Origin: Urbifossiella limnaea
GTDB taxonomy: Bacteria > Planctomycetota > Planctomycetia > Gemmatales > Gemmataceae
NCBI RefSeq assembly: GCF_007747215.1
Contig: NZ_CP036273.1
Location: forward strand, 6,556,322 to 6,620,321
Reading direction: 5' to 3'
DNA length: 64,000 nt
The notes below the pieces were generated by a model. The model had not been told where the DNA came from and ran no database searches. It was given only the letters and a program-made list of their open reading frames with translations. Shown in pieces: positions 1-64,000 of the stretch; position 1 is the stretch's first letter; the number at the start of each line of letters is the position of its first letter. Made by a program: the position numbers and the translations under genes.

Positions 1-562
1 CGACCTCGATGTTCTCGGTGTCGCAGACGACGATCACGTCCGACTTGATGCGGTCGCGGTGGGTGTCGAAGAACTTCATGAGGTTCTTCGAGCCGACCTC
101 CTCCTCGCCTTCCACGACCATCTTGATGTTGACGGGCAGGCTGCCGACGGTCTGCCGGTAGGCGGCGATGGCGCCGAGGAAGGCGGAGATGGCCCCCTTG
201 TCGTCGGCGGCGCCGCGGGCGTAGAGGCGGCCGTCGCGGCGGGTGAGCTTCCACGGGTCGCTCTTCCACTGCTCGACGAAGTTGATCGGCTGCACGTCGT
301 GGTGGGCGTAGAGGAAGACGGTCGGCTTGCCGGGGGCGTCGAGCCACTCGCCGTAGGCGTAGGGGAGCGAGCCGCCGACGCGCAGCACCTCGGCGTTGTT
401 GAGGCCGGCGGCGCGCATCTGATCGACGGTGAGGGCGGCGGTGCGGTCGATCTCGGTGCGGTGTTCGCCGTCGGTGCTGATGCTCGGGATGGCGACCAGG
501 TCCGCGAGGCCGCGGACGATGTCTTCGTGGTGCCGCCCCAGCCAGTCGAGCGCCTTCTCCAT
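1..562 (-). CDS. M20 family metallopeptidase/dipeptidase, 3' end cut off by the window
   Basis: Reading the minus strand from an ATG at 562 gives 187 residues before the window edge. Residues 83-89 (LYAHHDV) carry the M20 HxD motif, with H87 a likely metal ligand and D89 beside it. AADDKG (119-123) supplies the bridging Asp D120, and EGEEEVGS (151-158) supplies the catalytic Glu pair. This is the N-terminal catalytic half of the dipeptidase/CNDP-like branch, which hydrolyses peptides with two metal ions in the cytoplasm. The dimerisation domain and C-terminus lie outside the window. No signal peptide is visible. Exact substrate cannot be inferred. It is divergent from the next gene, with about 156 bp between them. 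Confidence 0.9.
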   Translation of the reverse strand, partial: MEKALDWLGRHHEDIVRGLADLVAIPSISTDGEHRTEIDRTAALTVDQMRAAGLNNAEVLRVGGSLPYAYGEWLDAPGKPTVFLYAHHDVQPINFVEQWKSDPWKLTRRDGRLYARGAADDKGAISAFLGAIAAYRQTVGSLPVNIKMVVEGEEEVGSKNLMKFFDTHRDRIKSDVIVVCDTENIEV

Positions 563-718
563 CGGCCGAGTCCCCCGTGACGTGTGGTGCTTCCAGTGTA
601 GCCGGCGCCCCCCCGCGGGGGAAACCCGGCCCGGGGCTTGAGCCCGGGCCGCCCGCGGACAGCGCGGTTGACCCGCCCCGCCGCCGGTGGTATGCCGCCG
701 GCCCACGGAGGGACCGGT

Positions 719-1411
719 ATGCGCCGACGGTCGAAGCTGTTGGCCCTGCTCCTGCTCGTCGGCGGGCTGTCGGCCGCGGCCGGGGCGGCGGTGCTGACCG
801 CCCGCGCCGAGCCCGAGTTCTACGCCCGCGCCGGCGCCCCCGCCGACTGGGAGACGCGCGAGCGCGCCGCCCGCCTGCCGACGCGGCTGCTCGACTTCAA
901 GAACGAGATTCGCTCGAAAGAGGTGTGGGGCGACACGTTCACCGCCGCCGAGCTGAACGCCTTCTTCGCCGAGCACATGTGCGACCGCGACGGGTACGGA
1001 TCGGTGCTGCCGGAGAAGCTGCACTCGCCGCGGGTGGCCGTGGACGGCGACCGGGTGAAGGTCGGCTTCCGCTACGGGCACGGGTTCTGGAGCTCGGTGG
1101 TGTGGGTGGAGTTCCGGGTGTGGCTGGTGGCGGGCGAGAGCAACCTGGCGGCGGTGGAGGTGTGCGAGCTGCGCGCCGGCCGGCTGCCGCTGGGGACGCA
1201 GAGCATCCTGGACAAGGTGTCGGAGGCGGCGCGGGAGTGGAACATCGACGTGACGTGGTACCGGCACGAGGGGAACCCGGTCGGCCTGTTCAAGTTCTTC
1301 GCCGACCAGCCGCTGACGCCGCCGACGCAGGTGCTGACGTTCGAGGCGGCCGACGGCAAGATGACCGTCGCTGGTCGGTCAACGCTCCCGGGCGCCCCGC
1401 GGGCGGAGTAA
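719..1411 (+). CDS. Hypothetical membrane-anchored or exported protein
   Basis: 230 residues starting at MRRRSKLLALLLL. A short basic stretch followed by one hydrophobic segment (about 7-28) looks like an uncleaved signal anchor or signal peptide. An in-frame upstream ATG at 638 would add 27 residues rich in Pro/Arg ahead of the signal, so the 719 start is preferred. The rest is a soluble mixed alpha/beta domain with no motif I recognise. It includes a conserved-looking WGDTFTAAELNAFFAEH stretch and a C-terminal beta-rich part. It converges on the large minus-strand gene, leaving only 13 bp between them. Function unknown. Confidence 0.7.
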   Translation: MRRRSKLLALLLLVGGLSAAAGAAVLTARAEPEFYARAGAPADWETRERAARLPTRLLDFKNEIRSKEVWGDTFTAAELNAFFAEHMCDRDGYGSVLPEKLHSPRVAVDGDRVKVGFRYGHGFWSSVVWVEFRVWLVAGESNLAAVEVCELRAGRLPLGTQSILDKVSEAAREWNIDVTWYRHEGNPVGLFKFFADQPLTPPTQVLTFEAADGKMTVAGRSTLPGAPRAE

Positions 1412-1424
1412 GCGGCGGGCGGCG

Positions 1425-4400
1425 TCAGGGCGCCGCGGCCCGCGCCGCCTCCGCGAGCGCCGCCGCCGCACGCCTCAAATCGCCGCCGCGCACCGCGGTC
1501 GCCGCCGCTCGCACCGCCCGGCCCGGTCCCGCGTCCGGCCCCACCGGCTCCGTTCCGCGCAACTCGCGCGGCACCCGCTCCAGCGCCCGCACAGCCTCGC
1601 CCCGCGCCCGGTCCGAACCGACGACGTCCGCCGCGTCCGTTCGCTCGGCCGCAGTCGTGAGCGATCGCGCGGCCTGGCGGGCGAACTCGGCCGCGGAGCG
1701 GACGGCGGCCGGCTGGTCGGTCGCGGCCACCGCCGCCGCCAGGGCGTCGGCGTCGCGGGCCAGCTCCCGCGCCCGCGCCCCTTGCCGCGCCGCCGCGGCG
1801 TTCGTCGTCAGCGCCCGCACCTCCGCCTTCAGCGCGGAATCGGCCGGCAGCACGAGCAGCGCCGTGCGGGCGTCGCCGACGTGCAGCCGGTCCGCCGCCG
1901 GCCCGGCACCGGACTCTCGGAGTCGGCGCTCCAGTTCGTCGAACGCCGTCGCGTCGGCCGGCCGCAGCCGCTCCTTGACGACATCCCCCACACCCTTCGC
2001 CCGGTCGCGCACGCCCCGTTGTTCAGCTGCCAACCCGTTCAGACGTGCAGCCAGCTGCGGCGACGGCAGGTAGTCCGCGGCCGGGTCCGGCTCGGGAGGT
2101 GGATCGGGTCGGCGCACGTCGGCTACGCCCGCGGACGCCGCCGCCAGTTTGCCAAGCAGTTCCGACAGCTGCGCCTGACCCGCGGCGTCGCGGTCGGGGC
2201 CGGCGAGCGCCGCGAGGCGCGCGTAGGCGTCGAGCGCCCGCCGCTTCAACACCTGCCCCGCCGCGCCGACGCGGACGTGCTCCAGTTCCTTCGCCTCGCG
2301 GCCGAGTTGCCGCCGCTCGTCGTCGGACGTCGGGCTCGCCGGCTGACCGGCCTTCGCCTTCGCCACCGCCGCGGCCCGCGCCCGCGCGGCGGTGAACGTC
2401 AGCAGCCGGTCCGCGTCCGTCCGCCGGCCCGCGAGCCGGTCGGCCAGCGCCGCAAGCACCTCGGCGGCGCGGCGGGCGTCCTTCGGCGTCTCGCGGGCGT
2501 CGTGCAGCAGCACCGCCGCCTCGGGCGCCGACAGCCGGGTCAGCCGCTCCGTGATGCCGGCCTGCGCCGCGGGGTCGGGGCGAACCACCAGTTCGGCCTG
2601 AAGGCGGGCCAGTTCGGCGGCCAGCGCGTCCACCGGCTGCTGGCCGTTGACGCTCTCGGCGAATCGGTCCAGCGCCCGCCGCGCGGCCGCGAGCGCCGCC
2701 GCGCCGTCGAGCGGCAGTCCGGCGCGGAGGTCGGCCGCGGCCGTGCGGACGGCCTCGACGGCGGCGGCGCGGCGGGCCTCGAATCCGGGCAGGTCCAGTG
2801 CCGCGAGGCGGTCAGCGAGCGGCTCGTACTGCTCCAGCGGCGGGCCGACCTGTGTGGCGAACTCTCGCCGGACCGATTCGTCGGGCGTCTGTCGGTCGAA
2901 CCCGCGGAGCACGCCCTCCACGCCGACGGCGGCCGCCTCGTGCTCGGCGCGGAGGCGTTCGAGCTCGGCAACGCCGCGCTTGCGGCGCTCGGCCGCGCTG
3001 GGGGTCGCGTCGGCGAGACGGGCCAGCGCACCGGCCGCCAGCTGCATCGGCTGCGGCGCCGCCTTCGGGTCGGCGTCCAACCGGGTGACCGCGGTGGCGA
3101 GGTGAACGCGCACCTCGTCGCGGAGCGGCGCCAGCACGGGATCGGCCGGCAGGTTGAGCCGCGCGGCGGCCGCGAGCAGCGCACGCTGTTCGGTTCGAAG
3201 CGCGGCCTTCGCAGCGTCGGTGATCGTTGGGAATCCGGCGGCGCGGGCGCGGATGTCGTCCTGCCACGGGATGAGGGCGCGGGCGACGGCCTTCCCGTCG
3301 GCCGGGTCGAACGCCGGCCGGGCGAAGCCTTCCGCGGCGCGGTCGAGAGCCTGGGCCAGCTTCTCCAGCTCGGTCAACGCCGCGGCGCCGCGGTCACCGG
3401 CCAGGTGCTCGCCGGCGGCGCGGAAGCCGGCCGGGTCGGGGAGCGTGACGCGGGTCAGCCGGGCCGCGGTGCCGAGCCGGTCGAGCGTCGCCACGGCCCG
3501 CTCCGACAGCGCCGCCTGCGCCGCGGCCAGCTCTGCGCACACGGCAGCGCGCACGTCGGCGGCGAGGCGGTCGGCGACGGCGTCGAGGTCGCGGGCGGCG
3601 GCGGCCAGCGCCTCGGCGCGGCGAGCGAGGTCGCGCCGCTCGGCGCCGGCGGACGCGGCCACGGCCGCGCGCAGGTCCTCGCTGTCGGCGAGGATCGCGT
3701 CGAAGCGGGCGGCGAGGCGCGTGCGCTCGGCGGCCGCGTCGGCGCCCGTCGCGGCGCGGTCGGCGAGTGCGGCGTAGGCGACGGCGAGGGCGGCGAGGCG
3801 GTCGGCGTCCAGCCGGGCGCGGGTGGCCCGGTGGTGTGCTGCGGCGAGGTTGCCGATCAACAGCACGGCCTGCCGCTGGCGGAGGGCGAAGGCGGTGAGC
3901 GCCTCCAGGCGGACGGCCGGGTCGTCGGTCGCGGCCCGTCGCAGGAAGTCGTCCGCCTCCGCCACGACAGTCGCCGCCGCGTCGCGGTACGACGCCGCCC
4001 ACGCCTTCGTGCCCGGGTAGCGCTCGGCCTCGGCGGCGCCGGCGCGGAGCGCCGCGGCGGCCGCCTGCACCTTCGCGCGGGCGTCGGCCAGCCGAGCGGC
4101 GTGATCGACCGGCAACCCGCCCTTCGTCGGCCGGGCGTCGAGGACCGGCGCCAGCACCCCGCGCGCCTCCGCGAGTTGCTTCTGCGCCGCCCCCGTCCGC
4201 TCGGCCACGGCGTGGTACGGGCCGAACGTCTCCTGCTCGTCCAGCGGCGGGGCCAGCGGCGTGACGTGCCACTCGTGCCAGCCGTCGTCGGGGAGCGCCG
4301 CGGGGGCGCCGCCGGGCCGGGCGTCGGCGGCGCGGAGCCGCACGCGCAGGATGCCGGCGCCGTTCCCCTGCCCGGTCACGCCGGCGAGCGCCGTCGGGTC

Positions 4401-5393
4401 GAAGGTGAGCCGCCCCTCCGCGGTCGGCGTGCCGGCGCCGGTCAGCGGGAACGGCAGCCGCGTGACGGAGGCGAACCCCTTCCCGGCGGCCACTTCCAGC
4501 TCGGCGCCGGTCACGGCCACGTCGTCGGTGACGGTCAAGCTGATTTCGACGCGCTGACCGGGGAGCACGGCGCGACGGCCGTTCGAGAAGCCGGCGACGG
4601 ACGCGAACCGCGGCGGCTCGTCGGGCCGCGGCCGCACGCGCACCGGCACCTCGGTCCGCAGTTTCCGCGCGCCGGTCTCGTTCGCCAGCACGAGCCGCAG
4701 CACGCCGGGCTCGCGCACCGGGAACGTCGCCGAGCCGCCGAGCGCGTCGGCGTCGAGCGCCACGGGCAGCGTCTCGGGCAGTGCCGAGGGCGCGTCGGGC
4801 TTCCACTCCAGCGCCGCGGTCGCGGCCGGGCGGGTGAAGCGGAGGCGGACCGCGGCCGTGCTGCCGGCCAGCGCGTCCAGGTCGGCGAAGCCGGGCTGCG
4901 CGCGCGGCTTCACGGTCGCGGCGGCGTAGGCGGGCGGCGTCAGGTCGACGGCGGTGCCAGGGGCCAGGTCCACCGGGTCGGCGACGCGAACGGCGTACCA
5001 CTCGCTCGCGGCCGGGCCGGCTTCCACGCGGTACTCGAAGTCGGCGGCCGGCGCCGGCAGCACGACCACGGCCGCGCCGGTGGCGGCGTCGGGCGTCATG
5101 CGGCGGCGCGTCTCGGGCTCGCCCGGCGCGGCGCGGGTCACCAGCTCGACGACGCCGGGCAGCGGCACGTCGGCGGCGGTCGGGTCGAGGTACGCGGACA
5201 GGGTGACGGGCTCGCCGCGGCGCACGACGGCATCACCCGTGGGGACGACGACGCGGAACGGGGCGACGGCGCCGGGGCGGAACCAGCCGGCGGAGCGGCG
5301 GGCGAGTTCGACGCCGGCGGCGAACAACCCGACCGCGAGCAGCAGGCCGAGGCCGACGCCGGTGCGGCGGGCGGCTCCCGGGGGCGCGGGCAT
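1425..5393 (-). CDS. Very large Ala-rich membrane-anchored protein with beta N-terminus and helical C-terminus
   Basis: 1322 residues from an ATG at 5393. After a Pro/Arg-rich start, one transmembrane segment lies at about 12-28 (GLGLLLAVGLFAAGVELA). Residues about 40-370 look beta-rich, with repeated phrases such as RGEPVTLSAYLDP and PGQRVEISLTVTDDVAVTG typical of Ig-like or DUF4175-like exported domains. From about 390 to the end it is extremely Ala/Arg/Asp/Leu-rich and likely a long helical or coiled-coil array. The call of a cell-envelope protein is inference; no enzymatic motif is visible. A TATAGT sequence about 45 bp upstream (5435-5440 on the plus strand) could be a -10 element. Large proteins of this type are common but uncharacterised in planctomycetes. 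Confidence 0.75.
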   Translation of the reverse strand: MPAPPGAARRTGVGLGLLLAVGLFAAGVELARRSAGWFRPGAVAPFRVVVPTGDAVVRRGEPVTLSAYLDPTAADVPLPGVVELVTRAAPGEPETRRRMTPDAATGAAVVVLPAPAADFEYRVEAGPAASEWYAVRVADPVDLAPGTAVDLTPPAYAAATVKPRAQPGFADLDALAGSTAAVRLRFTRPAATAALEWKPDAPSALPETLPVALDADALGGSATFPVREPGVLRLVLANETGARKLRTEVPVRVRPRPDEPPRFASVAGFSNGRRAVLPGQRVEISLTVTDDVAVTGAELEVAAGKGFASVTRLPFPLTGAGTPTAEGRLTFDPTALAGVTGQGNGAGILRVRLRAADARPGGAPAALPDDGWHEWHVTPLAPPLDEQETFGPYHAVAERTGAAQKQLAEARGVLAPVLDARPTKGGLPVDHAARLADARAKVQAAAAALRAGAAEAERYPGTKAWAASYRDAAATVVAEADDFLRRAATDDPAVRLEALTAFALRQRQAVLLIGNLAAAHHRATRARLDADRLAALAVAYAALADRAATGADAAAERTRLAARFDAILADSEDLRAAVAASAGAERRDLARRAEALAAAARDLDAVADRLAADVRAAVCAELAAAQAALSERAVATLDRLGTAARLTRVTLPDPAGFRAAGEHLAGDRGAAALTELEKLAQALDRAAEGFARPAFDPADGKAVARALIPWQDDIRARAAGFPTITDAAKAALRTEQRALLAAAARLNLPADPVLAPLRDEVRVHLATAVTRLDADPKAAPQPMQLAAGALARLADATPSAAERRKRGVAELERLRAEHEAAAVGVEGVLRGFDRQTPDESVRREFATQVGPPLEQYEPLADRLAALDLPGFEARRAAAVEAVRTAAADLRAGLPLDGAAALAAARRALDRFAESVNGQQPVDALAAELARLQAELVVRPDPAAQAGITERLTRLSAPEAAVLLHDARETPKDARRAAEVLAALADRLAGRRTDADRLLTFTAARARAAAVAKAKAGQPASPTSDDERRQLGREAKELEHVRVGAAGQVLKRRALDAYARLAALAGPDRDAAGQAQLSELLGKLAAASAGVADVRRPDPPPEPDPAADYLPSPQLAARLNGLAAEQRGVRDRAKGVGDVVKERLRPADATAFDELERRLRESGAGPAADRLHVGDARTALLVLPADSALKAEVRALTTNAAAARQGARARELARDADALAAAVAATDQPAAVRSAAEFARQAARSLTTAAERTDAADVVGSDRARGEAVRALERVPRELRGTEPVGPDAGPGRAVRAAATAVRGGDLRRAAAALAEAARAAAP

Positions 5394-5490
5394 GGGGGCT
5401 CCGGGAAGTCGCCGGGGGCGGACGTGGTGCTTAAACTATACCCGCGGCCGGCCGCCCGGGGCAAGCCGCCGGCCCATCACCAGGACGCGC

Positions 5491-6159
5491 ATGGTCTCCC
5501 CCGAACGCCACGCCGCACTTCAACAGGCGTGGGCGAGGCTGCTCGACGGCTACCGCGTGACCGCGGCCGCCGCCTACCCGGTGTTCGACCTGCTGGCGTC
5601 AGCGTACTCCGCGCCCGACCGGCACTACCACAATTTGGAACACCTCGCCGAGATGTTCCGCGTCGCGGCCCGGCTCACGGCCATCACCGACGACCCAGCC
5701 CCGGTGCAGCTGGCGATCTGGTTCCACGACGCCGTCTACGACCCCCGCGCCGCCGACAACGAGGAGCGCAGCGCCGAACTGGCCGCGACGCTGCTCGGCC
5801 CGCTCGGCGTGCCGCGCGACGCGCTCGACCGCGTGGGTCGGCTGATCCGCGCGACGGCGCACCTGACCGACGACCGACCGCCGCCCGACCGCGACACGAT
5901 GATCCTGCTCGACGCCGACCTGGCGATTCTTGGCGCGGCCCCGGAGCGCTACGCCCGCTACGCCGGGGCCATCCGCGCGGAGTACGCGTGGGTGCCGGAG
6001 GCGGAGTACCGCGCGGGCCGGGCGGCGGTACTGAAGCGCTTCCTGGCACGACCGCGGCTGTTCTGGACGGACCTGGCGCACCAGGAGGGCGACGTCCCGG
6101 CGCGGGCGAACCTGACGGCGGAGTTGGCGGGCCTGCGGGGCGGCGAACCGGCGGCATGA
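5491..6159 (+). CDS. HD-superfamily metal-dependent phosphohydrolase (COG4339-like)
   Basis: 222 residues from ATG 5491, MVSPERHAAL. The open frame extends about 540 bp upstream, but that part shadows the opposite large gene. The motif RHYHNLEHL (44-52) followed by WFHDAVYD (77-84) and NEERSA (90-95) is the signature of the predicted HD hydrolases of COG4339. Here H47/H51 and H79-D80 are candidate metal ligands. Members are soluble and their substrate is unknown. The gene is divergent from the large envelope protein across a 97-bp gap. The C-terminal LFWTDLAHQEGDVPARANL is also typical of the family. Confidence 0.85.
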   Translation: MVSPERHAALQQAWARLLDGYRVTAAAAYPVFDLLASAYSAPDRHYHNLEHLAEMFRVAARLTAITDDPAPVQLAIWFHDAVYDPRAADNEERSAELAATLLGPLGVPRDALDRVGRLIRATAHLTDDRPPPDRDTMILLDADLAILGAAPERYARYAGAIRAEYAWVPEAEYRAGRAAVLKRFLARPRLFWTDLAHQEGDVPARANLTAELAGLRGGEPAA

Positions 6160-6243
6160 GCCGCCGGGTGGCGAGTCGGACCACGTCGGCACCGGACCAC
6201 CCGGCGGCTCACACCGCCGGCTCGCCGGAATTCGGGGGAGTTT

Positions 6244-7056
6244 ATGTTCGTGCCGGTCGCCTGCCTGCGGTGCGGGAAGCTGTTCCAGGTGCCGCCGGCC
6301 GCCGCCGGTACGGACGTGACCTGCCCGTGGTGCCGCGAACCCACGCCCGCCCTGCCCGTCGCCGCCGACACGCCCGCTGCCGCGACGCCCGAACCGCTCT
6401 CGCTCGACGACGCCGAACCGATCGCCCCCGCGGCCGCGCCCGTCGCGCCGCCCACGCCCCGGCGGCAGCTGTCGTGGAAGGAACTCGCCCTCGTCGTCGG
6501 CGCCATGATCCTCGTCGCCGGCGTCACGATGCTGGTCCTCGGCTACCGCTCCGGCCGCGGCGGCACCGCCGGCTGGGTCGCGTTCACCGCCCCCGACGGC
6601 TCCTGCACCGGCCTCTTCCCCACCGCCCCAACCGCGTCTGCGGTCGCCCCCAACCCGCAGAGCGTGGTGACGAAGGGCGGCGAGGAGTACGCCGCGGCGG
6701 GGTGGTACAGCGGCGTTCGCGCGTGGGTCGCCTGGCAAGACCTCGACCCCGCCTGGCAGAAGAAGCTCGCCGACGACAAGGACGGCACCCTCGGCACGCT
6801 CGAAGCCGAACTCGCGCGGCGGGTGAAGGACGCCGGCGGCACCCTCGTCGAGGGCCGCAAGAAGACCGTGCAGACCACCTACGGCCGCGGCTTCGAGGTG
6901 GAGGTGACCACGCCGCACGGCACCCGCGTGGAACGCTACGTGCTCGCCGCCACCGGGCCGCGGCCGCGGCTGTACGTCGTCGGCGTCGAGGGGCCGAAGC
7001 TCGACCCCGACGGCGCGCTGCCGGCCCGCGTGTTCACCGCCTTCCGCATCAACTGA
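6244..7056 (+). CDS. Zinc-ribbon, single-span membrane protein of unknown function
   Basis: 270 residues from MFVPVACLRCGKLF. The N-terminus holds a short zinc ribbon with CLRC (8-11) and CPWC (29-32). A Pro/Ala-rich linker follows, then one transmembrane helix (about 80-101, ELALVVGAMILVAGVTMLVL), then an extracytoplasmic domain of about 165 residues. That outer domain resembles planctomycete proteins that compute a value from VAFTAPDGSC-like starts; no catalytic motif is apparent. It is followed by the Cys-cluster gene after 18 bp, so the two are probably co-transcribed. The zinc-ribbon/TM/outer-domain architecture is common in Gemmataceae and hints at a sensor or envelope maintenance role, which is inference. 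Confidence 0.75.
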   Translation: MFVPVACLRCGKLFQVPPAAAGTDVTCPWCREPTPALPVAADTPAAATPEPLSLDDAEPIAPAAAPVAPPTPRRQLSWKELALVVGAMILVAGVTMLVLGYRSGRGGTAGWVAFTAPDGSCTGLFPTAPTASAVAPNPQSVVTKGGEEYAAAGWYSGVRAWVAWQDLDPAWQKKLADDKDGTLGTLEAELARRVKDAGGTLVEGRKKTVQTTYGRGFEVEVTTPHGTRVERYVLAATGPRPRLYVVGVEGPKLDPDGALPARVFTAFRIN

Positions 7057-7074
7057 CCACCACCCGGAGCGACG

Positions 7075-7488
7075 ATGGCCGACGAGCCCTGGTACCACAA
7101 CGGCCTCCGGTTCACCTGCACCCAGTGCGGCGACTGCTGCACCGGCGCGCCCGGGTTCGTGTGGGTGACGGACGCCGACGTCGCCGCCCTGGCCGCCTTC
7201 CGCGGCGAGCCGGTCGCCGAGTTCACCGCCCTGCACACCCGCCGCGCCCGCGGCCGCCGCTCCCTCCGCGAAAAGAGCAACGGCGACTGCGTGTTCTTCG
7301 AGCGCGGCCGCGGCTGCACCGTGTACCCGGCCCGGCCGCCGCAGTGCCGCACGTGGCCGTTCTGGGACAGCAACCTCGACACCCCCGCCGACTGGGAGCG
7401 CACCGTCCGCGCCTGCCCCGGCTCCGGGCAGGGCGAACTCATCCCCATCGAGGAGATCAGCCGTCGGCTGCGCGAGGTGCGCGTCTGA
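7075..7488 (+). CDS. YkgJ-type cysteine cluster protein (CxxCxxCC)
   Basis: 137 residues from ATG 7075. The N-terminal FTCTQCGDCCTG gives the CxxCxxCC motif, and a second cluster GDCVFFERGRGCTVYPARPPQC supplies three more cysteines, together able to bind Zn or an Fe-S cluster. This matches the UPF0153/YkgJ family, whose role is not settled. The protein is cytoplasmic with no signal. It lies 18 bp behind the zinc-ribbon membrane protein and is likely in the same transcript. The family call is secure from the Cys spacing and the PPQCRTWPFW ending; function is unknown. Confidence 0.88.
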   Translation: MADEPWYHNGLRFTCTQCGDCCTGAPGFVWVTDADVAALAAFRGEPVAEFTALHTRRARGRRSLREKSNGDCVFFERGRGCTVYPARPPQCRTWPFWDSNLDTPADWERTVRACPGSGQGELIPIEEISRRLREVRV

Positions 7489-7627
7489 CCACGCTCGGGC
7501 CGAAATCATTGTTTCCGGCCGAGGGGGGTCGATCCCCGGAAGCATGTCACCGACTCATAAAAAAGTCCGTTCGGGCGACTCGCCGCCACCGCGTCGGCCG
7601 CAACCCTTTCTCCCGACCGAGGTTCCC

Positions 7628-8422
7628 ATGTCGCGCCTGCTCCTGGCCGCCGCCGCGCTCGCGCTCGTCGCCGCCGACCCCGCCGCGCCGCCCGCCCGCA
7701 TCTTCGCCCACCGCGGGCTTCTGACGCACGCCCCCGAGAACACGCTCGCCAACTTCGACGCCTGCCTCGCCCTCCGCCTCGACATCGAACTCGACGTCCG
7801 CCGCACCCGCGACGGCCAGCTCGTGGTCATCCACGACGACACGGTGAACCGCACGACCACGGGCAAGGGAAAGGTGTCGGCGCTGTCGCTGCGGGAGATC
7901 GAGGCGCTGGACGCGGGGGCGTGGTTCGACCCGGCGTTCGCCGGCGAGCGGGTGCCGACGCTGGACGCGGTGTTCGCGCGGGTGGCGGCGCGAAAGACCG
8001 CGACGCTGCTGGCGATCGACCTGAAGGACCCGGACGTAGAGGCCGACGTGGTGAAGCTGGCGGTGCGGCACGGCGTGCTGCGGCAGCTGGTGTTCATCGG
8101 CCGGGCGATCGAGAGCCGGGCGGTGCGCGACGCCGTGAAGGCGGCGGACGCGGGTGCGGCGTGTGCGGTGCTGTGCCCGTCGGCGGACAAGCTGGGGGCG
8201 GCGCTGGCGGACGGGTCGGCGTCGTGGGTGTACGTGCGCTGGGTGCCGACGGCGGGCGAGGTGGCGAAGGCCCACGCGGCGGGCCGGAAGGTGTTTCTGG
8301 TGGGGCCGGAGGTGGCCGGCCACAACGTGGCGAACTGGCACGCGGCGCGGGCCGCAGGCGTGGACGCGATCCTGACCGACCACCCCCTGGAATGCCGCGC
8401 CGCCGGCCGGGCGAAGCGGTGA
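7628..8422 (+). CDS. Exported glycerophosphodiester phosphodiesterase
   Basis: 264 residues from MSRLLLAAAALALVAADPA, a clear signal peptide; the upstream in-frame ATG at 7544 would bury that signal, so it is rejected. AHRGLLTHAPENTL (29-42) carries the catalytic His of GDPD enzymes. IELDV provides the metal-binding Glu-Asp and VIHDDTVNRTTTGKG the second catalytic His region. The reaction is hydrolysis of glycerophosphodiesters to sn-glycerol-3-phosphate and an alcohol, here in the periplasm or outside. Length fits short bacterial GDPD proteins. The 139-bp upstream gap is less GC-rich (ATAAAAAAG tract at 7557-7566) and may hold the promoter. Confidence 0.92.
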   Translation: MSRLLLAAAALALVAADPAAPPARIFAHRGLLTHAPENTLANFDACLALRLDIELDVRRTRDGQLVVIHDDTVNRTTTGKGKVSALSLREIEALDAGAWFDPAFAGERVPTLDAVFARVAARKTATLLAIDLKDPDVEADVVKLAVRHGVLRQLVFIGRAIESRAVRDAVKAADAGAACAVLCPSADKLGAALADGSASWVYVRWVPTAGEVAKAHAAGRKVFLVGPEVAGHNVANWHAARAAGVDAILTDHPLECRAAGRAKR

Positions 8423-8566
8423 GCGCCGGGTCAGGCGAAGAGGCCCCCCGATGAGAGGCGGTTTCATGGCAAGGATTGTCGCCTTTTCGTTATGCGCGGT
8501 CGCTCGGGGCGTGGTAGCCTGCACCTGATTTGCAACCTGACGATGCCACCTCTCTGCGAGATACCC

Positions 8567-10381
8567 ATGTCGTCGCCCACGGACCCGACCCTCGATTCCA
8601 TGCCAGAGCCGACCGAGCCGGGCCCGGAACAGACCAACCGCTTGTTCGAGGTGTTCCCACCAGATGACGCGTCCGTGGAGCCGGACGAGGACGGAGGCGA
8701 GTGGGAATTCGAGGAAGCCGGCGACACACCCGGGGCGGAAACCACGGCCGTTGCCGAGACGGGTACGGCGGGACCGCGGTTGCGGAGGCGGCGCCGCCGG
8801 CCCCGGCTCGACTCACCCGAACTTCGGCTCCGCGGTCGGCGTGCGCTGTGCCCGCGGGTCGAAGACATCGCCCCGCTGATGCTCAAGACGGCCAAACTCC
8901 GCGTACTCGGCGGCTACCTTCAGTCCGTCCGGGGGTTGGAGGACGACGACCTCACCCGCATCCTGCGCGACGACGCCGCAAAACTCGCTGATCCCGAGCG
9001 GGTCCGTGCCACGCTCGCGTCTCACGACCCGGACTATAACCGCGGACAGCTCAAGGCGATGATTCTGGCCGTCCTCCTTCAGGAGGAAACGCACACGCTG
9101 CCCGAAAACCGGCTCGACGCCAAGGTGATCGAGTTCGAGAAGGCGCTGGCCGGGCGCGCGGCCGCGTTTGACCTCGCCGCACTCCGCAAGGCCGACCCGG
9201 ACCGGTGGCACTCGCTCGACACGTACCGAATCGTTCTCGACGCGGCCTGGAGTAACGACGGGCAGATTTCGCCGGACGAAGCCCGGTTGCTTACCGTCCT
9301 CCGCAAGCACCTGGGCATTCCCTTGGAGGAACACTGGGTCATCAGCGCGCTCATCGGCCGGTTTCCGAAGACGGGGGGCGCACTGCACACACCCGACGAG
9401 GTCAACGACGCCCGCAAGGACTTGCAGCGACAAAGCGTGGTCTGGAGCTACCGCGACGAGAGTAACCAGCTCAACGACGTGATCCCAGCCGAAGTCGCAC
9501 CGACGTGTCGGGAGTGGGCCGGCCAGGAGCTCCAGGTGGTGAACTACCGCCGGCTCCTATCGCACGACGCGCTGCTCCTCCCGGACCTGTGGGCGGCGCT
9601 CGACGCCCGCGGGCTCGACCGCTCCGGCAACAAGCCCGACCTGATCGCCCGCATCGTCGCCAGCGACCTCCGCCCGACGACCGTACTCGGCGGGTTGGAC
9701 CGGGAGCGACTGTCGTCCATGTGCGGCACGTTCGGGCTGAAGTCGTCCGGAGCGAAGGCCGAGTTGATCGCCCGGATCGTCGAGTTCTACGACGACCTGA
9801 CGTTCGAGGTGCGGCAGACGAAGGACGAGCGTGAGGCGTGGTACAGCGACTACGTCGCGCTGGCGAGCCGGTCCTACGCCGAATTGCGGGCGAAGAAGGT
9901 CATCACCAAAGACCTGGACATCGAGCACCTGTTCGAGGCAGCAACGGCGTTCCTGTTCGGGGTCAAGTTGAAGGCGACGTGCGACCCGAGCCGGACCGAG
10001 AACCGCGCGGACGGGCGGGTGCGGCTGGACGCCGACAACTGTGTCCTGTGGGACTGCAAGTCGGTCGAAGCCGCCGTCAACTTGCAGGACCACCTGGACG
10101 GCCAGTTCGACAGCTACCTGCGGAAAGAGCAGCAGGTGGGGCTAAAGCCGCTCGGGTTCTTGGTCATCGGCCCGGCGTTCACGCCGCAGTCGATCCGGCT
10201 GGCGAACCAGTACAAGGCCCGGACGAATTGGGACGTGGCACTCGTTCAGGCGGACGCATTGAAGCACCTTGCCGACCGCTGGGCGGCGACCGAGCCGGAC
10301 AAGCCGTTCCCCGTCCGCCTGCTGGTGCGCACGGAAGTCATCGATAAGGAGCGGGCCGAGTTCCTGCTGAGTCTGGCGTGA
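8567..10381 (+). CDS. SAP-domain protein with C-terminal PD-(D/E)XK (FokI-like) nuclease domain
   Basis: 604 residues from MSSPTDPTLD; two earlier in-frame ATGs (8492, 8543) are possible. Order of parts: an acidic, low-complexity N-terminus (1-70); an Arg-rich patch (71-80); a helical region (95-200); a TerB-like helical segment around 215-262 with DGQISPDEARLL; two SAP-like DNA-binding helices (about 338-366 and 379-406, each with a K-x-x-LIARIV core); and a nuclease-like C-terminus. In the last part E458 (LFEAAT), D482 (RADG) and D496-C-K498 (LWDCKS) fit the E...D...DxK pattern. The spacing and the following QFDSYLRKE and FLVIGPAF resemble the FokI cleavage domain. No methyltransferase lies nearby. 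Motif reading is direct; DNA cleavage and a defence role are inference. Confidence 0.72.
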   Translation: MSSPTDPTLDSMPEPTEPGPEQTNRLFEVFPPDDASVEPDEDGGEWEFEEAGDTPGAETTAVAETGTAGPRLRRRRRRPRLDSPELRLRGRRALCPRVEDIAPLMLKTAKLRVLGGYLQSVRGLEDDDLTRILRDDAAKLADPERVRATLASHDPDYNRGQLKAMILAVLLQEETHTLPENRLDAKVIEFEKALAGRAAAFDLAALRKADPDRWHSLDTYRIVLDAAWSNDGQISPDEARLLTVLRKHLGIPLEEHWVISALIGRFPKTGGALHTPDEVNDARKDLQRQSVVWSYRDESNQLNDVIPAEVAPTCREWAGQELQVVNYRRLLSHDALLLPDLWAALDARGLDRSGNKPDLIARIVASDLRPTTVLGGLDRERLSSMCGTFGLKSSGAKAELIARIVEFYDDLTFEVRQTKDEREAWYSDYVALASRSYAELRAKKVITKDLDIEHLFEAATAFLFGVKLKATCDPSRTENRADGRVRLDADNCVLWDCKSVEAAVNLQDHLDGQFDSYLRKEQQVGLKPLGFLVIGPAFTPQSIRLANQYKARTNWDVALVQADALKHLADRWAATEPDKPFPVRLLVRTEVIDKERAEFLLSLA

Positions 10382-10515
10382 CCTACCCGACAGCAATCGG
10401 GATTCGTCAATCAAGTTTCGCCCGGCGAGCCGGGGCGCCTGCCCCCGGGTTCTCGTCCCACGCGAGCGGCGAAGGCGATCCGAGTTTCCTGAACCAGCCA
10501 CGGATCGGCATTACC

Positions 10516-11127
10516 ATGCGACTCATCGTTACCACTGTGGTGTGTTTTTCGGTGGGCGTTTACGTACTATTGGCGGCCCCAATCCCGGATGCCGCGCGCC
10601 CGTTCACACTGCCGCACACGATAGGAACCAAATGGACCTATCGGGTGAAGGGAAGTGACGAAAAGTTGACAATGGTTGTTACGGACATTGTCAGCGACAA
10701 GGAGCATGGGAATCTGGTTACAGTCTCATATCGATCTACGAAAGGTGAACCTGGTATTTGGGAAATTGTTTCGTTGGACGGCCGCCAGCTCTTGGTGCAT
10801 CAACAAGGGCCATTTGAGTGTGTCCCCCCGATCCCCTGGATCCGCACCCCCTACCTTCAGCATGATAAGTGGGTCGTACAATATACCCTGTCGACTTCTT
10901 CGAGTAGCTTTGACTACGCCGCTCAGTTCGTGCAAGGCCCTGTTGCTCGCGTCGAAGTCCCGGCAGGCAAGTTTGAGGCGGTCCGCGTCCATGCAATCCG
11001 GGAGGGCTTCGGGCGAGGGGCACGAACCCGTTGGTACGCCAACGGAGTCGGTGTCGTGAAGGAAGTTGAAAAGGGCGGGGACACGCTCGAATTGGTTTCA
11101 TTCGAGCCTGGGCAGAAACCGCGGTAG
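10516..11127 (+). CDS. Exported protein of DUF3108/TapB-like type, atypical base composition
   Basis: 203 residues from MRLIVTTVVCFSVGVYVLLA, a signal peptide. The upstream part of the open frame lacks coding character. GTKWTYRVKGSDEKLTMVVTD near the N-terminus and VPAGKFEAVRVHA plus RTRWYANGVGVVKEV near the C-terminus match a widespread exported beta-barrel-like family (DUF3108/TapB-like) seen in planctomycetes. The gene is visibly poorer in G+C (roughly 55% by eye) than its neighbours and uses many A/T third positions, which suggests recent transfer or relaxed codon use. It follows the SAP-nuclease gene by 134 bp and ends 10 bp from the convergent acyltransferase fusion gene. Function unknown. 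Confidence 0.72.
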   Translation: MRLIVTTVVCFSVGVYVLLAAPIPDAARPFTLPHTIGTKWTYRVKGSDEKLTMVVTDIVSDKEHGNLVTVSYRSTKGEPGIWEIVSLDGRQLLVHQQGPFECVPPIPWIRTPYLQHDKWVVQYTLSTSSSSFDYAAQFVQGPVARVEVPAGKFEAVRVHAIREGFGRGARTRWYANGVGVVKEVEKGGDTLELVSFEPGQKPR

Positions 11128-11137
11128 TGAAAGCCGC

Positions 11138-13768
11138 TCACCCCAGCTGCGCCCGGAGGAGCTTGTAGTCCGTCTTGCCGGTGCCCAGCACCGGCAGGCT
11201 CTCCACCCGCCGCACCTCGTCCAGCCGCATCACGCCGCGGAAGCCCTCCTCCGACAGGATCGCGTTCGCCTCCCGCACCGTCAGCGGCTCCGTCGTGAAC
11301 AGCACCACCTGCCGGCCGCCGTCGCCGTCCGTCCCCTCCACCGCCACCCGCGGGCCGGCGTCCGTCGGCGGGTAGCGGCGCGTGAACGGCTCCTCCAGCG
11401 CCGGCAGCGAGATCATCTCGCCGCCCGCCTTCAGGAACCGCTTCAGCCGGCCGTGGAACACGATCGCCCCCGTCGGGTCCAGCGCCGCCAGGTCGCCCGT
11501 CACGTACCACCGCTCGCCGGCGATCACCCGGAACGGGTCCGCGGCGCCCTCCCCCAGGTAGCCGGGGAAGATCGTCGGGCCGCCCACCAGCAGCATCCCC
11601 AGCTGGCCCTGCGGCAGCACCGCGTCCGTCTCCAGGTCGGTCACGCACACCCGCACCCCGGGGATCGGGTCGCCGACCGTCCCCGGCTTCACCCGGCCCG
11701 GCACGTTCACCGACACCACGGGGGCGCACTCGGTGATGCCGTAGCCCTCCAGCACCTCGGCCCGCGGGGCGACGCGGGCGTAGGCCGCGAACAGCGACGG
11801 CGGCGCCTTCTCGGCCCCGGCCACCACCAGCCGCAGGGCGTCGAAGTCGCCCGGCTTCGCCCGCTCGGCCAGGAACCCCAGGAACGTCGGCGTGCCGAAC
11901 ACGATCGTCGCCTGGTACCCGGCGCACTTGCGGACCAGCGCCGCCGAGTCGGTCGGGTCCGGGTGGTGGACGACGCGCAGCCCCAGCACCAGCGGCATCA
12001 GCCCGGTGATGGACAGGCCGAAGCTGTGGAACAGCGGCAGGAAGCCGAGGATCGAGTCGGCGCGGGTGAAGTCCGCGACCGCGGCGATGCCGCGCTGCAC
12101 GCTCAGGATGTTGTCGTGCGTCAGCGGCACCGCCTTCGGCGCCTTCTCGCTGCCGCTGGTGAACAGCACCACCGCCGGCTTGTGCGGGTCGGCCGCGGCG
12201 TTCGCCAGCAGCCGGTGCTTCACCGCACCGCCGAAGTAGCGGACGCGCAGCAGCCGCGACAGGAGTTCGACCTTCCCCATCTTCGCCCGCAGGTGTTCGA
12301 GGAAGATGAACTCGGTGCCCGGCACCTGCACCTGGGTGCGGTCGATGAACGCCTTCGACGTGACGACGTGGGTGAGGCCCATCACCTGCGCGGCGTGGCC
12401 GAGGTTGGCGGGGCCGGTCGTCCAGTTCAGCACCGCGGGGAGCTTGCCGGCGAGCATGATCGCCAGCAGCGCCGTGTCGCCGGCCACGGACGCCGGCAGC
12501 AGCAGGCCGACGCTCGCCGAGGGCAACTCGGCGAACCGCCGGCTCATCGCCCACGCCCCGACGACGAGGCGCTCGTACGTGACGCCGCCGGCGAGGTCGT
12601 CGGCGAGGATCACGTCACGGCGCTGCTTGAAGGCGCGCGTCAGGACCGCCTCCGGGATGGTGGCGCCCTCCACGGCCACGGGGTCGGCGCTGGTCGCGGG
12701 GTTGAACCACGCGGCCGGCGGCGGCTTCGGCGGGGCGCGGTCGAGGAGCCCTTCGGCGAGCGCCCACAGCTGCCCGAGCGTGGTCGGCACGGCGTCGCCG
12801 GTGAAGCCGAACTGGTGCTCCACCTTCAGCGTGATCTCCATGCCGTCGAGCGAGTCGACGCCGAGCCGGGCGAAGGTGGTGTCGGCGGCGTTCTCGCCGG
12901 GGTCGAGCGGCCGCTTCAGGTGCTCCTCGACGATGTGGGCGACGGCCTCCTTCGTGGCCGGCTTCACCTTCGACAGGTCGAGCCCGGCGGCAGTCTTCGG
13001 CGGCGGGAACTCGAACGTGCGCGGGCCGACCGCGAAGTGGTACGGGACGTAGGTCGGCGTCTCGGGCTTGCCGCCGGTGTCGGCGTTGAACCAGTCTTCG
13101 AGCCAGCGGTTGACGGCCTCGCGCGTCGGCTCGGGGCGCGTCCCCGGCGGGAACGCCTCGACGGTGATGGTGCCGCGGCGCCGGGGGGTGAACAGCAGCA
13201 GGTTCGCCAGCAGCAGGCCGACGCCGCGGAGGAGCTCGGCGACGAGGTGCGGCTTGCCGCGCGCCCAGCTGAGGCGGCTCCCCCACAGGCCGCGGGTGCG
13301 GACCAGCAGCACGGTGACGTTCGGCACGGCGGCGAGGATGTCGGCCGCGCCGCGGGCGCCGCCGAGGTCGGTGCGGCCGTCGTGGGTGAGGTGGCCGCTG
13401 GGCCACACGATGACGTTGTCGCCGGCCTTCAGGGCGTCGATGGCGGTCTGCACGGCGGCGGCGGCGCGGTCGCGGGTCTCGGCGCCGATCTGCGCGGTGT
13501 CGGGGACGCGGATGGCCCGCAGCAGCCAGGCGAACGGGGCGAGGGCCGGGTTCTGGAAGTGGGTTTCGAGGAGCATCGGCCGGAAGTTCAGCCGCGCCCA
13601 CAGGTGCGCGAAGACGTTCGGCGGCTCGCAGAACCCGGGGTGGTTCGGCATCACGAAGAACGGCCCGGGGCCGCGGGCGGCGTCGAGGCCGGTCACGGCG
13701 AGGCGGTAGCGGAGGGCGAGGACGGCGCGGGCGAGCACCCAGACCACCCACCGGACCGGACCGAGCAT
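11138..13768 (-). CDS. Acyltransferase-ACP-AMP-dependent acyl ligase fusion (Aas-like)
   Basis: 876 residues. Residues 1-230 form a PlsC-like acyltransferase: NHPGFCEPP (42-50) and VWPSGHLTHDG (121-131). Residues about 265-345 form an acyl-carrier domain with GVDSLDGMEI (303-312) and the phosphopantetheine serine S306. Residues about 370-876 form an AMP-binding ligase with LFTSGSEKAPKAVPLTH (535-551), GYGITECAP (675-683), YVTGDLAALD and the catalytic Lys in GTGKTDYK (862-869, K865). E. coli Aas joins acyltransferase and ligase without an internal ACP, so this three-part form would load a fatty acid on its own ACP and pass it to a lipid. The acyltransferase motif reads HX4E (H43, E48) where HX4D is usual. 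Confidence 0.88.
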   Translation of the reverse strand: MLGPVRWVVWVLARAVLALRYRLAVTGLDAARGPGPFFVMPNHPGFCEPPNVFAHLWARLNFRPMLLETHFQNPALAPFAWLLRAIRVPDTAQIGAETRDRAAAAVQTAIDALKAGDNVIVWPSGHLTHDGRTDLGGARGAADILAAVPNVTVLLVRTRGLWGSRLSWARGKPHLVAELLRGVGLLLANLLLFTPRRRGTITVEAFPPGTRPEPTREAVNRWLEDWFNADTGGKPETPTYVPYHFAVGPRTFEFPPPKTAAGLDLSKVKPATKEAVAHIVEEHLKRPLDPGENAADTTFARLGVDSLDGMEITLKVEHQFGFTGDAVPTTLGQLWALAEGLLDRAPPKPPPAAWFNPATSADPVAVEGATIPEAVLTRAFKQRRDVILADDLAGGVTYERLVVGAWAMSRRFAELPSASVGLLLPASVAGDTALLAIMLAGKLPAVLNWTTGPANLGHAAQVMGLTHVVTSKAFIDRTQVQVPGTEFIFLEHLRAKMGKVELLSRLLRVRYFGGAVKHRLLANAAADPHKPAVVLFTSGSEKAPKAVPLTHDNILSVQRGIAAVADFTRADSILGFLPLFHSFGLSITGLMPLVLGLRVVHHPDPTDSAALVRKCAGYQATIVFGTPTFLGFLAERAKPGDFDALRLVVAGAEKAPPSLFAAYARVAPRAEVLEGYGITECAPVVSVNVPGRVKPGTVGDPIPGVRVCVTDLETDAVLPQGQLGMLLVGGPTIFPGYLGEGAADPFRVIAGERWYVTGDLAALDPTGAIVFHGRLKRFLKAGGEMISLPALEEPFTRRYPPTDAGPRVAVEGTDGDGGRQVVLFTTEPLTVREANAILSEEGFRGVMRLDEVRRVESLPVLGTGKTDYKLLRAQLG

Positions 13769-13880
13769 GTGTCACCCCGGGGTTCGACGGGGCCAGTGTA
13801 TCGCGGCCGGCCGCGGCGACCCGTGGGCGGGGGGTTCCCGGCCCCTTCCGGGGCCCGGCCCGCCGCGGTACGATGACCCC

Positions 13881-14153
13881 ATGAACCCGGACGACAAGGT
13901 CTGCCTGTGCTTCCACGTCACCCGGCGGAAGCTGGTGAACTGGACGCGGCTGCACCAGCCGCGGGTGCCGAGCCAGCTGTCGGCGTGCGGCGGCGCCGGC
14001 ACCGGGTGCGGGTGGTGCATCCCGTTCCTGAAACAAATCTTCCGCCAGGAGGCCGCCCTCGACGCCGTCTCCGCCGAGGAGTACGCCCGCGGCCGGGCCG
14101 GGCACGTCGCCGCCGGCAAGGGCACGCCGCCGCCCGGCGCCGAGCCGGCATAG
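13881..14153 (+). CDS. BFD-like [2Fe-2S]-binding protein
   Basis: 90 residues from ATG 13881. CLCFHVTRRKL (8-18) and SACGGAGTGCGWC supply four cysteines in the CxC...CxxxxxxCxxC-like arrangement of the bacterioferritin-associated ferredoxin fold. BFD-type proteins bind one [2Fe-2S] cluster and either release iron from bacterioferritin or act as small domains in larger oxidoreductases. Here it stands alone, with a Gly/Pro/Ala-rich C-terminal tail. It is divergent from the acyltransferase fusion gene and its stop lies only 3 bp from the convergent PQQ-propeller gene. No bacterioferritin gene is in the window. Confidence 0.85.
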   Translation: MNPDDKVCLCFHVTRRKLVNWTRLHQPRVPSQLSACGGAGTGCGWCIPFLKQIFRQEAALDAVSAEEYARGRAGHVAAGKGTPPPGAEPA

Positions 14154-14156
14154 GCG

Positions 14157-15539
14157 TCACCGGCCGGGGCCGCGCACGCAGATCAGCTCGGTGCCGGTGC
14201 GGGCGAAGAAGCCGCCGTCTACCGCCGCCACCCCGTACACCACGTCGCCGACCGCCGAGTACCGGGCGGCGTCGCGCTCCTCCGGCGAAACCGGCGGGCC
14301 GCCGCCCGGCCCCTTCCCCTCCGGCGGCCGGGGGAGCGTCGCGGCGGCCTGCTCCCGGGCCTCCGCTTGCCGGCGGGCGAAGTCGGCCGCGCCCCAGAAG
14401 CGGTTCGCCGCCACCTTCTCGAACTCGGGGCCGGCCTTCAGCACCGTCGTCACGCCGTCCCTGCCGAAGAAGTAGACGTGCTCGCCGGCCCCCACCGGCG
14501 TCGCCCAGCACGGGTTGTCCAGCCGCTCGGCGTACCGCTCCGCACCGGTCGCCAGGTCCACGCAGTGGACGAGGCCGGCCTTGGTGACGAAGTAGGCGTG
14601 GCCGCGGTGGACGAGCGGGCTGGCGTGGTGGCTCACCACCCGCTTCAACTCCCACTCCGGCTCGAAGGCGAGCTTGCTGCCCGTGGCCGCGAGGCGGACG
14701 CAGCCGTTCGACGGCGCCGCGGCGCCCGCCTTCGCCCGCCCCTCGCCGGCCCCGAAGACCACCAGGTCGCCGGCCACCGCCGGCGACGGGATGTTGTTCC
14801 CCACCAGCCCGCCGAGGGTGGCGAGCTCCGCCCCGGTGGCCGCGTCGTAGGCGTCGAGCGAGCCGCTGCTGCTGACCACGACCGCCGGCCGGCCGCCGAC
14901 CCGGGCCGCGACGGGCGATGTCCACGACGACCGGCCCTTGCGGTCGGCCTTCCACACGGTCTTGCCGGTCGCCTTGTCCAGCGCCACGAGGTACGACGGC
15001 TCGCCGTCGTCGATCAGGATCACGACCGCCGCGTCCGTCTGGGCGGGCGAGCTGCCGACGCCGTGGTTGTTCTTGAACGCGCCGTAGTCCTTCGTCAGCG
15101 ACCGCTGCCAGCGCACCCCGCCGGCGTGCGTGAGGGCGACCACGTCGCCCGACTCGAAGAAGGCGACCACGCCGTCGGAATCGGCCACCGGCGTCGGGGC
15201 GGCCCGGCTCATCATCGGGTTGTTCTTCCCCTTCTGGCCGGCGGCGAACTCCTTCGCCCACGCCGCCCTCCCGGTGGCCGCGTCCACGGCGACGACGAGC
15301 AGCTTCTCCTTCTCGGCCCCGTCGACGGCGGTGACGTACACGCGGCCGTTCCACACCACCGGCGACGACTGGCCGTACCCCGGCAGCGGCGCCCGCCACG
15401 CAAGGTTCTCGGTCGGCGACCACGTCAGCGGCAGGTTCTTGGCGGCCGAGGTACTTGTGCCGTCGCCGCGGAAGCCGGGCCACGCCGGAGCCGGCGTCGG
15501 GTCCGCGCAAAGCAGCAGCGGGAGCAGGAACAGGTTCAC
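14157..15539 (-). CDS. Exported PQQ-like beta-propeller protein
   Basis: 460 residues with a short signal (MNLFLLPLLLCADPTPA). WPGFRGDGTS near the N-terminus is the start seen in many planctomycete PQQ-repeat proteins. Repeated blades include VVAVDAATGRAAW, LVALDKATGKTVW, LDAYDAATGAELA and VHCVDLATGAERY, which are the W/TG signatures of PQQ-like or BamB-type propellers. No dehydrogenase active-site motif was seen, so an enzymatic role is not supported. It starts 21 bp downstream of the DUF1559 gene stop on the same strand and is probably in that operon. Location is predicted to be periplasmic or cell-surface. Confidence 0.88.
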   Translation of the reverse strand: MNLFLLPLLLCADPTPAPAWPGFRGDGTSTSAAKNLPLTWSPTENLAWRAPLPGYGQSSPVVWNGRVYVTAVDGAEKEKLLVVAVDAATGRAAWAKEFAAGQKGKNNPMMSRAAPTPVADSDGVVAFFESGDVVALTHAGGVRWQRSLTKDYGAFKNNHGVGSSPAQTDAAVVILIDDGEPSYLVALDKATGKTVWKADRKGRSSWTSPVAARVGGRPAVVVSSSGSLDAYDAATGAELATLGGLVGNNIPSPAVAGDLVVFGAGEGRAKAGAAAPSNGCVRLAATGSKLAFEPEWELKRVVSHHASPLVHRGHAYFVTKAGLVHCVDLATGAERYAERLDNPCWATPVGAGEHVYFFGRDGVTTVLKAGPEFEKVAANRFWGAADFARRQAEAREQAAATLPRPPEGKGPGGGPPVSPEERDAARYSAVGDVVYGVAAVDGGFFARTGTELICVRGPGR

Positions 15540-15560
15540 GGGTGGGGTCTCCGGGTGGGT

Positions 15561-16634
15561 TTAGTAGTCGCTACCGCCGACGGTCTCGCCGCCGGCACGG
15601 GTGGCCAGCGCCCGCCACGCGGGGAGCGCGATCGCGTCGCGGACGAAGCGGACGCTGCCGTCGCCCAGGCACACGTTGACGCCACCGGCGAAGGTGCTCC
15701 GGGCCGACAGGAAGCCGATGCCGTGGGCGGTCGCGTCCGGCTCCGGCGAGTTCGGCGGCAGTGCGGCGGTGAAGCCGTTCACCGAGGCGTTCGCCCAGAT
15801 CCACGACCCGCCCCGGTTGCCCCGCCACGACGTGGCCGTCTGGTAGTCGGCGGCCCCGATCGGCGGGCTGGCCCCGTAGCCAGGGTTGGCCCCGCCCGGC
15901 CCGGTGAACAGCCCGCGGCCCGACAGGCTGCCCGTCTGCCGCCGCCGCTCGTCCGGCGTCAGCTCGGCGAACGGCTTGGTCTGGTTCACGTTCAGCCCCA
16001 GCAGGCACTGCGACAGGAACAGCGTGTTCGAGGTGCCGTCGGTGATGTCGCCGAACTTCAGGCCGGGGCCGTAGAAGAACATGCCGTCCGACGGGAACCG
16101 GGTGTCGTACCCGTTCGGGGCCGCCGCGCCGGCCCCGGCGAGCCCCGAGCCGAGGTTCACGACGTAGCTGGTGCCGGCGTGGGTGCCGCCGCCCGAGTTG
16201 ATGGTGAACAGCGGCGGCTGCGCGTCGCCGGGGCAGAGGAACGTCTTCAACACGGTCGCGGCGGCCGGGGCGACCGCCGGGTTGAGCTGGAACGACGCCG
16301 TCGGGAAGACGCCGACGAACAGCGGCTGGGTCGTGTCGATCTGCTTGCCGAGCGGCTCCTGCTCGATGTACGGTAGCAGCTGCGCGTGGACCGAGTAGCC
16401 GAACGAGGTGGCGTTCGCCGCCCCGGCCGCCTTCATGCCGGGCAGGCTGCCGGTGGCGCTCTCGAAGGCGTGCAGGGCGAGGCCGAGCTGCTTCAGGTTG
16501 TTCTGGCTGGAGGCGCGGGCCGCGGCCTGCCGCACCTTCTGCACGGCCGGCAGCAGCAGGCCGACCAGGATGGCGATGATGGCGATGACGACGAGCAACT
16601 CGATGAGCGTGAACCCGAGACGACGGCGGAGCAT
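15561..16634 (-). CDS. DUF1559 pilin-like protein
   Basis: 357 residues starting at MLRRRLGFTLIELL. An upstream start at 16736 would add 34 residues and destroy the short pre-pilin leader, so it is rejected. The prepilin peptidase site is after G7, followed by FTLIE with Glu at +5, then a hydrophobic helix (VVIAIIAILVGLLLPAVQ). The planctomycete DUF1559 domain follows, ending with VNVCLGDGSVRFVRD, the family's C-terminal H/DG-type motif. The family is exported through a type II/IV pilus-like system and is hugely expanded in planctomycetes; individual roles are unknown. The PQQ-propeller gene follows. Two 18-bp direct repeats lie 36-84 bp upstream of this start. Confidence 0.92.
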   Translation of the reverse strand: MLRRRLGFTLIELLVVIAIIAILVGLLLPAVQKVRQAAARASSQNNLKQLGLALHAFESATGSLPGMKAAGAANATSFGYSVHAQLLPYIEQEPLGKQIDTTQPLFVGVFPTASFQLNPAVAPAAATVLKTFLCPGDAQPPLFTINSGGGTHAGTSYVVNLGSGLAGAGAAAPNGYDTRFPSDGMFFYGPGLKFGDITDGTSNTLFLSQCLLGLNVNQTKPFAELTPDERRRQTGSLSGRGLFTGPGGANPGYGASPPIGAADYQTATSWRGNRGGSWIWANASVNGFTAALPPNSPEPDATAHGIGFLSARSTFAGGVNVCLGDGSVRFVRDAIALPAWRALATRAGGETVGGSDY

Positions 16635-16670
16635 GGCTGAACTCCTGAGCCGGACCGTGCGGACCAGTTC

Positions 16671-16718
16671 GGTTACACAAAGTAATACATCATGGCCGAC
16701 GGTTATTCTTTGTAATAC
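16671..16718. promoter_or_regulatory. Two 18-bp direct repeats, operator-like
   Basis: Two copies of the pattern GGTTAnnCnnnGTAATAC lie at 16671-16688 and 16701-16718, 30 bp apart start to start (close to three helical turns), with 13 of 18 positions identical. They sit in an AT-richer pocket between the divergent DUF1559 and radical SAM genes, 37-84 bp from the DUF1559 start. Spacing in helical turns suggests two sites for one DNA-binding protein. This is seen directly in the sequence; regulation of the DUF1559 gene is inference. Confidence 0.5.
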
Positions 16719-16864
16719 GAATCGCAGGGGTGTCAAGTTCGGCCCGCGGCTCGCCGGCGCGCGTTGGTGCGAAGCCGGGCCGGCGTAAGGGTTTGCCGCG
16801 CCGGCGGTATCCCATCTGCTCCGTCGTGCTACAACAGACCTGTGACCCCCGGGCAGGGCCAGAG

Positions 16865-18184
16865 ATGACCGCCGTCGAGCAAGAGAAGACCGGCCTCGGC
16901 AACTACTTCATCGCCAACTACCCGCCGTTCTCGTTCTGGAAGCCGGCGCACGTCGCCGCCGCCCGCGACGTGCTGAACGCGCCGCCCACGCCGGGCACCC
17001 CGCTCGGGCTGTACCTCCACATCCCGTTCTGCCGCAAGCGCTGCAAGTTCTGCTACTTCCGCGTCTACACCGACAAGAACGCCAAGGACATCGAGACGTA
17101 CCTCGGCGCCCTCACGAAGGAAGTGGAACTGCTGGCCGCGACGCCGGTCGTGGGCGGCCGGCCGCTCGACTACGTGTACTTCGGCGGCGGTACGCCGTCG
17201 TACCTCAGCGCCGCCCAACTCGACAGCCTGATGACGCGGCTGAAGCAGATCATGCCGTGGGACCAGGCCCGCGAGGTGACGTTCGAGTGCGAGCCCGGCA
17301 CGCTCCAGCGGCACAAGCTCGAAACGCTCCGCGCCCAGGGTGTCACCCGGCTGTCACTCGGCGTCGAGAACTTCAAGGCGGAGATTCTGCAGTACAACGG
17401 CCGCGCCCACCTCGAAGAAGAAATCGACCGGGCCTACGGCTGGGCGCGCGAGATCGGCTTCCCGCAGATCAACATCGACCTGATCGCCGGCATGGTCGGC
17501 GAGGACTGGGACAACTGGAAGCGGTGCGTCGAGCGGACCATCGGCCTCGCCCCGGACTGCGTGACGATCTACCAGATGGAGCTGCCGTACAACACGGTGT
17601 TCTCGAAGGAACTGACCGTGATCGGCAACGACGAGCCGAGCCTCGGCGTGGCCGACTGGCCGACGAAACGGGCGTGGACGAAGTACGCCTTCGCCGAGCT
17701 CGAAAAGGCCGGCTACACCGTGTCGAGCGCCACGACGGTGGTGAAGGACGCGAGCAAGACGAAGTTCGTGTACCGCGAGGCGCTGTGGCGCGGGGCCGAC
17801 ATGTTCGGCGCCGGCGTGGCGTCGTTCGGGCACGTCAACGGCGTCCACCTCCAGAACCTCGACACCTGGGAGACCTACACCGAGGCGCTGGCGAAGGGCG
17901 AGCTGCCGCTGGGGCGGGCGTTCCCGACGGTGGAGCGCGACCGGCTGGTGCGCGAGGTGGTGCTGCTGCTGAAGACCGGCAAGCTGGACGTGGGCTACTT
18001 CCGCGCCAAGTACGGCGTGGACATCCGCGACACGTTCCGCGAGGCGTTCGCCAAGCTCGAAGCCGACGGCTGGCTGACGGTCGGCGCCGAGTCGGTGGAC
18101 TGCACCCGCGACGGCCTGATCCAGATCGACCGCCACCTGCCGGCGTTCTTCGACCCGCAGTACGTGAACGCCCGATACACCTGA
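16865..18184 (+). CDS. HemW/coproporphyrinogen-oxidase-like radical SAM protein
   Basis: 439 residues from MTAVEQEKTGLGNYF; upstream frame is not coding-like. HIPFCRKRCKFCYF (about 54-67) gives the CxxxCxxC cluster motif of radical SAM enzymes, and YFGGGTPSYL (about 107-116) is the glycine-rich SAM-binding motif of the HemN/HemW group. The fourth Cys of HemN (CxC) is absent, replaced by Tyr, so true oxygen-independent coproporphyrinogen oxidase activity is doubtful. A HemN-like C-terminal domain follows (about 350-439). The next gene, after a large inverted repeat, is a GcvH-like lipoyl protein, which suggests a modification or electron-transfer partnership (inference). No heme-pathway gene is nearby. 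Confidence 0.85.
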   Translation: MTAVEQEKTGLGNYFIANYPPFSFWKPAHVAAARDVLNAPPTPGTPLGLYLHIPFCRKRCKFCYFRVYTDKNAKDIETYLGALTKEVELLAATPVVGGRPLDYVYFGGGTPSYLSAAQLDSLMTRLKQIMPWDQAREVTFECEPGTLQRHKLETLRAQGVTRLSLGVENFKAEILQYNGRAHLEEEIDRAYGWAREIGFPQINIDLIAGMVGEDWDNWKRCVERTIGLAPDCVTIYQMELPYNTVFSKELTVIGNDEPSLGVADWPTKRAWTKYAFAELEKAGYTVSSATTVVKDASKTKFVYREALWRGADMFGAGVASFGHVNGVHLQNLDTWETYTEALAKGELPLGRAFPTVERDRLVREVVLLLKTGKLDVGYFRAKYGVDIRDTFREAFAKLEADGWLTVGAESVDCTRDGLIQIDRHLPAFFDPQYVNARYT

Positions 18185-18200
18185 CCCGCCCGAAGCCAAG

Positions 18201-18292
18201 ATTTTAGACAGGATAACCGGATGAACGGGAGACCGATCCGAAGACACCGTCTTGGTTCGGTCTCCCGTTCATCCGGTTATCCTGTCTAAAAT
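18201..18292. repeat. Perfect 36-bp inverted repeat (palindromic element)
   Basis: Arms 18201-18236 and 18257-18292 are perfect reverse complements with a 20-nt loop that itself begins CCGAAGAC and contains AAGAC/GTCTT. The element fills the gap between the radical SAM stop (16 bp away) and the GcvH-like start (9 bp away). Its sequence differs from the surrounding DNA, with lower G+C. A second element of the same design is at 43177-43265. It could be a mobile palindromic unit or a transcript-level control hairpin. Confidence 0.85.
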
Positions 18293-18301
18293 TCGGAAAT
18301 C

Positions 18302-18772
18302 ATGCCCGACGCTCTCACCTTCCTGATGGGGAACCACCCGGCCGAGCTGCCGGGGGACCGCCTCTACTGCAAGAACCACATGTGGTGCCAGCCCACGCCC
18401 GACGGCCCGCTGCGGGTCGGGTTCAGCAGCTACGCCGTGCGGCTCATGCAGGACGTGTACTTCCTCGAATGGCGCACCGACCCGGGCCTCGTCACGCTCA
18501 AGCAGGAGATCGGCTTCATCGAGACGCAGAAGGCCACGTCCGGCCTGTACGCGCCGCTCGCGGGCCGCGTCCTGCGCTTCAACCCGGCGCTGCTGACGGA
18601 CCCGTCCGGGATCAACGCCGACCCCTACGGCGCCGGCTGGCTGTTCGAGATCGACGCCGACCCGACCGGGCACACGCTCGACGTGGCGGGCTACTACGCG
18701 CACCTCGAAGCCGGCTGGGAGGCGACCCAGCGAATGCTCAAGGGGCAGGTCAACAGCATCGAGGATGAGTAA
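18302..18772 (+). CDS. GcvH-like lipoyl-domain protein
   Basis: 156 residues. ETQKATSGLYAPLAGRV (74-90) matches the lipoyl-lysine region of glycine cleavage H protein, with K77 as the likely lipoylated residue. INADPYGAGWLFEI (104-117) matches the conserved H-protein C-terminal motif. It is longer than classic GcvH (about 125-130) at the N-terminus, and its start LYCKNHMW replaces the usual HEW motif. No gcvT or gcvP lies nearby; instead the neighbour is a HemW-like radical SAM gene. It may be a H-like lipoyl carrier for another pathway, as known for some lipoate-binding proteins of sulfur metabolism. Role here is inference. A strong hairpin follows the stop. Confidence 0.85.
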   Translation: MPDALTFLMGNHPAELPGDRLYCKNHMWCQPTPDGPLRVGFSSYAVRLMQDVYFLEWRTDPGLVTLKQEIGFIETQKATSGLYAPLAGRVLRFNPALLTDPSGINADPYGAGWLFEIDADPTGHTLDVAGYYAHLEAGWEATQRMLKGQVNSIEDE

Positions 18773-18776
18773 CGAA

Positions 18777-18809
18777 GAACGCCCGGGGGTGGGCGTCCCC
18801 CGGGCGTTC
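18777..18809 (+). terminator. Strong GC hairpin after GcvH-like gene
   Basis: A perfect 13-bp stem (18777-18789 with 18797-18809) and 7-nt loop starts 4 bp after the GcvH-like stop codon. No run of T follows, so it is a terminator-like hairpin, not a classic intrinsic terminator. Confidence 0.6.
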
Positions 18810-18867
18810 CGTGCGAGTCGAACCCCCTGACTACTCACCACGACGTTGAAGCATCGCGGCGGGCCGG

Positions 18868-19082
18868 CCGCCGGGTTTTCAGGCCAACGGCCTGACAGCC
18901 CTCAGCCCAGGGCAACGCCCTGGGTTCGCGGCACGAACCACCCCCAGCCTGAAGGGCTGGGAGCCGGCTCGCAGGCCTTCAGCCTGCACGGCCATTCGCA
19001 CCCCGTACCCAGGGCGGCGGTCGCTGACGCTCCCTTGCCCCGGGTTGAGGGCTGTCAGGCCGTTGGCCTGAAAACCCGGCGG
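18868..19082. repeat. Composite palindromic repeat with nested hairpins
   Basis: This block occupies most of the 340-bp gap 18773-19112. Outer arms 18868-18915 and 19035-19082 are 48-bp reverse complements with two mismatches. Between and inside them are smaller palindromes: 18906-18924 (cccagggc/gccctggg), 18943-18961 (cccagcc/ggctggg) and 18971-18987 (gcaggc/gcctgc). No gene is plausible inside it. The layout resembles a palindrome-rich mobile unit; copies elsewhere in the genome cannot be checked here. Confidence 0.85.
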
Positions 19083-19112
19083 TGCATCGGCGACAGGTCT
19101 TCGAGACCGCGA

Positions 19113-20459
19113 TCACCCGATCAGCTTCTCGACCACCCGGCCTTCGCGGAACAGCTGGATCGGCCGGCCCGTCGTGGTCTGCAGCTCCGTCTTCGGGTCG
19201 ATCCCGAGCTGCTGGAAGATCGTCGCGCCGATGTCGTCCGGCGTCGTCGGGTCGACGTTCGGGGCCATGCCCGAGGCGTCGGTGCTGCCGTGGACGTAGC
19301 CGCGCTTGATCCCGCCGCCGGCCAGCACGCACGCCATCGACCGGGCCCAGTGGTCGCGGCCGGCGTTCTTGTTCACCCGCGGGGTGCGGCCGAACTCGCC
19401 GGCGCACATCACAATCGTGTCGTCCAGCAGCCCGCGCTGCTCCAGGTCGGCGACCAGCGCCGCCAGCACCGTGTCGAGCGTCGGCATCAGCCGGGTCTTG
19501 TGGGCCTGGAACGTCTGGCTGTGCGTGTCCCAGCCGCCGATGCTCACGGTGGCGAACCGCACCCCGGCCTCGATCAGCCGGCGGGCGGCGAGGGCGCTCT
19601 GGCCGAACGGCGTGCTGCCGTAGCTCTCGCGCACCGCGGCGGTCTCGCTGGCCAGGTCGAACGCCTTCTTCGTCTTGTCGGAGCGGAGGATGTCCAGCGC
19701 CTGCTGGTGGAACGTGTCGAGGCCGTCCACGAGTTCGCTGCTGCGGTCCACGGAGCGGAAGCCGTTGTCGAGGTTCCGCAGCAGGCGGTCGCGGTTCTCC
19801 AGGTCCGTCAGGGTGATGCGGGTGCCGTCGAGGCTGATGCCGCGGACGCGGAAGCTCGGGGCGCCGCCCGGCCGCCCGGCCGCGGCCCCGCCGCCGCCGT
19901 TCCCCTCGATGACGAACGGGTTGTACCCGGTGCCGAGGTAGCCCGACAGGCTCGCCACGTTCCCCTGGCCGAAGGTGACGTACGGGGGCACGCCGACCTC
20001 GGTGGTCAGCAGCTTCGACGCCAGCGAGCCCATCGACGGGTACTGCAGCGCGGCGGTCGGCTTGTTGCCGCTGGTCATGAAGACCGTGGCCGGGCTGTGG
20101 CTCGGGATGGTGTGGTACAGCGACCGGACGACGCTGACCTTGTTCCCCTGCCGGGCCATCTTGGGCAAGGTCTCGGCGAACTGCATGCCGGCGGCGGTGG
20201 TGGGGATGGACTTGAACTCGCCGCGGATGCCCTCGGGGGCGTCGGGCTTGTTGTCCCACATGTCGATGGTGGCGGGGCCGCCGCTGAGCCACACGAGGAT
20301 GACGCCCTTGGCGCGGGCCGCGGGGCGTTCCGCCGGCTTCGCGCGGGCTTCCGACGCGAGGACGCTCGGGAGCGTGAGGCCGAGGAGGCCGGCGCTGCCG
20401 ATGGTCAGCATGTCGCGGCGGTGGAAGCCCTCGCAGTCGGTCCGGGTCAGGTCGGCCAT
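19113..20459 (-). CDS. DUF1501 family protein (alkaline-phosphatase-like fold), exported
   Basis: 448 residues. The N-terminus FHRRDMLTIGSAGLLGLTLPSVL is a Tat-type signal with an RRDM core. VILVWLSGGPATIDMWDNKPDAP is the DUF1501 N-terminal signature, GGWDTH and GEFGRTPRVN are further family motifs, and GRDHW lies near the C-terminus. The family belongs to the alkaline-phosphatase/sulfatase clan by fold; its substrate is unknown and, in planctomycetes, it nearly always accompanies DUF1549/DUF1553 genes. That holds here: the DUF1549/DUF1553 gene lies 53 bp upstream on the same strand and the two form an operon. Confidence 0.9.
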   Translation of the reverse strand: MADLTRTDCEGFHRRDMLTIGSAGLLGLTLPSVLASEARAKPAERPAARAKGVILVWLSGGPATIDMWDNKPDAPEGIRGEFKSIPTTAAGMQFAETLPKMARQGNKVSVVRSLYHTIPSHSPATVFMTSGNKPTAALQYPSMGSLASKLLTTEVGVPPYVTFGQGNVASLSGYLGTGYNPFVIEGNGGGGAAAGRPGGAPSFRVRGISLDGTRITLTDLENRDRLLRNLDNGFRSVDRSSELVDGLDTFHQQALDILRSDKTKKAFDLASETAAVRESYGSTPFGQSALAARRLIEAGVRFATVSIGGWDTHSQTFQAHKTRLMPTLDTVLAALVADLEQRGLLDDTIVMCAGEFGRTPRVNKNAGRDHWARSMACVLAGGGIKRGYVHGSTDASGMAPNVDPTTPDDIGATIFQQLGIDPKTELQTTTGRPIQLFREGRVVEKLIG

Positions 20460-20512
20460 CGCTCGGTCTCCGGGTCGGGGTTACAGGCGAGTCTGATTCG
20501 GGGGTATCGGGC

Positions 20513-22912
20513 TCAGTGATTCAGGATGAACTCGCGGGTGTTGATCAGCGCCCACACCAGGTCCGTGGTCGCCTCCAGGCGCGTCCGCGCCGCCCGCACG
20601 TGGGTCAGCGACGACGCCTTCTCGTCGGCCGTCGGCCGCCGGCTCAGCGTCGCCAGGAACGCCTCCTCCACCAGCTCCTCGTCGCTCAGCTTGGCCTTCG
20701 CCAGCTGCTGCACGCGGCCGGTGCCGGCGGCCAGCTTGTTCGAGATCGTCGGGTCGGTCATGCGGAACAGCGTCTGCGGCAGGGCGGGCTCGGCCGAGCG
20801 CTCGCAGTCGCAGGCGGTCGTGCGCGGCGGCCGGCCGAAGATGCGGAGGGCGTAGGCCACGTTGCCGTTCAGGCGGCTGGAGCCCACCTCCACCATCTTC
20901 GTCCCCGCGGGGGCCGCGTCCTGACCCGCGAACTGCTCGTCCACCCCCAGGGCGCTGTTCAGCACGTCCACCACCTGCTCCGCCAGCAGCGGGCGGATGT
21001 AGCTGTGGCTGAAGTTGTTCTTGTCGAACTTGTTCGAGTCGTTGGTCTGGAACGACAGCCCGTAGGTGCGGCTCAGCAGGACCGTGCGCTCCAGCTTCCG
21101 CACGTCGTAGCCGGACTTCACGAAGGAGTCGGCGAGCGCGTCCAGCAGCTTCGCGTTCGTCGGCGGGTTGGCCAGCGAGAAGTCGTCCACCGGGTTCACC
21201 AGCCCGACGCCGAAGTAGTGCGCCCACACCCGGTTCACGAAGCTCTTGGCGAAGAACGGGTTGGTCGGGCTCGTGACCCACTCGGCCAGCTTCACCCGCG
21301 GGTCGTCGCCGCCGACGAACACCACCCGCTCGCCGCCGAGCACCCGGGCCGGGGCGATCTTGTTCGTGCCGGGGTTCTTCGCCTGCTTCACCTGGGCGGA
21401 GTTGAAGACCTCCTTCACGAGCAGGAACTGGTTGTTCGCCTTCTTCCCGCCCGCCTCGGCGGCGGTCTTGCGGTCGGCGTTCTCCTTCGCCGCGGCGTCC
21501 TTCACCGCCGGGGCGCTGTACTGGTTGTTGGCGAACGTGACGGTGCCGAAGATGTTGGCGAAGCCCCAGTAGTCTTCCTGCGTCCAGCGGTCGGTGGGGT
21601 GCTTGTGGCACTGGGCGCACTCGAGCCGCACGCCGAGGAACGCGGCCGCGACCTTCTCGCTCCAGGCCTCCACGGGCTGGGCCTGCTGGCGCCGCCAGAA
21701 CAAGTCCAGCGTCGGCTTGTTCGGGTAGTCGGTGCCGTACCCGTTCGTCTTTTCCGCCTGCTCGTCCACCCGGCGGGTGAACGCCACCCACTCCTCCGGC
21801 GCCCTCCCGTCCAGGCTCGTGGCCGTCAGGATGTCGCGGACGGTCTTGTCGTAGGCCACGTTGTCCTGCACCCGCTTGCGGAGCCAGTCGTGCCACATCT
21901 GGCTGCGGCGCTGGGCGGTGTTCTGCGGCTGCTCCAGGGCGGTCGTGTTGTTGCCGGTGATGTCCGAGAGCTTCGTCGCCCACACGGCGGCGTGGAGCGG
22001 GTGGGCCAGCAGCTTGTCCACCAGCTTCTCGCGCTTCCGCGGGTCCGGGTCGGCGGCGAACGCCTTCACCTCGGCCGCGGTCGGCAGCTGGGCGATGGTG
22101 TCGATCGTCACGCGGCGGAGGAACACCTCGTCGGACGCGGGGCCGGACGGCGTCATGTTCAGCAGCCGCAGCTTGTCGAACACGAGGCCGTCGACGAAGT
22201 TCGCCGGCTGCGGGAAGGTGGCGGGCGCGCCGGGGGCCGGCACGATGACCCGCAGCGCGACCACGGCCCCGCGGTAGAGGATCGTCAGCCCGGCGTCGCC
22301 CGGCTGGCGGGCCGTGACCCGGCCGACGGCGTCCACGCTGGCGATGGCCTCGTCGCTGATCTTGAAGTCGCAGAACGGGGTGATGTCTTCGCTGGTGCCG
22401 TCGGCGAAGGTGGCGGTCACCTTCACCTGCCGGCTCTGGTCGGCGGCGACGACGGCGAAGTTGTCGGGGGTGACGGTGAGCTTGGCGATGGCGCCGCTGC
22501 CGGGCGTCCAGCGGGCGCCGCCGGCGACCCACTCGCGGAACACGGCGTACACCCAGCTGTCGCGGCCGAAGCGCATCCCGCCGTCGTGGGCCACGGAGCC
22601 GACCGCCTTTTGCAGCAGCAGGCTGTCGTGCGGCTGGAGCACGTTGACGCGGCGGCCGAGGTTGTCGCGGGTGAGGGCGGCGTGGTCCATCGCGGGTTCG
22701 TAGCCGAACAGCGACAGGCGGAAGCCGTTCTTCCCCTGGAACGAGCCGTGGCAGCCGCCGGTGTTGCAGCCGGCCTTCGAGAGCAGGCCCATGACGTGCC
22801 GCTCGAAGTCGACGTGCCGGAGGGTGCCGCCGGTGGGCAGCGTGACGTCGGCGCGGGCGGCGGGGGCCAGCGCACAAACGAGAGCGGCGGCGAGGAGCCG
22901 GGGGGTGGTCAT
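20513..22912 (-). CDS. DUF1549/DUF1553 exported protein with Ig-like and cytochrome-like motifs
   Basis: 799 residues with a signal peptide (MTTPRLLAAALVCALAPAARA). CNTGGCHG near residue 50 and LECAQCHKH mid-protein are CxxxxCH/CxxCH motifs of the cytochrome-type kind. Residues about 145-230 form a bacterial Ig-like (Big_2) beta domain (VKVTATFADGTSEDITP). DUF1549 follows (about 250-460, with TIDTIAQLPTAAEVKAF), and DUF1553 occupies the C-terminal half (VTSPTNPFFAKSFVNRVWAHYF). The domains are planctomycete-specific, surface-associated and uncharacterised. It starts the operon that includes the downstream DUF1501 gene. Confidence 0.9.
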   Translation of the reverse strand: MTTPRLLAAALVCALAPAARADVTLPTGGTLRHVDFERHVMGLLSKAGCNTGGCHGSFQGKNGFRLSLFGYEPAMDHAALTRDNLGRRVNVLQPHDSLLLQKAVGSVAHDGGMRFGRDSWVYAVFREWVAGGARWTPGSGAIAKLTVTPDNFAVVAADQSRQVKVTATFADGTSEDITPFCDFKISDEAIASVDAVGRVTARQPGDAGLTILYRGAVVALRVIVPAPGAPATFPQPANFVDGLVFDKLRLLNMTPSGPASDEVFLRRVTIDTIAQLPTAAEVKAFAADPDPRKREKLVDKLLAHPLHAAVWATKLSDITGNNTTALEQPQNTAQRRSQMWHDWLRKRVQDNVAYDKTVRDILTATSLDGRAPEEWVAFTRRVDEQAEKTNGYGTDYPNKPTLDLFWRRQQAQPVEAWSEKVAAAFLGVRLECAQCHKHPTDRWTQEDYWGFANIFGTVTFANNQYSAPAVKDAAAKENADRKTAAEAGGKKANNQFLLVKEVFNSAQVKQAKNPGTNKIAPARVLGGERVVFVGGDDPRVKLAEWVTSPTNPFFAKSFVNRVWAHYFGVGLVNPVDDFSLANPPTNAKLLDALADSFVKSGYDVRKLERTVLLSRTYGLSFQTNDSNKFDKNNFSHSYIRPLLAEQVVDVLNSALGVDEQFAGQDAAPAGTKMVEVGSSRLNGNVAYALRIFGRPPRTTACDCERSAEPALPQTLFRMTDPTISNKLAAGTGRVQQLAKAKLSDEELVEEAFLATLSRRPTADEKASSLTHVRAARTRLEATTDLVWALINTREFILNH

Positions 22913-23006
22913 GACGAACGGCGCCTGGCAGGAGCGGGCGGCGGGTGCGAGCGGGCCGGTGGGAAGGCAATCGGCTTATCGGTATTCAACCCGTGCGAGT
23001 CCCCAA

Positions 23007-23035
23007 AGTATCGTCCCGTGTTCGGGAAAGTGCAA
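23007..23035 (-). promoter_or_regulatory. Possible promoter for the DUF1549/DUF1501 operon with embedded palindrome
   Basis: On the minus strand TTGCAC (23035-23030) and GATACT (23012-23007) are 17 bp apart, a sigma70-like layout with weak matches. The spacer holds the palindrome TCCCGAACACGGGA (23014-23027), a possible operator. It lies about 95 bp upstream of the DUF1549 start. Position and symmetry are seen directly; promoter activity is inference. Confidence 0.3.
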
Positions 23036-23110
23036 GAAAAATGAGCGGCGTCGTTTCCCGTTTCTGGCACGGAAGTTGCGCCGCCAGATGCACATCGATT
23101 CCGCTCGGAT

Positions 23111-23590
23111 TCACCTCGCAACCTCGACGTGTGGCCGGAGTTGATCGACGAGTTGCCAGGCGTTCGGGGTGGCGCCGTGGAGGAACACCCACCCCGCCCC
23201 ATCGAATCGCACCCACCAGCCCAGCAGCCCCCGCCGGCCGCGGGACTCCGTCAGCGACCGCAGTGCGCCCACGGGCCGGGTGACACACCCCCGGGCGGGC
23301 GCCTCGATCACCACCTCTGCCCCGTCGAACGCGAACCGGGTGACGGTCAGCCGCGGCAGCCGCCACCACTGCCAGTAGCCGATGCCGACGAACACTCCCA
23401 GAATCGCTAGCCCGGCGGGGAGGCAGATCCACAACTCGGGACTGTCCTTCCGCCGTGGGCCGACGGCGAGCAGCCCGACGAGGATCATACCCCCGCCCAT
23501 GAGCAGTAACGGGAACGCGACCGACACCACGAGGGCCGCCTCGGCGAGGCGGTCCAGGACCGGGGTCGGCGCTCGTTCTCCGCGGAGCAT
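23111..23590 (-). CDS. Small hypothetical membrane protein
   Basis: 159 residues from MLRGERAPTPVLD at 23590; the longer open frame upstream overlaps pth and is rejected. Two transmembrane segments (about 17-42 and 52-72) are followed by a C-terminal soluble part rich in Arg, Trp and Gly. There is no recognised domain, although the two-helix-plus-beta-tail layout is common for membrane proteins with a PH-like tail. It begins 5 bp after the pth stop codon, so the two are almost certainly in one transcript, but no functional link is clear. Confidence 0.7.
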   Translation of the reverse strand: MLRGERAPTPVLDRLAEAALVVSVAFPLLLMGGGMILVGLLAVGPRRKDSPELWICLPAGLAILGVFVGIGYWQWWRLPRLTVTRFAFDGAEVVIEAPARGCVTRPVGALRSLTESRGRRGLLGWWVRFDGAGWVFLHGATPNAWQLVDQLRPHVEVAR

Positions 23591-23595
23591 CGCCT

Positions 23596-24222
23596 TTATA
23601 CCTCCGGCTCGGCGGGGCGCGAGAGCTTCGGCTTCTTCTCCTTCTTCGGCTGCTGCGGGTCGTCGCCGCCGTTGAACCGGTTCATGCACTCCTCGACGCC
23701 CGCCGTCGCCCACACCACCGCCGCCTGCGCCGCCTTCGCCACCGCGTCCGCGGCCGCGGCGCGCTCGGCCGGCTTGAACCGGCTCAGCACGAAATCGACC
23801 GCCTCGCCCTCCGCCGGCTGACCCACGCCGATCCGCAGCCGGGCGTAGCCGTCGGTGCCGAGCTGGTCCTGGATGTTGCGCAGGCCGTTCTGCCCGCCGT
23901 GGCTCCCCTTCGCCCGCACCCGCAGCTTCCCCAGCGGCAGGTTGAAGTCGTCGCAGACCACCAGCAGTTGCTCGACGGTCAGCTTGTAGAAGTCGAGGAC
24001 GGCGCGGACGCTGCGGCCGCTGAGGTTCATGAACGTGAGCGGCTTCACGAGCAGCACGGCCTCGCCGCCCTCCTGCCGCTCGGCGACGAACGCCTCGAAC
24101 TTCTCGCGGAACGGCGACGTGCCCGGCGCCGCGGCGAGGTAGTCGATCACGTCGAAGCCGACGTTGTGGCGGGTGCCGGCGTACTTGGGCCCGGGGTTGC
24201 CGAGGCCGACGATGAGCTTCAT
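23596..24222 (-). CDS. pth: Peptidyl-tRNA hydrolase
   Basis: 208 residues. GLGNPGPKYAGTRHNVGF (6-23) carries the catalytic His and substrate-binding Asn; FMNLSGRSV and DDFNLPLGKLRVRAKGSHGG follow, all standard Pth motifs. It removes the peptide from stalled peptidyl-tRNA in the cytoplasm. The C-terminus is a Lys/Glu/Pro-rich tail (about 185-208) longer than in E. coli (194 residues). The rplY-like gene is upstream on the same strand, a typical pairing in bacteria, and a hairpin repeat lies between the two. Confidence 0.95.
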   Translation of the reverse strand: MKLIVGLGNPGPKYAGTRHNVGFDVIDYLAAAPGTSPFREKFEAFVAERQEGGEAVLLVKPLTFMNLSGRSVRAVLDFYKLTVEQLLVVCDDFNLPLGKLRVRAKGSHGGQNGLRNIQDQLGTDGYARLRIGVGQPAEGEAVDFVLSRFKPAERAAAADAVAKAAQAAVVWATAGVEECMNRFNGGDDPQQPKKEKKPKLSRPAEPEV

Positions 24223-24245
24223 GGGAGGTGTCGGTGGCTCGGGGC

Positions 24246-24295
24246 TTTGCCGCTTGCGGCTTAGCGCTGGGCAGCGCTAAGCCGCAAGCGGCAAA
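24246..24295. repeat. Hairpin repeat, GCCGCTTGCGGC family, copy 1
   Basis: Arms 24246-24268 and 24273-24295 are perfect 23-bp reverse complements with a 4-nt loop. It sits between the rplY stop (10 bp away) and the pth start (23 bp away). Related hairpins lie at 26510-26561 and 28210-28258, so this is a dispersed family that may also act as a terminator or transcript stabiliser. Confidence 0.85.
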
Positions 24296-24305
24296 ACCCG
24301 GCTCC

Positions 24306-24959
24306 TTACTTCTTCTTCTTGTCGTCGTCGGCCTCGTCGTCGGCCTTCTTCTCCTTCTTGATCACCTCGGGGCCGGTGCCCGGCTCGGGGACCACCGCGA
24401 CCGCCGGCTCGGCGCCCGGCAGCTTCAGCTGCACCACCACGGCCTCCGGCGCTTCCAGCACCGTCACGCCGGCCGGGAGCGCCAGCTCGCGGACGTGGAT
24501 CGGCGCGCCGAGCGTCAGCCCGGTGATGTCGATGCGGATCGACTCGGGGATGGCCGTCGGGCTGCACTCGACGTGCAGCGTGTGCAGCGGCTGGTCGAGC
24601 ACGCCGCCGCCGGTCTGCTTCGGGCTGTTCCGCAGCTCGACCGGGATCGTCACCCGCACCCGGTCCGACGCCGACACGCGGGCGAAGTCCACGTGCAGCA
24701 TGTGCCGGCCGAGGTGGTCCCACTGCAGGTCGCGGACCAGCACCGTCTCCGTCTTCCCGCCGACGTCCAGGTTCAGGACGCGGGCGTGCTGGACGCGGAT
24801 CAGCCGGTCGAGCTCGTCGGCGGCGACGGACACGGCCACGTTGGCCTCCTTGTGCCCGTACACGATCGCCGGGACGCGCCCGGCCTTGCGGAGCTTGCCG
24901 GCTTGGCGGCTGCCGGACCCCGTGCGGGGTTCGGCCTTCAGCGTCGCGGTCTCGGCCAT
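24306..24959 (-). CDS. rplY: 50S ribosomal protein L25/CTC family
   Basis: 217 residues from MAETATLKAEPRTGSG; the longer open frame to 26291 is a shadow of the sigma-factor gene. The N-terminal L25 domain (about 1-90, KLRKAGRVPAIVYGHKE and LDVGGKTETVLVRDLQWDHLGRHMLHVDF) binds 5S rRNA, and a C-terminal beta domain of the Ctc/TL5 type follows (ESIRIDITGLTLGAPIHV). The last 30 residues are a Lys/Asp/Glu tail ending KKKK. It precedes pth on the same strand, the usual order for this pair in many bacteria. The gene name follows the L25 convention. Confidence 0.93.
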   Translation of the reverse strand: MAETATLKAEPRTGSGSRQAGKLRKAGRVPAIVYGHKEANVAVSVAADELDRLIRVQHARVLNLDVGGKTETVLVRDLQWDHLGRHMLHVDFARVSASDRVRVTIPVELRNSPKQTGGGVLDQPLHTLHVECSPTAIPESIRIDITGLTLGAPIHVRELALPAGVTVLEAPEAVVVQLKLPGAEPAVAVVPEPGTGPEVIKKEKKADDEADDDKKKK

Positions 24960-25084
24960 GTCGTGCCCCCGGCGGCCGGCTACCCTCCCGCGTGCGCGGT
25001 ACTCTCGCCGGCCGGAGTGATGGAAAACGAACGCGGAGCGGCCGAACGGGCCGCTCCGGCGCACGTGCTGAATAGCACGGGTAA

Positions 25085-26443
25085 TTATGGTTCGTACGCG
25101 GGGGCGCGACAAGGGAGCTGACGGAACGTGCAGACGCCGGCCTTGCCCCCGCCCCCGGCGTCGGACTTCGCCGGCGGCGGGGCCAGTTCGTCCACGTCCA
25201 CGGCGGCGTCGTCGAACTCGCGCCACACGCCGGCGACGGTCCGCACCCGGCCGCGGACGTTCACCGTCTTGAACCCGGCGTCGCGGCAGGCGCCGAACAC
25301 CCGCGGCGGCAAGGTGGGGTTGACCGCGTAGGCCGCGTCCCACACGTCCACGCGGACGCGGGGCGGGCGGGCCGCGGCGGTGCGGGCCGCGGCGAGGTAG
25401 CCCTGCAGCCGGTCGGTGCTCGTGAACAGCGCCGGCTCGCCGATCGGCCCCTGCGGCCCCACGTCCACGGCCCGCAGCGGGATCGCCCCGTAGGTGCCGC
25501 CGACGACCACGTCGATCTGCCGGGCCGGCGGCAGCTTCACCACCTCCCCGCTCGGCGCTTCCGCGCACGCGTCGACCCGTGAGGCCGCCGGCAACCGCCC
25601 GGAACTCGACGCCGCCGGCAGCACGACCGGGGTGGGCGCGGTGACGAGCTCGGCCGGCGGCCGGCCCGCGGCGACGAACCCGTAGCCCGACGCGGCCAGA
25701 ACCAGCAGCACGCCCGCGGCCGCCGGCGTCTTCACCGCCCACGACCCGCGGGCGAACCCGTCGGCGAGGCGCACGGCGACCGGCGACGGCCCCACGCCCG
25801 CCGCCGCGCGGGCCGTGGACGCCGTCAGCGCGAGCGGGATCGGGGTGGCGCCGGCGACCAGCGCCGCGGCCGGGTCGTACCCGCGCAGCCGGGCCTTCAG
25901 CTTCGTCAGGCCGCGGGCCAGGAGGGAGGACAGCGTGCCTTCGCGGCAGCCGAGCTGCTCGGCGGCGTCGCGGCGGCTCCAGCCTTGAAGGTGGCACAGC
26001 ACCAGCGGCGTCCGGTACTTCTCCGGCAGGGCCAGCAGCGCCGCGTCGAGGTCGAGCCGCAGCTCGGCGGCGTCGGGGTCGCCGGCCAGGTCGGGCGGCG
26101 GGGCGTCGAGGTGGGCGAACCGGCGGGCGTTGCCGCGGCGCAGCGTGCGGGCGGTGAGCACGGCGACGCGGTACAGCCACGGGCCGAGCGGCTGGGCGGG
26201 GTCGAGGCCGGCGCCGCGGCGGGCCAGCACCAGGAACGCGGCCTGGAACGCGTCGTCGGCGTCGGGCGGGTTCGGGAGCATCCGCCGGCACGCGGCCCGG
26301 ACGACGGGGCCGTGCCGGCGGACGAGTTCGGCGAACGCCGCCTCGTCGCGGTCGTCTGTGAAGGCGGCGAGGAGTTCGCCGTCCGAACGGGTCTTCGCCG
26401 CCGCCGGGAGGAGCCGGGCGAGCGGACCGGCAATTGGGCTCAT
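25085..26443 (-). CDS. ECF sigma factor with transmembrane C-terminal extension
   Basis: 452 residues from MSPIAGPLARLLP; the earlier in-frame start is rejected because it lies in the hairpin repeat. Residues about 36-105 form sigma region 2 (FAELVRRHGPVVRAACRRML, DADDAFQAAFLVLAR), and 132-188 region 4 (LPEKYRTPLVLCHLQGWSRRDAAEQLG). One transmembrane helix follows (about 238-260), then about 190 extracytoplasmic residues. This matches the planctomycete ECF groups that keep their regulatory domain on the same chain in place of a separate anti-sigma factor. The outer domain contains several GGTYGAIPLRAVDV-like beta stretches and a few cysteines. The signal it senses is unknown. Confidence 0.88.
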   Translation of the reverse strand: MSPIAGPLARLLPAAAKTRSDGELLAAFTDDRDEAAFAELVRRHGPVVRAACRRMLPNPPDADDAFQAAFLVLARRGAGLDPAQPLGPWLYRVAVLTARTLRRGNARRFAHLDAPPPDLAGDPDAAELRLDLDAALLALPEKYRTPLVLCHLQGWSRRDAAEQLGCREGTLSSLLARGLTKLKARLRGYDPAAALVAGATPIPLALTASTARAAAGVGPSPVAVRLADGFARGSWAVKTPAAAGVLLVLAASGYGFVAAGRPPAELVTAPTPVVLPAASSSGRLPAASRVDACAEAPSGEVVKLPPARQIDVVVGGTYGAIPLRAVDVGPQGPIGEPALFTSTDRLQGYLAAARTAAARPPRVRVDVWDAAYAVNPTLPPRVFGACRDAGFKTVNVRGRVRTVAGVWREFDDAAVDVDELAPPPAKSDAGGGGKAGVCTFRQLPCRAPAYEP

Positions 26444-26509
26444 GACCGTATCTTGCCGGCGGCGCCTCGGCGCGTTCAGGTTTTTTTCGGAATTGTGGTT
26501 TGGCTCGGA

Positions 26510-26561
26510 TTCCGCCGCTTGCGGCGTAGCGATTTGCACCGCTACGCCGCGAGCGGCGGAA
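26510..26561. repeat. Hairpin repeat, GCCGCTTGCGGC family, copy 2
   Basis: Arms 26510-26531 and 26540-26561 form a 22-bp stem with one G:T-type mismatch and an 8-nt loop. It starts 66 bp upstream of the ECF sigma-factor start and ends 6 bp after the stop of the downstream-reading DUF1579-like gene. Related to copies at 24246 and 28210. Confidence 0.8.
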
Positions 26562-26567
26562 GAACGG

Positions 26568-27098
26568 TTACTTCTTGCGCACCAGCTTCATGGTGCCGCA
26601 GTGGTCCGGGGCCGGCTTGCCGTCCACCCAGGCCACGCCCGAGATCTCGACGTGGTCGGCGTCCACGAACGTGTACGTGGCGTCGTGCATGTGCATGTCT
26701 TTGGTCACGTCCAGGTTGGTGCCGCCGGTGAACTTGAACTGCAGCTGGTTCGGCGGCGACTTGGCGTCGAGCTTCAGCCGCGGCTGGTTGCCGAGCATGC
26801 AGTAGTGGGTCATCACCACGTCGGCCCCGTCGCGGTGGTACACCGACACCATCTCCATGTCGGTGCCGGGGAACGACGTCTCGTGGACGGTCGACCCGCC
26901 GGCGATGACCCGCACCACCGACACCACCTTGGCCGTCGGCTTGCCGTCCTTGTCGGCCTCGACCCACGTCCCGGCCATGCCCTTGAGCTTCTCGAACGCC
27001 GGGTGCGGCGCCGGCGCCTTCGGCGCCGGCGCCTGCCCGCTGGCGCCCGTGCCCAGGGCCAGCACCATCACCACGCCGGCCGTCATCAGTCGCGTCAT
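26568..27098 (-). CDS. Exported DUF1579/lipocalin-like protein
   Basis: 176 residues from MTRLMTAGVVMVLALG, a signal peptide; a start at 27134 is less likely. After an Ala/Pro-rich linker comes a beta-barrel-like domain with LKGMAGTWVEADKDGK and VVRVIAGGSTVHETSFPG, resembling the DUF1579/lipocalin-type family whose members bind small hydrophobic ligands. The function here is not known. It is 36 bp downstream of the VOC gene and is the last gene of the ECF42 cassette operon. A hairpin repeat follows. Confidence 0.6.
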   Translation of the reverse strand: MTRLMTAGVVMVLALGTGASGQAPAPKAPAPHPAFEKLKGMAGTWVEADKDGKPTAKVVSVVRVIAGGSTVHETSFPGTDMEMVSVYHRDGADVVMTHYCMLGNQPRLKLDAKSPPNQLQFKFTGGTNLDVTKDMHMHDATYTFVDADHVEISGVAWVDGKPAPDHCGTMKLVRKK

Positions 27099-27134
27099 CG
27101 TCGTCTCCCGTGGAAGGATTGAACCGGAACACAC

Positions 27135-27557
27135 TCACCCGGCCTGGCCGGGGACCATCACCATCCAGTCGACGCCGAACTTGTCCTTCACCATGCCGAA
27201 GCACGGCGACCAGAACGTCGGCGTCAGCGGCACCCCCACGGTGCCGCCAACCGCCAGACCGTCGAACGCCTTCCGGGCGGCCGCCTCCGTCGGCACCGTC
27301 AGCGCCAGCTGGAAGCCGTCGAAGTTGGTGCGCGCCTCGCGCCCGTCGGACGCCATGAGCCGGGCGCCGCCGACCGTCAGCGAGGCGTGCATCACCTTGT
27401 TCTCGAACCCCGGCGGCAGCGACCCCTCCGGGTGCGGCTCGGGGCTCTGGTCGAACCGCATCACCATCTCGACCTCGGCGCCGACCGCGTCGCGGTAGAA
27501 CGCCAGGGCCTCTTCGCAGCGGCCGCCGAAGAACAAGTACGGGGTCAGCGCGGTCAT
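27135..27557 (-). CDS. VOC family (glyoxalase/PhnB-like) protein
   Basis: 140 residues from MTALTPYLFFGGRCEEAL. The N-terminal PYLFFGGRCEEALAFYRDA and C-terminal DKFGVDWMVMVP are PhnB-like VOC motifs. FYRDAVGAEVEMVMRF belongs to the first beta-alpha-beta-beta-beta module. Metal and substrate are not predictable. The start overlaps the stop of the upstream DGPF protein (27554-27557, ATGA), so translation is coupled. PhnB-like/DGPF/ECF sigma sets are commonly linked in actinobacteria and planctomycetes. Confidence 0.88.
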   Translation of the reverse strand: MTALTPYLFFGGRCEEALAFYRDAVGAEVEMVMRFDQSPEPHPEGSLPPGFENKVMHASLTVGGARLMASDGREARTNFDGFQLALTVPTEAAARKAFDGLAVGGTVGVPLTPTFWSPCFGMVKDKFGVDWMVMVPGQAG

Positions 27558-28195
27558 CGGGCCTCCGGGGAAAGCGTGGCACGGACGGGGGTAAGGTCGA
27601 ACAGCGGGCGCGTTTCGACGGCGCCGGTACGGGCGGCCGGGTGGTCCGCGGCCGAGCCGCCGACCGACACGCTGCCGAGCTGCGCCGCGGCGGCGTCGAA
27701 CGGGCCGTCGGACACTTCGCGCACCCCGCCGCGGACGCGCACGCAGGTGGCGGTGTCGGCCGGGCGCAGGCGAACTGCGGCGGTCGCGTCGGCGGCCGCG
27801 GCGGAGTCGCCGTAGCCGAGCAGCGCCACGGCCCCGGGCGGCGGCTGCGGCTCGCCGCGGAGTTCCAGCACGGGGCGGATTTCGATCGTCCCCTTGCGGG
27901 CCGGCGGCAGCGCCGCGGCGACGGCGATGGCCTCGTCGAGGTCGGCCAGGTCGAGGAGGAAGAAGCCGCCGAGGTGCTCGGTCGTCTCGGCGAACGGCCC
28001 GTCGGTGACGAGCGGCCGGCCGTCGCGGACGCGGGTCGTGCTCGCCGTGGACGCCGGCAGCAGCGGCGACGCGGCGAGGTACTTCCCCTGCGCCGCGAGC
28101 CGGTCGCAGGCGGCCAGCGACTCGACCATGCAGTCGGCGCGCTCGGCGTCGGTCCAGTCGGCTTCGCAGCCGTAGGCGAGCAGCAGGTAGTGCAT
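27554..28195 (-). CDS. DGPF/YciI-family protein, two DGPF motifs
   Basis: 213 residues from MHYLLLAYGCEADWT; the frame before it lacks coding character. The YciI/DGPF fold is seen twice: VTDGPFAETTE and VSDGPFDAAAAQ, with RVRDGRP and RVRGGVREV ahead of each. Such proteins accompany ECF42-group sigma factors and their DGPF domain is thought to take part in the regulatory circuit, a known association. It lies 169 bp downstream of the ECF42-like sigma factor on the same strand, with a hairpin repeat in the gap, and is translationally coupled to the VOC gene. Confidence 0.9.
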   Translation of the reverse strand: MHYLLLAYGCEADWTDAERADCMVESLAACDRLAAQGKYLAASPLLPASTASTTRVRDGRPLVTDGPFAETTEHLGGFFLLDLADLDEAIAVAAALPPARKGTIEIRPVLELRGEPQPPPGAVALLGYGDSAAAADATAAVRLRPADTATCVRVRGGVREVSDGPFDAAAAQLGSVSVGGSAADHPAARTGAVETRPLFDLTPVRATLSPEAR

Positions 28196-28209
28196 CGCGG
28201 TTCCTGTGT

Positions 28210-28258
28210 TTCCGCCGCTTGCGGCGTAGCGATGGGCCGCGCCAAGCCGCAAGCGGCG
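28210..28258. repeat. Hairpin repeat, GCCGCTTGCGGC family, copy 3
   Basis: Left arm 28210-28231 and an imperfect right arm to 28258. The core GCCGCTTGCGGC is shared with copies 1 and 2, with a looser stem. It lies 14 bp upstream of the DGPF start and within the 169-bp gap after the ECF42-like gene. Confidence 0.65.
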
Positions 28259-28364
28259 AAGCCCCGAGCCCCAATTTCACCCCGTTGTCGATCGGCCCCC
28301 GCGCGGATCGACAGCCGCGCGAATTTTCCCCGCGCCGGCCGCGTGGAGGGATGTGGCACGACCG

Positions 28365-29597
28365 TCAGAGTTGATTCAACCGCTTCAACAGGAACCGCCG
28401 CTCCGGCTCCTGCCGGGCGAGCTCCAGCGCCCGCTCGTAGGCCGCCCGCGCCTCGACCGTGCGGTTGAGGCGGCGCAGGAAGTCGGCCCGCGCCGCGTGC
28501 GCCAGGTGGTACTCGGTCAGCTCGCCGCGTCGCAAGATCCCCTCGACCAGCACCAGCCCCGCGGCCGGGCCGTCGCGCATCGCCACCGCCACGGCGCGGT
28601 TCAGCTCCACCACCGGCGACGGGTTGAGCGCGAACAGCCCGTCGTACAGCGCCGCGATCCGCGCCCAGTCGGTCGCCGCCGGCGTCGGCGCCGCCGCGTG
28701 CGCCGCCGCGACGGCCGCCTGAAGCGCGTACGGCCCCGCCGGTTCCGCCGCCACCAGCGCCCGCCCCTCGGCGATGAGACCGGCGTCCCACGCGGCGCGG
28801 TTCTGGTCCTCTAGCAGGATGATGTCGCCGGCCGGCGTCGTGCGCGCCCGCCGGCGCGACTCCTGGAGCAGCATCAGCGCCAACAACCCGACCGCTTCCG
28901 GGTCCGGCAGCAGCTCCACGACGAGGCGGCCGAGGCGGATCGCCTCGCCGGACAGGTCGGCGCGGGTGGCGGCGGCGCCGGCGCTGGCCGAGTAGCCCTC
29001 GCTGAACACGAGGTACACCACCGCCAGCACCGGCCCGAGTCGCTCCGGCAACTCCGCGGCCGACGGCAGCGCGAACGGAATGCCGGCGTCGCGGATCTTC
29101 GCCTTCCCGCGGACGATGCGCTGCGCCATCGTTGTCGGCGACGTGAGGAACGCGGCGGCGATCTCGTCGGTGGTGAGGCCGCACACCTCGCGGAGCGTGA
29201 GCGGCACCTGCACGGCGCGGTCGATGGCCGGGTGGCAGCACGCGAACACGAGCCGCAGCCGGTCGTCCTCGACGGCCGCCTCGGCGCGGGCGGTGTTGGT
29301 CGCCGCCACCTCCGAGAGCCGGCCGGCGAGCTCGGGCTGGAGCTCGGCGAACTTGCCGCGGCGGCGCAGGGTGTCGACCGCCTTGAACCGCCCGGCGGAG
29401 ACGAGCCACGCCCGCGGGTTGTCGGGCACGCCCTCGGCGGGCCAGCGTTCGACCGCCGCGGCGAACGCCTCGTGCAGGGCTTCTTCCGCGAGGTCGAAGT
29501 CGCGCACGAGCCGCACCAGCGACGCGAACACCCGGCGGGCGTCGGCCCGGTAGGTGGCGTCGATGACGGCGCGGACGTCGGCCGGCGGGGAAGACAT
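28365..29597 (-). CDS. ECF42-type sigma factor with long C-terminal domain (DUF6596)
   Basis: 410 residues. Region 2 lies at about 20-85 (DFDLAEEALHEAFAAAVERWP, AWLVSAGRFKAVDTLRRRG) and region 4 at about 120-180 (LTLREVCGLTTDEIAAAFLTSPTTMAQRIVRGKAKI). The long C-terminal domain (about 195-410) contains VYLVFSEGYSASAG, NRAVAVAMRDGP and ends with RFLLKRLNQL, the characteristic DUF6596/ECF42 extension. It probably transcribes the downstream DGPF-VOC cassette and itself. No anti-sigma gene is nearby, consistent with ECF42, which lacks one. Confidence 0.92.
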   Translation of the reverse strand: MSSPPADVRAVIDATYRADARRVFASLVRLVRDFDLAEEALHEAFAAAVERWPAEGVPDNPRAWLVSAGRFKAVDTLRRRGKFAELQPELAGRLSEVAATNTARAEAAVEDDRLRLVFACCHPAIDRAVQVPLTLREVCGLTTDEIAAAFLTSPTTMAQRIVRGKAKIRDAGIPFALPSAAELPERLGPVLAVVYLVFSEGYSASAGAAATRADLSGEAIRLGRLVVELLPDPEAVGLLALMLLQESRRRARTTPAGDIILLEDQNRAAWDAGLIAEGRALVAAEPAGPYALQAAVAAAHAAAPTPAATDWARIAALYDGLFALNPSPVVELNRAVAVAMRDGPAAGLVLVEGILRRGELTEYHLAHAARADFLRRLNRTVEARAAYERALELARQEPERRFLLKRLNQL

Positions 29598-29657
29598 GAG
29601 GGGGAAGGTAACGCCGCCCCCGGCGCGGCGGTAGGTCAGTAGAGTGGCTCGGCGCCG

Positions 29658-30578
29658 TCAGGGCTTCGCCGCCGGCGCCCCGGCCAGCGTGAGTGTCACG
29701 CGGTACAGCGACTTCCCGGCGGTGACGTACAGCGTCCGCCGGTCCGGCCCCGCGAAGCAGCAGTTGTTCGGGTCTTCCGGCGTCGGCAGGAAGCCGAGCT
29801 TCTTGCCGTCCGGGGCGAAGAAGTGAATCCCGCCCGCCGCCTTCGCCCCGGCCGTCGCCACGACCGTGCCGTCGGCGGCGACCGTCATGCCGTCGATGCC
29901 GCGCTCCTTGCCGAAGTCGTGCAGCACCCGCCGCGGTCCGACCGAGCCGTCGGCGGCCAGCGGGAACGCCACCAGCGCCCGCGAGCCGCTCGCGTCGCCG
30001 CTGTGGTCGGACACGTACAGCGTCTTGCCGTCGGGCGAGATGACGAGCCCGTTCGGCTTCCGCACGTCGGTCGTCACGCGCGTGACCTTGCCGTCGGGGT
30101 CGACGCGGTAGACGGACTCGTGGTCGAGCTCGCGCGGCTCGCCGCCGACGTAGCGCGGGTCGGAGAAGTAGACGCGGCCCCGGGCGTCGAGCGTCAGGTC
30201 GTTCGGCGAGTTGAACCGCTTGCCGTCGTACTTGTCGGCCAGGGTGCGGACGGTGCCGTCCGCCTCGGTGACGCTGACGCGGCGGTTGCCGCCGGTGTTC
30301 GCCCCCTCGCAGGCGATGAGGCGGCCCTTCGCGTCGAACTTCAGCCCGTTGGACCGGCCGGACGGGTCGCGGAAGGCGGTCGTCTTGCCCGTCTTCGGGT
30401 CGAACTTCATGACGCGGTTGCCGATGTCGGAGAAGTAGACGCACCCGTCCGGCCCCTCGGCGGGGCCTTCGGTGAACTCGCCGTCGCCCCACAGCTTCTC
30501 GAGCCGGGCGCCGGGCGTGACGAAGGTGGGGAGCGGGTCGGCCGCCGGGGCGGCGAGGGCGATCAGCAGCGGGAGCAT
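29658..30578 (-). CDS. SMP-30/gluconolactonase-family exported propeller
   Basis: 306 residues with a short signal (MLPLLIALAAPAADP). Motifs EGPAEGPDGCVYFSD (39-53), NGLKFDAKGRLIACEG, SPNDLTLDARGRVYFSDPRY and NGLVISPDGKTLYVSD are the Glu/Asn/Asp metal-site blocks of the SMP-30/gluconolactonase six-bladed propeller. These enzymes hydrolyse sugar lactones with a divalent cation. It precedes the next DUF1501 gene with only 39 bp between them, on the same strand, and may form an operon with it. Confidence 0.9.
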   Translation of the reverse strand: MLPLLIALAAPAADPLPTFVTPGARLEKLWGDGEFTEGPAEGPDGCVYFSDIGNRVMKFDPKTGKTTAFRDPSGRSNGLKFDAKGRLIACEGANTGGNRRVSVTEADGTVRTLADKYDGKRFNSPNDLTLDARGRVYFSDPRYVGGEPRELDHESVYRVDPDGKVTRVTTDVRKPNGLVISPDGKTLYVSDHSGDASGSRALVAFPLAADGSVGPRRVLHDFGKERGIDGMTVAADGTVVATAGAKAAGGIHFFAPDGKKLGFLPTPEDPNNCCFAGPDRRTLYVTAGKSLYRVTLTLAGAPAAKP

Positions 30579-30617
30579 GGGTCACCTGGGAGTACGCCGC
30601 TCGCGGCGGTGCGGGGT

Positions 30618-32045
30618 CTACCCTAACAACTGCGTGATCGGGCGACCGGTCGCCAGGGTGTACGGCTTCCCCTGGCCGTCGTGCAGTTCCGTCGCCGGGT
30701 CGATGCCGAGGGCCGCGTAGATCGTCGCCGCCACGTCCTCCGGGCTCACCGGGTTCTCGCGCGGGTACGCCGCCGTCCGGTCGCTGCTGCCGACCACGGC
30801 GCCGCCCGGCACCCCCGCCCCGGCGAACAGCACCGTGTAGCAGTACGGCCAGTGGTCGCGGCCGTCGTTCTTCGACGCCCCGGCGCCGCTGGTGACGAAC
30901 CCCACCTTCGGCGTCCGCCCGAACTCGCCCATCACCACCACCAGCGTCTCGTCGAGCAACCCGCGGACGTGCAGGTCGTCCAGCAGCGCCGACAGCGCCC
31001 GGTCGAACGGCGGGCACAACGACCGCCGCATCAGGCCGAAGTGGTCGCGGTGCGTGTCCCAGGCCTGGTCGATGCGGCGGCCGGTCATCACGGTCACCAG
31101 GCGCGTGCCGGCCTCGATCAGCCGGCGGGCCAGGAGGAACGTCTGGCCGATGTGCGGCAGCCCGCCGAACTTCCGTGCTTCGAGCCCGCGGTCGCTGCCG
31201 GGGTCGGTCCCGTATCGCTCGCGCACCGACTGCGGCTCGCGCGCCAGGTCGAAGGCGGCGCGCGTCTCGGGGGAGGTGACGATGTCCACGGCCTGCCGCT
31301 GGAACACGCTCATGCGGCCGGGCGCGTCGGAGTCGCCGAGGCGGGCCACGGCGCGGTCGAGGTTCTGGCGCAACCCGTCGCGGCCGGCGAGGCGGTCGAG
31401 CGGCACCTCCGGCAGCAGGTCGAGGCCGGGGACGCGGTAGCCGGGGAGGCTCGGGTCGCCGGCCACGAACGGGTCGAAGCGCGCGCCGAGGAACCCGGCC
31501 GACTGGCCGGCGATGTCCACGCCGTTGTTCCACTGCAACTCGGGCAGGTGCACGAACGCCGGGAGCGGCTTCCCGACCGGCAGCAGCTTCGCGGCGACGG
31601 CGCCGAACGGCGGGAAGTTCTGCGGCCCGTCGGCGACGACCAGCTTCGAGCCGTCCGCGGGGTGGCGGCCGGTGAGCATGTAGTACGCGCCGGCGTTGTG
31701 GTCGTTCACGCCGTGCCGGACGGACCGCACCTGCGCGACGTGGTGCATCACGCGGGCGGTCATCGGCAGCAACTCGCCGACGGTGACGCCGACGGCGCTG
31801 CTGCGGATGGGGCGGAACTCGCCGCGCACCTCGGCGGGCGCGTCCGGCTTCAAGTCCCACAGTTCGAGGTGGCTCGGGCCGCCGTCCATGAAGATCAGGA
31901 TGCACGACTTCGCGCGGCGACCCGGCCGCGCTCGCAGGAGCGCCGGCAGCGACAGGCCGCCGACGGCGATACCGCCGACGCGGAGGAACTCGCGGCGGGA
32001 GGGGCCGGAGCAGAGGCGGGCGGGTCGGCCGGCGAGGGAGAGCAT
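30618..32045 (-). CDS. DUF1501 family protein, exported
   Basis: 475 residues. The Tat-type signal is PSRREFLRVGGIAVGGLSLPALL. ILIFMDGGPSHLELWDLKPDAP is the family signature; MGEFGRTPKVG and DGRDHWPYC appear later. AWDTHRDHF supplies further putative ligands. This copy stands without a DUF1549 partner; the SMP-30 gene follows on the same strand and an alpha/beta hydrolase gene lies upstream at 64 bp. The N-terminal portion has an extra residue block (ARPGRRAK) compared with the 19113 copy. Confidence 0.9.
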   Translation of the reverse strand: MLSLAGRPARLCSGPSRREFLRVGGIAVGGLSLPALLRARPGRRAKSCILIFMDGGPSHLELWDLKPDAPAEVRGEFRPIRSSAVGVTVGELLPMTARVMHHVAQVRSVRHGVNDHNAGAYYMLTGRHPADGSKLVVADGPQNFPPFGAVAAKLLPVGKPLPAFVHLPELQWNNGVDIAGQSAGFLGARFDPFVAGDPSLPGYRVPGLDLLPEVPLDRLAGRDGLRQNLDRAVARLGDSDAPGRMSVFQRQAVDIVTSPETRAAFDLAREPQSVRERYGTDPGSDRGLEARKFGGLPHIGQTFLLARRLIEAGTRLVTVMTGRRIDQAWDTHRDHFGLMRRSLCPPFDRALSALLDDLHVRGLLDETLVVVMGEFGRTPKVGFVTSGAGASKNDGRDHWPYCYTVLFAGAGVPGGAVVGSSDRTAAYPRENPVSPEDVAATIYAALGIDPATELHDGQGKPYTLATGRPITQLLG

Positions 32046-32109
32046 ACCCGCGAGTGTAGCCGACGCGCGGGGGCGGTCGCAACGGCCGGGCGGGGGCTCG
32101 CGGGCGGGG

Positions 32110-32940
32110 TCACTTTCCAGCGCCGAGCGCGGCGTCGAAGAACCGCACGACGGGCGTCACGTCCGGGAGCCCGTGCGGGTGGTGGTCCTGGCCCGGCTTG
32201 ACCACCCGCGTGACCGGGCCGCCGAGCGCCGCGTAGCGGTCGTACACCAGCCCCGAGTTCTCGGCGTGCGGCACGACCGTGTCGCGGTCGCCGTACACGA
32301 GGAGGAGCGGGATTTTCGCCTTCGCCAGCGGGGCGAGGTTGTCCACCGGGTTCGCCCTGGAGGCCACCGCCTCGGCGTCCGTCTTGAAGTCGTAGGCGGC
32401 CAGCAGCTTCTTCCACTCGGCCGCGCTCCCCTTGCCGGTGCCGAGCTTCATCGGGGCGCCGCCCGGCCAGCTCTTGAAGTCGCACACGGCGTTGTCCAGG
32501 TACACCGCGAGCGTCTTGTCCGGGTGCGCCGCCGCCCAGTTCATGCAGTACAGCCCGCCCCGCGACAGGCCGATCAGGCCCGGCCGCGGGTGCATGCCGT
32601 ACTCCTTCACCATCGCGGCGTGGAACGCCTCCCAGTGCCGGACCGCCTTCGGCGAGCCGAACAGGTCCGGCGCCTTCAGGTACGCGAGGTGCCACCCGGC
32701 CTTCACGAGGGCCGCGTCGGCGTCGGCGAACGCCCCGAAGAATTCGCCGCGCCACACCCACGGCCGGCCCGGCAGCGGCGCGGGCGGCACGACCACGGTG
32801 GCGTCGAGCCCGTTCACCTTGAAGTCGTGGCGGGCGAACGTCTGCCACTTCGTCGGCGTGCCGGGGAACGGCCGCGGCCCGGCGGCCGGGGCGGCGGCCG
32901 CGAGCAGCGCGAGAATGACGATCGTGACGGGGCGGGTCAT
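32110..32940 (-). CDS. Exported alpha/beta hydrolase
   Basis: 276 residues with a signal peptide (MTRPVTIVILALLAAAAPAA). GLIGLSRGGL (121-130) gives the nucleophile elbow with S126; YGDRDTVVPH (216-225) likely holds the acid (D220) and QDHHPHG (251-257) the His. The family is a prolyl-oligopeptidase/esterase-like group; substrate is unknown. The start codon (32938-32940) overlaps the ATG of the decayed MBL-fold gene on the other strand, so the two share a promoter region only if the MBL fragment is still transcribed. Confidence 0.82.
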   Translation of the reverse strand: MTRPVTIVILALLAAAAPAAGPRPFPGTPTKWQTFARHDFKVNGLDATVVVPPAPLPGRPWVWRGEFFGAFADADAALVKAGWHLAYLKAPDLFGSPKAVRHWEAFHAAMVKEYGMHPRPGLIGLSRGGLYCMNWAAAHPDKTLAVYLDNAVCDFKSWPGGAPMKLGTGKGSAAEWKKLLAAYDFKTDAEAVASRANPVDNLAPLAKAKIPLLLVYGDRDTVVPHAENSGLVYDRYAALGGPVTRVVKPGQDHHPHGLPDVTPVVRFFDAALGAGK

Positions 32941-33439
32941 GGGGCCACCGGGGACGGCGGGGATCGGGCCGGGGTTAGTCTACGCACCCCACGGACTCCC
33001 CCGGCAGGCCCGCGGCAACGTGCTCCGGGACTGCGTCCCGCCGCTCGACGCGAAGTGGGTGGTGCGGCCCGACCCCGTGGTGACATTCTGGGACGGCGAC
33101 ACGAAGCCGCTCCCGGGCGGGCTGACGCTGGTGAAGACCGGTGGCCACTTCGCCGGGTTCCAGGTGCTCCACTGGCCGGCCGGCGCGGCGGGCCGGGGCG
33201 TGCTCCTGTGCGGCGACCAGCCGTACGTCTGCGCCGACCCGCGGTGGGTGAGCTTCATGTACTCGTACCCGAACCTGATCCCTTTGGGGCCGGCCGCGAT
33301 CCAACAGGTGGTGCGGCGCCTGGCGCCGTTCGCGTTCGACCGGCTGTACGGGGCGTTCCCGGGGCAGTTCGTGGGGTCGGACGCGAAGGGCGTGGTGCGG
33401 CGGTCGGCGGACCGCTACCGGACGCGCATCGGGGGGTGA
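32939..33439 (+). pseudogene. C-terminal remnant of an MBL-fold metallohydrolase
   Basis: The frame reads MGPPGTAGIG, then PHGLPRQARGNVL and WVVRPDPVVTFWDGDT, LVKTGGHFAGFQVLHWP, GVLLCGDQPYV and SFMYSYPNLIPL. These match the C-terminal half of a known MBL-fold group, in which the HxHxDH zinc site should lie upstream. That half is absent: the preceding DNA is the start of the hydrolase gene on the other strand. The reading frame itself is intact, so it may still be expressed from ATG 32939. It ends 3 bp before the thioredoxin gene. Truncation is direct observation; loss of activity is inference. Confidence 0.7.
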
Positions 33440-33442
33440 GCC

Positions 33443-33745
33443 GTGTTGCTCGAAGAGTACAACTTCAAGCGCGAGGTGCTGGACGCGCCGGGGCCGGTGC
33501 TGGTGGACTTCTGGGCCGCGTGGTGCGGGCCGTGCCGAACCATGAACCCGGTCCTGGCCGCGCTCGCCCGCGACTTCACCGTCTGCAAGGTGAACACCGA
33601 GACGAACCCGCAACTGGCGGCGAAGTTCGGCGTGTCGGCGATCCCGCTGCTGCTGGTCTTCCGGAACGGACGGGTGGTGCGGCGGTACGAGGGCGTCACC
33701 CCCGAGGCCACCCTCCGGGCCGACCTCACCGCCCTCGGCGGGTGA
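33443..33745 (+). CDS. Thioredoxin
   Basis: 100 residues with a GTG start. WAAWCGPCR (24-32) holds the redox CGPC (C28/C31), and SAIPLLLVFRNGR gives the cis-Pro motif and following strand. Short single-domain thioredoxin, cytoplasmic, no signal. It follows the MBL remnant by 3 bp and precedes the HbpS/GlcG-like gene by 74 bp. A general disulfide reductase role is assumed. Confidence 0.93.
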   Translation: MLLEEYNFKREVLDAPGPVLVDFWAAWCGPCRTMNPVLAALARDFTVCKVNTETNPQLAAKFGVSAIPLLLVFRNGRVVRRYEGVTPEATLRADLTALGG

Positions 33746-33819
33746 CGCGAGGGCGGTCGAGTAGAGTAACCCCGGCCGCGCCGCGCCTACCACCCCCCGC
33801 CTCAGCCGTCGAGGTCGTC

Positions 33820-34344
33820 ATGCCGCTCTCCCGGATCGCGTTCCTGACCGTCGCCCTCGCCCTGGGGGCGTCGCCCGCGACCGCGCAGGAGAAGTCGCCG
33901 CTGGTCGTCCGCGGCCGGGTGCAGCTGAACCTCGCGGGGGCCGAGGCGGTGCTGGCCGCGGCCCAGAAGAAGGCGGCGGCGATGGGGCTGAAGTGCAACG
34001 TCGCGGTGGTGGACGACGGCGGGCACCTGCTGGCGTTCGCCCGGATGGACGGGGCGCGGCCGGCGAGCGTGAACACCGCCCTGATCAAGGCGATGTCGGC
34101 GGCCACCTTCCGCCAGGAGACCGGCCCCCTCCCGGCGAAGGGCGAGCCCGACCTGCACCTGAGCCTGTCCCTCCAGACCGCGAGCGGCGGCCGGGTGACG
34201 ACGCTCAAGGGGGGCGTGCCGATCGTGATCGACGGGCAGGTGGTGGGCGGCGTCGGGGTGGGCGGCGGGACCGGCGAGCAGGACGCCGAGGTGGCGAAGG
34301 CCGGCATCCAGGCCCTGCTCGACGCACTGCGCGACAAGCAGTAA
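33820..34344 (+). CDS. HbpS/GlcG-family (DUF336) protein, exported
   Basis: 174 residues from MPLSRIAFLTVALALGASPATAQ, a signal peptide. LNLAGAEAVLAAAQKKAAAMGL, VAVVDDGGHLLAFARMDGARPAS and GVPIVIDGQVVGGVGVGGGTGEQDAEVAKAG are the conserved blocks of the GlcG/HbpS family. Some members bind heme or cobalamin-related ligands and act as accessory proteins; a ligand cannot be assigned here. It sits between thioredoxin and a DinB-like gene on the same strand. Confidence 0.88.
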   Translation: MPLSRIAFLTVALALGASPATAQEKSPLVVRGRVQLNLAGAEAVLAAAQKKAAAMGLKCNVAVVDDGGHLLAFARMDGARPASVNTALIKAMSAATFRQETGPLPAKGEPDLHLSLSLQTASGGRVTTLKGGVPIVIDGQVVGGVGVGGGTGEQDAEVAKAGIQALLDALRDKQ

Positions 34345-34374
34345 GGCGGGTCACGCACGGAATCGGGGAACGAC

Positions 34375-34887
34375 ATGACCGACGACACGGCGGCCCTGGT
34401 GGGCCGGGAACTGGCGGACGAACTCGGGCAGGCCCTGGGCCGGATCGAGCACTGCCTCGGCCAGCTGACCGACGCCCAGGCGTGGTGGCGGCCGCGGGCC
34501 GACCTCAACAGCGTCGGCAACCTCGTCCTGCACCTGACCGGGAACGTCCGCCAGCTGATTTGCAGCGAACTGGGCGGTGCCCCCGACGCGCGCGACCGGC
34601 AGGCCGAGTTCGACGCGCGGGGGCCGGTCCCCCGGGCCGACCTGCTGGCCGGCCTGCGGGCGGCGGTGGTCGACGCCGCGGCGGTGCTCACGGGGCCGGC
34701 GGCGGCCGACTGGGCGCGGGCCTGCTCGTTCCGGGGGCAGCCGGCGACCGCCGTCGGGCTGGCGGTCCGCAGCGTGGCCCACTTCCGCGGGCACGCCCAG
34801 GAGGTCATCCACCTGACCCGGACGGTCCTGGGCGACGCCTACCGGTTCGCCGGCCCGCCGCCCGGCGGAACGACCCGCGCCGGGTGA
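34375..34887 (+). CDS. DinB-like four-helix protein (DUF1572/DUF664 type)
   Basis: 170 residues. HCLGQLTDAQAWWRPRADLNSVGNLVLHLTGNVRQ (about 23-58) and VAHFRGHAQEVIHLTR (about 126-142) are the His-containing helices of the DinB/YfiT fold, which binds a divalent metal through three His (about H50, H128 and H132). Many members are thiol transferases or dechlorinases; the substrate here is unknown. It follows the HbpS-like gene by 30 bp on the same strand and converges with the DUF2721 gene across 15 bp. Confidence 0.85.
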   Translation: MTDDTAALVGRELADELGQALGRIEHCLGQLTDAQAWWRPRADLNSVGNLVLHLTGNVRQLICSELGGAPDARDRQAEFDARGPVPRADLLAGLRAAVVDAAAVLTGPAAADWARACSFRGQPATAVGLAVRSVAHFRGHAQEVIHLTRTVLGDAYRFAGPPPGGTTRAG

Positions 34888-34902
34888 CGAGCGGGCCGCG
34901 GC

Positions 34903-35358
34903 TCACGACCCGCCGCCCGCGTCCCGCTTCTCCCCCAGGTCCGTCAGGTGCACGTCGAGCGCCCGCACCGAGACGCGGATTTCCTCGGCGGAAATCCCCA
35001 GCGACACCATCATCAGGATCAGAGCGGCAGAGAAGACCACCTCCGCGGCCCCCGTCCGGTTGAAGAACAGCAGGAACATCGTCACGGTGCAGCAGAACAG
35101 GCTCAGCACGCCGGCGAGTTGCATGTTGCGGATCAGCCGCAGCCGCCGCTTGAGGTTGTGAATCTGTTCGAGCAGCTTCCCCTCGTGCGACTGGCGGTAG
35201 CTCCCCTCCAGGCTGCGGACGAGCGAGGCCAGCCCCAGGAAGCGGTTGGTGTAGGCCAGCAGCAGCAGGGAGACGGCGGGGAAGAGGAGCGACGGGGTCT
35301 GGAGGGTCAGTTCCACGGGCGGCTCCGGGGCGGGACGGGTGTCGGGCCGGGGCGTCAC
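34903..35358 (-). CDS. DUF2721 membrane protein
   Basis: 151 residues from MTPRPDTRPAPEPP. A first hydrophobic segment (about 22-48) is followed by a basic helix (SHEGKLLEQIHNLKRRLRLIRN) and two more transmembrane stretches (about 78-100 and 104-124). This is the DUF2721 pattern, inner membrane and of unknown function. It is convergent with the DinB-like gene and 27 bp downstream of the cupin gene on the same strand, so the two may form an operon. Confidence 0.88.
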   Translation of the reverse strand: MTPRPDTRPAPEPPVELTLQTPSLLFPAVSLLLLAYTNRFLGLASLVRSLEGSYRQSHEGKLLEQIHNLKRRLRLIRNMQLAGVLSLFCCTVTMFLLFFNRTGAAEVVFSAALILMMVSLGISAEEIRVSVRALDVHLTDLGEKRDAGGGS

Positions 35359-35385
35359 CGGGCCGTGCGGCGGCGTGTCCCCGGC

Positions 35386-35730
35386 TCAGGCCCCGGGCCG
35401 AGGTCCGCCGTCGACGACCGTCAGGAGCAGCGACCCGTCCTCGACGCCCCGGACCGAGTGGGGCTCCCCGGCCGGCAGGCAGAGCAGGTGCCCGGCCCCC
35501 AGGTCGTGCGTCACCCCGCCGGCGGTGAACGCGACCCGCCCCTCCAGGCAGTGGACGACGAGGTCCCCCTTCGCCGCGTGGGTCGGGATCTCCTTCCCGG
35601 CGGGGACGACCAGGCGGACGACGGTCACGGCCCCGGCCTTCACCAGCGTCGCCGTCCCGGCCGCGGCCAGGGCCGCTCCGAGCGGGCGGACGTCCACGAC
35701 TTCCCCGGGCTTCGCCGGCGGGCCGGGCAT
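35386..35730 (-). CDS. Small cupin-domain protein
   Basis: 114 residues from MPGPPAKPGEVVD; an upstream start at 35766 is possible but adds only a Pro/Arg-rich stretch. The cupin motifs are IPTHAAKGDLVVHCLEGRVAF and LGAGHLLCLPAGEPHSV, giving two His-rich metal-binding positions (about H60 and H100). It probably binds a small metabolite or metal; no enzyme subfamily is evident. It lies upstream of the DUF2721 gene. Confidence 0.85.
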   Translation of the reverse strand: MPGPPAKPGEVVDVRPLGAALAAAGTATLVKAGAVTVVRLVVPAGKEIPTHAAKGDLVVHCLEGRVAFTAGGVTHDLGAGHLLCLPAGEPHSVRGVEDGSLLLTVVDGGPRPGA

Positions 35731-35940
35731 GGCGGCTTCTCCTCGCGTGACGCACGGGGCCGGCACGACCCCGCGAGCCGGCGGACGGGGATGTTGTATC
35801 GGCCCGGGCGGGGGCCTCGGTCACCCGGCCGGGGGTCGAGCCGGGTGTCAACCACGGGAGCCGCCCGCGCGCCGCCGTCGGGTCGATCAGGTCGGCGCGT
35901 CTATAACGCGAGGAGCCGTCGTCGCCCCGGGGGGATGCCC

Positions 35941-37926
35941 ATGACCGACCGCACGCCCGAGCCCGCCGGCTTGCAAGCCACGCAGATGTCGCCGCCCGGG
36001 TCGGCCACGCCGGCCGACGGGCTGCCGCGCGTGGAGGGGTACACGCTCGTCCGCAAGCTCGGCGAGGGCGGCATGGGCGCCGTCTACCTCGCGGAAGACA
36101 CCCGCCTCGGCCGCCGCGTCGCGCTCAAGACGATGCACCGCGTGCTGGCCGCGAACCCCGCCGACCGCGACCGCTTTCTCCGCGAGGCGCGGGCCGCGGC
36201 CGCCGTCGAGAGCGACTACCTCGTCCCCGTGTGGGCCGTCGGCGAGGCGGCCGACGGCACCCCGTTCCTGGCCATGCCCGTCCTGCAGGGCGAGTCGCTC
36301 GACGCCCGCCTGCGGCGGGAGCCGGCGTCGCCGCCGGGCCTCGTGGCGAAGGTGGCCCGCGAGGTGGCCGAGGGGCTGGCCGCGGCGCACGCGGCGGGGC
36401 TCGTCCACCGCGACATCAAGCCGGCGAACATCTGGCTCGAAGGCGAACCCGGCGGCGCCGTGCGCCGGTGCAAGGTGCTCGACTTCGGCCTCGCCCGCCC
36501 GGTGGACGCCGCCTCGGCGCAGCTGACGACGACAGGCGCCGTCCTCGGCACGCCGGCGTTCATGGCGCCCGAGCAGGCGCGCGGCGAGGCGATCGACGCG
36601 CGGGCCGACCTGTTCAGCCTCGGCGTCACGCTGTACCGCATGGCCACGGGGCGCCCGCCGTTCGACGGGCCGACGCCGATGGCGGTGCTGATTGCGCTCA
36701 CGACCGAGCCGCCGCCGCCCGTCCGCGAGGCCGCCCCGGCGCTGCCGCCGGCGCTCGCCGACCTGATCGAGCGGCTGATGGCGAAGGAGCCGGAGCGCCG
36801 CCCGGGCTCCGCCGCCGAGGTCGTCCGCGCCCTCGCCGGTGTCGCCGAACCGCCGCCGCGCCGCCGCTTGCCAGCGCTTCTCGCGACGGCCGCGGTGCTG
36901 CTCGTCGGCGTCGGCGTGTGGCTCGCCGTGAGCGGCCGCAAGCCGCCCGAGGTGGCGAAGGCCGACGAATCGCCCGCGCCAGCGACGCCGGCCCCGACGA
37001 CACCCGTGCCCGTGACGCCCACTCCCGTGACGCCGAAGGCGGTCGAGCCGCCGAAAGCCGTCGAGCCGGTGACGCCACCCGCCCCGGCGCCGAAGCCGGA
37101 GGGCGAAGCGGACCGCGCCGCGGCGCGGTGGGTGCTCGGCGTCGGCGGGCGGGTGACCGTGGACGCCGTGCGGGACGAGATCCGCGACGCCAGGCGGCTG
37201 CCGAAGGAACCGTTCCGGCTGACCGACGTGTTCGTCCTGGCGCCGGTGACGGACCGGCAGATGGCGGTGTTCGCCGACTGCAAGCACGTCCGCGTCGCGT
37301 TCCTCGTCGGCACCGGCATCTCGAACGAGGGGCTCGCCCACCTCGCCGGCTGCACCAACCTCGTGAGCCTGGACCTCGCCGGCACGAAGGTGGACGACGA
37401 CGCCGTGCCGCTGATCGCCCGGTTCACGAAGCTGAAGGACCTGTCGCTCGGCGCGGCCGGGTTCACGGCGAAAGGGGCGCTCGCGCTGGCGAAGTCGCTG
37501 CCGGGCTGCCGCATCCAGTACGGCGCGACCTACGAACCCGCCACCGACGACGACCGCGCCGCGGCCGAGTTCGTGGTGTCGATCGGCGGCAAGGTGCGGG
37601 TCAACTACGCCGACGCCGACACGGCCGACGCGAAGCAGCTGCCCGCGGGGCTGTTCCGGCTGACGGCCGTGGACCTGAGCGGCCGGCCCGGCGCGACCGA
37701 CGCCGAGCTCGACCGCTTCCGCGAGTGCAAGAGCCTGACGCGGCTGGTGCTGACCGGCACTCCGGTGACCGACACGGGGCTGACGACCGTCCGCGAGTTC
37801 GGCAAGCTGACGCACCTCGACGTGCGCGACACGAAGGTGACGCAGCGCGGCGCGTCGGGGGTCTTCGGGGCGCTGCCGGGCTGCGAGGTGGCGTGGCCCG
37901 GCGGGGTGATGCGGCCGAAGCGGTAG
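35941..37926 (+). CDS. Membrane Ser/Thr protein kinase with leucine-rich-repeat-like sensor modules
   Basis: 661 residues from MTDRTPEPAGL (an ATG at 35935 would add two residues). Kinase domain about 34-300: GEGGMGAVYL (41-50), ATP Lys in VALKTM (K63), HRDIKPANIW (156-165, D158), DFGLARP (181-187) and FMAPEQARG. A transmembrane helix lies at about 310-331, then a Pro/Thr/Val-rich linker (335-375). The outer part has two tandem modules of about 130 residues, each with DDxAAAxxVxxxGGxVxV starts and LRR-like LVSLDLAGTKVDD and LTHLDVRDTKVTQRG. The outer modules probably sense a ligand; no PASTA repeats are present. Confidence 0.93.
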   Translation: MTDRTPEPAGLQATQMSPPGSATPADGLPRVEGYTLVRKLGEGGMGAVYLAEDTRLGRRVALKTMHRVLAANPADRDRFLREARAAAAVESDYLVPVWAVGEAADGTPFLAMPVLQGESLDARLRREPASPPGLVAKVAREVAEGLAAAHAAGLVHRDIKPANIWLEGEPGGAVRRCKVLDFGLARPVDAASAQLTTTGAVLGTPAFMAPEQARGEAIDARADLFSLGVTLYRMATGRPPFDGPTPMAVLIALTTEPPPPVREAAPALPPALADLIERLMAKEPERRPGSAAEVVRALAGVAEPPPRRRLPALLATAAVLLVGVGVWLAVSGRKPPEVAKADESPAPATPAPTTPVPVTPTPVTPKAVEPPKAVEPVTPPAPAPKPEGEADRAAARWVLGVGGRVTVDAVRDEIRDARRLPKEPFRLTDVFVLAPVTDRQMAVFADCKHVRVAFLVGTGISNEGLAHLAGCTNLVSLDLAGTKVDDDAVPLIARFTKLKDLSLGAAGFTAKGALALAKSLPGCRIQYGATYEPATDDDRAAAEFVVSIGGKVRVNYADADTADAKQLPAGLFRLTAVDLSGRPGATDAELDRFRECKSLTRLVLTGTPVTDTGLTTVREFGKLTHLDVRDTKVTQRGASGVFGALPGCEVAWPGGVMRPKR

Positions 37927-37978
37927 CGGCGTTGCGGTCCCCTCCGGCGGCCGAATTGCGTAGGTGGTTTCCGCTCCT

Positions 37979-38220
37979 CCCCGCAGGTGGTTCCCCCCTC
38001 ACCCCGCGTGCTTCGCCGCGACCCTCTCCCCCGAGGGGAGAGGGTGGGACTTGCCGGCGTCCGTCACGGGCGGGTATCGCCCCGCCGACGCCGGTGGCCA
38101 TTCCGAGCGTCGGCGCGTGGTTACCCGCCCGTGCGAGGAGACGAACCACGCCCACCCTCTCCCCTCGGGGGAGAGGGTCGCGGCGAAGCACGCGGGGTGA
38201 GGGGGGAACCACCTGCGGGG
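37979..38220. repeat. Large inverted-repeat element with 70-bp perfect arms, copy A
   Basis: It fills much of the 360-bp gap between the kinase and the M14 peptidase, which converge. Arms 37979-38048 and 38151-38220 are perfect reverse complements of 70 bp around a 102-bp loop. The loop holds a further imperfect stem (gacgggcgggtatcgcc with ggttacccgcccgtg). A close relative is at 59531-59767, so this is a dispersed, mobile-looking unit without any coding capacity; the open frames across it are shadows. Confidence 0.92.
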
Positions 38221-38286
38221 AAGTCCAACCACCACGTCCGCGAGTCGTACCGCCCCGGGGGCCGATTCGAGCCGCGACACCCCGCC

Positions 38287-40971
38287 TCACTCCCGCGGCA
38301 CCACCGACTGCACGATGCCGTTGAACACCAGCCGGAACGTGCCGTGCGGCTGGCCGCGGAACAGCACCTGCGGGCCGTACAGCGCCAGCCGCCCGCGGCC
38401 CACCTTCGCGTCCACCACCGCCGCCCCGCCCTCCAGGTGTTGCTGGCCCCACGCCCACCCGCTCCGCAGCGGCGTCGCGCTGTCGAACCACGCCACCCGC
38501 TTCACCCCCGCCTCGGCCGCGTTGTTGGTCAGCCGGAACGTCGGGCTGTTCGAGAACATCACGTCCGCGTGGTCGCCCAGGCCCCACGCCAGCGAGCTGG
38601 AGTCGTCCACCTGCACCCGCAGCACCGACGACGGCACGTAGAACTTCGTCGAGGCCAGCGCCTTCGGCTCGTTCTTGTCGTCCACCTCGGTCAGGTAGTT
38701 CGCCACCGGCACGCCGAGCTCCGCCCCCAGCTTCGTGGACGAGCCGATCGTCAGCACCGTGCCGCCGGCCTCGAGGAAGCGCTTGATCTGCGGCAGTGTC
38801 GTCGCCTTGCTGACGGCCCCGCGCGGCCCCTTGGCCTCGGGCGTCTCCGGGTTGTCGCCGCCCTTGCCGCCCGCGTCGCCGGAATACGCGCCGTCCACGA
38901 GGATGAGCACGTCGTACCGCTCGCGCAGGTCGCCCTTGTCGAGCTCGGCCGTGAACACGACGCGGTGCGGGAACTCGAACTGCTCCAGCAGCCAGCGCGT
39001 CCAGCCCGACGGCATCGACCCGCCGAACTTGTCCCACAGCGCCACCCGCGCCGGCTTCAACGCCGCCGCCTCCGGCGCGTCCTTCACCCCGCGGAACGTC
39101 ACGCCCAGGTCGGCGGCGATCGTCTTCACCACCTCCGGGGTCGTGTCCTTCCGCGGCACGAAGAACGTCCCCGCCGCGTGGCCGCCGCCCGCAGTCTGAA
39201 CGCGGCGCACCTCCTCGCCGGCCTTGTGGAGGCGGTTCACGGCGCGGAAGGCGTCGTTCGTCTCCACGCCGAGCACGAACCCGACCGCGCCGTCGGCGCC
39301 GAGCACGCGCCCCGGCGGCGGCGCCACCGTCTCGGTGGTGATCGCCTCGAACGGGCCGTCGAAGCCGTCGAGCAGGCGGTCGAACTTCACCGCCATCTGG
39401 TACGCCAGCGTGTAGCCGGCGGAGTCGTAGGGGCGGACGGGCGGGCCGCCCGGGTAGGCGAAGTCGTTCGGGTGGTCCTGCGGCTCGAACATGTCGAGGA
39501 CGTGCGCACGGAACGCCTGCCCCGTCTTCACCACGTAGCTGCCTTTGGGGTAACTCTTGCCGCCGGCGGTGAAGTCGGCCGTGGCGCGGTGGACCGTCAC
39601 GCCGGTGCCCAGCAGCGCGTTCACGAACTTGGTCGCCGTCAGGAAGTCGGGCTGGTCGGCGGGGAGGACGTAGCCGCGCGGGTCGCGTTTGGCGGGGTCG
39701 CGGAACAACTTGTCGAAGTCGGCGCCGCCCTTCCCCTTCCCCGCGGCCTGCGCCGCCTCGACGACCTTGGGCGTGACCGTCCAGCTGTCGCGGCCGCCGC
39801 GCTCGATCGCGGTGTTCCCCATCTTCCAGATGTTGAACAGCAGCTGCTCGCGGTGCCGGGAGGCGTAGTCGAGCACGGCCCTGTTGGCGGTCACGGAGTA
39901 ATCGACGGACTGCCGGAAGCGCCACTTCTGCGGCGGCACCGGCGCCAGGTAGTCGCCCTTCGGCAGCTGCTTGGCGCTCAGCAGCGGGATGGCCGACGGC
40001 GTGGGGCTGCCGACCGTTTCCGTCAGCAGGCCGATCATGTTGTGGAACCCGGCGGTGGTGCGGAGGCCGCCGTTGAACCACGTCGAGTACGGCGCCCCGG
40101 AGCGGGTGGTGGCGCCGGGCTTTCCTTCCACCAGGAACCGCTGCATCATGGCGGCGCCGACGGCGTCGATGCCGTTGAGCGTGAGCGGGTCGCAGAAGTA
40201 GTTGAACGGGTCGCGGAACGGCGGGCAGAACAGCACCGTTCCCGGCGGGCCGGACTGGTGGTGGTTGTAGACGATCTGCGGGAACCACTCGCGGTACATG
40301 AGCCGGTTGAGGTTCTTCGTCTCGGCCTGGGTGTTGGCGTAGAAGTCGCGGTTGTTGTCGTGCCCGACGTACTTCTGGTAGAGCCGCGGCAGGCCGGTCA
40401 GGCTCCGCTTCGTCGGCTCCTTCTCCTTCATGTAGTGGTCGGCGACGAGGTCGTGCCCGTCGGGGTTGGCGTGGACGAACAGGATGACCACGTCGTCGAG
40501 GATGCGGAGCGTCTCGGCGTCGGCGGCGCTGGCGAACTGGTACAGCGTTTCGACGAGCACCTGCGCGCAGAGCGTCTCGCTGGCGTGGAGGCCGCCGTCG
40601 ATCCACACGACGGCCTTGCCCTGCGCGGCGAGTTGCTTCGCGCCCGCCGCGTCGATGCCGTCGGCGAGAGCGAGCCGGCGCGCGGTGGCCTTCAACTCGG
40701 CGAGCCGGCGGTGGTTGGCGGGCGAGGTGACGACCGCGGCGAGCTGCGGCCGGCCCTCCGCGGTGGTGCCGATGGTCACGAGCTTGACGCGGTCCGACTC
40801 GGCGGCCAGCTTCTCCCAGTAGGTCTTGAGCTGGGCGTAGTTGGCGAGGCAATAGTCGTCGCCGACGTGGAAGCCGAACGCGGCTTTGGGCGTGGTGACG
40901 GCGGGCGCCTGGGCGGGGGCCGTGCCGGCGAGCAGCGCGACGAGGACGACGGCGGACGGGGTGCGGAGCAT
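38287..40971 (-). CDS. Exported M14-family zinc carboxypeptidase
   Basis: 894 residues from MLRTPSAVVLVALLAGTAPAQ, a signal peptide; the longer frame to 41979 overlaps the divergent propeller gene. GGLHASETL (127-135) provides H129 and E132, the first two zinc ligands; NPDGHD (169-174) and NNRDFY (206-211) are the usual substrate-binding Asn/Arg region; NHHQSG (236-241) supplies the third His ligand. The catalytic Glu should lie in the following helix. The C-terminal half (about 430-894) is unassigned but includes a ThuA/GATase-like region (YDVLILVDGAYSGDAG) and a beta-rich end. Size is much larger than typical M14 enzymes, as in other planctomycete copies. Confidence 0.88.
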   Translation of the reverse strand: MLRTPSAVVLVALLAGTAPAQAPAVTTPKAAFGFHVGDDYCLANYAQLKTYWEKLAAESDRVKLVTIGTTAEGRPQLAAVVTSPANHRRLAELKATARRLALADGIDAAGAKQLAAQGKAVVWIDGGLHASETLCAQVLVETLYQFASAADAETLRILDDVVILFVHANPDGHDLVADHYMKEKEPTKRSLTGLPRLYQKYVGHDNNRDFYANTQAETKNLNRLMYREWFPQIVYNHHQSGPPGTVLFCPPFRDPFNYFCDPLTLNGIDAVGAAMMQRFLVEGKPGATTRSGAPYSTWFNGGLRTTAGFHNMIGLLTETVGSPTPSAIPLLSAKQLPKGDYLAPVPPQKWRFRQSVDYSVTANRAVLDYASRHREQLLFNIWKMGNTAIERGGRDSWTVTPKVVEAAQAAGKGKGGADFDKLFRDPAKRDPRGYVLPADQPDFLTATKFVNALLGTGVTVHRATADFTAGGKSYPKGSYVVKTGQAFRAHVLDMFEPQDHPNDFAYPGGPPVRPYDSAGYTLAYQMAVKFDRLLDGFDGPFEAITTETVAPPPGRVLGADGAVGFVLGVETNDAFRAVNRLHKAGEEVRRVQTAGGGHAAGTFFVPRKDTTPEVVKTIAADLGVTFRGVKDAPEAAALKPARVALWDKFGGSMPSGWTRWLLEQFEFPHRVVFTAELDKGDLRERYDVLILVDGAYSGDAGGKGGDNPETPEAKGPRGAVSKATTLPQIKRFLEAGGTVLTIGSSTKLGAELGVPVANYLTEVDDKNEPKALASTKFYVPSSVLRVQVDDSSSLAWGLGDHADVMFSNSPTFRLTNNAAEAGVKRVAWFDSATPLRSGWAWGQQHLEGGAAVVDAKVGRGRLALYGPQVLFRGQPHGTFRLVFNGIVQSVVPRE

Positions 40972-41145
40972 GGCGGGATCCCGTGGGCGGGCGTGCGGCG
41001 GGCCGGCGGGGAGGTCGCGGCGGTCCCGACATTGTGCGCGGCCGCCGGCCGCGCCGCCACCCGGGGCTTGCCCGCGCGACCCGACCCGGCGACAATCGCC
41101 CCCGCCGGCCGCGCGCCGCGCGGCCCCCCTCCCCCGAGACCGACC

Positions 41146-42033
41146 ATGCCCCGCGCCCTCGCCGTCCTGCTGGCCGCCGTCGCGGCCCACGCCACGGCCG
41201 CCGACCCGCCGCGCCACACGTTCCTCGCCACCGGCGCCGAGACGTTCATCGCCGACGACACCGGCAAGGCGAGCTGGACGTACCCGCACTCGTCGCGCGA
41301 CGGCTGGGTGCTCCCGAACGGCAACGTGCTCCTCGCCCTCTCCAAGAGCAAGAGCTACCCCGGCGGCGCCGTCGTCGAGGTGGACCGCGCCGGCAAGGTG
41401 CTGTTCGAGTTCAAGGGCTCCCAGAGCGAGGTAAACACCGTGCAGCCGCTGAAGGACGGCCGCGTGCTCCTCACCGAGGCCGGGCCGAAGCCGCGCGTCC
41501 TCGAAGTCACCCGGGACGGCAAGGTCGTCGCCGACGTGCCGCTCCAGGCCCAGACCGGCGACCTCCACATGCAGTCGCGGATGACCCGCAAGCTCGCCGG
41601 CGGCACGTACCTCGTGCCGCAGCTGCTCGACCGGGTGGTCCGCGAGTACGACGCGGCCGGGAAGGTGGTGTGGGAGGCCAAGACGCCGCACATGCCGTTC
41701 ACCGCCATCCGCCTGCCGGACGGCAACACCCTGGTCGGCTGCACGCACGGCAACCTCGTGGTCGAGTTCGACCGCGCCGGCAAGGAGGTGTGGCGGCTCA
41801 CCAACGACGACCTGCCGGGCCGCCCGCTGGACGACTGCTGCGGGGTCGAGCGGCTGGCGAACGGGAACACGGTGGTGACCAGTTACCACGCGGGCCCGGG
41901 GAAGGTGCGGCTGGTGGAGGTGACGCGCGACAAGAAGGTGGTGTGGACCTACACCGACGCCCGCCGGTCCGGCATCCACACGTTCCAGATTCTCGGCCCC
42001 GACGGCCGCCCCGGCGCCACCGCCCTCCGCTGA
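41146..42033 (+). CDS. Exported PQQ-like propeller-domain protein
   Basis: 295 residues from MPRALAVLLAAVAAHATAADP, a signal peptide. Repeats VVEVDRAGKVLFEF, VLEVTRDGKVVADV, VREYDAAGKVVWEA, VVEFDRAGKEVWRL and LVEVTRDKKVVWTY form the aromatic-ended blades of a beta-propeller. Each blade is preceded by a LPDGNTLV- or LANGNTVV-type stretch. It is divergent from the M14 peptidase gene across 174 bp. It shows no catalytic motif and could bind ligand or protein at the cell surface. Confidence 0.82.
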   Translation: MPRALAVLLAAVAAHATAADPPRHTFLATGAETFIADDTGKASWTYPHSSRDGWVLPNGNVLLALSKSKSYPGGAVVEVDRAGKVLFEFKGSQSEVNTVQPLKDGRVLLTEAGPKPRVLEVTRDGKVVADVPLQAQTGDLHMQSRMTRKLAGGTYLVPQLLDRVVREYDAAGKVVWEAKTPHMPFTAIRLPDGNTLVGCTHGNLVVEFDRAGKEVWRLTNDDLPGRPLDDCCGVERLANGNTVVTSYHAGPGKVRLVEVTRDKKVVWTYTDARRSGIHTFQILGPDGRPGATALR

Positions 42034-42150
42034 GCGCGGCCCGCCGACAGTACCAGGGCTGCGCCGGTGTGGTGCGTTGCGCCGTGTTCCTCTTCGGCTG
42101 CTGGCTGCGCGGCGCCCGGCTGGAACGACTCCCGGTCCGGTAGCCGCCGG

Positions 42151-43173
42151 CTACAGCACCAGCATCGCGTCGCCGTAGCTGAAGAAGCGGTACTCGCGGG
42201 CCACCGCCTCCGCGTACGCCCGCCGCAGCAACTCGCCGCCGGCGAACGCCCCCACCAGCAGCAGCAGCGTCGTCCGCGGCAGGTGGAAGTTCGTCACCAG
42301 CGCGTCCACTGCCCGGAAGGTGAACGGCGCATGGATGAACAGGTCGGTCTCGCCGCGGTACGGCGCCACCGTGCCGCCCTGCGCCGCCGTCTCCAGCGTC
42401 CGCGTCGCCGTCGTGCCGACCGCCACCACCCTGCCGCCGCGGGCCTTGCACGCCGCCACCGCCGCGGCCGCGCCTTCGGTCACCTCGCACCACTCGGAAT
42501 GGATCGCGTGCTGGGTCGGGTCGGCGGCCTTCACCAGGGCGAACGTGCCGAGGCCGACGTGGAGTGTCACCCGGGTGTCACTCACGCCGGCGGCCGCGAG
42601 CCGGGCCAGCAGCTCGGGGGTGAAGTGGAGCCCGGCCGTCGGCGCGGCGACGGACCCGTCGGCGGCGGCGAACACGGTCTGGTAGCGGGTGCGGTCGGTG
42701 TCGGCGGCGCGGCCCTTGCGGATGTACGGCGGCAGGGGCACGTGGCCGGAGACGGCCAGCAGTTCGGCGGGGGTGCCGGGCCGGTCGGGCTCCATGAGCC
42801 AGTGCCGGTCGGGCGTGCGGCCGCGGAGCGTCAGCCGCAGCGGGCCGGGGTCGAGCGCGAAAGTTTCGCCGGGCTGGGCGTAGCCGCGGGTCTGCGCCAG
42901 GAGCTCCCACAGGCCGCCGGCCGCCTCGCGGACGAACAGGCCTTCCCACTTGCCGCCGGTGGCCTCGCGCCGGCCGACGACGCGGGCGGGGATCACCTTC
43001 GTGTCGTTGAGCGCGAGCAGGTCGCCGGCGGAGAGCAACTCCGGCAGCTCGCGGAAGACGCGGTGCTCCAGCGCGCCGGTGGCGCGGCGGACGACGAGGA
43101 GGCGCGACTCGTCGCGCCGCTCCGCGGGGTGCTGGGCGACGAGCCGGTCGGGGAGGGGGTAGTCAAAAAACAT
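42151..43173 (-). CDS. queA: S-adenosylmethionine:tRNA ribosyltransferase-isomerase
   Basis: 340 residues. The start MFFDYPLPDRLVAQHPAERRDESRLL, the mid-protein GSVAAPTAGLHFTPELL and TLHVGLGTFALV, and the end TNFHLPRTTLLLLVGAFAGG and YRFFSYGDAMLVL are all QueA signatures. It transfers the ribosyl moiety of SAM to 7-aminomethyl-7-deazaguanine in tRNA, giving epoxyqueuosine in the queuosine pathway; the cytoplasm is its site. Length is close to E. coli QueA (356). No other queuosine gene is in view. A perfect 36-bp inverted repeat lies 3 bp upstream of its start codon. Confidence 0.96.
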   Translation of the reverse strand: MFFDYPLPDRLVAQHPAERRDESRLLVVRRATGALEHRVFRELPELLSAGDLLALNDTKVIPARVVGRREATGGKWEGLFVREAAGGLWELLAQTRGYAQPGETFALDPGPLRLTLRGRTPDRHWLMEPDRPGTPAELLAVSGHVPLPPYIRKGRAADTDRTRYQTVFAAADGSVAAPTAGLHFTPELLARLAAAGVSDTRVTLHVGLGTFALVKAADPTQHAIHSEWCEVTEGAAAAVAACKARGGRVVAVGTTATRTLETAAQGGTVAPYRGETDLFIHAPFTFRAVDALVTNFHLPRTTLLLLVGAFAGGELLRRAYAEAVAREYRFFSYGDAMLVL

Positions 43174-43176
43174 GGG

Positions 43177-43265
43177 GGGACTTTGGGACCGTGGGACTCA
43201 GGGACCGAGGGACCGAAGACCCAGGCTTGTCCCTCGGTCCCTGAGTCCCACGGTCCCAAAGTCCC
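43177..43265. repeat. Perfect 36-bp inverted repeat of the CCGAAGAC-loop type
   Basis: Arms 43177-43212 and 43230-43265 are perfect 36-bp reverse complements with a 17-nt loop that begins CCGAAGAC, as the loop at 18237 does. The arms are built from a gggac-like short motif repeated with small variation. The element fills the gap from the lipoprotein stop (9 bp) to the queA start (3 bp), so the queA leader is entirely this hairpin. Confidence 0.88.
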
Positions 43266-43274
43266 TCAGTCTCC

Positions 43275-43856
43275 TTACTTGAAGTTCCGCACCCACTCGA
43301 CGAACGCCGGCTTGTGCTTCTCGACGGTCTTCTCCGGGCCGCGGAGCCACGCCGAGGCGGTGACTCCGTCCTTCGTCTCGAACACCACGTACACCTGCTT
43401 GTACCCGGCCACCGGCGTCGTCTTGGCGTTCGGGTCGAACGGGCCGCCGGCCTTCTTCAGGAACGTGCCGCTCACCTCCTGCAGCACCGCGTCGTTCGGC
43501 CCGACCTTCGTCTTCTCCTGCTTCTCGTCCACCTTGTCCTTGCCGGCGGCGGGCTGGAACACGGCCACCTGCCGCTTCAGGTTGGCGTCGATGCCGCCGC
43601 CACCGCCGAGCTCGAACAGCACCACCTCGGCGTCGTCGGCGTCGCCGGCCACCTTCGGGGCGACGAGCTGCGCGGCCCGCATCTTGTTCGACGGCGGCAC
43701 CTGCTTCCACCCGGCGGGCGTGGCCGACTTCAGGCCGACCCACTCGACCGGGGCGCCGGTCTGTTCCTCACCGCCGGCGGCGGGGGCGGCGGGCTCGGCC
43801 GACGTGCAGGCGCCGGTGACGGCGGTGAGAAGGGCGACGACGAGAGTCCGCTTCAT
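43275..43856 (-). CDS. Lipoprotein of unknown function
   Basis: 193 residues from MKRTLVVALLTAVTGACTSAEP. The lipobox AVTGAC (lipidated Cys at about 17) is clear. An Ala/Gly/Glu-rich linker is followed by a domain containing VEWVGLKSATPAGWKQVPPSNKM and a C-terminal KTVEKHKPAFVEWVRNF, a fold seen in several exported planctomycete proteins with no assigned role. The longer frame beginning at 43898 would put 14 residues before the signal and is rejected. It lies upstream of queA on the same strand. Confidence 0.72.
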   Translation of the reverse strand: MKRTLVVALLTAVTGACTSAEPAAPAAGGEEQTGAPVEWVGLKSATPAGWKQVPPSNKMRAAQLVAPKVAGDADDAEVVLFELGGGGGIDANLKRQVAVFQPAAGKDKVDEKQEKTKVGPNDAVLQEVSGTFLKKAGGPFDPNAKTTPVAGYKQVYVVFETKDGVTASAWLRGPEKTVEKHKPAFVEWVRNFK

Positions 43857-43914
43857 GGGGGCTGTGCTCCGGAGACGGCGGGCGGGGTCCGGAGGCAATT
43901 GTACGGCCCGCCGG

Positions 43915-44241
43915 CTAATCGACTGCTGACGGGATCGGCGGCACCGGCCCGGCCGGCGGCGCGGGGGCGGCGGGCTCCTCGTAGCCGACGGCGGTGAGGA
44001 CCGGCCCCGCGCCCCCCGCGGCCGCGGGGATGCTCGGCGGGTCCAGCAGCGGGTCGATGTCGGTCACGTCCACGACGCGGACCAGTGCCGGTTCGGCGGG
44101 CCGCGGCGGAACCGGCGGCGCGGGTTCGGGCGTGACCGGCGCGTTCACGACGATTTCCGGCCCGGTCCGCTTGGTGCCGATCCAGGTGAGGGCCGCCAGC
44201 CCCGCCAACAGTGCCGTCCCGCCGATCGCCCACCGGACCAT
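43915..44241 (-). CDS. Small single-span membrane protein with Pro-rich outer tail
   Basis: 108 residues from MVRWAIGGTALLAGLAALTW. One transmembrane helix (about 4-20) is followed by a Pro/Ala-rich tail with VVDVTDIDPLL and a C-terminal PAAPAPPAGPVPPIP. There is no homology I recognise. The longer frame from 44319 lacks the start's signal context. It lies 58 bp upstream of the lipoprotein gene on the same strand and may share its transcript. The tail may span the envelope; this is inference. Confidence 0.55.
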   Translation of the reverse strand: MVRWAIGGTALLAGLAALTWIGTKRTGPEIVVNAPVTPEPAPPVPPRPAEPALVRVVDVTDIDPLLDPPSIPAAAGGAGPVLTAVGYEEPAAPAPPAGPVPPIPSAVD

Positions 44242-44382
44242 GACGCTCCTCCGCGCGAACCACGGGCCGCCCCGGGTGGGTGCGGAGGATAGCCGGTCTG
44301 CGCAGGCGGGCAAGCCCAACCGGACGGCGCTGCCGTATCATGCCCGCGGGCGACGACCCGACCCCTCCCGGAGCGACCGACC

Positions 44383-45387
44383 ATGACGCGCCTCGCCGGC
44401 CCGCTGCTGCTGCTGTTCGCGTCGGCCCTCGCGGCCCCGGCCCAGCCCGCCGACGCGGCGAAGCCGTTCGTCCCGCAGCCCGTGCTGCCCGGCGGCGTGG
44501 TGCTGCCGCTGTACCCCGCCGACTCGCCGCGGCTGAAGAAGGACCGGCTCCACGAGGCCGAGCGGTACAACACCACGCTCAAGGACAAGGCCGGCCCCAC
44601 CCGCAGCGTCATCAACGTCCACAACCCCTCCGTCGAGGTGCACCTCGTCGGCGACGCGCCGGGGAACACCGGCTCCGTCGTGATCGTCGCCCCGGGCGGC
44701 GGTCACAACATTCTGTGGGTCGGGCCGGAGGGGGCCGACTTCGTGGCCTTCTTCCGGAAGCACGGGGTCTCGACGGTCGTGCTGCGGAACCGCCTCCGGG
44801 TGGACGGCTACGAGCCCACGACCGACGCGGTGAACGACGCCTTCCAGGCCGTCCGGCTGGTGCGGTCGCGCGCGGCCGAGTGGAAGCTGGACCCGGCCCG
44901 CGTCGGCATCATGGGCTTCTCCGCGGGGGCCGAGCTCGCCGCGCCGGCGGCGCTCTTCTACGACGACTTCGCCCGCGCCAACGGCGGCCCGGGCGACCCG
45001 CTGGCGAAGGTGTCGGCGCGGCCCGACTTCGTCGGCATCATCTACCCCGGGCCGACGCCGTTCACCCGCGACCCGGCGACGCGCGTCCCGCGCGACGTGC
45101 CGCCGAGCTTCCTCGCCACGGCCGGCTCCGGCGACCGTGTCCACGCGCTGTGGGCGACCGACTACTTCTCGGCGATGCTGAAGGCCGGCGTCCCGAACCT
45201 GGAGATGCACGTGTACGGCAACGGCGGCCACGGCGGCGGGCTGACCGCCCGCGGCGGCATCCCGTTCGGCACGTGGCCCGACCGGTACGTCGAGTGGTTC
45301 CGCGACCTCGGCTTCCTGGGGCAGCCGGGCGTGCGGACGAAGGCCGCCGCCGACGTGGAGGCGTACGCGAAGAAGGCCGCGCGCTGA
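44383..45387 (+). CDS. Exported alpha/beta hydrolase (esterase-like)
   Basis: 334 residues from [23 protein letters not shown], a signal peptide. [13 protein letters not shown] (oxyanion-type GGGH), [13 protein letters not shown] with the nucleophile Ser, and [12 protein letters not shown] with the His are clear. The acid is probably Asp in the [24 protein letters not shown] region. This is the BD-FAE/esterase-like group often annotated as xylan or carbohydrate esterase. It precedes the large LamG/DUF1549 gene by 77 bp on the same strand. Confidence 0.88.
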
Positions 45388-45464
45388 GCCGATTTCCGTT
45401 CCGGCGCGGCGGCCGCGGGGGTACAATCGGGGGTTGAAGCCCTCACTCGCTCTCCGGGCCGCGC

Positions 45465-48400
45465 ATGCCTCGCCTGACGGTCGCGCTCCTCATCCTCGCC
45501 GCCGTGCCGCTCCCCGCAGCGGCGCAGAACGACGCCGCCTCGGCCGACGCGCCCGTCGCCGTGTGGCGGTTCGACGGCGCGGCCGAACCCGGCCTGTCGC
45601 CGGCCGACGCGAAGCACCGCGAGCCCGGCCCGCGCCCGCCGGCCTACCCGGCGTTCGCCGCCGGCAACACGGCGCTGGCGTTCACGGCCGCCCACCCGGC
45701 CGTCACCGTCCGCGAGGCCGACCTGCCCGGCGCCAGGTTACGGTTCGGCAACGGCGACGCCGTCACCCTCGAAGCCTGGGTCCGCGTCGCCGAGTTGAAG
45801 GACGGCAGCTACGCCTACGTCGTCGGCAAGGGCCGCACCCGCCGGCCCGGCTTCCCCGAGATGAACCAGAACTACGCCCTGCGCCTGAAGGGCGAGAAGG
45901 GCGAGGCCCGCGTGTCGTTCCTGTTCAGCAGCGCCCCCGGCGACGGCAAGCCGGCCGAGTGGCACCGCTGGACGACGACGAAGGGATTCGCCCCCGGCGG
46001 CTGGCACCACGTCGCCGTCGCCTACACGTTCGGCGAGCCCGGCAGCGTCCGCGGGTACGTCGACGGCCTGGCGATCCCAGGCGTGTGGGACATGGGCGGC
46101 GCCACGAAGCGCGCCCCGGTCGCCGACGCCGACGACCTGACCATCGGCACCGGCAACGGCGGCGGGGCCGGCAACTCGTTCCGCGGGCAGCTCGACGACG
46201 TGACGATCTGGCGGACCGCCCTCCCCGCCGACGTGCTGAAGAACCGCTACCAGTTCGTGCCGCCGCCGCCGGCCGTGCGGCGCGCCGACCTGCCGCGGGG
46301 CGAGGTGCTGGTGCAGCTGTGCGAGGAGGGGATGCCGGCCCGCAACGCCTGGCCGGACGCGCCGCCGCCGGCCGCCGAGAGCTACCGCGAGCCCGCCTTC
46401 GGGTTCTTCGAGGTGCCGCACAAGTACGTGGACACCGGCGTCCGCGCCGACCGCGGCTACCCGTTCCTCCTCCGCGCCGCGGCGGTGGTCGAGCTGCCGC
46501 CGGGGAAGCACCGCCTGCTGCTGCGCGGCCGCGGGGCGTCGCGCCTGTACCTCGACGAGAAGCTCGTCCTCACCACGCCGTTCCCGCCCGGCACCGGCGA
46601 CGGCCACGGCACCGTCCGCACGCCCGAGAGCTACCTGAACCTCGGCCCCGACTTCCGCTTCGCCCCGCCCGGCAACGGCGAGACGTGGGCGACCATCGAG
46701 TCGAAGGGCGGCGAGCACCTGGTCGTGCTGGAGTCGATCGTCGGGCACTTCATCGGCAGCGCGAAGCGGCGGCCGGAGCTGGGCGAGACGGTGGTCGCGG
46801 TGTCGCTCGCCGGCAGCGAGTCGTGGCAGCTCCTTTCGCCGGGCAAGCGCGTGGTGCCGTACACCGACGCCGGCTGGGCCGCCTACGAGGCCGAGCGCGC
46901 GGCCCGGCTCGACGCGACGAACGCCGCCGCCCGCGCCGCGAAGCGGGCCGAACACGCCCCGTATTGGGAGCGGCGCCGTGCCGCGGCGCGCGACTGGCTC
47001 GCGGCGACGCCGGACGAGCCGGTGCCGGCGCTCCCCGCGGGCTACCCCGCGTCCAACCCGATCGACCACTTCCTCGCCGCCCGCGTCGAGCAGGTGAAGG
47101 GGCAGGCCGTGACCCCCGCCGGCGGCGTCGACTTCTTCAAGCAGGTGCGGCCGATCCTGGAGGCGAACTGCGTCGGGTGTCACGCCGGCGGCAAGGCCAA
47201 GGGCGGCTTGCGGCTCGACGGCCGCGCGGCCGCGCTCGAAGGCGGCAAGACCGACGGCCCCGCGGTCGTGCCCGGCAAGGCCGCCGACAGCCCACTCGTG
47301 CAGCGCGTGAAGTCCACGGACGACGACGCCATGCCGCCGAAGGGGAAGCGGCTGACGCCGGAGGAGGTCCGCGTCCTCGAAGCGTGGGTGACGCAGGGCG
47401 CCCGCTGGCCCGACCTCGACGCCGCCCACACCACCCTCACGCCGCTCGCCGACGATCTGGCGTTCCTCCGCCGCGTCACGCTCGACACGGTCGGCGTCGT
47501 CCCGAGTGCCGACGAGGCCCGCGCCTTCCTCGCCGACCCGTCGCCCGAGAAGCGGACGCGGGTGATCGACCGCCTCCTCGCCGACCCGCGCTGGGCCGAC
47601 CACTGGATGGGCTACTGGCAGGACGTGCTGGCCGAGAACCCGAACATCATCAACCCGACGCTCAACAACACCGGCCCGTTCCGGTGGTGGCTGTACGAGT
47701 CGTTCCGCGACAACAAGCCGGCCGACCTGTTCGTGACCGAGCTGCTGCGGATGCGCGGCAGCGAGCGGTTCGGCGGCCCGGCCGGGTTCGGCACCGCGTC
47801 GCAGAACGACGCCCCGATGGCGACGAAGGGGACGGTGGTCGCGGCCGCGTTCCTGGGCGTGGAGATGAAGTGCGCCCGCTGCCACGACGCGCCGGCGCAC
47901 CGGTCCACCCAGCGGGAGCTGTTCCAGCTCGCGGCGCTGCTCGACGGCAAGGCCGCGAAGGTGCCGGCCACGAGCGTCGTGACGCTGGACAAGGCCCACC
48001 CCGGCGGCCGGCCGGCGCTCATCAGCGTCACCCTCGCCGCCGGCGCGACCATCGAGCCGCGCTGGCCGTTCGCCGCGTTCGCCCCCGAAGACGTAGGCGC
48101 GAAGCTGGCCGAGAACCCCGCCGACTCCCGCGACCGGCTCGCGGCGCTGGTCACGGCCCCGCAGAACGAGCGGTTCGCGCAGGTGATGGCGAACCGCGTG
48201 TGGGCGCGGCTCATGGGCCGCGGCGTCGTGGAGCCGGTGGACGACTGGGAGCGCGGCCGGCCGTCGCACCCCGAGCTGCTCCGCTGGCTCGGCCGCGAGT
48301 TCGTCCGCGGCGGGTACGACCTGAAGCGGCTGACGCGGCTCGTGCTCACGTCGCACGCCTACCAGCGCGCCGCCGACCCGACGCTGGCCGAAGCGCCCGT

Positions 48401-49142
48401 GTTGTTCACCGCCCCGGCCCGCCGCCGGCTCGCCGCCGAGCAGGTCGTGGACTCGCTGTTCGCCGCCACCGGCAAGCCGTTCCGCGTCGAGGAAGTGAGC
48501 CTGGACGTGGACGGCGCCCGCGCGATGAACGCGTCGATCACGCTGGGGAATCCCCGGCGGGCGTGGATGCTGGCGTCCACGTCGAACGAGCGCGACCGGC
48601 CGAGCCTGTCGCTGCCGCGGGTGCAGCTGGTCGCCGACGTGCTCCAGGCGTTCGGGTGGCGCGGCTCGCGGCAGGACGCGCTGACCGCCCGCGAGGCGGC
48701 GCCGAACGTGCTCCAGCCGGCGATCCTCCAGAACGGCCCGGTCGGCCTGTGGCTCACCCGGCTGAGCGACGACCACGGCATCACGCCGCTGGCCCTCGAC
48801 GCGAAGTCGCCCGAGGCGCTGCTCGACGAACTGTACCTGCGCGTGCTCACGCGCCGCCCCACGGCGAAGGAACGGGCGGCGTACAGCGATTACCTTCGTC
48901 CGGGGTTCGACGTCCGGGTGCGCCCGCCGGCGCCGGTCGTGGCGGAGGCGCGGCGGCCGGTGCCGTACGTGTCGTGGTCGAACCACCTGAACCCCGAGGC
49001 GAACCTGGTCAAGCAGCGCGAGGAGGAGGCCGCCCGCCGCGGCGACCCGCCGACCGCCCGGCTCGACCCGGCGTGGCGCGGCCGCATGGAGGACGTGCTG
49101 TGGGCCGTGCTGAACTCGTCCGAATTCGTGTTCACCCCCTGA
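45465..49142 (+). CDS. LamG-cytochrome-DUF1549-DUF1553 exported protein
   Basis: 1225 residues with a signal peptide ([21 protein letters not shown]). Order: a LamG/concanavalin-like domain (about 25-265, [22 protein letters not shown]); a second sugar/PA14-like region (about 280-450); a cytochrome-type PSCyt1 domain with CVGCH near 569 and [18 protein letters not shown]1549 (about 655-850, [18 protein letters not shown]); and DUF1553 (about 880-1225, [19 protein letters not shown]). Surface polysaccharide-binding and electron-transfer parts are implied, but no activity is proven for this family. The DUF1501 partner follows after 11 bp. Confidence 0.92.
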
Positions 49143-49153
49143 CCGGACCGCGT

Positions 49154-50413
49154 ATGAACCGCCGCGACTTCCTGGCCGCGTCCGCCGCCCTCGCCGCGCC
49201 GCAGCTCGCCAGCGCCGACCCGCCCGCGCCGCGCGGGAAGGCCGAGGCGTGTATCTTCGTCTGGCTCGGCGGCGGCATGGGGCAGATCGACACGTTCGAC
49301 CCCAAGGCCAGGGGGCTGAACAAGGGGACGCCGAAGAAGGCCGGGTCGCTGTACGACTCGGTCCCGACCGCCACCCCGGGCGTGCGGTTCTGCGAACACC
49401 TGCCGCGGGTCGCCGCGATCAGCGACCGGCTGACGGCCGTCCGCACCGTCAACCACAGCGTCGTGGACGAGCACGCCTTCGCCACCAACCTCGTCCACAC
49501 CGGCCGCGTGACCAGCGGGAACGTCGTGTACCCGTCGGTCGGCTCGATCGTGGCCCACGAGCGCGGCGCGGCCGCGGCGGGGGTGCCGCCCTACGTGCTG
49601 ATCGGCTACCCGAACGTCAGCCGCGGGCCGGGGTTCCTCGGGTCGAAGGCCGGGTTCGTGTACCTCACCGACACCGCCGCCGGCCCGGCCGGGTTCGCCC
49701 GCCCGGCGGACGTGGACGAGGCCCGCGCCGCCGCCCGCCGCCGGCTGCTGGAAGCGGCCGGCGCCCCCGCCCCGGCCGGGTCCGCGGCCGCCGGGTACGA
49801 GGCGGCGCAGGCCGAGGCGCTGCGGCTGGCCGGCCCCGGCTTCCTCCGCCACTTCGACCTGACCCGCGAGGCGTCGGCCACCCGCGAGCGGTTCGGCGGC
49901 GAGTTCGGCCAGCGCTGCCTCGTCGCCCGCCGGCTGGTCGAGGCCGGGGTGCGGTTCGTCGAGGTGTCGCACAACCTGAACTTCCTCAACGGCACCGGCT
50001 GGGACGTGCACAACGACGGCATCGACAACCAGCACCTGCTCGTGCGCGAGCTCGACGCGGCGCTGTCGGCGCTGGTGCTGGATCTGGAATCCCGCAAGCT
50101 CCTCGACCGGACGCTGGTGGTGGTGGCGACCGAGTTCGGCCGGCCGCCGGAGTTCGACGGCGGCGGCGGCCGCGGCCACCAGGGGACGGCGTTCTCGATG
50201 GTGCTGGCCGGCGGCGGGCTGCGCCACCGCGGCGCCTACGGGGTGACCGACGACCTGGCGAAGCGGGTCGTGAGCGACCCGGTGCCGCTGGTGGACTTCC
50301 ACGCGACGGTTCACGCCGCGCTCGGCATCGACCCGGCGAAGGAACTGTACGACGGCCCGCGCCCGGTCCCGATCACCGACGGCGGCCGGCCGGTCCGCGC
50401 ACTCTTCGCCTGA
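49154..50413 (+). CDS. DUF1501 family protein, exported
   Basis: 419 residues from [21 protein letters not shown], a Tat-type signal (NRRDF). [20 protein letters not shown] replaces the usual GGPSH/DxW pattern at the metal site, and [13 protein letters not shown] stands where GEFGRTP is usual. GRGHQGTAF lies near the C-terminal GRDHW position, with Asp and Trp replaced. These changes suggest a divergent or altered metal site. It lies 11 bp downstream of the 1225-residue partner and both end at the hairpin at 50441. Confidence 0.88.
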
Positions 50414-50440
50414 GCCCTCACGGCTGACGCGAGGCGGGAA

Positions 50441-50490
50441 AACGACACGACCCGGGCTGCGGTGCCGACCGCGGCCCGGGTCGCCGTGTT
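50441..50490. terminator. Bidirectional hairpin between convergent genes
   Basis: The core stem 50448-50463 with 50468-50483 (one mismatch, 4-nt loop) extends weakly outward. On the minus strand it is followed by GTTTT, so it could terminate the cadherin-like gene, and on the plus strand by GTTT. It lies 27 bp after the DUF1501 stop and about 31 bp after the 50522 stop. Confidence 0.65.
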
Positions 50491-50521
50491 TCGAGCGGAA
50501 GGCGTGCCCCCTCCGCCCGGC

Positions 50522-53209
50522 TCAACCCCTGTGCCCGCGCCCCCGGCCCGGACGGCTGACGGGCTCGGGGTCGGGCAGCTGCGGGGGCGCGGCCGCGGTC
50601 AGCCGTGCGGTCGCGGTGTAGAGCCCGCTCCTGGTGACGGCCAGGCAGGTCACGGTGTACTGGCCCGGCGTCGAAACGAGGAAGGAGACGTGCCCGCCGA
50701 CGGTCGCGGCGACGATTCGGCCGCGCGAGTCGGTGACGACCCAGGCGGTCAGGCTCGGCCCCGACACGGCGAGGGCGGCGGTGAACGTCACCGTCCGCCC
50801 CAGCTGGCTCTCCGTCGGGCCGGTCACCGTGAGCGGGGCCGTGCTGCCGGCCACCGTCACCTGGACGGTGTCGGTCGCGGTGCCGCCGTCGTCGTCGGTC
50901 ACGGTGAAGCTGGCCAGGTACACGCCGCCGGCGGCCGGGACGAACGAGACGGCGGCGCCGGAGCCGCTCGCGACCACCTGACCCGCCGGGTTGCGGACGG
51001 CCCAGGTCCGCGTGTGCGTGTCGGCCGGGCCGGGGTCGGTAAACGTCCCGGTCAGGGCGACGGTGTCGCCCCGGTTCGCGGCGCGGTCGGCGCCGGCGTT
51101 CGCCACCGGGGCCACGTTCCGGACGGTGACGGTCACGGCGGCGGTGCCAACGCCCCCGTCCCCGTCGTCCACCCGGACCGTCACCGTGTACACCCCGTCG
51201 TCGGCGTAGGCGTGGGTGAGCGCGAACGACCCGTCGCTGTTGAGCACCAGCGGCTGTACCCCGGACCCGTCGCCGTAGTCGACCGTGACGCTCCCGGCGT
51301 CCAGCCCCGGGTCGGAGAACGTCCCCGTCGCGGCGAACGTGCCGCCCTCGTCGATCGTCGTACCCGGCCCGGCGGTGACGACGGGGGCGACGTTGCGCAC
51401 CGTCACGGTCCGCGTGTCCGTGGCCACCCCGCCGCGGCCGTCGGTCACCCTCAGTACGGCGGTGTAGACGCCGTCGTCGAGGTAGGCGTGGGTGGCGGCC
51501 GGCCCGGTGCCCGTGGACCCGTCGCCGAAGTCCCACTGGTAGGTGAGGGTGTCGCCGTCGCGGTCGGTGGCCGTTGCGGCGAACGCGACCAGGGCGCCCT
51601 CGTCGGCGGTCGCGTCCGCTCCCGCGCCCGCCGTCGGTGGGTCGTTGATGGGCGTGACCGTTACGGTCACCGTCGCCGAGGCCGTGCCGCCGCTCCCGTC
51701 GTCGACCGTGTAGGTGAACTCGTCCGTGCCGTAGAAGTCGGCGTCGGGCGTGTAGGTGGCCGTGCCGCCCTGGAGGGTGACGGTCCCGTGGGCGGGGTCG
51801 GTGACGGTCACGATCAGGGCGTCGCCGTCCTCGTCCGATGCGTTCGCCAGCAGGTCGATCGACACCGACCCGTCCTCGGCCAGGGCGAGCTCGCCGGCCG
51901 TGGCGACCGGGGCGTCGTTGACCGGGGCCACGGTCACGGTGACCGTGGCGGTCGCGGTGCCGCCGTAGCCGTCGGAGATGGTGTAGGTGAACGTGTCCGT
52001 CCCGTTGAAGTCGGTCGCCGGGGTGTACACGAGCACCCCGCCGCCGCCGACGCTCACGACCCCGTTGGCGCCCTGGGTGAAGCTCGTGACGGTCAGGCTG
52101 TCGCCGTCCGCGTCCGTGTCGTTGTCCAGAACGCGGACCACGAGTGCGGTGTCCTCGGCGGCGGCGACCGCGTCGGCGGCGGCCGCCGGCGCGTCGTTCA
52201 CGGGCGTCACGCCGACCGTCACCGTCCCCGTCGCGGTCCCGCCGCGGGCGTCGGTGGCGGCGAACGTGAATTCGTCGAGGCCGAAGTAATTCGGGGCCGG
52301 CGTGTAGACGAACTCGCCGGTCGCCGGGTCGGTGACGGTGACCGTGCCGTGGCGGGGGCCGGTGGCGACGGCGTAGGTCAGGGTGTCGCCGTTGGGGTCG
52401 GACGCCGCGAGCCGGCCGCCGAGCGCCGCGTCCTCGGCGGTGTACAGCATGACGGGGCTGGCGGCCGGGGGGCGGTTGAGGAGGTCGGCCGCGTACGCCA
52501 CCACGTTCGGCGCGTACACCTGGGCGAACGGGCTGCCGGGCTGGCCGAGGTAGTAGTCGAGCGGGATCGACGAGTACACCACGTTCCCCGCGCCGAACCG
52601 GTAGGAGAAGGTGACGACGTGGCTCGGGTCCCCGGTGCTGAGGAGCTTCCGGGCGTCCGCGGGGAGGCTCGCCGCGGTGGCGTACCCGTGGCTCGAATAG
52701 CTGCCGTTGTCCAGGGTGGCGTCGGTCACCACCCCGCCCGGGCCGTGGGTCAGCAGGGTGCCGTCGTCCAGCACCTGAATGTTGTTCGCGTCGGAGAAGT
52801 CGCGGACGACGTTGAACCCGCTCCCGCCGGGGAGGATGGACTCGGCGCCGTCGACGTACCGGTCGTGGATGACGAGCGACAGGCCCGCGCCGACGGCCGC
52901 CTGGACCGCGTCCAGCCGGGAGAGGTACTCGAACCCGTAGGCGCCGGTGAAGAGGTTCTGGACGACCAGCACGTCGAGCCCGGCGAGGTCGGCCGGGGTG
53001 AGGTCGTACAGCCGCACCGCGGTGTGCCCGGCGGCCGTGATCGACGCGACCTGGGAGTCGATACCCTGGAAGTGTGCCATGTCGTAGTACCCGACGACGG
53101 CCGGCACGTCGCGGGCCTCGAGCGGGTCGAGAACCGGACGGAACGAGTGGCGGGGGGCGACCCGGGTGGTCGGGTCGGCGGCGCGGCGGAGCCAGGAGCG
53201 AAGGCCCAT
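50522..53209 (-). CDS. LEPR-tagged cadherin/PKD-repeat surface protein
   Basis: 895 residues. LDPLEARDVPA (27-37) is an LEPR-XLL-type planctomycete N-terminal tag. Residues about 38-240 look like a flavodoxin/GATase-like domain (YYDMAHFQGIDSQVAS, LDVLVVQNLFTGAYG). Then follow three cadherin-like repeats (about 250-530; DPNGDTLTYAVATGPRHGTV, DTDADGDSLTVTSF, DEDGDALIVTVTDPAHGTV), each with Ca-binding DxDGD, and four PKD/Ig-like repeats (about 530-860, WDFGDGS, HAYADDGVYTVTVRVDDGDGG). The tail is Pro/Arg/Gly-rich. It is a probable extracellular adhesin or surface scaffold. Confidence 0.9.
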   Translation of the reverse strand: MGLRSWLRRAADPTTRVAPRHSFRPVLDPLEARDVPAVVGYYDMAHFQGIDSQVASITAAGHTAVRLYDLTPADLAGLDVLVVQNLFTGAYGFEYLSRLDAVQAAVGAGLSLVIHDRYVDGAESILPGGSGFNVVRDFSDANNIQVLDDGTLLTHGPGGVVTDATLDNGSYSSHGYATAASLPADARKLLSTGDPSHVVTFSYRFGAGNVVYSSIPLDYYLGQPGSPFAQVYAPNVVAYAADLLNRPPAASPVMLYTAEDAALGGRLAASDPNGDTLTYAVATGPRHGTVTVTDPATGEFVYTPAPNYFGLDEFTFAATDARGGTATGTVTVGVTPVNDAPAAAADAVAAAEDTALVVRVLDNDTDADGDSLTVTSFTQGANGVVSVGGGGVLVYTPATDFNGTDTFTYTISDGYGGTATATVTVTVAPVNDAPVATAGELALAEDGSVSIDLLANASDEDGDALIVTVTDPAHGTVTLQGGTATYTPDADFYGTDEFTYTVDDGSGGTASATVTVTVTPINDPPTAGAGADATADEGALVAFAATATDRDGDTLTYQWDFGDGSTGTGPAATHAYLDDGVYTAVLRVTDGRGGVATDTRTVTVRNVAPVVTAGPGTTIDEGGTFAATGTFSDPGLDAGSVTVDYGDGSGVQPLVLNSDGSFALTHAYADDGVYTVTVRVDDGDGGVGTAAVTVTVRNVAPVANAGADRAANRGDTVALTGTFTDPGPADTHTRTWAVRNPAGQVVASGSGAAVSFVPAAGGVYLASFTVTDDDGGTATDTVQVTVAGSTAPLTVTGPTESQLGRTVTFTAALAVSGPSLTAWVVTDSRGRIVAATVGGHVSFLVSTPGQYTVTCLAVTRSGLYTATARLTAAAPPQLPDPEPVSRPGRGRGHRG

Positions 53210-53665
53210 GGTCGTATCCCGGAGGGCGGGGCGGGGCGGGGGTGGCGGGTACGCCGGTGGGGTGTCGCGGCACCCGTCTGGCGTCGGGAAACGCTAGTTT
53301 CCGGACACGAAGATGCAAACGCACGCGGCAGACAATCTGCGGAATCACTCGTCGGAACGGGGTTCTTGAGGCAGGTGAGGAACTTTTTCGCCCCGTTCAA
53401 CGCCCGAACGATCGCGCCGTTGCCGAACGGATACAGGCGACGAAGGAGCTCAAGGTCGCGGGGCGGCACGGGCCGTCGACGAGCCCCACCGGCGCGGCCG
53501 GCTGCCACCCCCCGGGCCACGGCAGACCTCCGGTTCAAACCCGGATTGCAGCAGGCTCGCCGGGCCGGCTCGTGGTACGATCCCCCGGCTGCCGAGACTC
53601 GCCCCGCACCCGACCGGCCCGCCGTATTCGCCCCAGGTTACCCACCCGCCCGCGAGGTGCCCGTC
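53210..53665. other. 456-bp gap between divergent genes
   Basis: No coding frame is convincing here. It separates the divergent surface protein and the ceramidase-type gene and should hold both promoters. Small hairpins are visible (ggaaac-gcta-gtttcc near 53288, gcaga-caat-ctgc near 53326). A tRNA T-arm-like stretch at 53529-53545 was checked and rejected. Confidence 0.5.
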
Positions 53666-55201
53666 ATGTTCCGCTTCTGTCTCGCCCTCGGATTGACGAT
53701 CGGTCTCGGGGGCTCCGGCCGGCCGGCCGCGCCCGCGGCACAGGAACCGCCCAAGGGGCCGGCGGGCGGCGAGCAACTGCGCGCCGGTGTCGCCAAGGTC
53801 GAGATCACCAGCAAGACGGCGCTCCCGGTCAGCGACCCGCTGTACGTCAAGGCGCTCGTCCTGAAGCGCGGCGCGACGACGGCCGTGCTCGTCACCCTCG
53901 ACGCCGTCGCGGTCGGCGAGATCGGCCACGTCCCCAACGACTACCTCGCCAAGGTCCGCGCCCGGCTCGAAAAGGAACTCGGCATCGCCCCCGGCAGCGT
54001 GATCGTCAACGCGAGCCACTGCCACGGCGTCGTCGGCCCCGACGTGGACGAGAAGACGGTGGAGGCCGTGACGGCGGCGGTCGCGGGCCTCGTCCCCGTG
54101 CGGGCCGGCGTCGGCGTCGGCAGCGAGACGCGCGTCTCGGAGAACCGCCGGCTCCGCCTCAAGAGCGGCCGGGAGGCCGACGTCCGCCACGCCTACTCGC
54201 TCCCGCCCGACGACGAGGTCGTGGGCGTCGGCCCGATCGACCCGCGGATCGGCGTGCTCCGCCTCGACCGGCTCGACGGCCGGCCGCTCGCCGTCGTCTA
54301 CCACTTCGCCTGCCACCCGATCCAGGGCGTGCCGGGCGGCGCGAACACCGCCGACATCACCGGCTTTGCCTCGCGGGTGATCGAGGAGAATTTGCCCGGC
54401 GCCGTCGCGCTGTTCGTGCAGGGCTGCGGCGGCGACATCAACCCGGTCCGCTACAAGGACGTGCACCAGCCGCGCAGCGCCGAGCCGCTCGGGAACCTGC
54501 TCGGGCTCAGCACGCTGCGGGCCGTGCGGGCGGTCAAGTGCGACGCCGCCGGGCCGCTCGCGGTGCGGAACGAGACGCTCGCGCTCCCCCGGGCCGACCA
54601 CGCCGAGCGGATCGACGCCCTGGTCGCCGAGCAAGCCCGGCTGGTCGGGTCGCTGAAGGGGACGAGCCTGAACCTGCGGACGTTCCTGGAGCTGGCGACG
54701 AAGTACAACCTGGCCCGCGAGTTCCCGGCGTACCCGTCGCACCTGTACCTGACGGAGAAGGCCCAGGGCCGCACCGACCTGCTGGCCCTCGACGCCGAGA
54801 ACCGCCGCAACCTGCAGGCGTACCTCGACAACGTGTTGACCACGGAGAAGCTGACGCGGGTGACGACGAACCTGGCCCTGCTGCGGCGGCACCAGGAGCG
54901 GAACCTCGCCGCCGGCCGCCGGCCGCTGGAGGTCGAGGTGGCGGGCCTGCGGGTCGGCGACTTCGTGCTGGTCACGTTCCCCGGCGAGCTGACGGTCGAG
55001 GTCGGGCTGGCCGTGCAGAAGGCGTCGCCGCACAAGACGACGTTCGTGTCCGGCTACACGAACGGGTACATCTACTACACGCCGACGGCGGCCCAGCTGC
55101 GGAACGCGGGCGGGGCGCAGGAGGACAGCGACTGCCTCGTCGCCCCCGAGTGGGAGGACCTCTTCCACGCCCGGGTTGCGGCGCTGCTCAAGCACCTTTA
55201 A
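53666..55201 (+). CDS. Exported neutral/alkaline ceramidase-family protein
   Basis: 511 residues from MFRFCLALGLTIGLGGSG, a signal peptide; the long upstream frame is not coding. AGVAKVEITSKTALPVSDPLYVKALVLKRG is the N-terminal ceramidase motif; NASHCHGVVGPDVD supplies His residues for zinc binding, FACHPIQGVPGG and GCGGDINPVRYKD give further conserved sites. FPGELTVEVG and FVSGYTNGYIYYTPT are the C-terminal family motifs. Members hydrolyse N-acyl bonds of lipids or related amides, but many planctomycete copies are uncharacterised. A hairpin repeat separates it from the DUF1501 pair. Confidence 0.88.
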   Translation: MFRFCLALGLTIGLGGSGRPAAPAAQEPPKGPAGGEQLRAGVAKVEITSKTALPVSDPLYVKALVLKRGATTAVLVTLDAVAVGEIGHVPNDYLAKVRARLEKELGIAPGSVIVNASHCHGVVGPDVDEKTVEAVTAAVAGLVPVRAGVGVGSETRVSENRRLRLKSGREADVRHAYSLPPDDEVVGVGPIDPRIGVLRLDRLDGRPLAVVYHFACHPIQGVPGGANTADITGFASRVIEENLPGAVALFVQGCGGDINPVRYKDVHQPRSAEPLGNLLGLSTLRAVRAVKCDAAGPLAVRNETLALPRADHAERIDALVAEQARLVGSLKGTSLNLRTFLELATKYNLAREFPAYPSHLYLTEKAQGRTDLLALDAENRRNLQAYLDNVLTTEKLTRVTTNLALLRRHQERNLAAGRRPLEVEVAGLRVGDFVLVTFPGELTVEVGLAVQKASPHKTTFVSGYTNGYIYYTPTAAQLRNAGGAQEDSDCLVAPEWEDLFHARVAALLKHL

Positions 55202-55218
55202 GCCATCCGGTCCGCGAG

Positions 55219-55287
55219 CCGTTAGGCCGGGGCGCAAGCCCCGTCGGGGTTCGGACGCCGGACGGGGCTCGCGCCCCGGCCTAACGG
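55219..55287. repeat. Hairpin repeat between ceramidase-like and DUF1501 genes
   Basis: Arms 55219-55245 and 55261-55287 are 27-bp reverse complements with one wobble mismatch and a 15-nt loop. It starts 18 bp after the ceramidase stop. It is palindromic and GC-rich, but unlike the other families in sequence. Confidence 0.8.
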
Positions 55288-55396
55288 CGGACTGGATTCC
55301 GCAGGCCACACGGCGGGAGTTCTCGCTGGACTGCGACCGCCCGGCGCGGGAACATGGTACCGGTCAGACTCCCGCCTGCCCCACTCGCCAGCGCGT

Positions 55397-56797
55397 ATGG
55401 CCCTTCCCCACCCCACCCGGCGTGCCGCCCTCGTCGCCGGCGGCATGAGCTACTTCGGGTGCGACCTCGCCACCCGCGTCCTCGCCGCCCCCGCGGCGGC
55501 GCGGCCGACGGCCCGCTCGGCGATCATGATCTGGCTCAGCGGCGGCGCGTCGCACATCGACACCTGGGACATGAAGCCGGACGCCCCGGAGGAGTACCGC
55601 GGCACCTTCCGCCCGGTGGACACGTCCGCCCCCGGCGTGCGCCTGTGCGAGCACCTGCCGCACCTCGGGAAGCAGGCGCACCACCTCGCCGTCGTGCGGT
55701 CGCTCGGCGACCACCGCCGCGGCACCGGCGACCATCACGCCGGGTACTACTACAACCTCACCGGCCACGCCCCGGACCGCACGTTCCACCAGCTCCTCAA
55801 CGCCCGCACGCCGTACCCCACCGACTGGCCGTCGATGGCCTCGGTGGTCGCGCTCAAGCGGCCGCCGCACCCGCACCTGCCGAACGCGATCACGCTGCCG
55901 CACAAGGAGGGCGCCCCCGAGTACACCCGGCCGGGGCAGTTCGCGGCGCGGCTCGGCGTCGAGTACGACCCGGTGTTCGTGGACGGCACCCGCGAGCGGC
56001 CGCTCGACTTCGCCGTGCCGGCCCTCAGCCTCGGCGGCGACCTGACCGCCGAGCGCCTCGGCGACCGCCGCTCCCTGCTCGGCGCGATCGACGCCGCCCA
56101 CCGGTTCGCCGACGACTCGGCCGCCAACCGCGACTACACGACGTACCAGCGGAAGGCGTTCACGCTGCTGTCGTCGCGGCAGACGAAGGCGGCGTTCGAC
56201 CTGCGGGCCGAGCCGGAGCGGGTGCGCGAGAAGTACGGCCGCGGCATCAACGCCGCGTCGATGCTGCTGGCCCGCCGGCTGGTCGAGGCCGGGGTGCCGT
56301 TCGTGAGCGTGTTCTGGAAGGGCGACAAGGAGCTCGACACGCTGTGCAAGAGCGGCGGCGGGTGGGACACGCACGGGAACAACTTCAACTGCCTGAAGGA
56401 CCGCCTCCTCCCCGAGTTCGACCGGCCGTTCGCCGCGCTGCTCGACGACCTCCACCAGCGCGGCATGCTCGCCTCCACGCTGGTACTCGTGACGAGCGAG
56501 ATGGGGCGGATGCCGAAGATCGGCGACCGCCGCTCCGGCGGCGTGGCCGGCGCCGGCCGCGACCACTGGCCGGCGTGCCAGTCGGTACTGCTCGCCGGCG
56601 GCGGCGTCCGCGGCGGCCAGGTGTTCGGCACGACCGACAAGCGCGCCGAGTACCCGGACCAGAACCCGGTCGCCCCCGAGCACATCGCCCGGACCGTGTT
56701 CCACGCGATGGGGATCGACGACCTGTCCGCCACCGACCGCGAGGGCCGGCCGTTCGGCCTGATGGACGACGGCCGCCCGCTCACCGAACTGTTCTGA
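55397..56797 (+). CDS. DUF1501 family protein, exported
   Basis: 466 residues. The signal is MALPHPTRRAALVAGGMSYFGCDL. IMIWLSGGASHIDTWDMKPDAPEEY is the family metal-site motif, GGGWDTHGNNF and TSEMGRMPKIG follow, and GRDHWPACQ lies near the C-terminus. Extra histidines appear in DHRRGTGDHHAGYYYNL. The next DUF1501 gene starts 21 bp downstream, so the two are a tandem pair with only about 40% resemblance by eye, not a recent duplication. No DUF1549 gene is adjacent. Confidence 0.9.
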   Translation: MALPHPTRRAALVAGGMSYFGCDLATRVLAAPAAARPTARSAIMIWLSGGASHIDTWDMKPDAPEEYRGTFRPVDTSAPGVRLCEHLPHLGKQAHHLAVVRSLGDHRRGTGDHHAGYYYNLTGHAPDRTFHQLLNARTPYPTDWPSMASVVALKRPPHPHLPNAITLPHKEGAPEYTRPGQFAARLGVEYDPVFVDGTRERPLDFAVPALSLGGDLTAERLGDRRSLLGAIDAAHRFADDSAANRDYTTYQRKAFTLLSSRQTKAAFDLRAEPERVREKYGRGINAASMLLARRLVEAGVPFVSVFWKGDKELDTLCKSGGGWDTHGNNFNCLKDRLLPEFDRPFAALLDDLHQRGMLASTLVLVTSEMGRMPKIGDRRSGGVAGAGRDHWPACQSVLLAGGGVRGGQVFGTTDKRAEYPDQNPVAPEHIARTVFHAMGIDDLSATDREGRPFGLMDDGRPLTELF

Positions 56798-56818
56798 CCC
56801 GCCCGGGAGGACGCGACG

Positions 56819-58117
56819 ATGCCCCACGCCCCTTCGGGAACCGTTCAGGTCGGCTCGCGGCGCTGGTTCCTGCGCACCGGGCTCGCCGGGCTCGGCGCCC
56901 TCGGCGCGACCGCCACCGCCGCGCCGCGGCGGCCCACGTCGGTCATCCTGTTCTGGCTCTCCGGCGGGCTCAGCCACATCGACTCGTGGGACCCGAAGCC
57001 CGACGCCCCCGCCGAGGTGCGCGGGCCGTTCGGCTCGATCCCGACGCGCGTGCCGGGCGTCCGCGTGAGCGAGCACCTGCCGCTCCAGGCGTCGATCATG
57101 GACCGGCTCACGCTGGTGCGGTCGGTAGACTGCAAGGCCAGCGACCACACGCCGATCACCATGCAGGCCGGCAACCCGCTGGCCCGCCGCACCAACGACG
57201 GCAAGGACGGCGGCGGCTACCCGTCGATGGGGTCGGTGGCGGCGAAGTTCCGCGGGCCGAACGACCCGGCGCTGCCGGCGTTCGTCGGCCTGGCCGACAG
57301 CTGGAAGGCCGACGTGTGGGGCGCCGGGGCGCTCGGCGCCGCCTACGAGCCGGTGCAGGGGACCGACCTCGCCGGGCGGATCCGGTTGCCGCAGGGCGTG
57401 ACCGTCCCCCACCTCCGCGACCGCGACGACCTCCGCCGCCGGCTCGCCGCCGCCGGCCGCGACCTCGACTCGCCCGACGCCGGCCGGCTCGACGTGCAGG
57501 GGCGGCGGGCGCTCGACATGATCGTGTCCGGGAAGGCGCAGCGGGCGTTCCGGGTGGAGGAGGAGTCGGCCCGCCTCCGCGACGCCTACGGCCGCGACAG
57601 CATCGGCGAGAAGGCGCTGCTGGCCCGCCGGCTGGTCGAGGCCGGCACCACGTTCGCGCTCGTCAGCGGGGCGTGGGGCTACTTCGACCACCACGGCGAC
57701 GACGTGCGCTGGGGCGGCATCGAGCGCGGGCTGCGGCCGCTGCTGCCGCGGATCGACCGCGTCGTTCACACGCTGGTGACCGACCTGGCAGCCCGCGGGC
57801 TGCTCGACACGACGCTGGTGCTGATGATGGGCGAGTTCGGCCGCGGCCCGGTGATCAACGCGAACGCCGGCCGTGACCACTGGACGAACTGCATGTCGCT
57901 GCTGGTCGCCGGCGGCGGGCTGCCGTGCGGGCAGGTGATCGGCCGGACCGACGCCAAGGGGTACGGCATCACCGACGGCCGGGTCGGCCCGGCGGACCTG
58001 GCGGCGACGGTGTTCCGCCACCTGGGCATCGACCCCGACGCCCACTGGGACGACCCGCAGGGCCGGCCGACGCCGGTGGTAGTCGAGAACGGCCGCCCCA
58101 TCCCCGGGCTCGTGTAG
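56819..58117 (+). CDS. DUF1501 family protein, exported
   Basis: 432 residues. The signal contains SRRWFLRTGLAGLGALG (Tat-type RRWF). VILFWLSGGLSHIDSWDPKPDAP gives the N-terminal site, MGEFGRGPVIN and GRDHWTNCMSL the C-terminal sites. It follows the other DUF1501 gene by 21 bp, so translation may be coupled. The MFS transporter gene lies downstream in the opposite direction, 25 bp away. Substrate unknown. Confidence 0.9.
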   Translation: MPHAPSGTVQVGSRRWFLRTGLAGLGALGATATAAPRRPTSVILFWLSGGLSHIDSWDPKPDAPAEVRGPFGSIPTRVPGVRVSEHLPLQASIMDRLTLVRSVDCKASDHTPITMQAGNPLARRTNDGKDGGGYPSMGSVAAKFRGPNDPALPAFVGLADSWKADVWGAGALGAAYEPVQGTDLAGRIRLPQGVTVPHLRDRDDLRRRLAAAGRDLDSPDAGRLDVQGRRALDMIVSGKAQRAFRVEEESARLRDAYGRDSIGEKALLARRLVEAGTTFALVSGAWGYFDHHGDDVRWGGIERGLRPLLPRIDRVVHTLVTDLAARGLLDTTLVLMMGEFGRGPVINANAGRDHWTNCMSLLVAGGGLPCGQVIGRTDAKGYGITDGRVGPADLAATVFRHLGIDPDAHWDDPQGRPTPVVVENGRPIPGLV

Positions 58118-58142
58118 GCCCGGTCCGCCAGGAGCCGCTGGT

Positions 58143-59426
58143 TCACGCCCGCCCGCGGCCGCCGTCGGAAACGGCGAACCACAGCAGCCCCCCGACGAAG
58201 CACACCCCGCACGCCACCCCGACCGCGGTCGTCCACCCGACGGCCTCACCAATCACCGGGGTGACGACCGGGGCGAGCAGGCCGACGCCGTTCCCGCCGG
58301 TGTTCACCAGGGCGCACGCCAGCCCGCCGTTTCGCGGCGCCAGCGCCGGGGCCGTGGTCCAGAACACCCCCTCACACAGCCCGAGCGCCCCGAGCCCGAG
58401 CGCGAACCACGCCACCACCGCGTCCGGGTTGGTCGCGGCGACGCCGCACAGGCTGAACGCGGCGCTGAGGCTCATGCCGGTGACGGCCACGACCCGGTTG
58501 CCGGCGCGCGGCCCGAGGGCGCGGCCGAGCCGGTCCGCCACCCAGCCGCCCAGCGCCATCCCCACCGCCGACGCCATCATCACCACGAACGCCGCCCGCC
58601 GGCTCTCCGACTCCGGGAGCTTCAGCTCGCTGCCGAAGTAGAACTCGATCCAGTAGAAGAACAGGTACTGCATGTAGCCGAGCGCCCCGTAGCTGAGCGT
58701 GAGCAGCACCAGGCTCCGGTTGCGGAGCAAGTCGGCGACGTCCGCGAGCGTCGCCGCGGCGCGCGGCGGCGGGGCGCCGCCCGCGGCCACCAGCTCGCGC
58801 TCCGCGGCGTTCGTCCCGGGGTGTTCCGCCGGGCTGTCGGCGGCGAGGGCGTACCAGCCGACGCCGAGCAGCGCCAGCGCCGCGCCGCTGACGACGAACG
58901 CCGCCGGCCAGCCGACCACGTCCATCAGCCAGCCGAACACGGGGTACGTCAGCGCGATGCCGACGAGGGCGCCCGCGGTGACGGTGCCGTTCGCGGTCGA
59001 GCGCTCGCCGGGCGGCACCCACAGCGACACCGCCCGCGCCGCCCCGGGGTGGAGCGGCACGCTCGTCGCCCCGGCCAGCCCGCGGATGAGCAGCAGCGGC
59101 ACGAACATCGCGGCGACGCCCAGGCCGGACCAGCCGAGCACGCCGGTCAGCGCGGCCCAGGAGCCGAGCCCCACGGCCATCACGGTCATCGCCCGGCGCG
59201 GGCCGGCGCGGTCGAGGAGGTAGCCGCCGGGGAGCATCCCGAGCGTGTAGACGAACAGGAACGCCGAGTACACCAGCCCCATCTGCGCGGCCGTGAGCAG
59301 GCCCGGCCCGATGAAGTGCGCCTTGGCCGCGACCGAGATGCTGACCCGGTTGAAGTGCGCGAGGAAGGCGAGCCCCGCGAGCAACGCCACCACCAGCCAG
59401 CGGACGCGCGTCGGCCGTTCGAACAT
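58143..59426 (-). CDS. MFS transporter (ACS/hexuronate-like)
   Basis: 427 residues from MFERPTRVRWLVVALLAGLAFL. About twelve hydrophobic helices are readable. LLDRAGPRRAM (about 70-80) is the MFS loop 2-3 motif, ADRLGRALGPRAGN the corresponding 8-9 loop. The N-terminal FNRVSISVAA suits the anion:cation symporter group, whose members take up organic acids or sugar acids. The adjacent enolase-superfamily enzyme could act on such a substrate, which is inference. The gene starts about 100 bp from the inverted repeat at 59531. Confidence 0.88.
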   Translation of the reverse strand: MFERPTRVRWLVVALLAGLAFLAHFNRVSISVAAKAHFIGPGLLTAAQMGLVYSAFLFVYTLGMLPGGYLLDRAGPRRAMTVMAVGLGSWAALTGVLGWSGLGVAAMFVPLLLIRGLAGATSVPLHPGAARAVSLWVPPGERSTANGTVTAGALVGIALTYPVFGWLMDVVGWPAAFVVSGAALALLGVGWYALAADSPAEHPGTNAAERELVAAGGAPPPRAAATLADVADLLRNRSLVLLTLSYGALGYMQYLFFYWIEFYFGSELKLPESESRRAAFVVMMASAVGMALGGWVADRLGRALGPRAGNRVVAVTGMSLSAAFSLCGVAATNPDAVVAWFALGLGALGLCEGVFWTTAPALAPRNGGLACALVNTGGNGVGLLAPVVTPVIGEAVGWTTAVGVACGVCFVGGLLWFAVSDGGRGRA

Positions 59427-59530
59427 GGGCGCACCCGGTGGGGAATCGTGTCGAAATCGATTGGACTCGCCAGTCCGATCTACGGACCTACAGCTGATTA
59501 GGGTTGCGAAGCCGGCCCCCGGTCTTCCCC

Positions 59531-59767
59531 GGAGGTGGTTCGCCCCCTCACCCCGCGTGCTTCGCCGCGACCCTCTCCCCCGAGGGGAGAGGGTGGGCCT
59601 CACCGGTCCTCATCGCGGGCGGGTAACCACGCGCCGCGGCTGCGAAACACGCCTCTACCTCCGCGGGTCGATGCCCATCCGCGATGGGGGGTCGGGCGCT
59701 CTCACCCTCTCCCCTCGGGGGAGAGGGTCGCGGCGAAGCACGCGGGGTGAGGGGGCGAACCGCCTCC
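59531..59767. repeat. Large inverted-repeat element with 65-bp arms, copy B
   Basis: It occupies most of the 411-bp gap 59427-59837. Arms 59531-59595 and 59703-59767 are 65-bp reverse complements with one mismatch. They are closely similar to copy A at 37979, including the ACCCCGCGTGCTTCGCCGCG block, and the loop shares a cgggcgggta stretch with copy A in the opposite orientation. It lies between the MFS start and the enolase-like stop. No gene is present in the gap. Confidence 0.92.
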
Positions 59768-59837
59768 GATGAAACCCCGGGACCACGCACCCAACCCGGA
59801 CAACTTGCGGACTGAGCCCCCAACCCGGTGATGCCGG

Positions 59838-60995
59838 TCACGGCGTCGCGAAGCGCGAGGCGATCTCGGCCGGCAGATCGTAGCCGATCCCGGGGCGGTC
59901 GGGGAGCGCGATCGTGCCGTTATTCACCGGAAACCCCGCGGCCTGGAGTTCGCGGCGGAGCGGCGACGCGTACACCTCGGCGGGCGCGAACTCGACGAAC
60001 GGCGTGACCGGCGAGTACGCCGCGAGGTGGACCGTGGCAGCGCCGAGGATTTGCGTGGACCAGTTCCCCGGGCACACGAGCGCGCCGCGGGCGCGGGCCA
60101 GTTCCACGACCCGCTTCGCCTCCGTCAGCCCGCCGCAGGTCGTCATGTACGGCTGCACCACGGACACGCGGCCGCGGTCCATCATGTCGAGGAACTCCCA
60201 CCGCGTCACGCCGTGCTCGCCCATCGCCAGCGGGATGGAGGTCCGCGCCGCGAGCTCGGCGTAGGGCGCCGGCGAGTCCACGGGGAACGGCGTCTCGAAG
60301 AAGAACACGTCGAACGCTTCCAGCTCGCGGCACACCCGCGCGGCGGTCGGCACGTCGTGGAACAGGTAGCCGACATCGACCATGAGCGTCGGCTTGCTGC
60401 CGAGCGCCCGGCGGAAGCGGCGGGCGAGTTCGACCACGTCGGCCGGCGACGACATCATCGGCTCGACCTTGAACGCCCGGTAGCCGAGCGCCGCCAGCTG
60501 CTCCGCACGGCCGACCTGTTGGGCGAACATCGGCTCGCCGCCCCACACGTCGGACACGAGCGTGCAGTACGGCGTGACGGCGAGGTCGGCGCCGGTCGGC
60601 GTCTGGAAAGGCCCGCGCTGCACGCCGCCGAGTAGTTCCCACACCGGCCGGCCGAGCATCTGGCCGTACACGTCCCACAGCGCCACGTCGAGCGCGCCGA
60701 GGATGATGACCTGCCACCCGCGGCGGTTCGTGTGCATGACCGCGTCCCACATCCGCTGCCACAGGCGCTCGGGGTGCGTGACTTGCTGGCCGATCAGCAG
60801 TCGACCGAAGTGCGTGTCCGGCCCGCCGACCGTCGCCCGCACCACGCCCGGCGGCACGCGGAACACTTCGGACAGGCCGCTCAGCCCGCCGTCGGTGTGG
60901 ACGCGGACGCACGCCAGCGGCTCGACGCCGCCCTTGTCCGGGTCGATGTCCGGCCCGTCGCCGATGACGAACACGTCCAGCCGCGTGACCTTCAT
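59838..60995 (-). CDS. Mandelate racemase/muconate lactonizing enzyme family protein
   Basis: 385 residues from MKVTRLDVFVIGDG. YRAFKVEPMM carries the first Lys-region residue but reads KVE where the family usually has KxK. MVDVGY, FFETPFPVD and GEHG give the three acidic metal ligands, and the N-terminal cap has LACVRVHTDGGLSGLSE. The replaced second Lys suggests a changed proton acceptor, so racemase activity is uncertain; a dehydratase role is possible. It is divergent from the DUF1549 gene at 61080 and next to the MFS transporter. Confidence 0.87.
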   Translation of the reverse strand: MKVTRLDVFVIGDGPDIDPDKGGVEPLACVRVHTDGGLSGLSEVFRVPPGVVRATVGGPDTHFGRLLIGQQVTHPERLWQRMWDAVMHTNRRGWQVIILGALDVALWDVYGQMLGRPVWELLGGVQRGPFQTPTGADLAVTPYCTLVSDVWGGEPMFAQQVGRAEQLAALGYRAFKVEPMMSSPADVVELARRFRRALGSKPTLMVDVGYLFHDVPTAARVCRELEAFDVFFFETPFPVDSPAPYAELAARTSIPLAMGEHGVTRWEFLDMMDRGRVSVVQPYMTTCGGLTEAKRVVELARARGALVCPGNWSTQILGAATVHLAAYSPVTPFVEFAPAEVYASPLRRELQAAGFPVNNGTIALPDRPGIGYDLPAEIASRFATP

Positions 60996-61079
60996 GGCGG
61001 GTTTCCGGTGACCGCGTGGCGGGACCGCGAGCGCCGGGTTACAGTAGTGGCACACGCCGAGTCGGCCGAGGTGGGCAGA

Positions 61080-63326
61080 ATGTTCCGCGCCGTGCGAGTC
61101 GTCCTGTACTTCGTCGCCGCGGCCGCGCTGGTCCGGTCGGCCGCGGCTGACGAGCCGCCCGGCCCCGAGGCGCACCGCGCCTTCCGCCCGGTCGTGCAGC
61201 CGACGGTGCCCGACGTGCGCGGCCCGGCCCGCACCGGGATCGACCGGTTCGTCCTCGCCGCGCTCGAAGCGAAGAACCTCACGCTGAGCCCCGAAGCGGA
61301 CCGGCCCACGCTCGTCCGCCGCGTCGCCTTCGACCTGACCGGCCTGCCGCCGACCGTCGCCGAGATCGACGCCTTCGTCGCGGACACGAGCGCGAACGCC
61401 TACGAGAAGATGATCGACCGCTACCTCGCGTCGCCGGCCTACGGCGAGCGGTGGGGCAAGTTCTGGCTCGACGCCGCCGGGTACGCCGACAGCAACGGCT
61501 ACTTCAACGCCGACAGCGACCGCCCGCTGGCGTGGCGCTACCGCGATTACGTGGTCCGCTCCTTCAACGCCGACAAGCCCTACGACGTGTTCGTCCGCGA
61601 GCAGATCGCCGGCGACGAACTCGTCGGCTACGTGCCGGGCGGCGACGTGACGCCGGCGATGGTCGAGCCGCTGACCGCGACGCACTTCCTCCGCAACGCC
61701 CCGGACGGCACCGGCGAGAGCGACGGCAACCCGGACGAGGTCCGCACCGACCGCTTCACCGTGCTCGAAGGGAACGTGCAGAACCTCGTGAACTGCCTCC
61801 TCGGCCTCACCGTCCAGTGCGCCCGCTGCCACGACCACAAGTTCGAGCCGATCACGCAGGCCGAGTACTACGGCCTCCAGGCGCTGCTGTTCCCGGTGTA
61901 CAACCCCGAGCGCTGGACGAAGCCGAACGAGCGCGTCGTGACGGTCGGGCTGAAGGTGGACCTCGACGCGCAGGCGCGCCGCAACCAGCTGATCGACCGG
62001 CAGGTGAAGGCGGCCCGCGACGGCCTCGCGGCGTTCGCCGACCCGCTCCGCGAGCAGCTCCTCGACGAGCGGCTGAAGGACGTGCCCGCGGCGAAGCGCG
62101 CCGAGGTCGTCGCCGCGGTGAAGGCCGCGAAGGACAAGCGGACGCCGGCGCAGAAGGCGCTCCTGAAGGAGCACGACAAGGCGGCCGACGTGGGCGACGA
62201 CGCGCTGGCGAAGCGGTTCCGCGAGTACGCCGCGCTGCGCGACCAGGTGAAGCAGACGGTCGCCGACCGCGAGAAGGACCGCCCGCCGCCGGCCGACACG
62301 CTCGCCGCGTTCGTCGAGACGGACGCGAAGCCGGCGCCGCACCACGTCCTCAAGCGCGGGCTGCACCACGCGCCCGGCGACGAGGTCGGACCCGGCGTAC
62401 CGGCGGCGCTCGCCACGCCGGGGAACAAGTACACGATCGACCGCCCCGCCGGCCGCGTCTCGACCGGCCGGCGCACGGCGTTCGCGAAGTGGGTCACGTC
62501 GCCGGAGAACCCGCTGTTCGCGCGGGTGATGGTGAACCGCGTCTGGCAGCACCACTTCGGCACCGGGCTCGTCGCCACCCCGGACAACCTCGGCGCGTCC
62601 GGCGCGAAGGCGTCGCACCCGGAGTTGCTCGACCACCTCGCCGCCGAGTTCGCCGCGTCCGGCTGGCGCGTGAAGGCGCTGCACCGGCTCATCCTCACGT
62701 CGGCCGTCTACCGGCAGGGTAGCGCGCCGCGCGCGGGGCTCGACGCCATCGACCCCGACACCCGGCTGCTCGCCCGCTTCCCCCTCCGCCGGCTCGACGC
62801 CGAGGCGGTCCGCGACGCCATGCTGAACATCTCCGGCGAACTCGACGCGACGGCCGGCGGCCCCTACGTGCCGAGCCGGCGCACGCCCGAGGGGTCGGTC
62901 GAGGTCGCGGAGAAGACGCCCGGGGCGCTGCGCCGCTCGCTCTACCTCCAGCAGCGGCGGACGCAGGTCGTCACCTTCCTCCAGCTGTTCGACGCGCCGG
63001 CGATCACGACGACGTGCGGGAAGCGAACGCCCTCGACGGTGCCGCTCCAGTCGCTCGCGCTGCTGAACTCGGAGTTCGCCCGCGCCCGCGGCAAGGCGTT
63101 CGCCGCGCGGCTGACCCGCGAGGCCGGCGACGACGCGGCGCGATTGGCGTTGGCCTTCCGCCTCACCGCCGGCCGCCCGCCCGTTCCCGAGGAGCGAACC
63201 GCGTGCGAGGGGTTCCTCACGAAGCAGCGCGAGGCCTACGCCGGGCAGCCGGACGCCGCGGCCCGCGCCTGGGCGGACCTGGCCCAGATGCTCCTCGCCA
63301 GCAACGCGTTCCTCTACGTCGAGTGA
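61080..63326 (+). CDS. DUF1549/DUF1553 exported protein without N-terminal cytochrome domain
   Basis: 748 residues from MFRAVRVVLYFVAAAALV, a signal peptide; the upstream frame shadows the enolase-like gene. GIDRFVLAALEAKNL begins the DUF1549 domain, VAFDLTGLPPTVAEIDAF and WLDAAGYADSNGYFNAD follow, and CARCHDHKFEP near 247 is a CxxCH motif inside the domain. DUF1553 (about 445-748) contains VTSPENPLFARVMVNRVWQHHFG and LRRSLYLQQRR. The usual leading PSCyt1 domain is absent, so this is the short version. It is followed by a DUF1501 gene after 8 bp. Confidence 0.92.
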   Translation: MFRAVRVVLYFVAAAALVRSAAADEPPGPEAHRAFRPVVQPTVPDVRGPARTGIDRFVLAALEAKNLTLSPEADRPTLVRRVAFDLTGLPPTVAEIDAFVADTSANAYEKMIDRYLASPAYGERWGKFWLDAAGYADSNGYFNADSDRPLAWRYRDYVVRSFNADKPYDVFVREQIAGDELVGYVPGGDVTPAMVEPLTATHFLRNAPDGTGESDGNPDEVRTDRFTVLEGNVQNLVNCLLGLTVQCARCHDHKFEPITQAEYYGLQALLFPVYNPERWTKPNERVVTVGLKVDLDAQARRNQLIDRQVKAARDGLAAFADPLREQLLDERLKDVPAAKRAEVVAAVKAAKDKRTPAQKALLKEHDKAADVGDDALAKRFREYAALRDQVKQTVADREKDRPPPADTLAAFVETDAKPAPHHVLKRGLHHAPGDEVGPGVPAALATPGNKYTIDRPAGRVSTGRRTAFAKWVTSPENPLFARVMVNRVWQHHFGTGLVATPDNLGASGAKASHPELLDHLAAEFAASGWRVKALHRLILTSAVYRQGSAPRAGLDAIDPDTRLLARFPLRRLDAEAVRDAMLNISGELDATAGGPYVPSRRTPEGSVEVAEKTPGALRRSLYLQQRRTQVVTFLQLFDAPAITTTCGKRTPSTVPLQSLALLNSEFARARGKAFAARLTREAGDDAARLALAFRLTAGRPPVPEERTACEGFLTKQREAYAGQPDAAARAWADLAQMLLASNAFLYVE

Positions 63327-63334
63327 GGCTCCCC

Positions 63335-64000
63335 GTGGTGCGACCCGACTTCGCGCTGAACCGCCGGGCGTTCCTCGGCCGCTACGCCGGCGCCCTCGGC
63401 CCGCTCGCGCTGGCGAGCCTCGCGGCCGACGCGCACGCCGACCCGCTGGCGCCGAAGCGGCCGCACCACGCCGCGAAGGCGAAGGCCGTCATCTGCCTGT
63501 TCCAGCACGGCGGCCCGAGCCAGATGGACCTGTTCGACCCGAAGCCCGAACTCACGCGCCGCAACGGCCAGCCGCACCCGGAGAAGCTGGAAGTCCACTT
63601 CCACACGCAGCAGGGGAAGCTGCTCGCGTCGCCGTTCCGGTTCGCGCGGCGCGGCAACGTCGGCGTCGAGTTGTCGGAACTGCTGCCGCACACCGCCGGC
63701 ATCGTGGACGACATCACGCTCGTGCGCTCGATGACGACCGACTCGGTGGACCACGAGGCGGCGCTGCGGGTGATCCACTCGGGCAAAATCTTCGCCGGCC
63801 GGCCGGCGTGGGGGTCGTGGGTGCTGTACGGCCTCGGCACGGAGCGGAAGGAGCTGCCCGCCTACGTCGTGCTCGGCGACCCGGGCGGGCTGCCGGTGGA
63901 CGGCACGAACAACTGGTCGAGCGGCTTCCTGCCGGCGGTCTACCAGGGGACGCCGTTCCGCGCCGCGGGCACGCCGGTGGCGCACCTCGCCACCCCCGCC
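63335..64000 (+). CDS. DUF1501 family protein, 3' end cut off by the window
   Basis: 222 codons from GTG 63335 to the window edge; GTG 63338 is the alternative start. The signal contains LNRRAFLGRYAGALGPLAL (RRAFL, Tat-type). VICLFQHGGPSQMDLFDPKPEL is the family metal-site motif, and the ATLHPH-type His regions seen in other members begin with VDHEAALRVIHSGK. It is coupled to the DUF1549/DUF1553 gene by 8 bp. The C-terminal half is not visible. Confidence 0.88.
   Translation, partial: MVRPDFALNRRAFLGRYAGALGPLALASLAADAHADPLAPKRPHHAAKAKAVICLFQHGGPSQMDLFDPKPELTRRNGQPHPEKLEVHFHTQQGKLLASPFRFARRGNVGVELSELLPHTAGIVDDITLVRSMTTDSVDHEAALRVIHSGKIFAGRPAWGSWVLYGLGTERKELPAYVVLGDPGGLPVDGTNNWSSGFLPAVYQGTPFRAAGTPVAHLATPA

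What the first reader, a model, noticed from the sequence alone, without database searches (positions are those of the whole stretch)
8567..10381. Lone SAP-domain protein ending in a FokI-like nuclease fold
Two SAP-like DNA-binding helices, a TerB-like segment and a C-terminal E458...D482...D496-x-K498 set occur on one chain, with QFDSYLRKE and FLVIGPAF as in the FokI cleavage domain. No methyltransferase or other defence gene is adjacent, and the next gene is compositionally odd. A self-contained DNA-targeting nuclease that must avoid its own DNA is unusual; it could be a defence effector or a repair/condensation enzyme.
Basis: partly seen in the sequence, partly recalled or inferred. Interest (0 to 1): 0.68.

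Follow-up and report, generated by a model that had tools for sequence, protein, structure and literature searches.

The report
Lone SAP-domain FokI-type DNA nuclease
A planctomycete gene encodes a single protein that joins DNA-binding SAP domains to a FokI-type DNA-cutting domain without any protective methylase gene; relatives sit in other planctomycetes, an archaeal provirus and an archaeal plasmid, so it is probably an uncatalogued DNA-targeting (perhaps anti-phage) enzyme.

Summary
ORF 8567-10381 (604 aa) carries two SAP domains (Pfam E 1.1e-11). An AlphaFold2 model of residues 408-604 (pLDDT 90, pTM 0.86) is clearly FokI-type: FokI Z 16.0, BspD6I 14.7, R.BspD6I2 13.6, HindIII 10.8. E457 (not E458), D482 and D496-x-K498 are invariant in 15 aligned sequences, including haloarchaeal virus Humcor1 and a Natrinema plasmid at 24% identity. 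The TerB-like call is suggestive only. The gene is under purifying selection. It is rare and patchy: 11 of 95 family genomes, several copies decayed. It is absent from the same site in a congener, has no conserved partner, and has no known defence gene or methylase beside it. New here: residues 130-409 are homologous (E 3e-17) to the N-terminus of a BrxD/SngB ATPase paired with a BrxHI/SngC helicase, a Shango-like pair, in another planctomycete. Two homologues lie beside known or candidate defence genes. Best reading: a self-contained DNA-binding FokI-type nuclease, probably an accessory anti-invader effector (about 0.5). DNA binding, cleavage and defence are inferred. A structure-specific repair nuclease is the main rival. 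I class it as a new variant of a known kind.

The parts
8567..10381 (+). CDS, 604 aa: SAP x2 plus FokI-type nuclease protein
   Evidence: homologues of the same length in other planctomycetes; dN/dS 0.06-0.29
8567..8806 (+). N-terminal about 80 residues, acidic then Arg-rich, low-confidence/disordered, poorly conserved
8990..9484 (+). residues about 142-306: helical module resembling a winged helix (142-172 plus 276-305) with an intervening TerB-like stretch; homologous to the N-terminus of a Shango/BREX-type ATPase in G476
   Evidence: (VIA Z 6.4-8.6, low-confidence model)
9212..9334 (+). TerB-like stretch (residues about 216-256, DG-x-I-x-x-DE motif)
   Evidence: sequence motif; weak profile alignment to Shango TerB protein; no Pfam TerB match
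9593..9658 (+). first SAP motif (residues 343-364)
   Evidence: PF02037
9713..9790 (+). second SAP motif (residues 383-408)
   Evidence: PF02037
9821..10378 (+). FokI-type PD-(D/E)XK nuclease domain (residues 419-604)
   Evidence: AF2 pLDDT 90.4; FokI Z 16.0; Foldseek E 6e-7
9935..9937 (+). E457, predicted catalytic Glu of the first core helix
   Evidence: invariant in 15 sequences; falls opposite FokI E425
10010..10012 (+). D482, predicted metal ligand (FokI D450)
   Evidence: invariant; hhalign register
10052..10060 (+). D496-C-K498, predicted D-x-K of the active site (FokI D467-x-K469)
   Evidence: invariant D and K; hhalign register
10513..11127 (+). DUF3108-like gene inside the same 2.7-kb presence/absence segment; member of a family with many copies in the genus, not a conserved partner

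Best explanation
The gene encodes a self-contained, probably Mg2+-dependent DNA endonuclease. A helical/winged-helix module (with a TerB-like stretch) and two SAP helices bind DNA and position a C-terminal FokI-type PD-(D/E)XK domain that cuts it through E457/D482/D496/K498. SHOWN: the fold, the conserved catalytic set, purifying selection, patchy gain/loss, no methylase and no conserved partner. INFERRED: DNA binding, cleavage, and that the host is spared because the FokI-type domain is held inactive until two copies meet on a particular DNA (a structure, a modification, or a sequence rare in the host) rather than by methylation. Most likely role: accessory defence against phage or plasmid DNA, carried now and then by proviruses and plasmids themselves.
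For: Nuclease: model pLDDT 90.4, FokI-family top hits well above the rest, invariant E/D/D/K over 24% identity, FokI-type distant relative L089 (hhalign 92.6%). DNA binding: SAP. Defence: 11 of 95 family genomes with several broken copies; absent at the syntenic site in congener G089; homologues in provirus Humcor1 and a Natrinema plasmid near an integrase; homologue L028 flanked by a PDC-S37-like kinase/helicase/MTES_1575 giant and an SF2 helicase, and L026 next to HEC-01A; [quoted passage not shown]
Against: Most homologue neighbourhoods are housekeeping (metH, polA, dnaX-type and others). The gene tree follows taxonomy within planctomycetes, so it is old and mostly vertical rather than rapidly shuttled. 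No PADLOC model matches it. No activity has been measured. How it spares the host is not shown.
Confidence: 0.5

Rival explanations
1. A structure-specific repair or recombination nuclease, comparable in role to FAN1 (SAP plus PD-(D/E)XK) or EndoMS/NucS: the SAP/WH module recognises branched or damaged DNA and the nuclease incises it.
For: SAP plus PD-(D/E)XK on one chain is the FAN1 layout (general knowledge); housekeeping neighbourhoods, polA being near it in L033; tree follows taxonomy; strong purifying selection; EndoMS also appears among the structural matches (Z 7.5).
Against: Absent from about nine in ten close relatives and repeatedly decayed, odd for a core repair gene; the nuclease is FokI-type by fold, well above EndoMS; no VRR-NUC match; carriage by a provirus and a plasmid.
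Confidence: 0.25
2. An orphan type IIS or modification-dependent (type IV-like) restriction enzyme: the N-terminal module reads a short sequence or a modified base and the FokI-type domain cuts at a distance.
For: FokI and BspD6I are the nearest structures, both type IIS; winged-helix-like N-terminal region, as in the recognition part of FokI (general knowledge); no methylase, as expected for a type IV-like enzyme.
Against: No known modified-base reader (such as SRA, EVE, McrB-N) matched; SAP is not a usual specificity domain; a sequence-specific enzyme would need a methylase, which is not adjacent.
Confidence: 0.15
3. A selfish or mobile-element nuclease (homing-like, or used by elements to damage competitors) now residing in chromosomes.
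For: Provirus and plasmid copies, dispersed insertion sites, decayed copies.
Against: No conserved ends, no integrase or transposase beside planctomycete copies (an integrase lies several kb from L033), no fixed target site.
Confidence: 0.07

Closest known systems
FokI / BspD6I family nuclease domain (type IIS restriction endonucleases)
   Same: Same fold (Z 16.0 and 14.7) and E..D..D-x-K active-site pattern with identical E-D spacing; DNA-binding N-terminus and C-terminal cleavage domain on one chain
   Different: Two SAP domains and a different N-terminal module, no cognate methylase, about 15% identity; the FokI dimer pair D483/R487 is not matched in the hhalign register
Shango (SngA TerB-like, SngB ATPase, SngC helicase) and BREX BrxD/BrxHI
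   Same: Residues 130-409 are homologous to the N-terminal module of a SngB/BrxD-type ATPase paired with a SngC/BrxHI-type helicase in planctomycete G476
   Different: No ATPase and no helicase here; the effector is a nuclease on the same chain
FAN1 (SAP plus VRR-NUC)
   Same: SAP plus PD-(D/E)XK nuclease on one chain
   Different: Nuclease is FokI-type by fold; no VRR-NUC match
Uncharacterised haloarchaeal provirus/plasmid proteins (Humcor1 QRG24139.1, Natrinema WP_138247088.1)
   Same: Homologous over the C-terminal 57% including all catalytic residues
   Different: 24% identity; Pfam SAP not detected in them; annotated hypothetical

Membership tests
FokI-type nuclease domain | PD-(D/E)XK core with FokI/BspD6I as nearest structures | tested here: met
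FokI-type nuclease domain | Conserved catalytic E, D, D-x-K | tested here: met
   invariant in A5, 15 sequences
FokI-type nuclease domain | Dimerisation salt bridge D483/R487 | tested here: inconclusive
   G512/S516 fall opposite in the hhalign register; no dimer model was possible
Type IIS restriction-modification system | Cognate DNA methyltransferase adjacent | tested here: not met
   none in the window and no shared methylase at homologue loci; an N-6 methylase about 5 kb from the Natrinema copy is beyond an integrase
SAP domain proteins | Pfam SAP above gathering cut-off | tested here: met
   44.5 bits against cut-off 23.9
TerB domain proteins | TerB HMM match or TerB fold | tested here: inconclusive
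   no Pfam TerB match; weak alignment to the TerB part of a Shango TerB_N protein; N-terminal model of low confidence
Shango system | SngB ATPase and SngC helicase genes present beside it | tested here: not met
   neither near the window gene nor as shared neighbours of homologues; only the N-terminal module is shared
FAN1 / VRR-NUC | VRR-NUC domain | tested here: not met
   no Pfam VRR_NUC match at E up to 5
Anti-phage defence gene | Protection against phage or plasmid | not testable with these tools
   needs an experiment

The most novel reading that the evidence does not exclude
A DNA-sensing module (TerB-like, winged helix, SAP) is a portable part used in two defence designs: fused to the Shango/BREX ATPase and working with a helicase in one, and fused to a FokI-type nuclease as a one-gene, methylase-free DNA-cutting immune system in the other. 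In the second, host DNA is spared by DNA-state sensing and dimerisation control rather than by methylation.
Probability: 0.3. Interest if true: 0.75.

Novelty: new variant of a known kind. Interest (0 to 1): 0.56.

Why it matters
FokI-type domains are the standard cutters of type IIS restriction enzymes and of designed nucleases, normally paired with a sequence reader and a methylase. A natural one-chain version with SAP helices, no methylase, and a sensor module shared with a Shango-like ATPase would pose a directly testable question: how a lone nuclease tells foreign from own DNA. It would also give a clue to what the TerB-like part of Shango recognises, and it adds a family that the defence and protein-family libraries used here do not recognise beyond SAP.

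Tried and rejected
The viral-contig scan with the planctomycete profile found nothing; with the haloarchaeal protein only the Humcor1 provirus itself. PDB sequence searches with the nuclease gave no match. The hhalign comparison with FokI alone was not significant by sequence (E 0.092) although the motifs aligned in register; the fold comparison decides. PHROGs, NCBIfam and PADLOC gave nothing for this protein. A conserved partner gene was looked for and not found. The DUF3108-like neighbour was considered as a partner and rejected: it belongs to a family with many copies in the genus and is absent beside homologues. FAN1 did not appear among the listed structural matches, which does not exclude it. 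No library paper combining SAP, FokI and prokaryotic nucleases was found.

Full report
What is there. The window is a high-GC planctomycete chromosome: G000, one contig of 7.8 Mb, window at 6556322-6620321. The record names of congeneric contigs place it in Gemmataceae. The ORF 8567-10381 encodes 604 aa. Pfam finds two SAP motifs (E 1.1e-11), which are the only two SAP matches in the genome. NCBIfam and PADLOC find nothing, and PHROGs nothing significant.

The nuclease. Residues 408-604 were modelled with 13 homologues: pLDDT 90.4, pTM 0.86, helix-strand order typical of a PD-(D/E)XK core. Foldseek's best PDB matches are all FokI and BspD6I (E 6e-7 to 4e-4). VIA-align gives FokI Z 16.0 (rmsd 3.6, 168 aligned), BspD6I 14.7 (182 aligned), R.BspD6I2 13.6, then HindIII 10.8 and the rest below 10. 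E457, D482, D496 and K498 are invariant in 15 aligned sequences, two of them haloarchaeal at 24% identity. It aligns with D450 opposite D482 and D467-x-K469 opposite D496-x-K498. E425 lies opposite E457, and the E-to-D spacing is 25 residues in both. A BspD6I E418A mutant is among the structures matched, which fits a catalytic Glu in the first helix (inference). A further planctomycete protein, L089, is a more distant FokI-type relative (hhalign 92.6%).

The N-terminal part. The whole-protein model is poor (pLDDT 51), but residues 142-322 resemble winged helices (Z 6.4-8.6). The TerB-like stretch has the DG-x-I-x-x-DE motif. No Pfam TerB model matches, and ENT is a weak best. A profile of the region lands on the TerB part of a haloarchaeal Shango TerB_N protein, but only at E 0.11. 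I call TerB inconclusive.

A link not in the finding. A scan of 392 planctomycete genomes with the C-terminal profile, which includes the second SAP, and again with the N-terminal module profile, brought in a two-gene operon in G476. Its first protein carries the same module: BLASTP 27% identity over 281 residues, E 3e-17. That protein then has further SAP motifs and a BrxC/BrxD ATPase domain (PF10923 E 1.7e-96; PADLOC BrxD 7e-78, SngB 1e-57). The second gene is a BrxHI/SngC-type helicase (SngC E 2e-126). Shango is a tested anti-phage system of a TerB-like protein, an ATPase and a helicase (PMC10250203). So the module that precedes the FokI-type domain here precedes a Shango/BREX-type ATPase elsewhere.

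Distribution and evolution. Matches occur in 11 of 95 genomes of the family, in 3 of 392 sampled planctomycetes counting the window's own (nuclease-bearing), and in 2 of 170 genomes of the order of G351. Several family copies are fragments or frame-broken (G017, G043, G060), and the window's own genome holds a 45-residue remnant of a second copy at C1:1516122. The tree follows taxonomy within planctomycetes, with one Verrucomicrobiota-labelled contig (L029) beside Gemmataceae, which may be transfer or misbinning. dN/dS is 0.06-0.29, so intact copies are constrained. Distant homologues lie in the Halorubrum provirus Humcor1 and on a Natrinema plasmid downstream of an integrase (provirus described in PMC7911831).

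Context. No gene is shared between homologue loci. Most neighbours are housekeeping. Two homologues lie directly beside known or candidate defence genes: L028 beside a 2563-aa kinase/helicase/MTES_1575 protein (PDC-S37 E 1e-170) and an SF2 helicase, L026 beside HEC-01A (E 9e-134). In congener G089 the flanking genes (GDPD and acyl-CoA synthetase) are 249 bp apart, so a 2.7-kb segment with the nuclease and a DUF3108-like gene is present here and absent there.

How it most likely works. Shown: a FokI-type nuclease with a conserved catalytic set, SAP motifs, a module shared with a Shango-like ATPase, selection, and accessory distribution. Inferred: the N-terminal module and SAP helices bind DNA; the FokI-type domain is active only when two copies meet on a suitable DNA; that requirement, rather than methylation, spares the host; the target is foreign DNA. 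The nuclease claim is near certain by fold and conservation (about 0.93, activity untested). The defence role is about 0.5, repair about 0.25. Against defence stand the housekeeping neighbourhoods and the taxonomy-like tree. Against repair stand the rarity, the frequent decay and the provirus/plasmid carriage.

Novelty. Each part is known; the combination, without methylase or partner, is not recognised by the libraries searched here, and I found no paper describing it in the open-access library, which misses subscription journals. It is not a type IIS restriction-modification system (no methylase) and not Shango (no ATPase or helicase). I class it as a new variant of a known kind.

Noticed in passing
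L044:1870-7028 (G476:C16): Two-gene Shango-like operon in which TerB-like/WH/SAP module and SngB/BrxD ATPase are fused in one 968-aa protein, followed by a SngC/BrxHI helicase; no separate TerB gene.
   Followed up: partly
L028:102-7790 and 11108-16261: Giant proteins on both sides of a homologue: a kinase plus SF1 helicase plus MTES_1575 nuclease (2563 aa, PDC-S37-like) and a 1718-aa SF2 helicase; a defence island.
   Followed up: partly
window 7544-7570; G000:C1, 36 places: Dispersed repeat with core TCACCGACTCATAAAAAAGTC/T: 36 matches with up to 1 mismatch, none for the reversed control; also just upstream of the truncated second copy of the nuclease gene.
   Followed up: partly
L002:1500-1626 (G000:C1:1516122): Remnant of a second copy of the nuclease gene (residues 68-112), cut off next to a short inverted-repeat element.
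   Followed up: no
L087 (G089:C559) about 5104-5334: In the congener, the site that holds the nuclease here carries instead a short element with long terminal inverted repeats (GGTGCGTCGACCGCTCGGTGTCGG...).
   Followed up: no
L033:10846-11589 and L041:9596-10426: An Ion_trans (PF00520) channel gene lies next to the homologue in a Phycisphaeraceae MAG and one gene away from it in provirus Humcor1; may be coincidence.
   Followed up: no
L089 (G150:C2:1079502): Another unannotated FokI-type nuclease with an unrelated N-terminus and no Pfam match over its last 334 residues.
   Followed up: no

Follow-up and report, generated by a model that had tools for sequence, protein, structure and literature searches.

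A perfect palindrome between a hemN-like and a gcvH-like gene

The window, a stretch of 64,000 nucleotides of the Urbifossiella limnaea genome (contig NZ_CP036273.1, positions 6,556,322 to 6,620,321), carries a perfect palindrome in the gap between a gene for a HemN-like radical SAM protein and a gene for a GcvH-like protein, both read on the forward strand (Table 1).

Table 1. Positions in the window of the palindrome and of the two genes that enclose it
Feature	Positions	Strand	Description
Upstream gene, HemN-like radical SAM protein	16730..18184	+	longest ORF; our own gene caller places the start at 16865
Left arm	18201..18236	+	outer ATTTTA, then units GACAGGAT-AACCGGAT-GAACGGGA-GACCGA
Loop	18237..18256		20 nt, small internal GAAGAC/GTCTT stem, no ORF
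Right arm	18257..18292	-	exact reverse complement of the left arm (36/36 positions)
Downstream gene, GcvH-like protein	18302..18772	+	PF01597, E 1.7e-19

A sequence-only reading that preceded this analysis had described exact 36-bp arms around a 20-nt loop with a stem of its own, separated by 16 bp from the preceding stop codon and by 9 bp from the ATG of the GcvH-like gene that follows. Coordinates and description are correct: the upstream TGA ends at 18184, the downstream ATG lies at 18302, and the label given to the downstream product agrees with its domain match. That reading had also placed the palindrome on the start codon, which is right as to proximity and wrong as to overlap, since the element ends 9 bp short of the ATG. 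Its proposal that a transcript would fold into a long hairpin is possible for either strand, with a predicted folding energy of -81.3 kcal/mol (z -12.1) that none of 200 shuffled sequences equalled. The sequence after the right arm is TCGGAAATC, without the T run that follows the stem of an intrinsic terminator. Rfam candidates such as mir-341 and Magnesium-II all remained below their gathering scores and are regarded as generic hairpins.

Within the window, the 29-base core of the arm matches both arms of the palindrome and nothing else, and 100 shuffles gave no match. The arm is built of short repeated units, its self-identity being 0.50 at lag 8 and 0.41 at lag 9. We also scanned a 464-kb sample of the genome, made of the window and 20 evenly spaced 20-kb stretches, for stems with loops of up to 900. 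Thirty-six stems scored at least 20, the palindrome itself scoring 36, while a single Markov-resampled control yielded no stem.

Several other repeats were seen on this occasion. A second perfect palindrome, with 37-bp arms of GGGAC-type units and a 15-nt loop, lies at window positions 43177-43265 and does not match the arms of the nine cassettes of this genome described below (score 6). Long inverted repeats with arms of 95-114 nt, about 105 nt apart, occupy positions 37935-38264 and 59501-59797 and share much sequence by eye. Directly after the GcvH-like gene, at 18868-19082, stands a member of another repeat family, an inverted repeat of 41-48 nt with a 119-nt middle that occurs twice in the 464-kb sample (also at L385:18887-19087). 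Finally, a separate family of GC-rich palindromes (GCGAGCGGCCCGCGTGAGCGGGCTGTT) with a REP-like look is found at L385:3902-3984, L392:7835-7912, L397:1181-1267, L399:7688-7766 and other places, and its GCGAGCGGCCCG has 14 matches in the 464 kb.

Related palindromes are dispersed between genes

According to the sequence-only reading, absence of any other copy together with absence of variation among relatives would indicate a unique local structure. A search of the whole 7.8-Mb genome for the arm showed that the palindrome is not unique: the genome has relatives of it at about 25 further loci, and related species differ at the orthologous site (see below), which favours the arrival proposed in that reading over a local oddity. 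Twenty-seven loci of the GACAGGAT-unit family were examined, with arm units resembling GACAGGAT, AACAGGAT and GAACGGGAT. In 25 of them the stem measures at least 24 nt and the loop fewer than 70; the exceptions are a locus with a 16-nt stem (L032) and one whose arms stand at both ends of a 396-bp stretch (L042).

The family is intergenic. Using gene calls made with our own codon-usage script, none of the 27 copies falls within a called gene, 23 have the 3' end of a gene at most 30 nt away, and 27 of the 29 gene 3' ends that adjoin an element lie within this distance. The flanking genes are oriented ++ at 10 copies, -- at nine, +- at five and -+ at three. The deficit of divergent pairs is only slight, because divergent gaps make up just 44 of the 203 gaps longer than 60 bp in the sample.

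Short, non-coding copies dispersed in one genome are what is expected of MITEs. With L032 and L042 set aside, none of the other 25 copies has a target-site duplication of 2-9 bp at the scripted ends, which speaks against a classical transposon. The tags of REP/REPIN elements are likewise scarce, GTAG being near an end in three and CGTC in one of 25 copies. Close copies occur in eight of the 95 genomes of the family Gemmataceae, from two of its 39 genera, a distribution that counts against the reading of the elements as relatives of gene-bearing cassettes developed below.

Rare changes are mirrored in the two arms

Across the 21 copies in which both anchors are present, arms belonging to the same copy differ on average at 0.24 of 26 positions. 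Between copies the difference is 6.0 of 26, which is too high because some copies are out of register by one base. Changes that are rare in the family, present in one or two copies only, are found in both arms of six copies (L001, which is the window palindrome, L003, L006, L011, L034 and L100), and five copies show one inter-arm difference each (L014, L020, L027, L046 and L092). Since independent mutation would rarely be mirrored, each arm seems to be copied from, or corrected by, the other. It was claimed from the sequence that a perfect stem without drift argues for recent arrival or selection. Arrival stands, but with six of 21 copies carrying mirrored rare changes and five of 21 a single difference, the perfection of the stem alone is no clock for the insertion, and the step from it to recency or selection is not supported. 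A single template switch during replication is enough to produce a perfect stem, and such switching can also repair stems (PMC8794818).

Arms of the same type enclose GxxExxY genes, and other arms enclose S23 genes

The genome contains three PF13366 (GxxExxY) genes and seven PF05635 (S23) genes. One of the GxxExxY genes, L262 (positions 6072557-6072895 of this genome), matches PF13366 and TIGR04256 at E 5e-40 and sits between GAAGAAAATGAACAGGATAACAGGATGAACAGGAT and its near-exact inverse, which is the arm type of the window palindrome. The local score of the window arm against the L262 arm is 17, as compared with a mean of 6.65 and a maximum of 11 for 40 shuffles set against all nine arms, and the units of both elements run in the same direction from outside to inside. 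In GxxExxY proteins, the D, E and K of the PD-(D/E)XK nuclease motif are invariant in all 27 seed sequences.

A locus was called armed when its two 220-bp flanks shared a local inverted match of at least 15, a rule that was applied throughout. In the phylum, the order arm, gene, inverted arm was observed at 23/30 GxxExxY loci and 25/30 S23 loci, as compared with 0/30 PIN controls, and nine of the ten GxxExxY and S23 genes of this genome are armed too. Flanks cross-paired from different loci passed the rule in 43/578 cases for GxxExxY, 4/569 for S23, 3/174 for the genes of this genome and 6/577 for PIN; the higher GxxExxY background is due to units such as ACCACAGAG, which reappear in different genomes. 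The rule leaves unarmed seven of the 30 GxxExxY loci, five of the 30 S23 loci and one of the ten loci of this genome (L257), which has a separate palindrome alongside. Both genes are widespread in the phylum, GxxExxY being present in 55 and S23 in 58 of 119 genomes.

The arm units are specific to the gene class. Among arms that passed the rule, those of S23 genes (25 + 6) have an identity of 0.64 at lag 7 and 0.66 at lag 14, lag 7 being the best in 22/31, while those of GxxExxY genes (23 + 3) have their best lag at 8, 9 or 10 in 24/26 and at 7 in 0/26. The window arm, with its peaks at lags 8 and 9, is of the GxxExxY class. Thirteen of the 36 stems of the 464-kb sample match an arm of the nine cassettes of this genome at a score of at least 13, against 4 of 1440 shuffles; one of the 13, at window position 59530, only just reaches this score and is part of a long inverted repeat. 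S23 cassettes also seem to have gene-less counterparts, for example the TGAAGGGG and CGAATGA palindromes.

At L042 (1501-1896 of the locus, 1099956-1100351 of this genome), the GACAGGAT arms enclose a 99-aa ORF with two CxxC pairs. It has no match in Pfam or NCBIfam and is possibly a third cargo.

Arms and GxxExxY genes in other phyla and on plasmids

The triplet GACAGGAT-ACAGGAT-ACAGGAT was found in at least 118 stretches, many of which form palindromes. The records are labelled Planctomycetota, Verrucomicrobiota, Kiritimatiellae, Chloroflexi, Acidobacteria, Bacteroidetes, Proteobacteria, Methanoperedens and others, and many are metagenome bins, whose individual taxon labels may be wrong. In the phylum of the window, 16 of 392 genomes hold the triplet. 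With a locally built profile, GxxExxY was detected at six of 148 GACAGGAT loci, representing five distinct places, and in all six the nearest arm lies at most 106 bp away. Arms of the same type adjoin GxxExxY in a Verrucomicrobia bin (L143) and in another planctomycete (L228). S23 was discarded as a partner of GACAGGAT arms, as the 148 loci contain only two S23 genes, 657 and 897 bp off. In named loci, 98 small ORFs lie no more than 350 bp from an arm and only one of them is PF13366; together with the six loci in 148 this indicates that most arms stand without the gene, which counts against the cassette reading. No transposase family appears among the matches listed for these 98 ORFs (25 of 109 families).

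Other arrangements of the arms were noticed. In two Kiritimatiellae bins (L155 and L171) and an uncultured bacterium (L159), GACAGGAT arms stand 444-1205 bp apart around other ORFs, among which neither GxxExxY nor S23 was recognised. In two Deltaproteobacteria contigs, GACAGGAT palindromes form head-to-tail arrays with a spacing of about 112 and 187 bp (L115:17-600 and L148:50-750).

We also turned to 30 genomes labelled neither Planctomycetota nor Verrucomicrobiota, picked for holding the GACAGGAT triplet. A PF13366 match was obtained in 25 of them, and GxxExxY loci from these other phyla are armed in 16/30 cases, as compared with 21/569 for cross-paired flanks. GACAGGAT-type arms occur at GxxExxY loci of Rudanella, Spirosoma, another Bacteroidetes, a member of the Desulfobacteraceae, Acidobacteria (with degenerate units) and Muproteobacteria. 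On plasmids, GxxExxY has eight matches in 72,556 records, four of them armed (cross-paired control 0/134), although one of these four, L436, matches via a stretch that is itself palindromic. On a Sphingomonas parapaucimobilis replicon (L441:1513-1941), an armed GxxExxY gene is inserted between fabD and fabG. Arms at the threshold are absent from 14/30 loci of the other phyla and from 4/8 plasmid loci, which again counts against the cassette reading, and 50,697 phage records gave no GxxExxY match.

The orthologous gap changes its content between species

A GcvH-like match is present in 94 of the 95 genomes of the family. The survey of the site took the best 30 of the 94, of which 27 were used and three dropped as the end of the upstream gene was not found; the relatives compared are different species, not strains. 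A stem of at least 20 occupies the gap in 11/27 with gapped and 10/27 with ungapped scoring, and its sequence varies: CACAGAG units in G027, GTGTGAGTGCGAG in G016 and G023, CGCGGATAAACGCAGAT in G009 and GCACAAAGG in G012, among others. G091 and G092, two species of the genus to which the window belongs, have a GxxExxY gene in this gap (E 5e-51 and 4e-50), enclosed by CCGCAGAG-type arms that score 15 and 19. The remaining 14 gaps have no such stem and measure 3 to 891 bp, six of them at most 48 bp. Within one genus (g25), the gap measures 3 and 4 bp in two species and contains a 27-bp perfect palindrome in a third.

The rest of the same loci has five stems in 87,509 bases, from which 0.27 would be predicted in the gaps. 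As this background is mostly coding, the gap downstream is the fairer control, and the 150 bp after the GcvH-like stop contain stems in 2/27. The hemN-like/gcvH-like gap thus looks like a recurrent target site. Origin of the window palindrome by deletion of the gene from the cassette of the sister species was set aside, the arms being of the CCGCAGAG type there and of the GACAGGAT type here.

Discussion

The palindrome probably belongs to a family of hairpin-armed cassettes, as a MITE-like form without a gene; this reading takes in movement in trans with GxxExxY, copying by the host, template switching between the arms and a step carried out by RNase III. The element behaves as a MITE does and is laid out like the intervening sequences (IVS) of 23S rRNA, yet it fails a defining test of each. 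As with MITEs, it is short, non-coding and dispersed, with inverted repeats and with ends like those of a relative that bears a gene; unlike them, it has no target duplication, its arms are parted by a short loop only, and the gene-bearing relative encodes the PD-(D/E)XK protein GxxExxY and not a known transposase. The heptameric STRR repeats of cyanobacteria, which are intergenic tandem heptamers, resemble the element in having tandem short units between genes. REP/REPIN elements and the RAYT 'TIRtrons' are also intergenic palindromes, many of them downstream of genes and in several phyla (PMC3733652), but the window family lacks the GTAG/CGTC tag and has arms made of 8-9-nt tandem units.

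In the IVS of the Coxiella burnetii 23S rRNA, a 28-bp terminal stem surrounds a small S23 ORF, which is preceded by tandem heptamers (GACAGAT); its authors call the element selfish, and RNase III cuts it out of the rRNA (PMC4990558). Terminal inverted repeats forming a long stem are a feature shared with the 36-bp stem of the window, and the Coxiella heptamers agree with the period-7 arms of the S23 genes described here. The window element differs in that it lies between HemN-like and GcvH-like genes and not in rRNA, has no S23 ORF in its 20-nt loop and carries arms of the GxxExxY class.

The distribution of the copies leads us to infer that the element moves. It would do so in trans, most likely via the GxxExxY protein acting at the hairpin ends built from the units, and host replication or repair could copy it into gaps just past stop codons, the insertion settling where harm is small, right behind the stop codon. 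To our knowledge, neither GxxExxY nor S23 proteins have transposase chemistry, which counts against movement driven by the cassettes. Template switching between the arms is a possible means of keeping them identical. In a transcript, the stem would be a double strand and a substrate for RNase III, cleavage of which may separate the hemN-like from the gcvH-like message and would make the insert nearly neutral. For the S23 class, the resemblance of PF05635 to the Avd protein of diversity-generating retroelements (PMC10053308) makes a reverse-transcription route conceivable.

Another explanation could be that the palindrome is a REP/TIR-type repeat moved by a RAYT-like tyrosine transposase, the GxxExxY gene being a passenger between two copies. 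R. baltica is a planctomycete. It is named in the account that describes RAYT genes with long flanking terminal inverted repeats and repeat families (PMC3733652). The missing target duplication would fit a tyrosine transposase, and other ORFs do occur between the same arms (L042, L155, L159 and L171). We nevertheless find this explanation unlikely: GTAG and CGTC tags are near an end in so few copies, no transposase family is among the matches listed for the arm-adjacent ORFs, and passengers would not explain why the arm type tracks the gene class.

We are more doubtful still that the palindrome serves the gene pair as a functional hairpin, that is, a terminator or an element of RNA processing or mRNA stability under selection, in which the stem alone matters and the sequences in relatives are therefore free to differ. 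Stems of several different sequences in 11 of the 27 orthologous gaps, the nearness of 23 of the 27 copies to a gene 3' end and the mirrored arm changes would all suit it. Against it stand the same sequence type at about 25 other loci, the gene cassette that two sister species hold in this gap, the six of 14 stemless gaps that measure only 3-48 bp and the missing T run behind the stem. It is very improbable that local sequence gave rise to the palindrome on the spot, through template switching and fold-back: such an event can form a perfect stem at once (PMC8794818), but similar arms and loops are present in copies at other places in the genome, so that it was not made locally.

Returning to the hairpin-armed cassettes, we tentatively propose, as a possibility short of a probability, that they form an undescribed class of mobile elements, spread over many bacterial phyla and, as palindromes, archaeal bins, and operating with no known transposase. 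rRNA IVS, S23 genes, GxxExxY genes and orphan palindromes would then be one thing, the unit length (7 or 8-10 nt) would be matched to the protein, and favourite sites would take successive palindromes. In the literature searched (open-licence texts, most of them as search entries), we recognised no paper that describes inverted arms around GxxExxY or intergenic S23 genes, and the passages covered there give no settled role for either protein. If the proposal is true, two protein families and many orphan palindromes would gain a single explanation, of which the rRNA IVS would be the best-studied case. 23S_rRNA_IVP genes within CRISPR-Cas loci have been read as functionally linked to them (PMC3936711), and insertion between the genes of an operon would offer an alternative. 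With units specific to each class and a recurrent site, mobility of these elements becomes directly testable.
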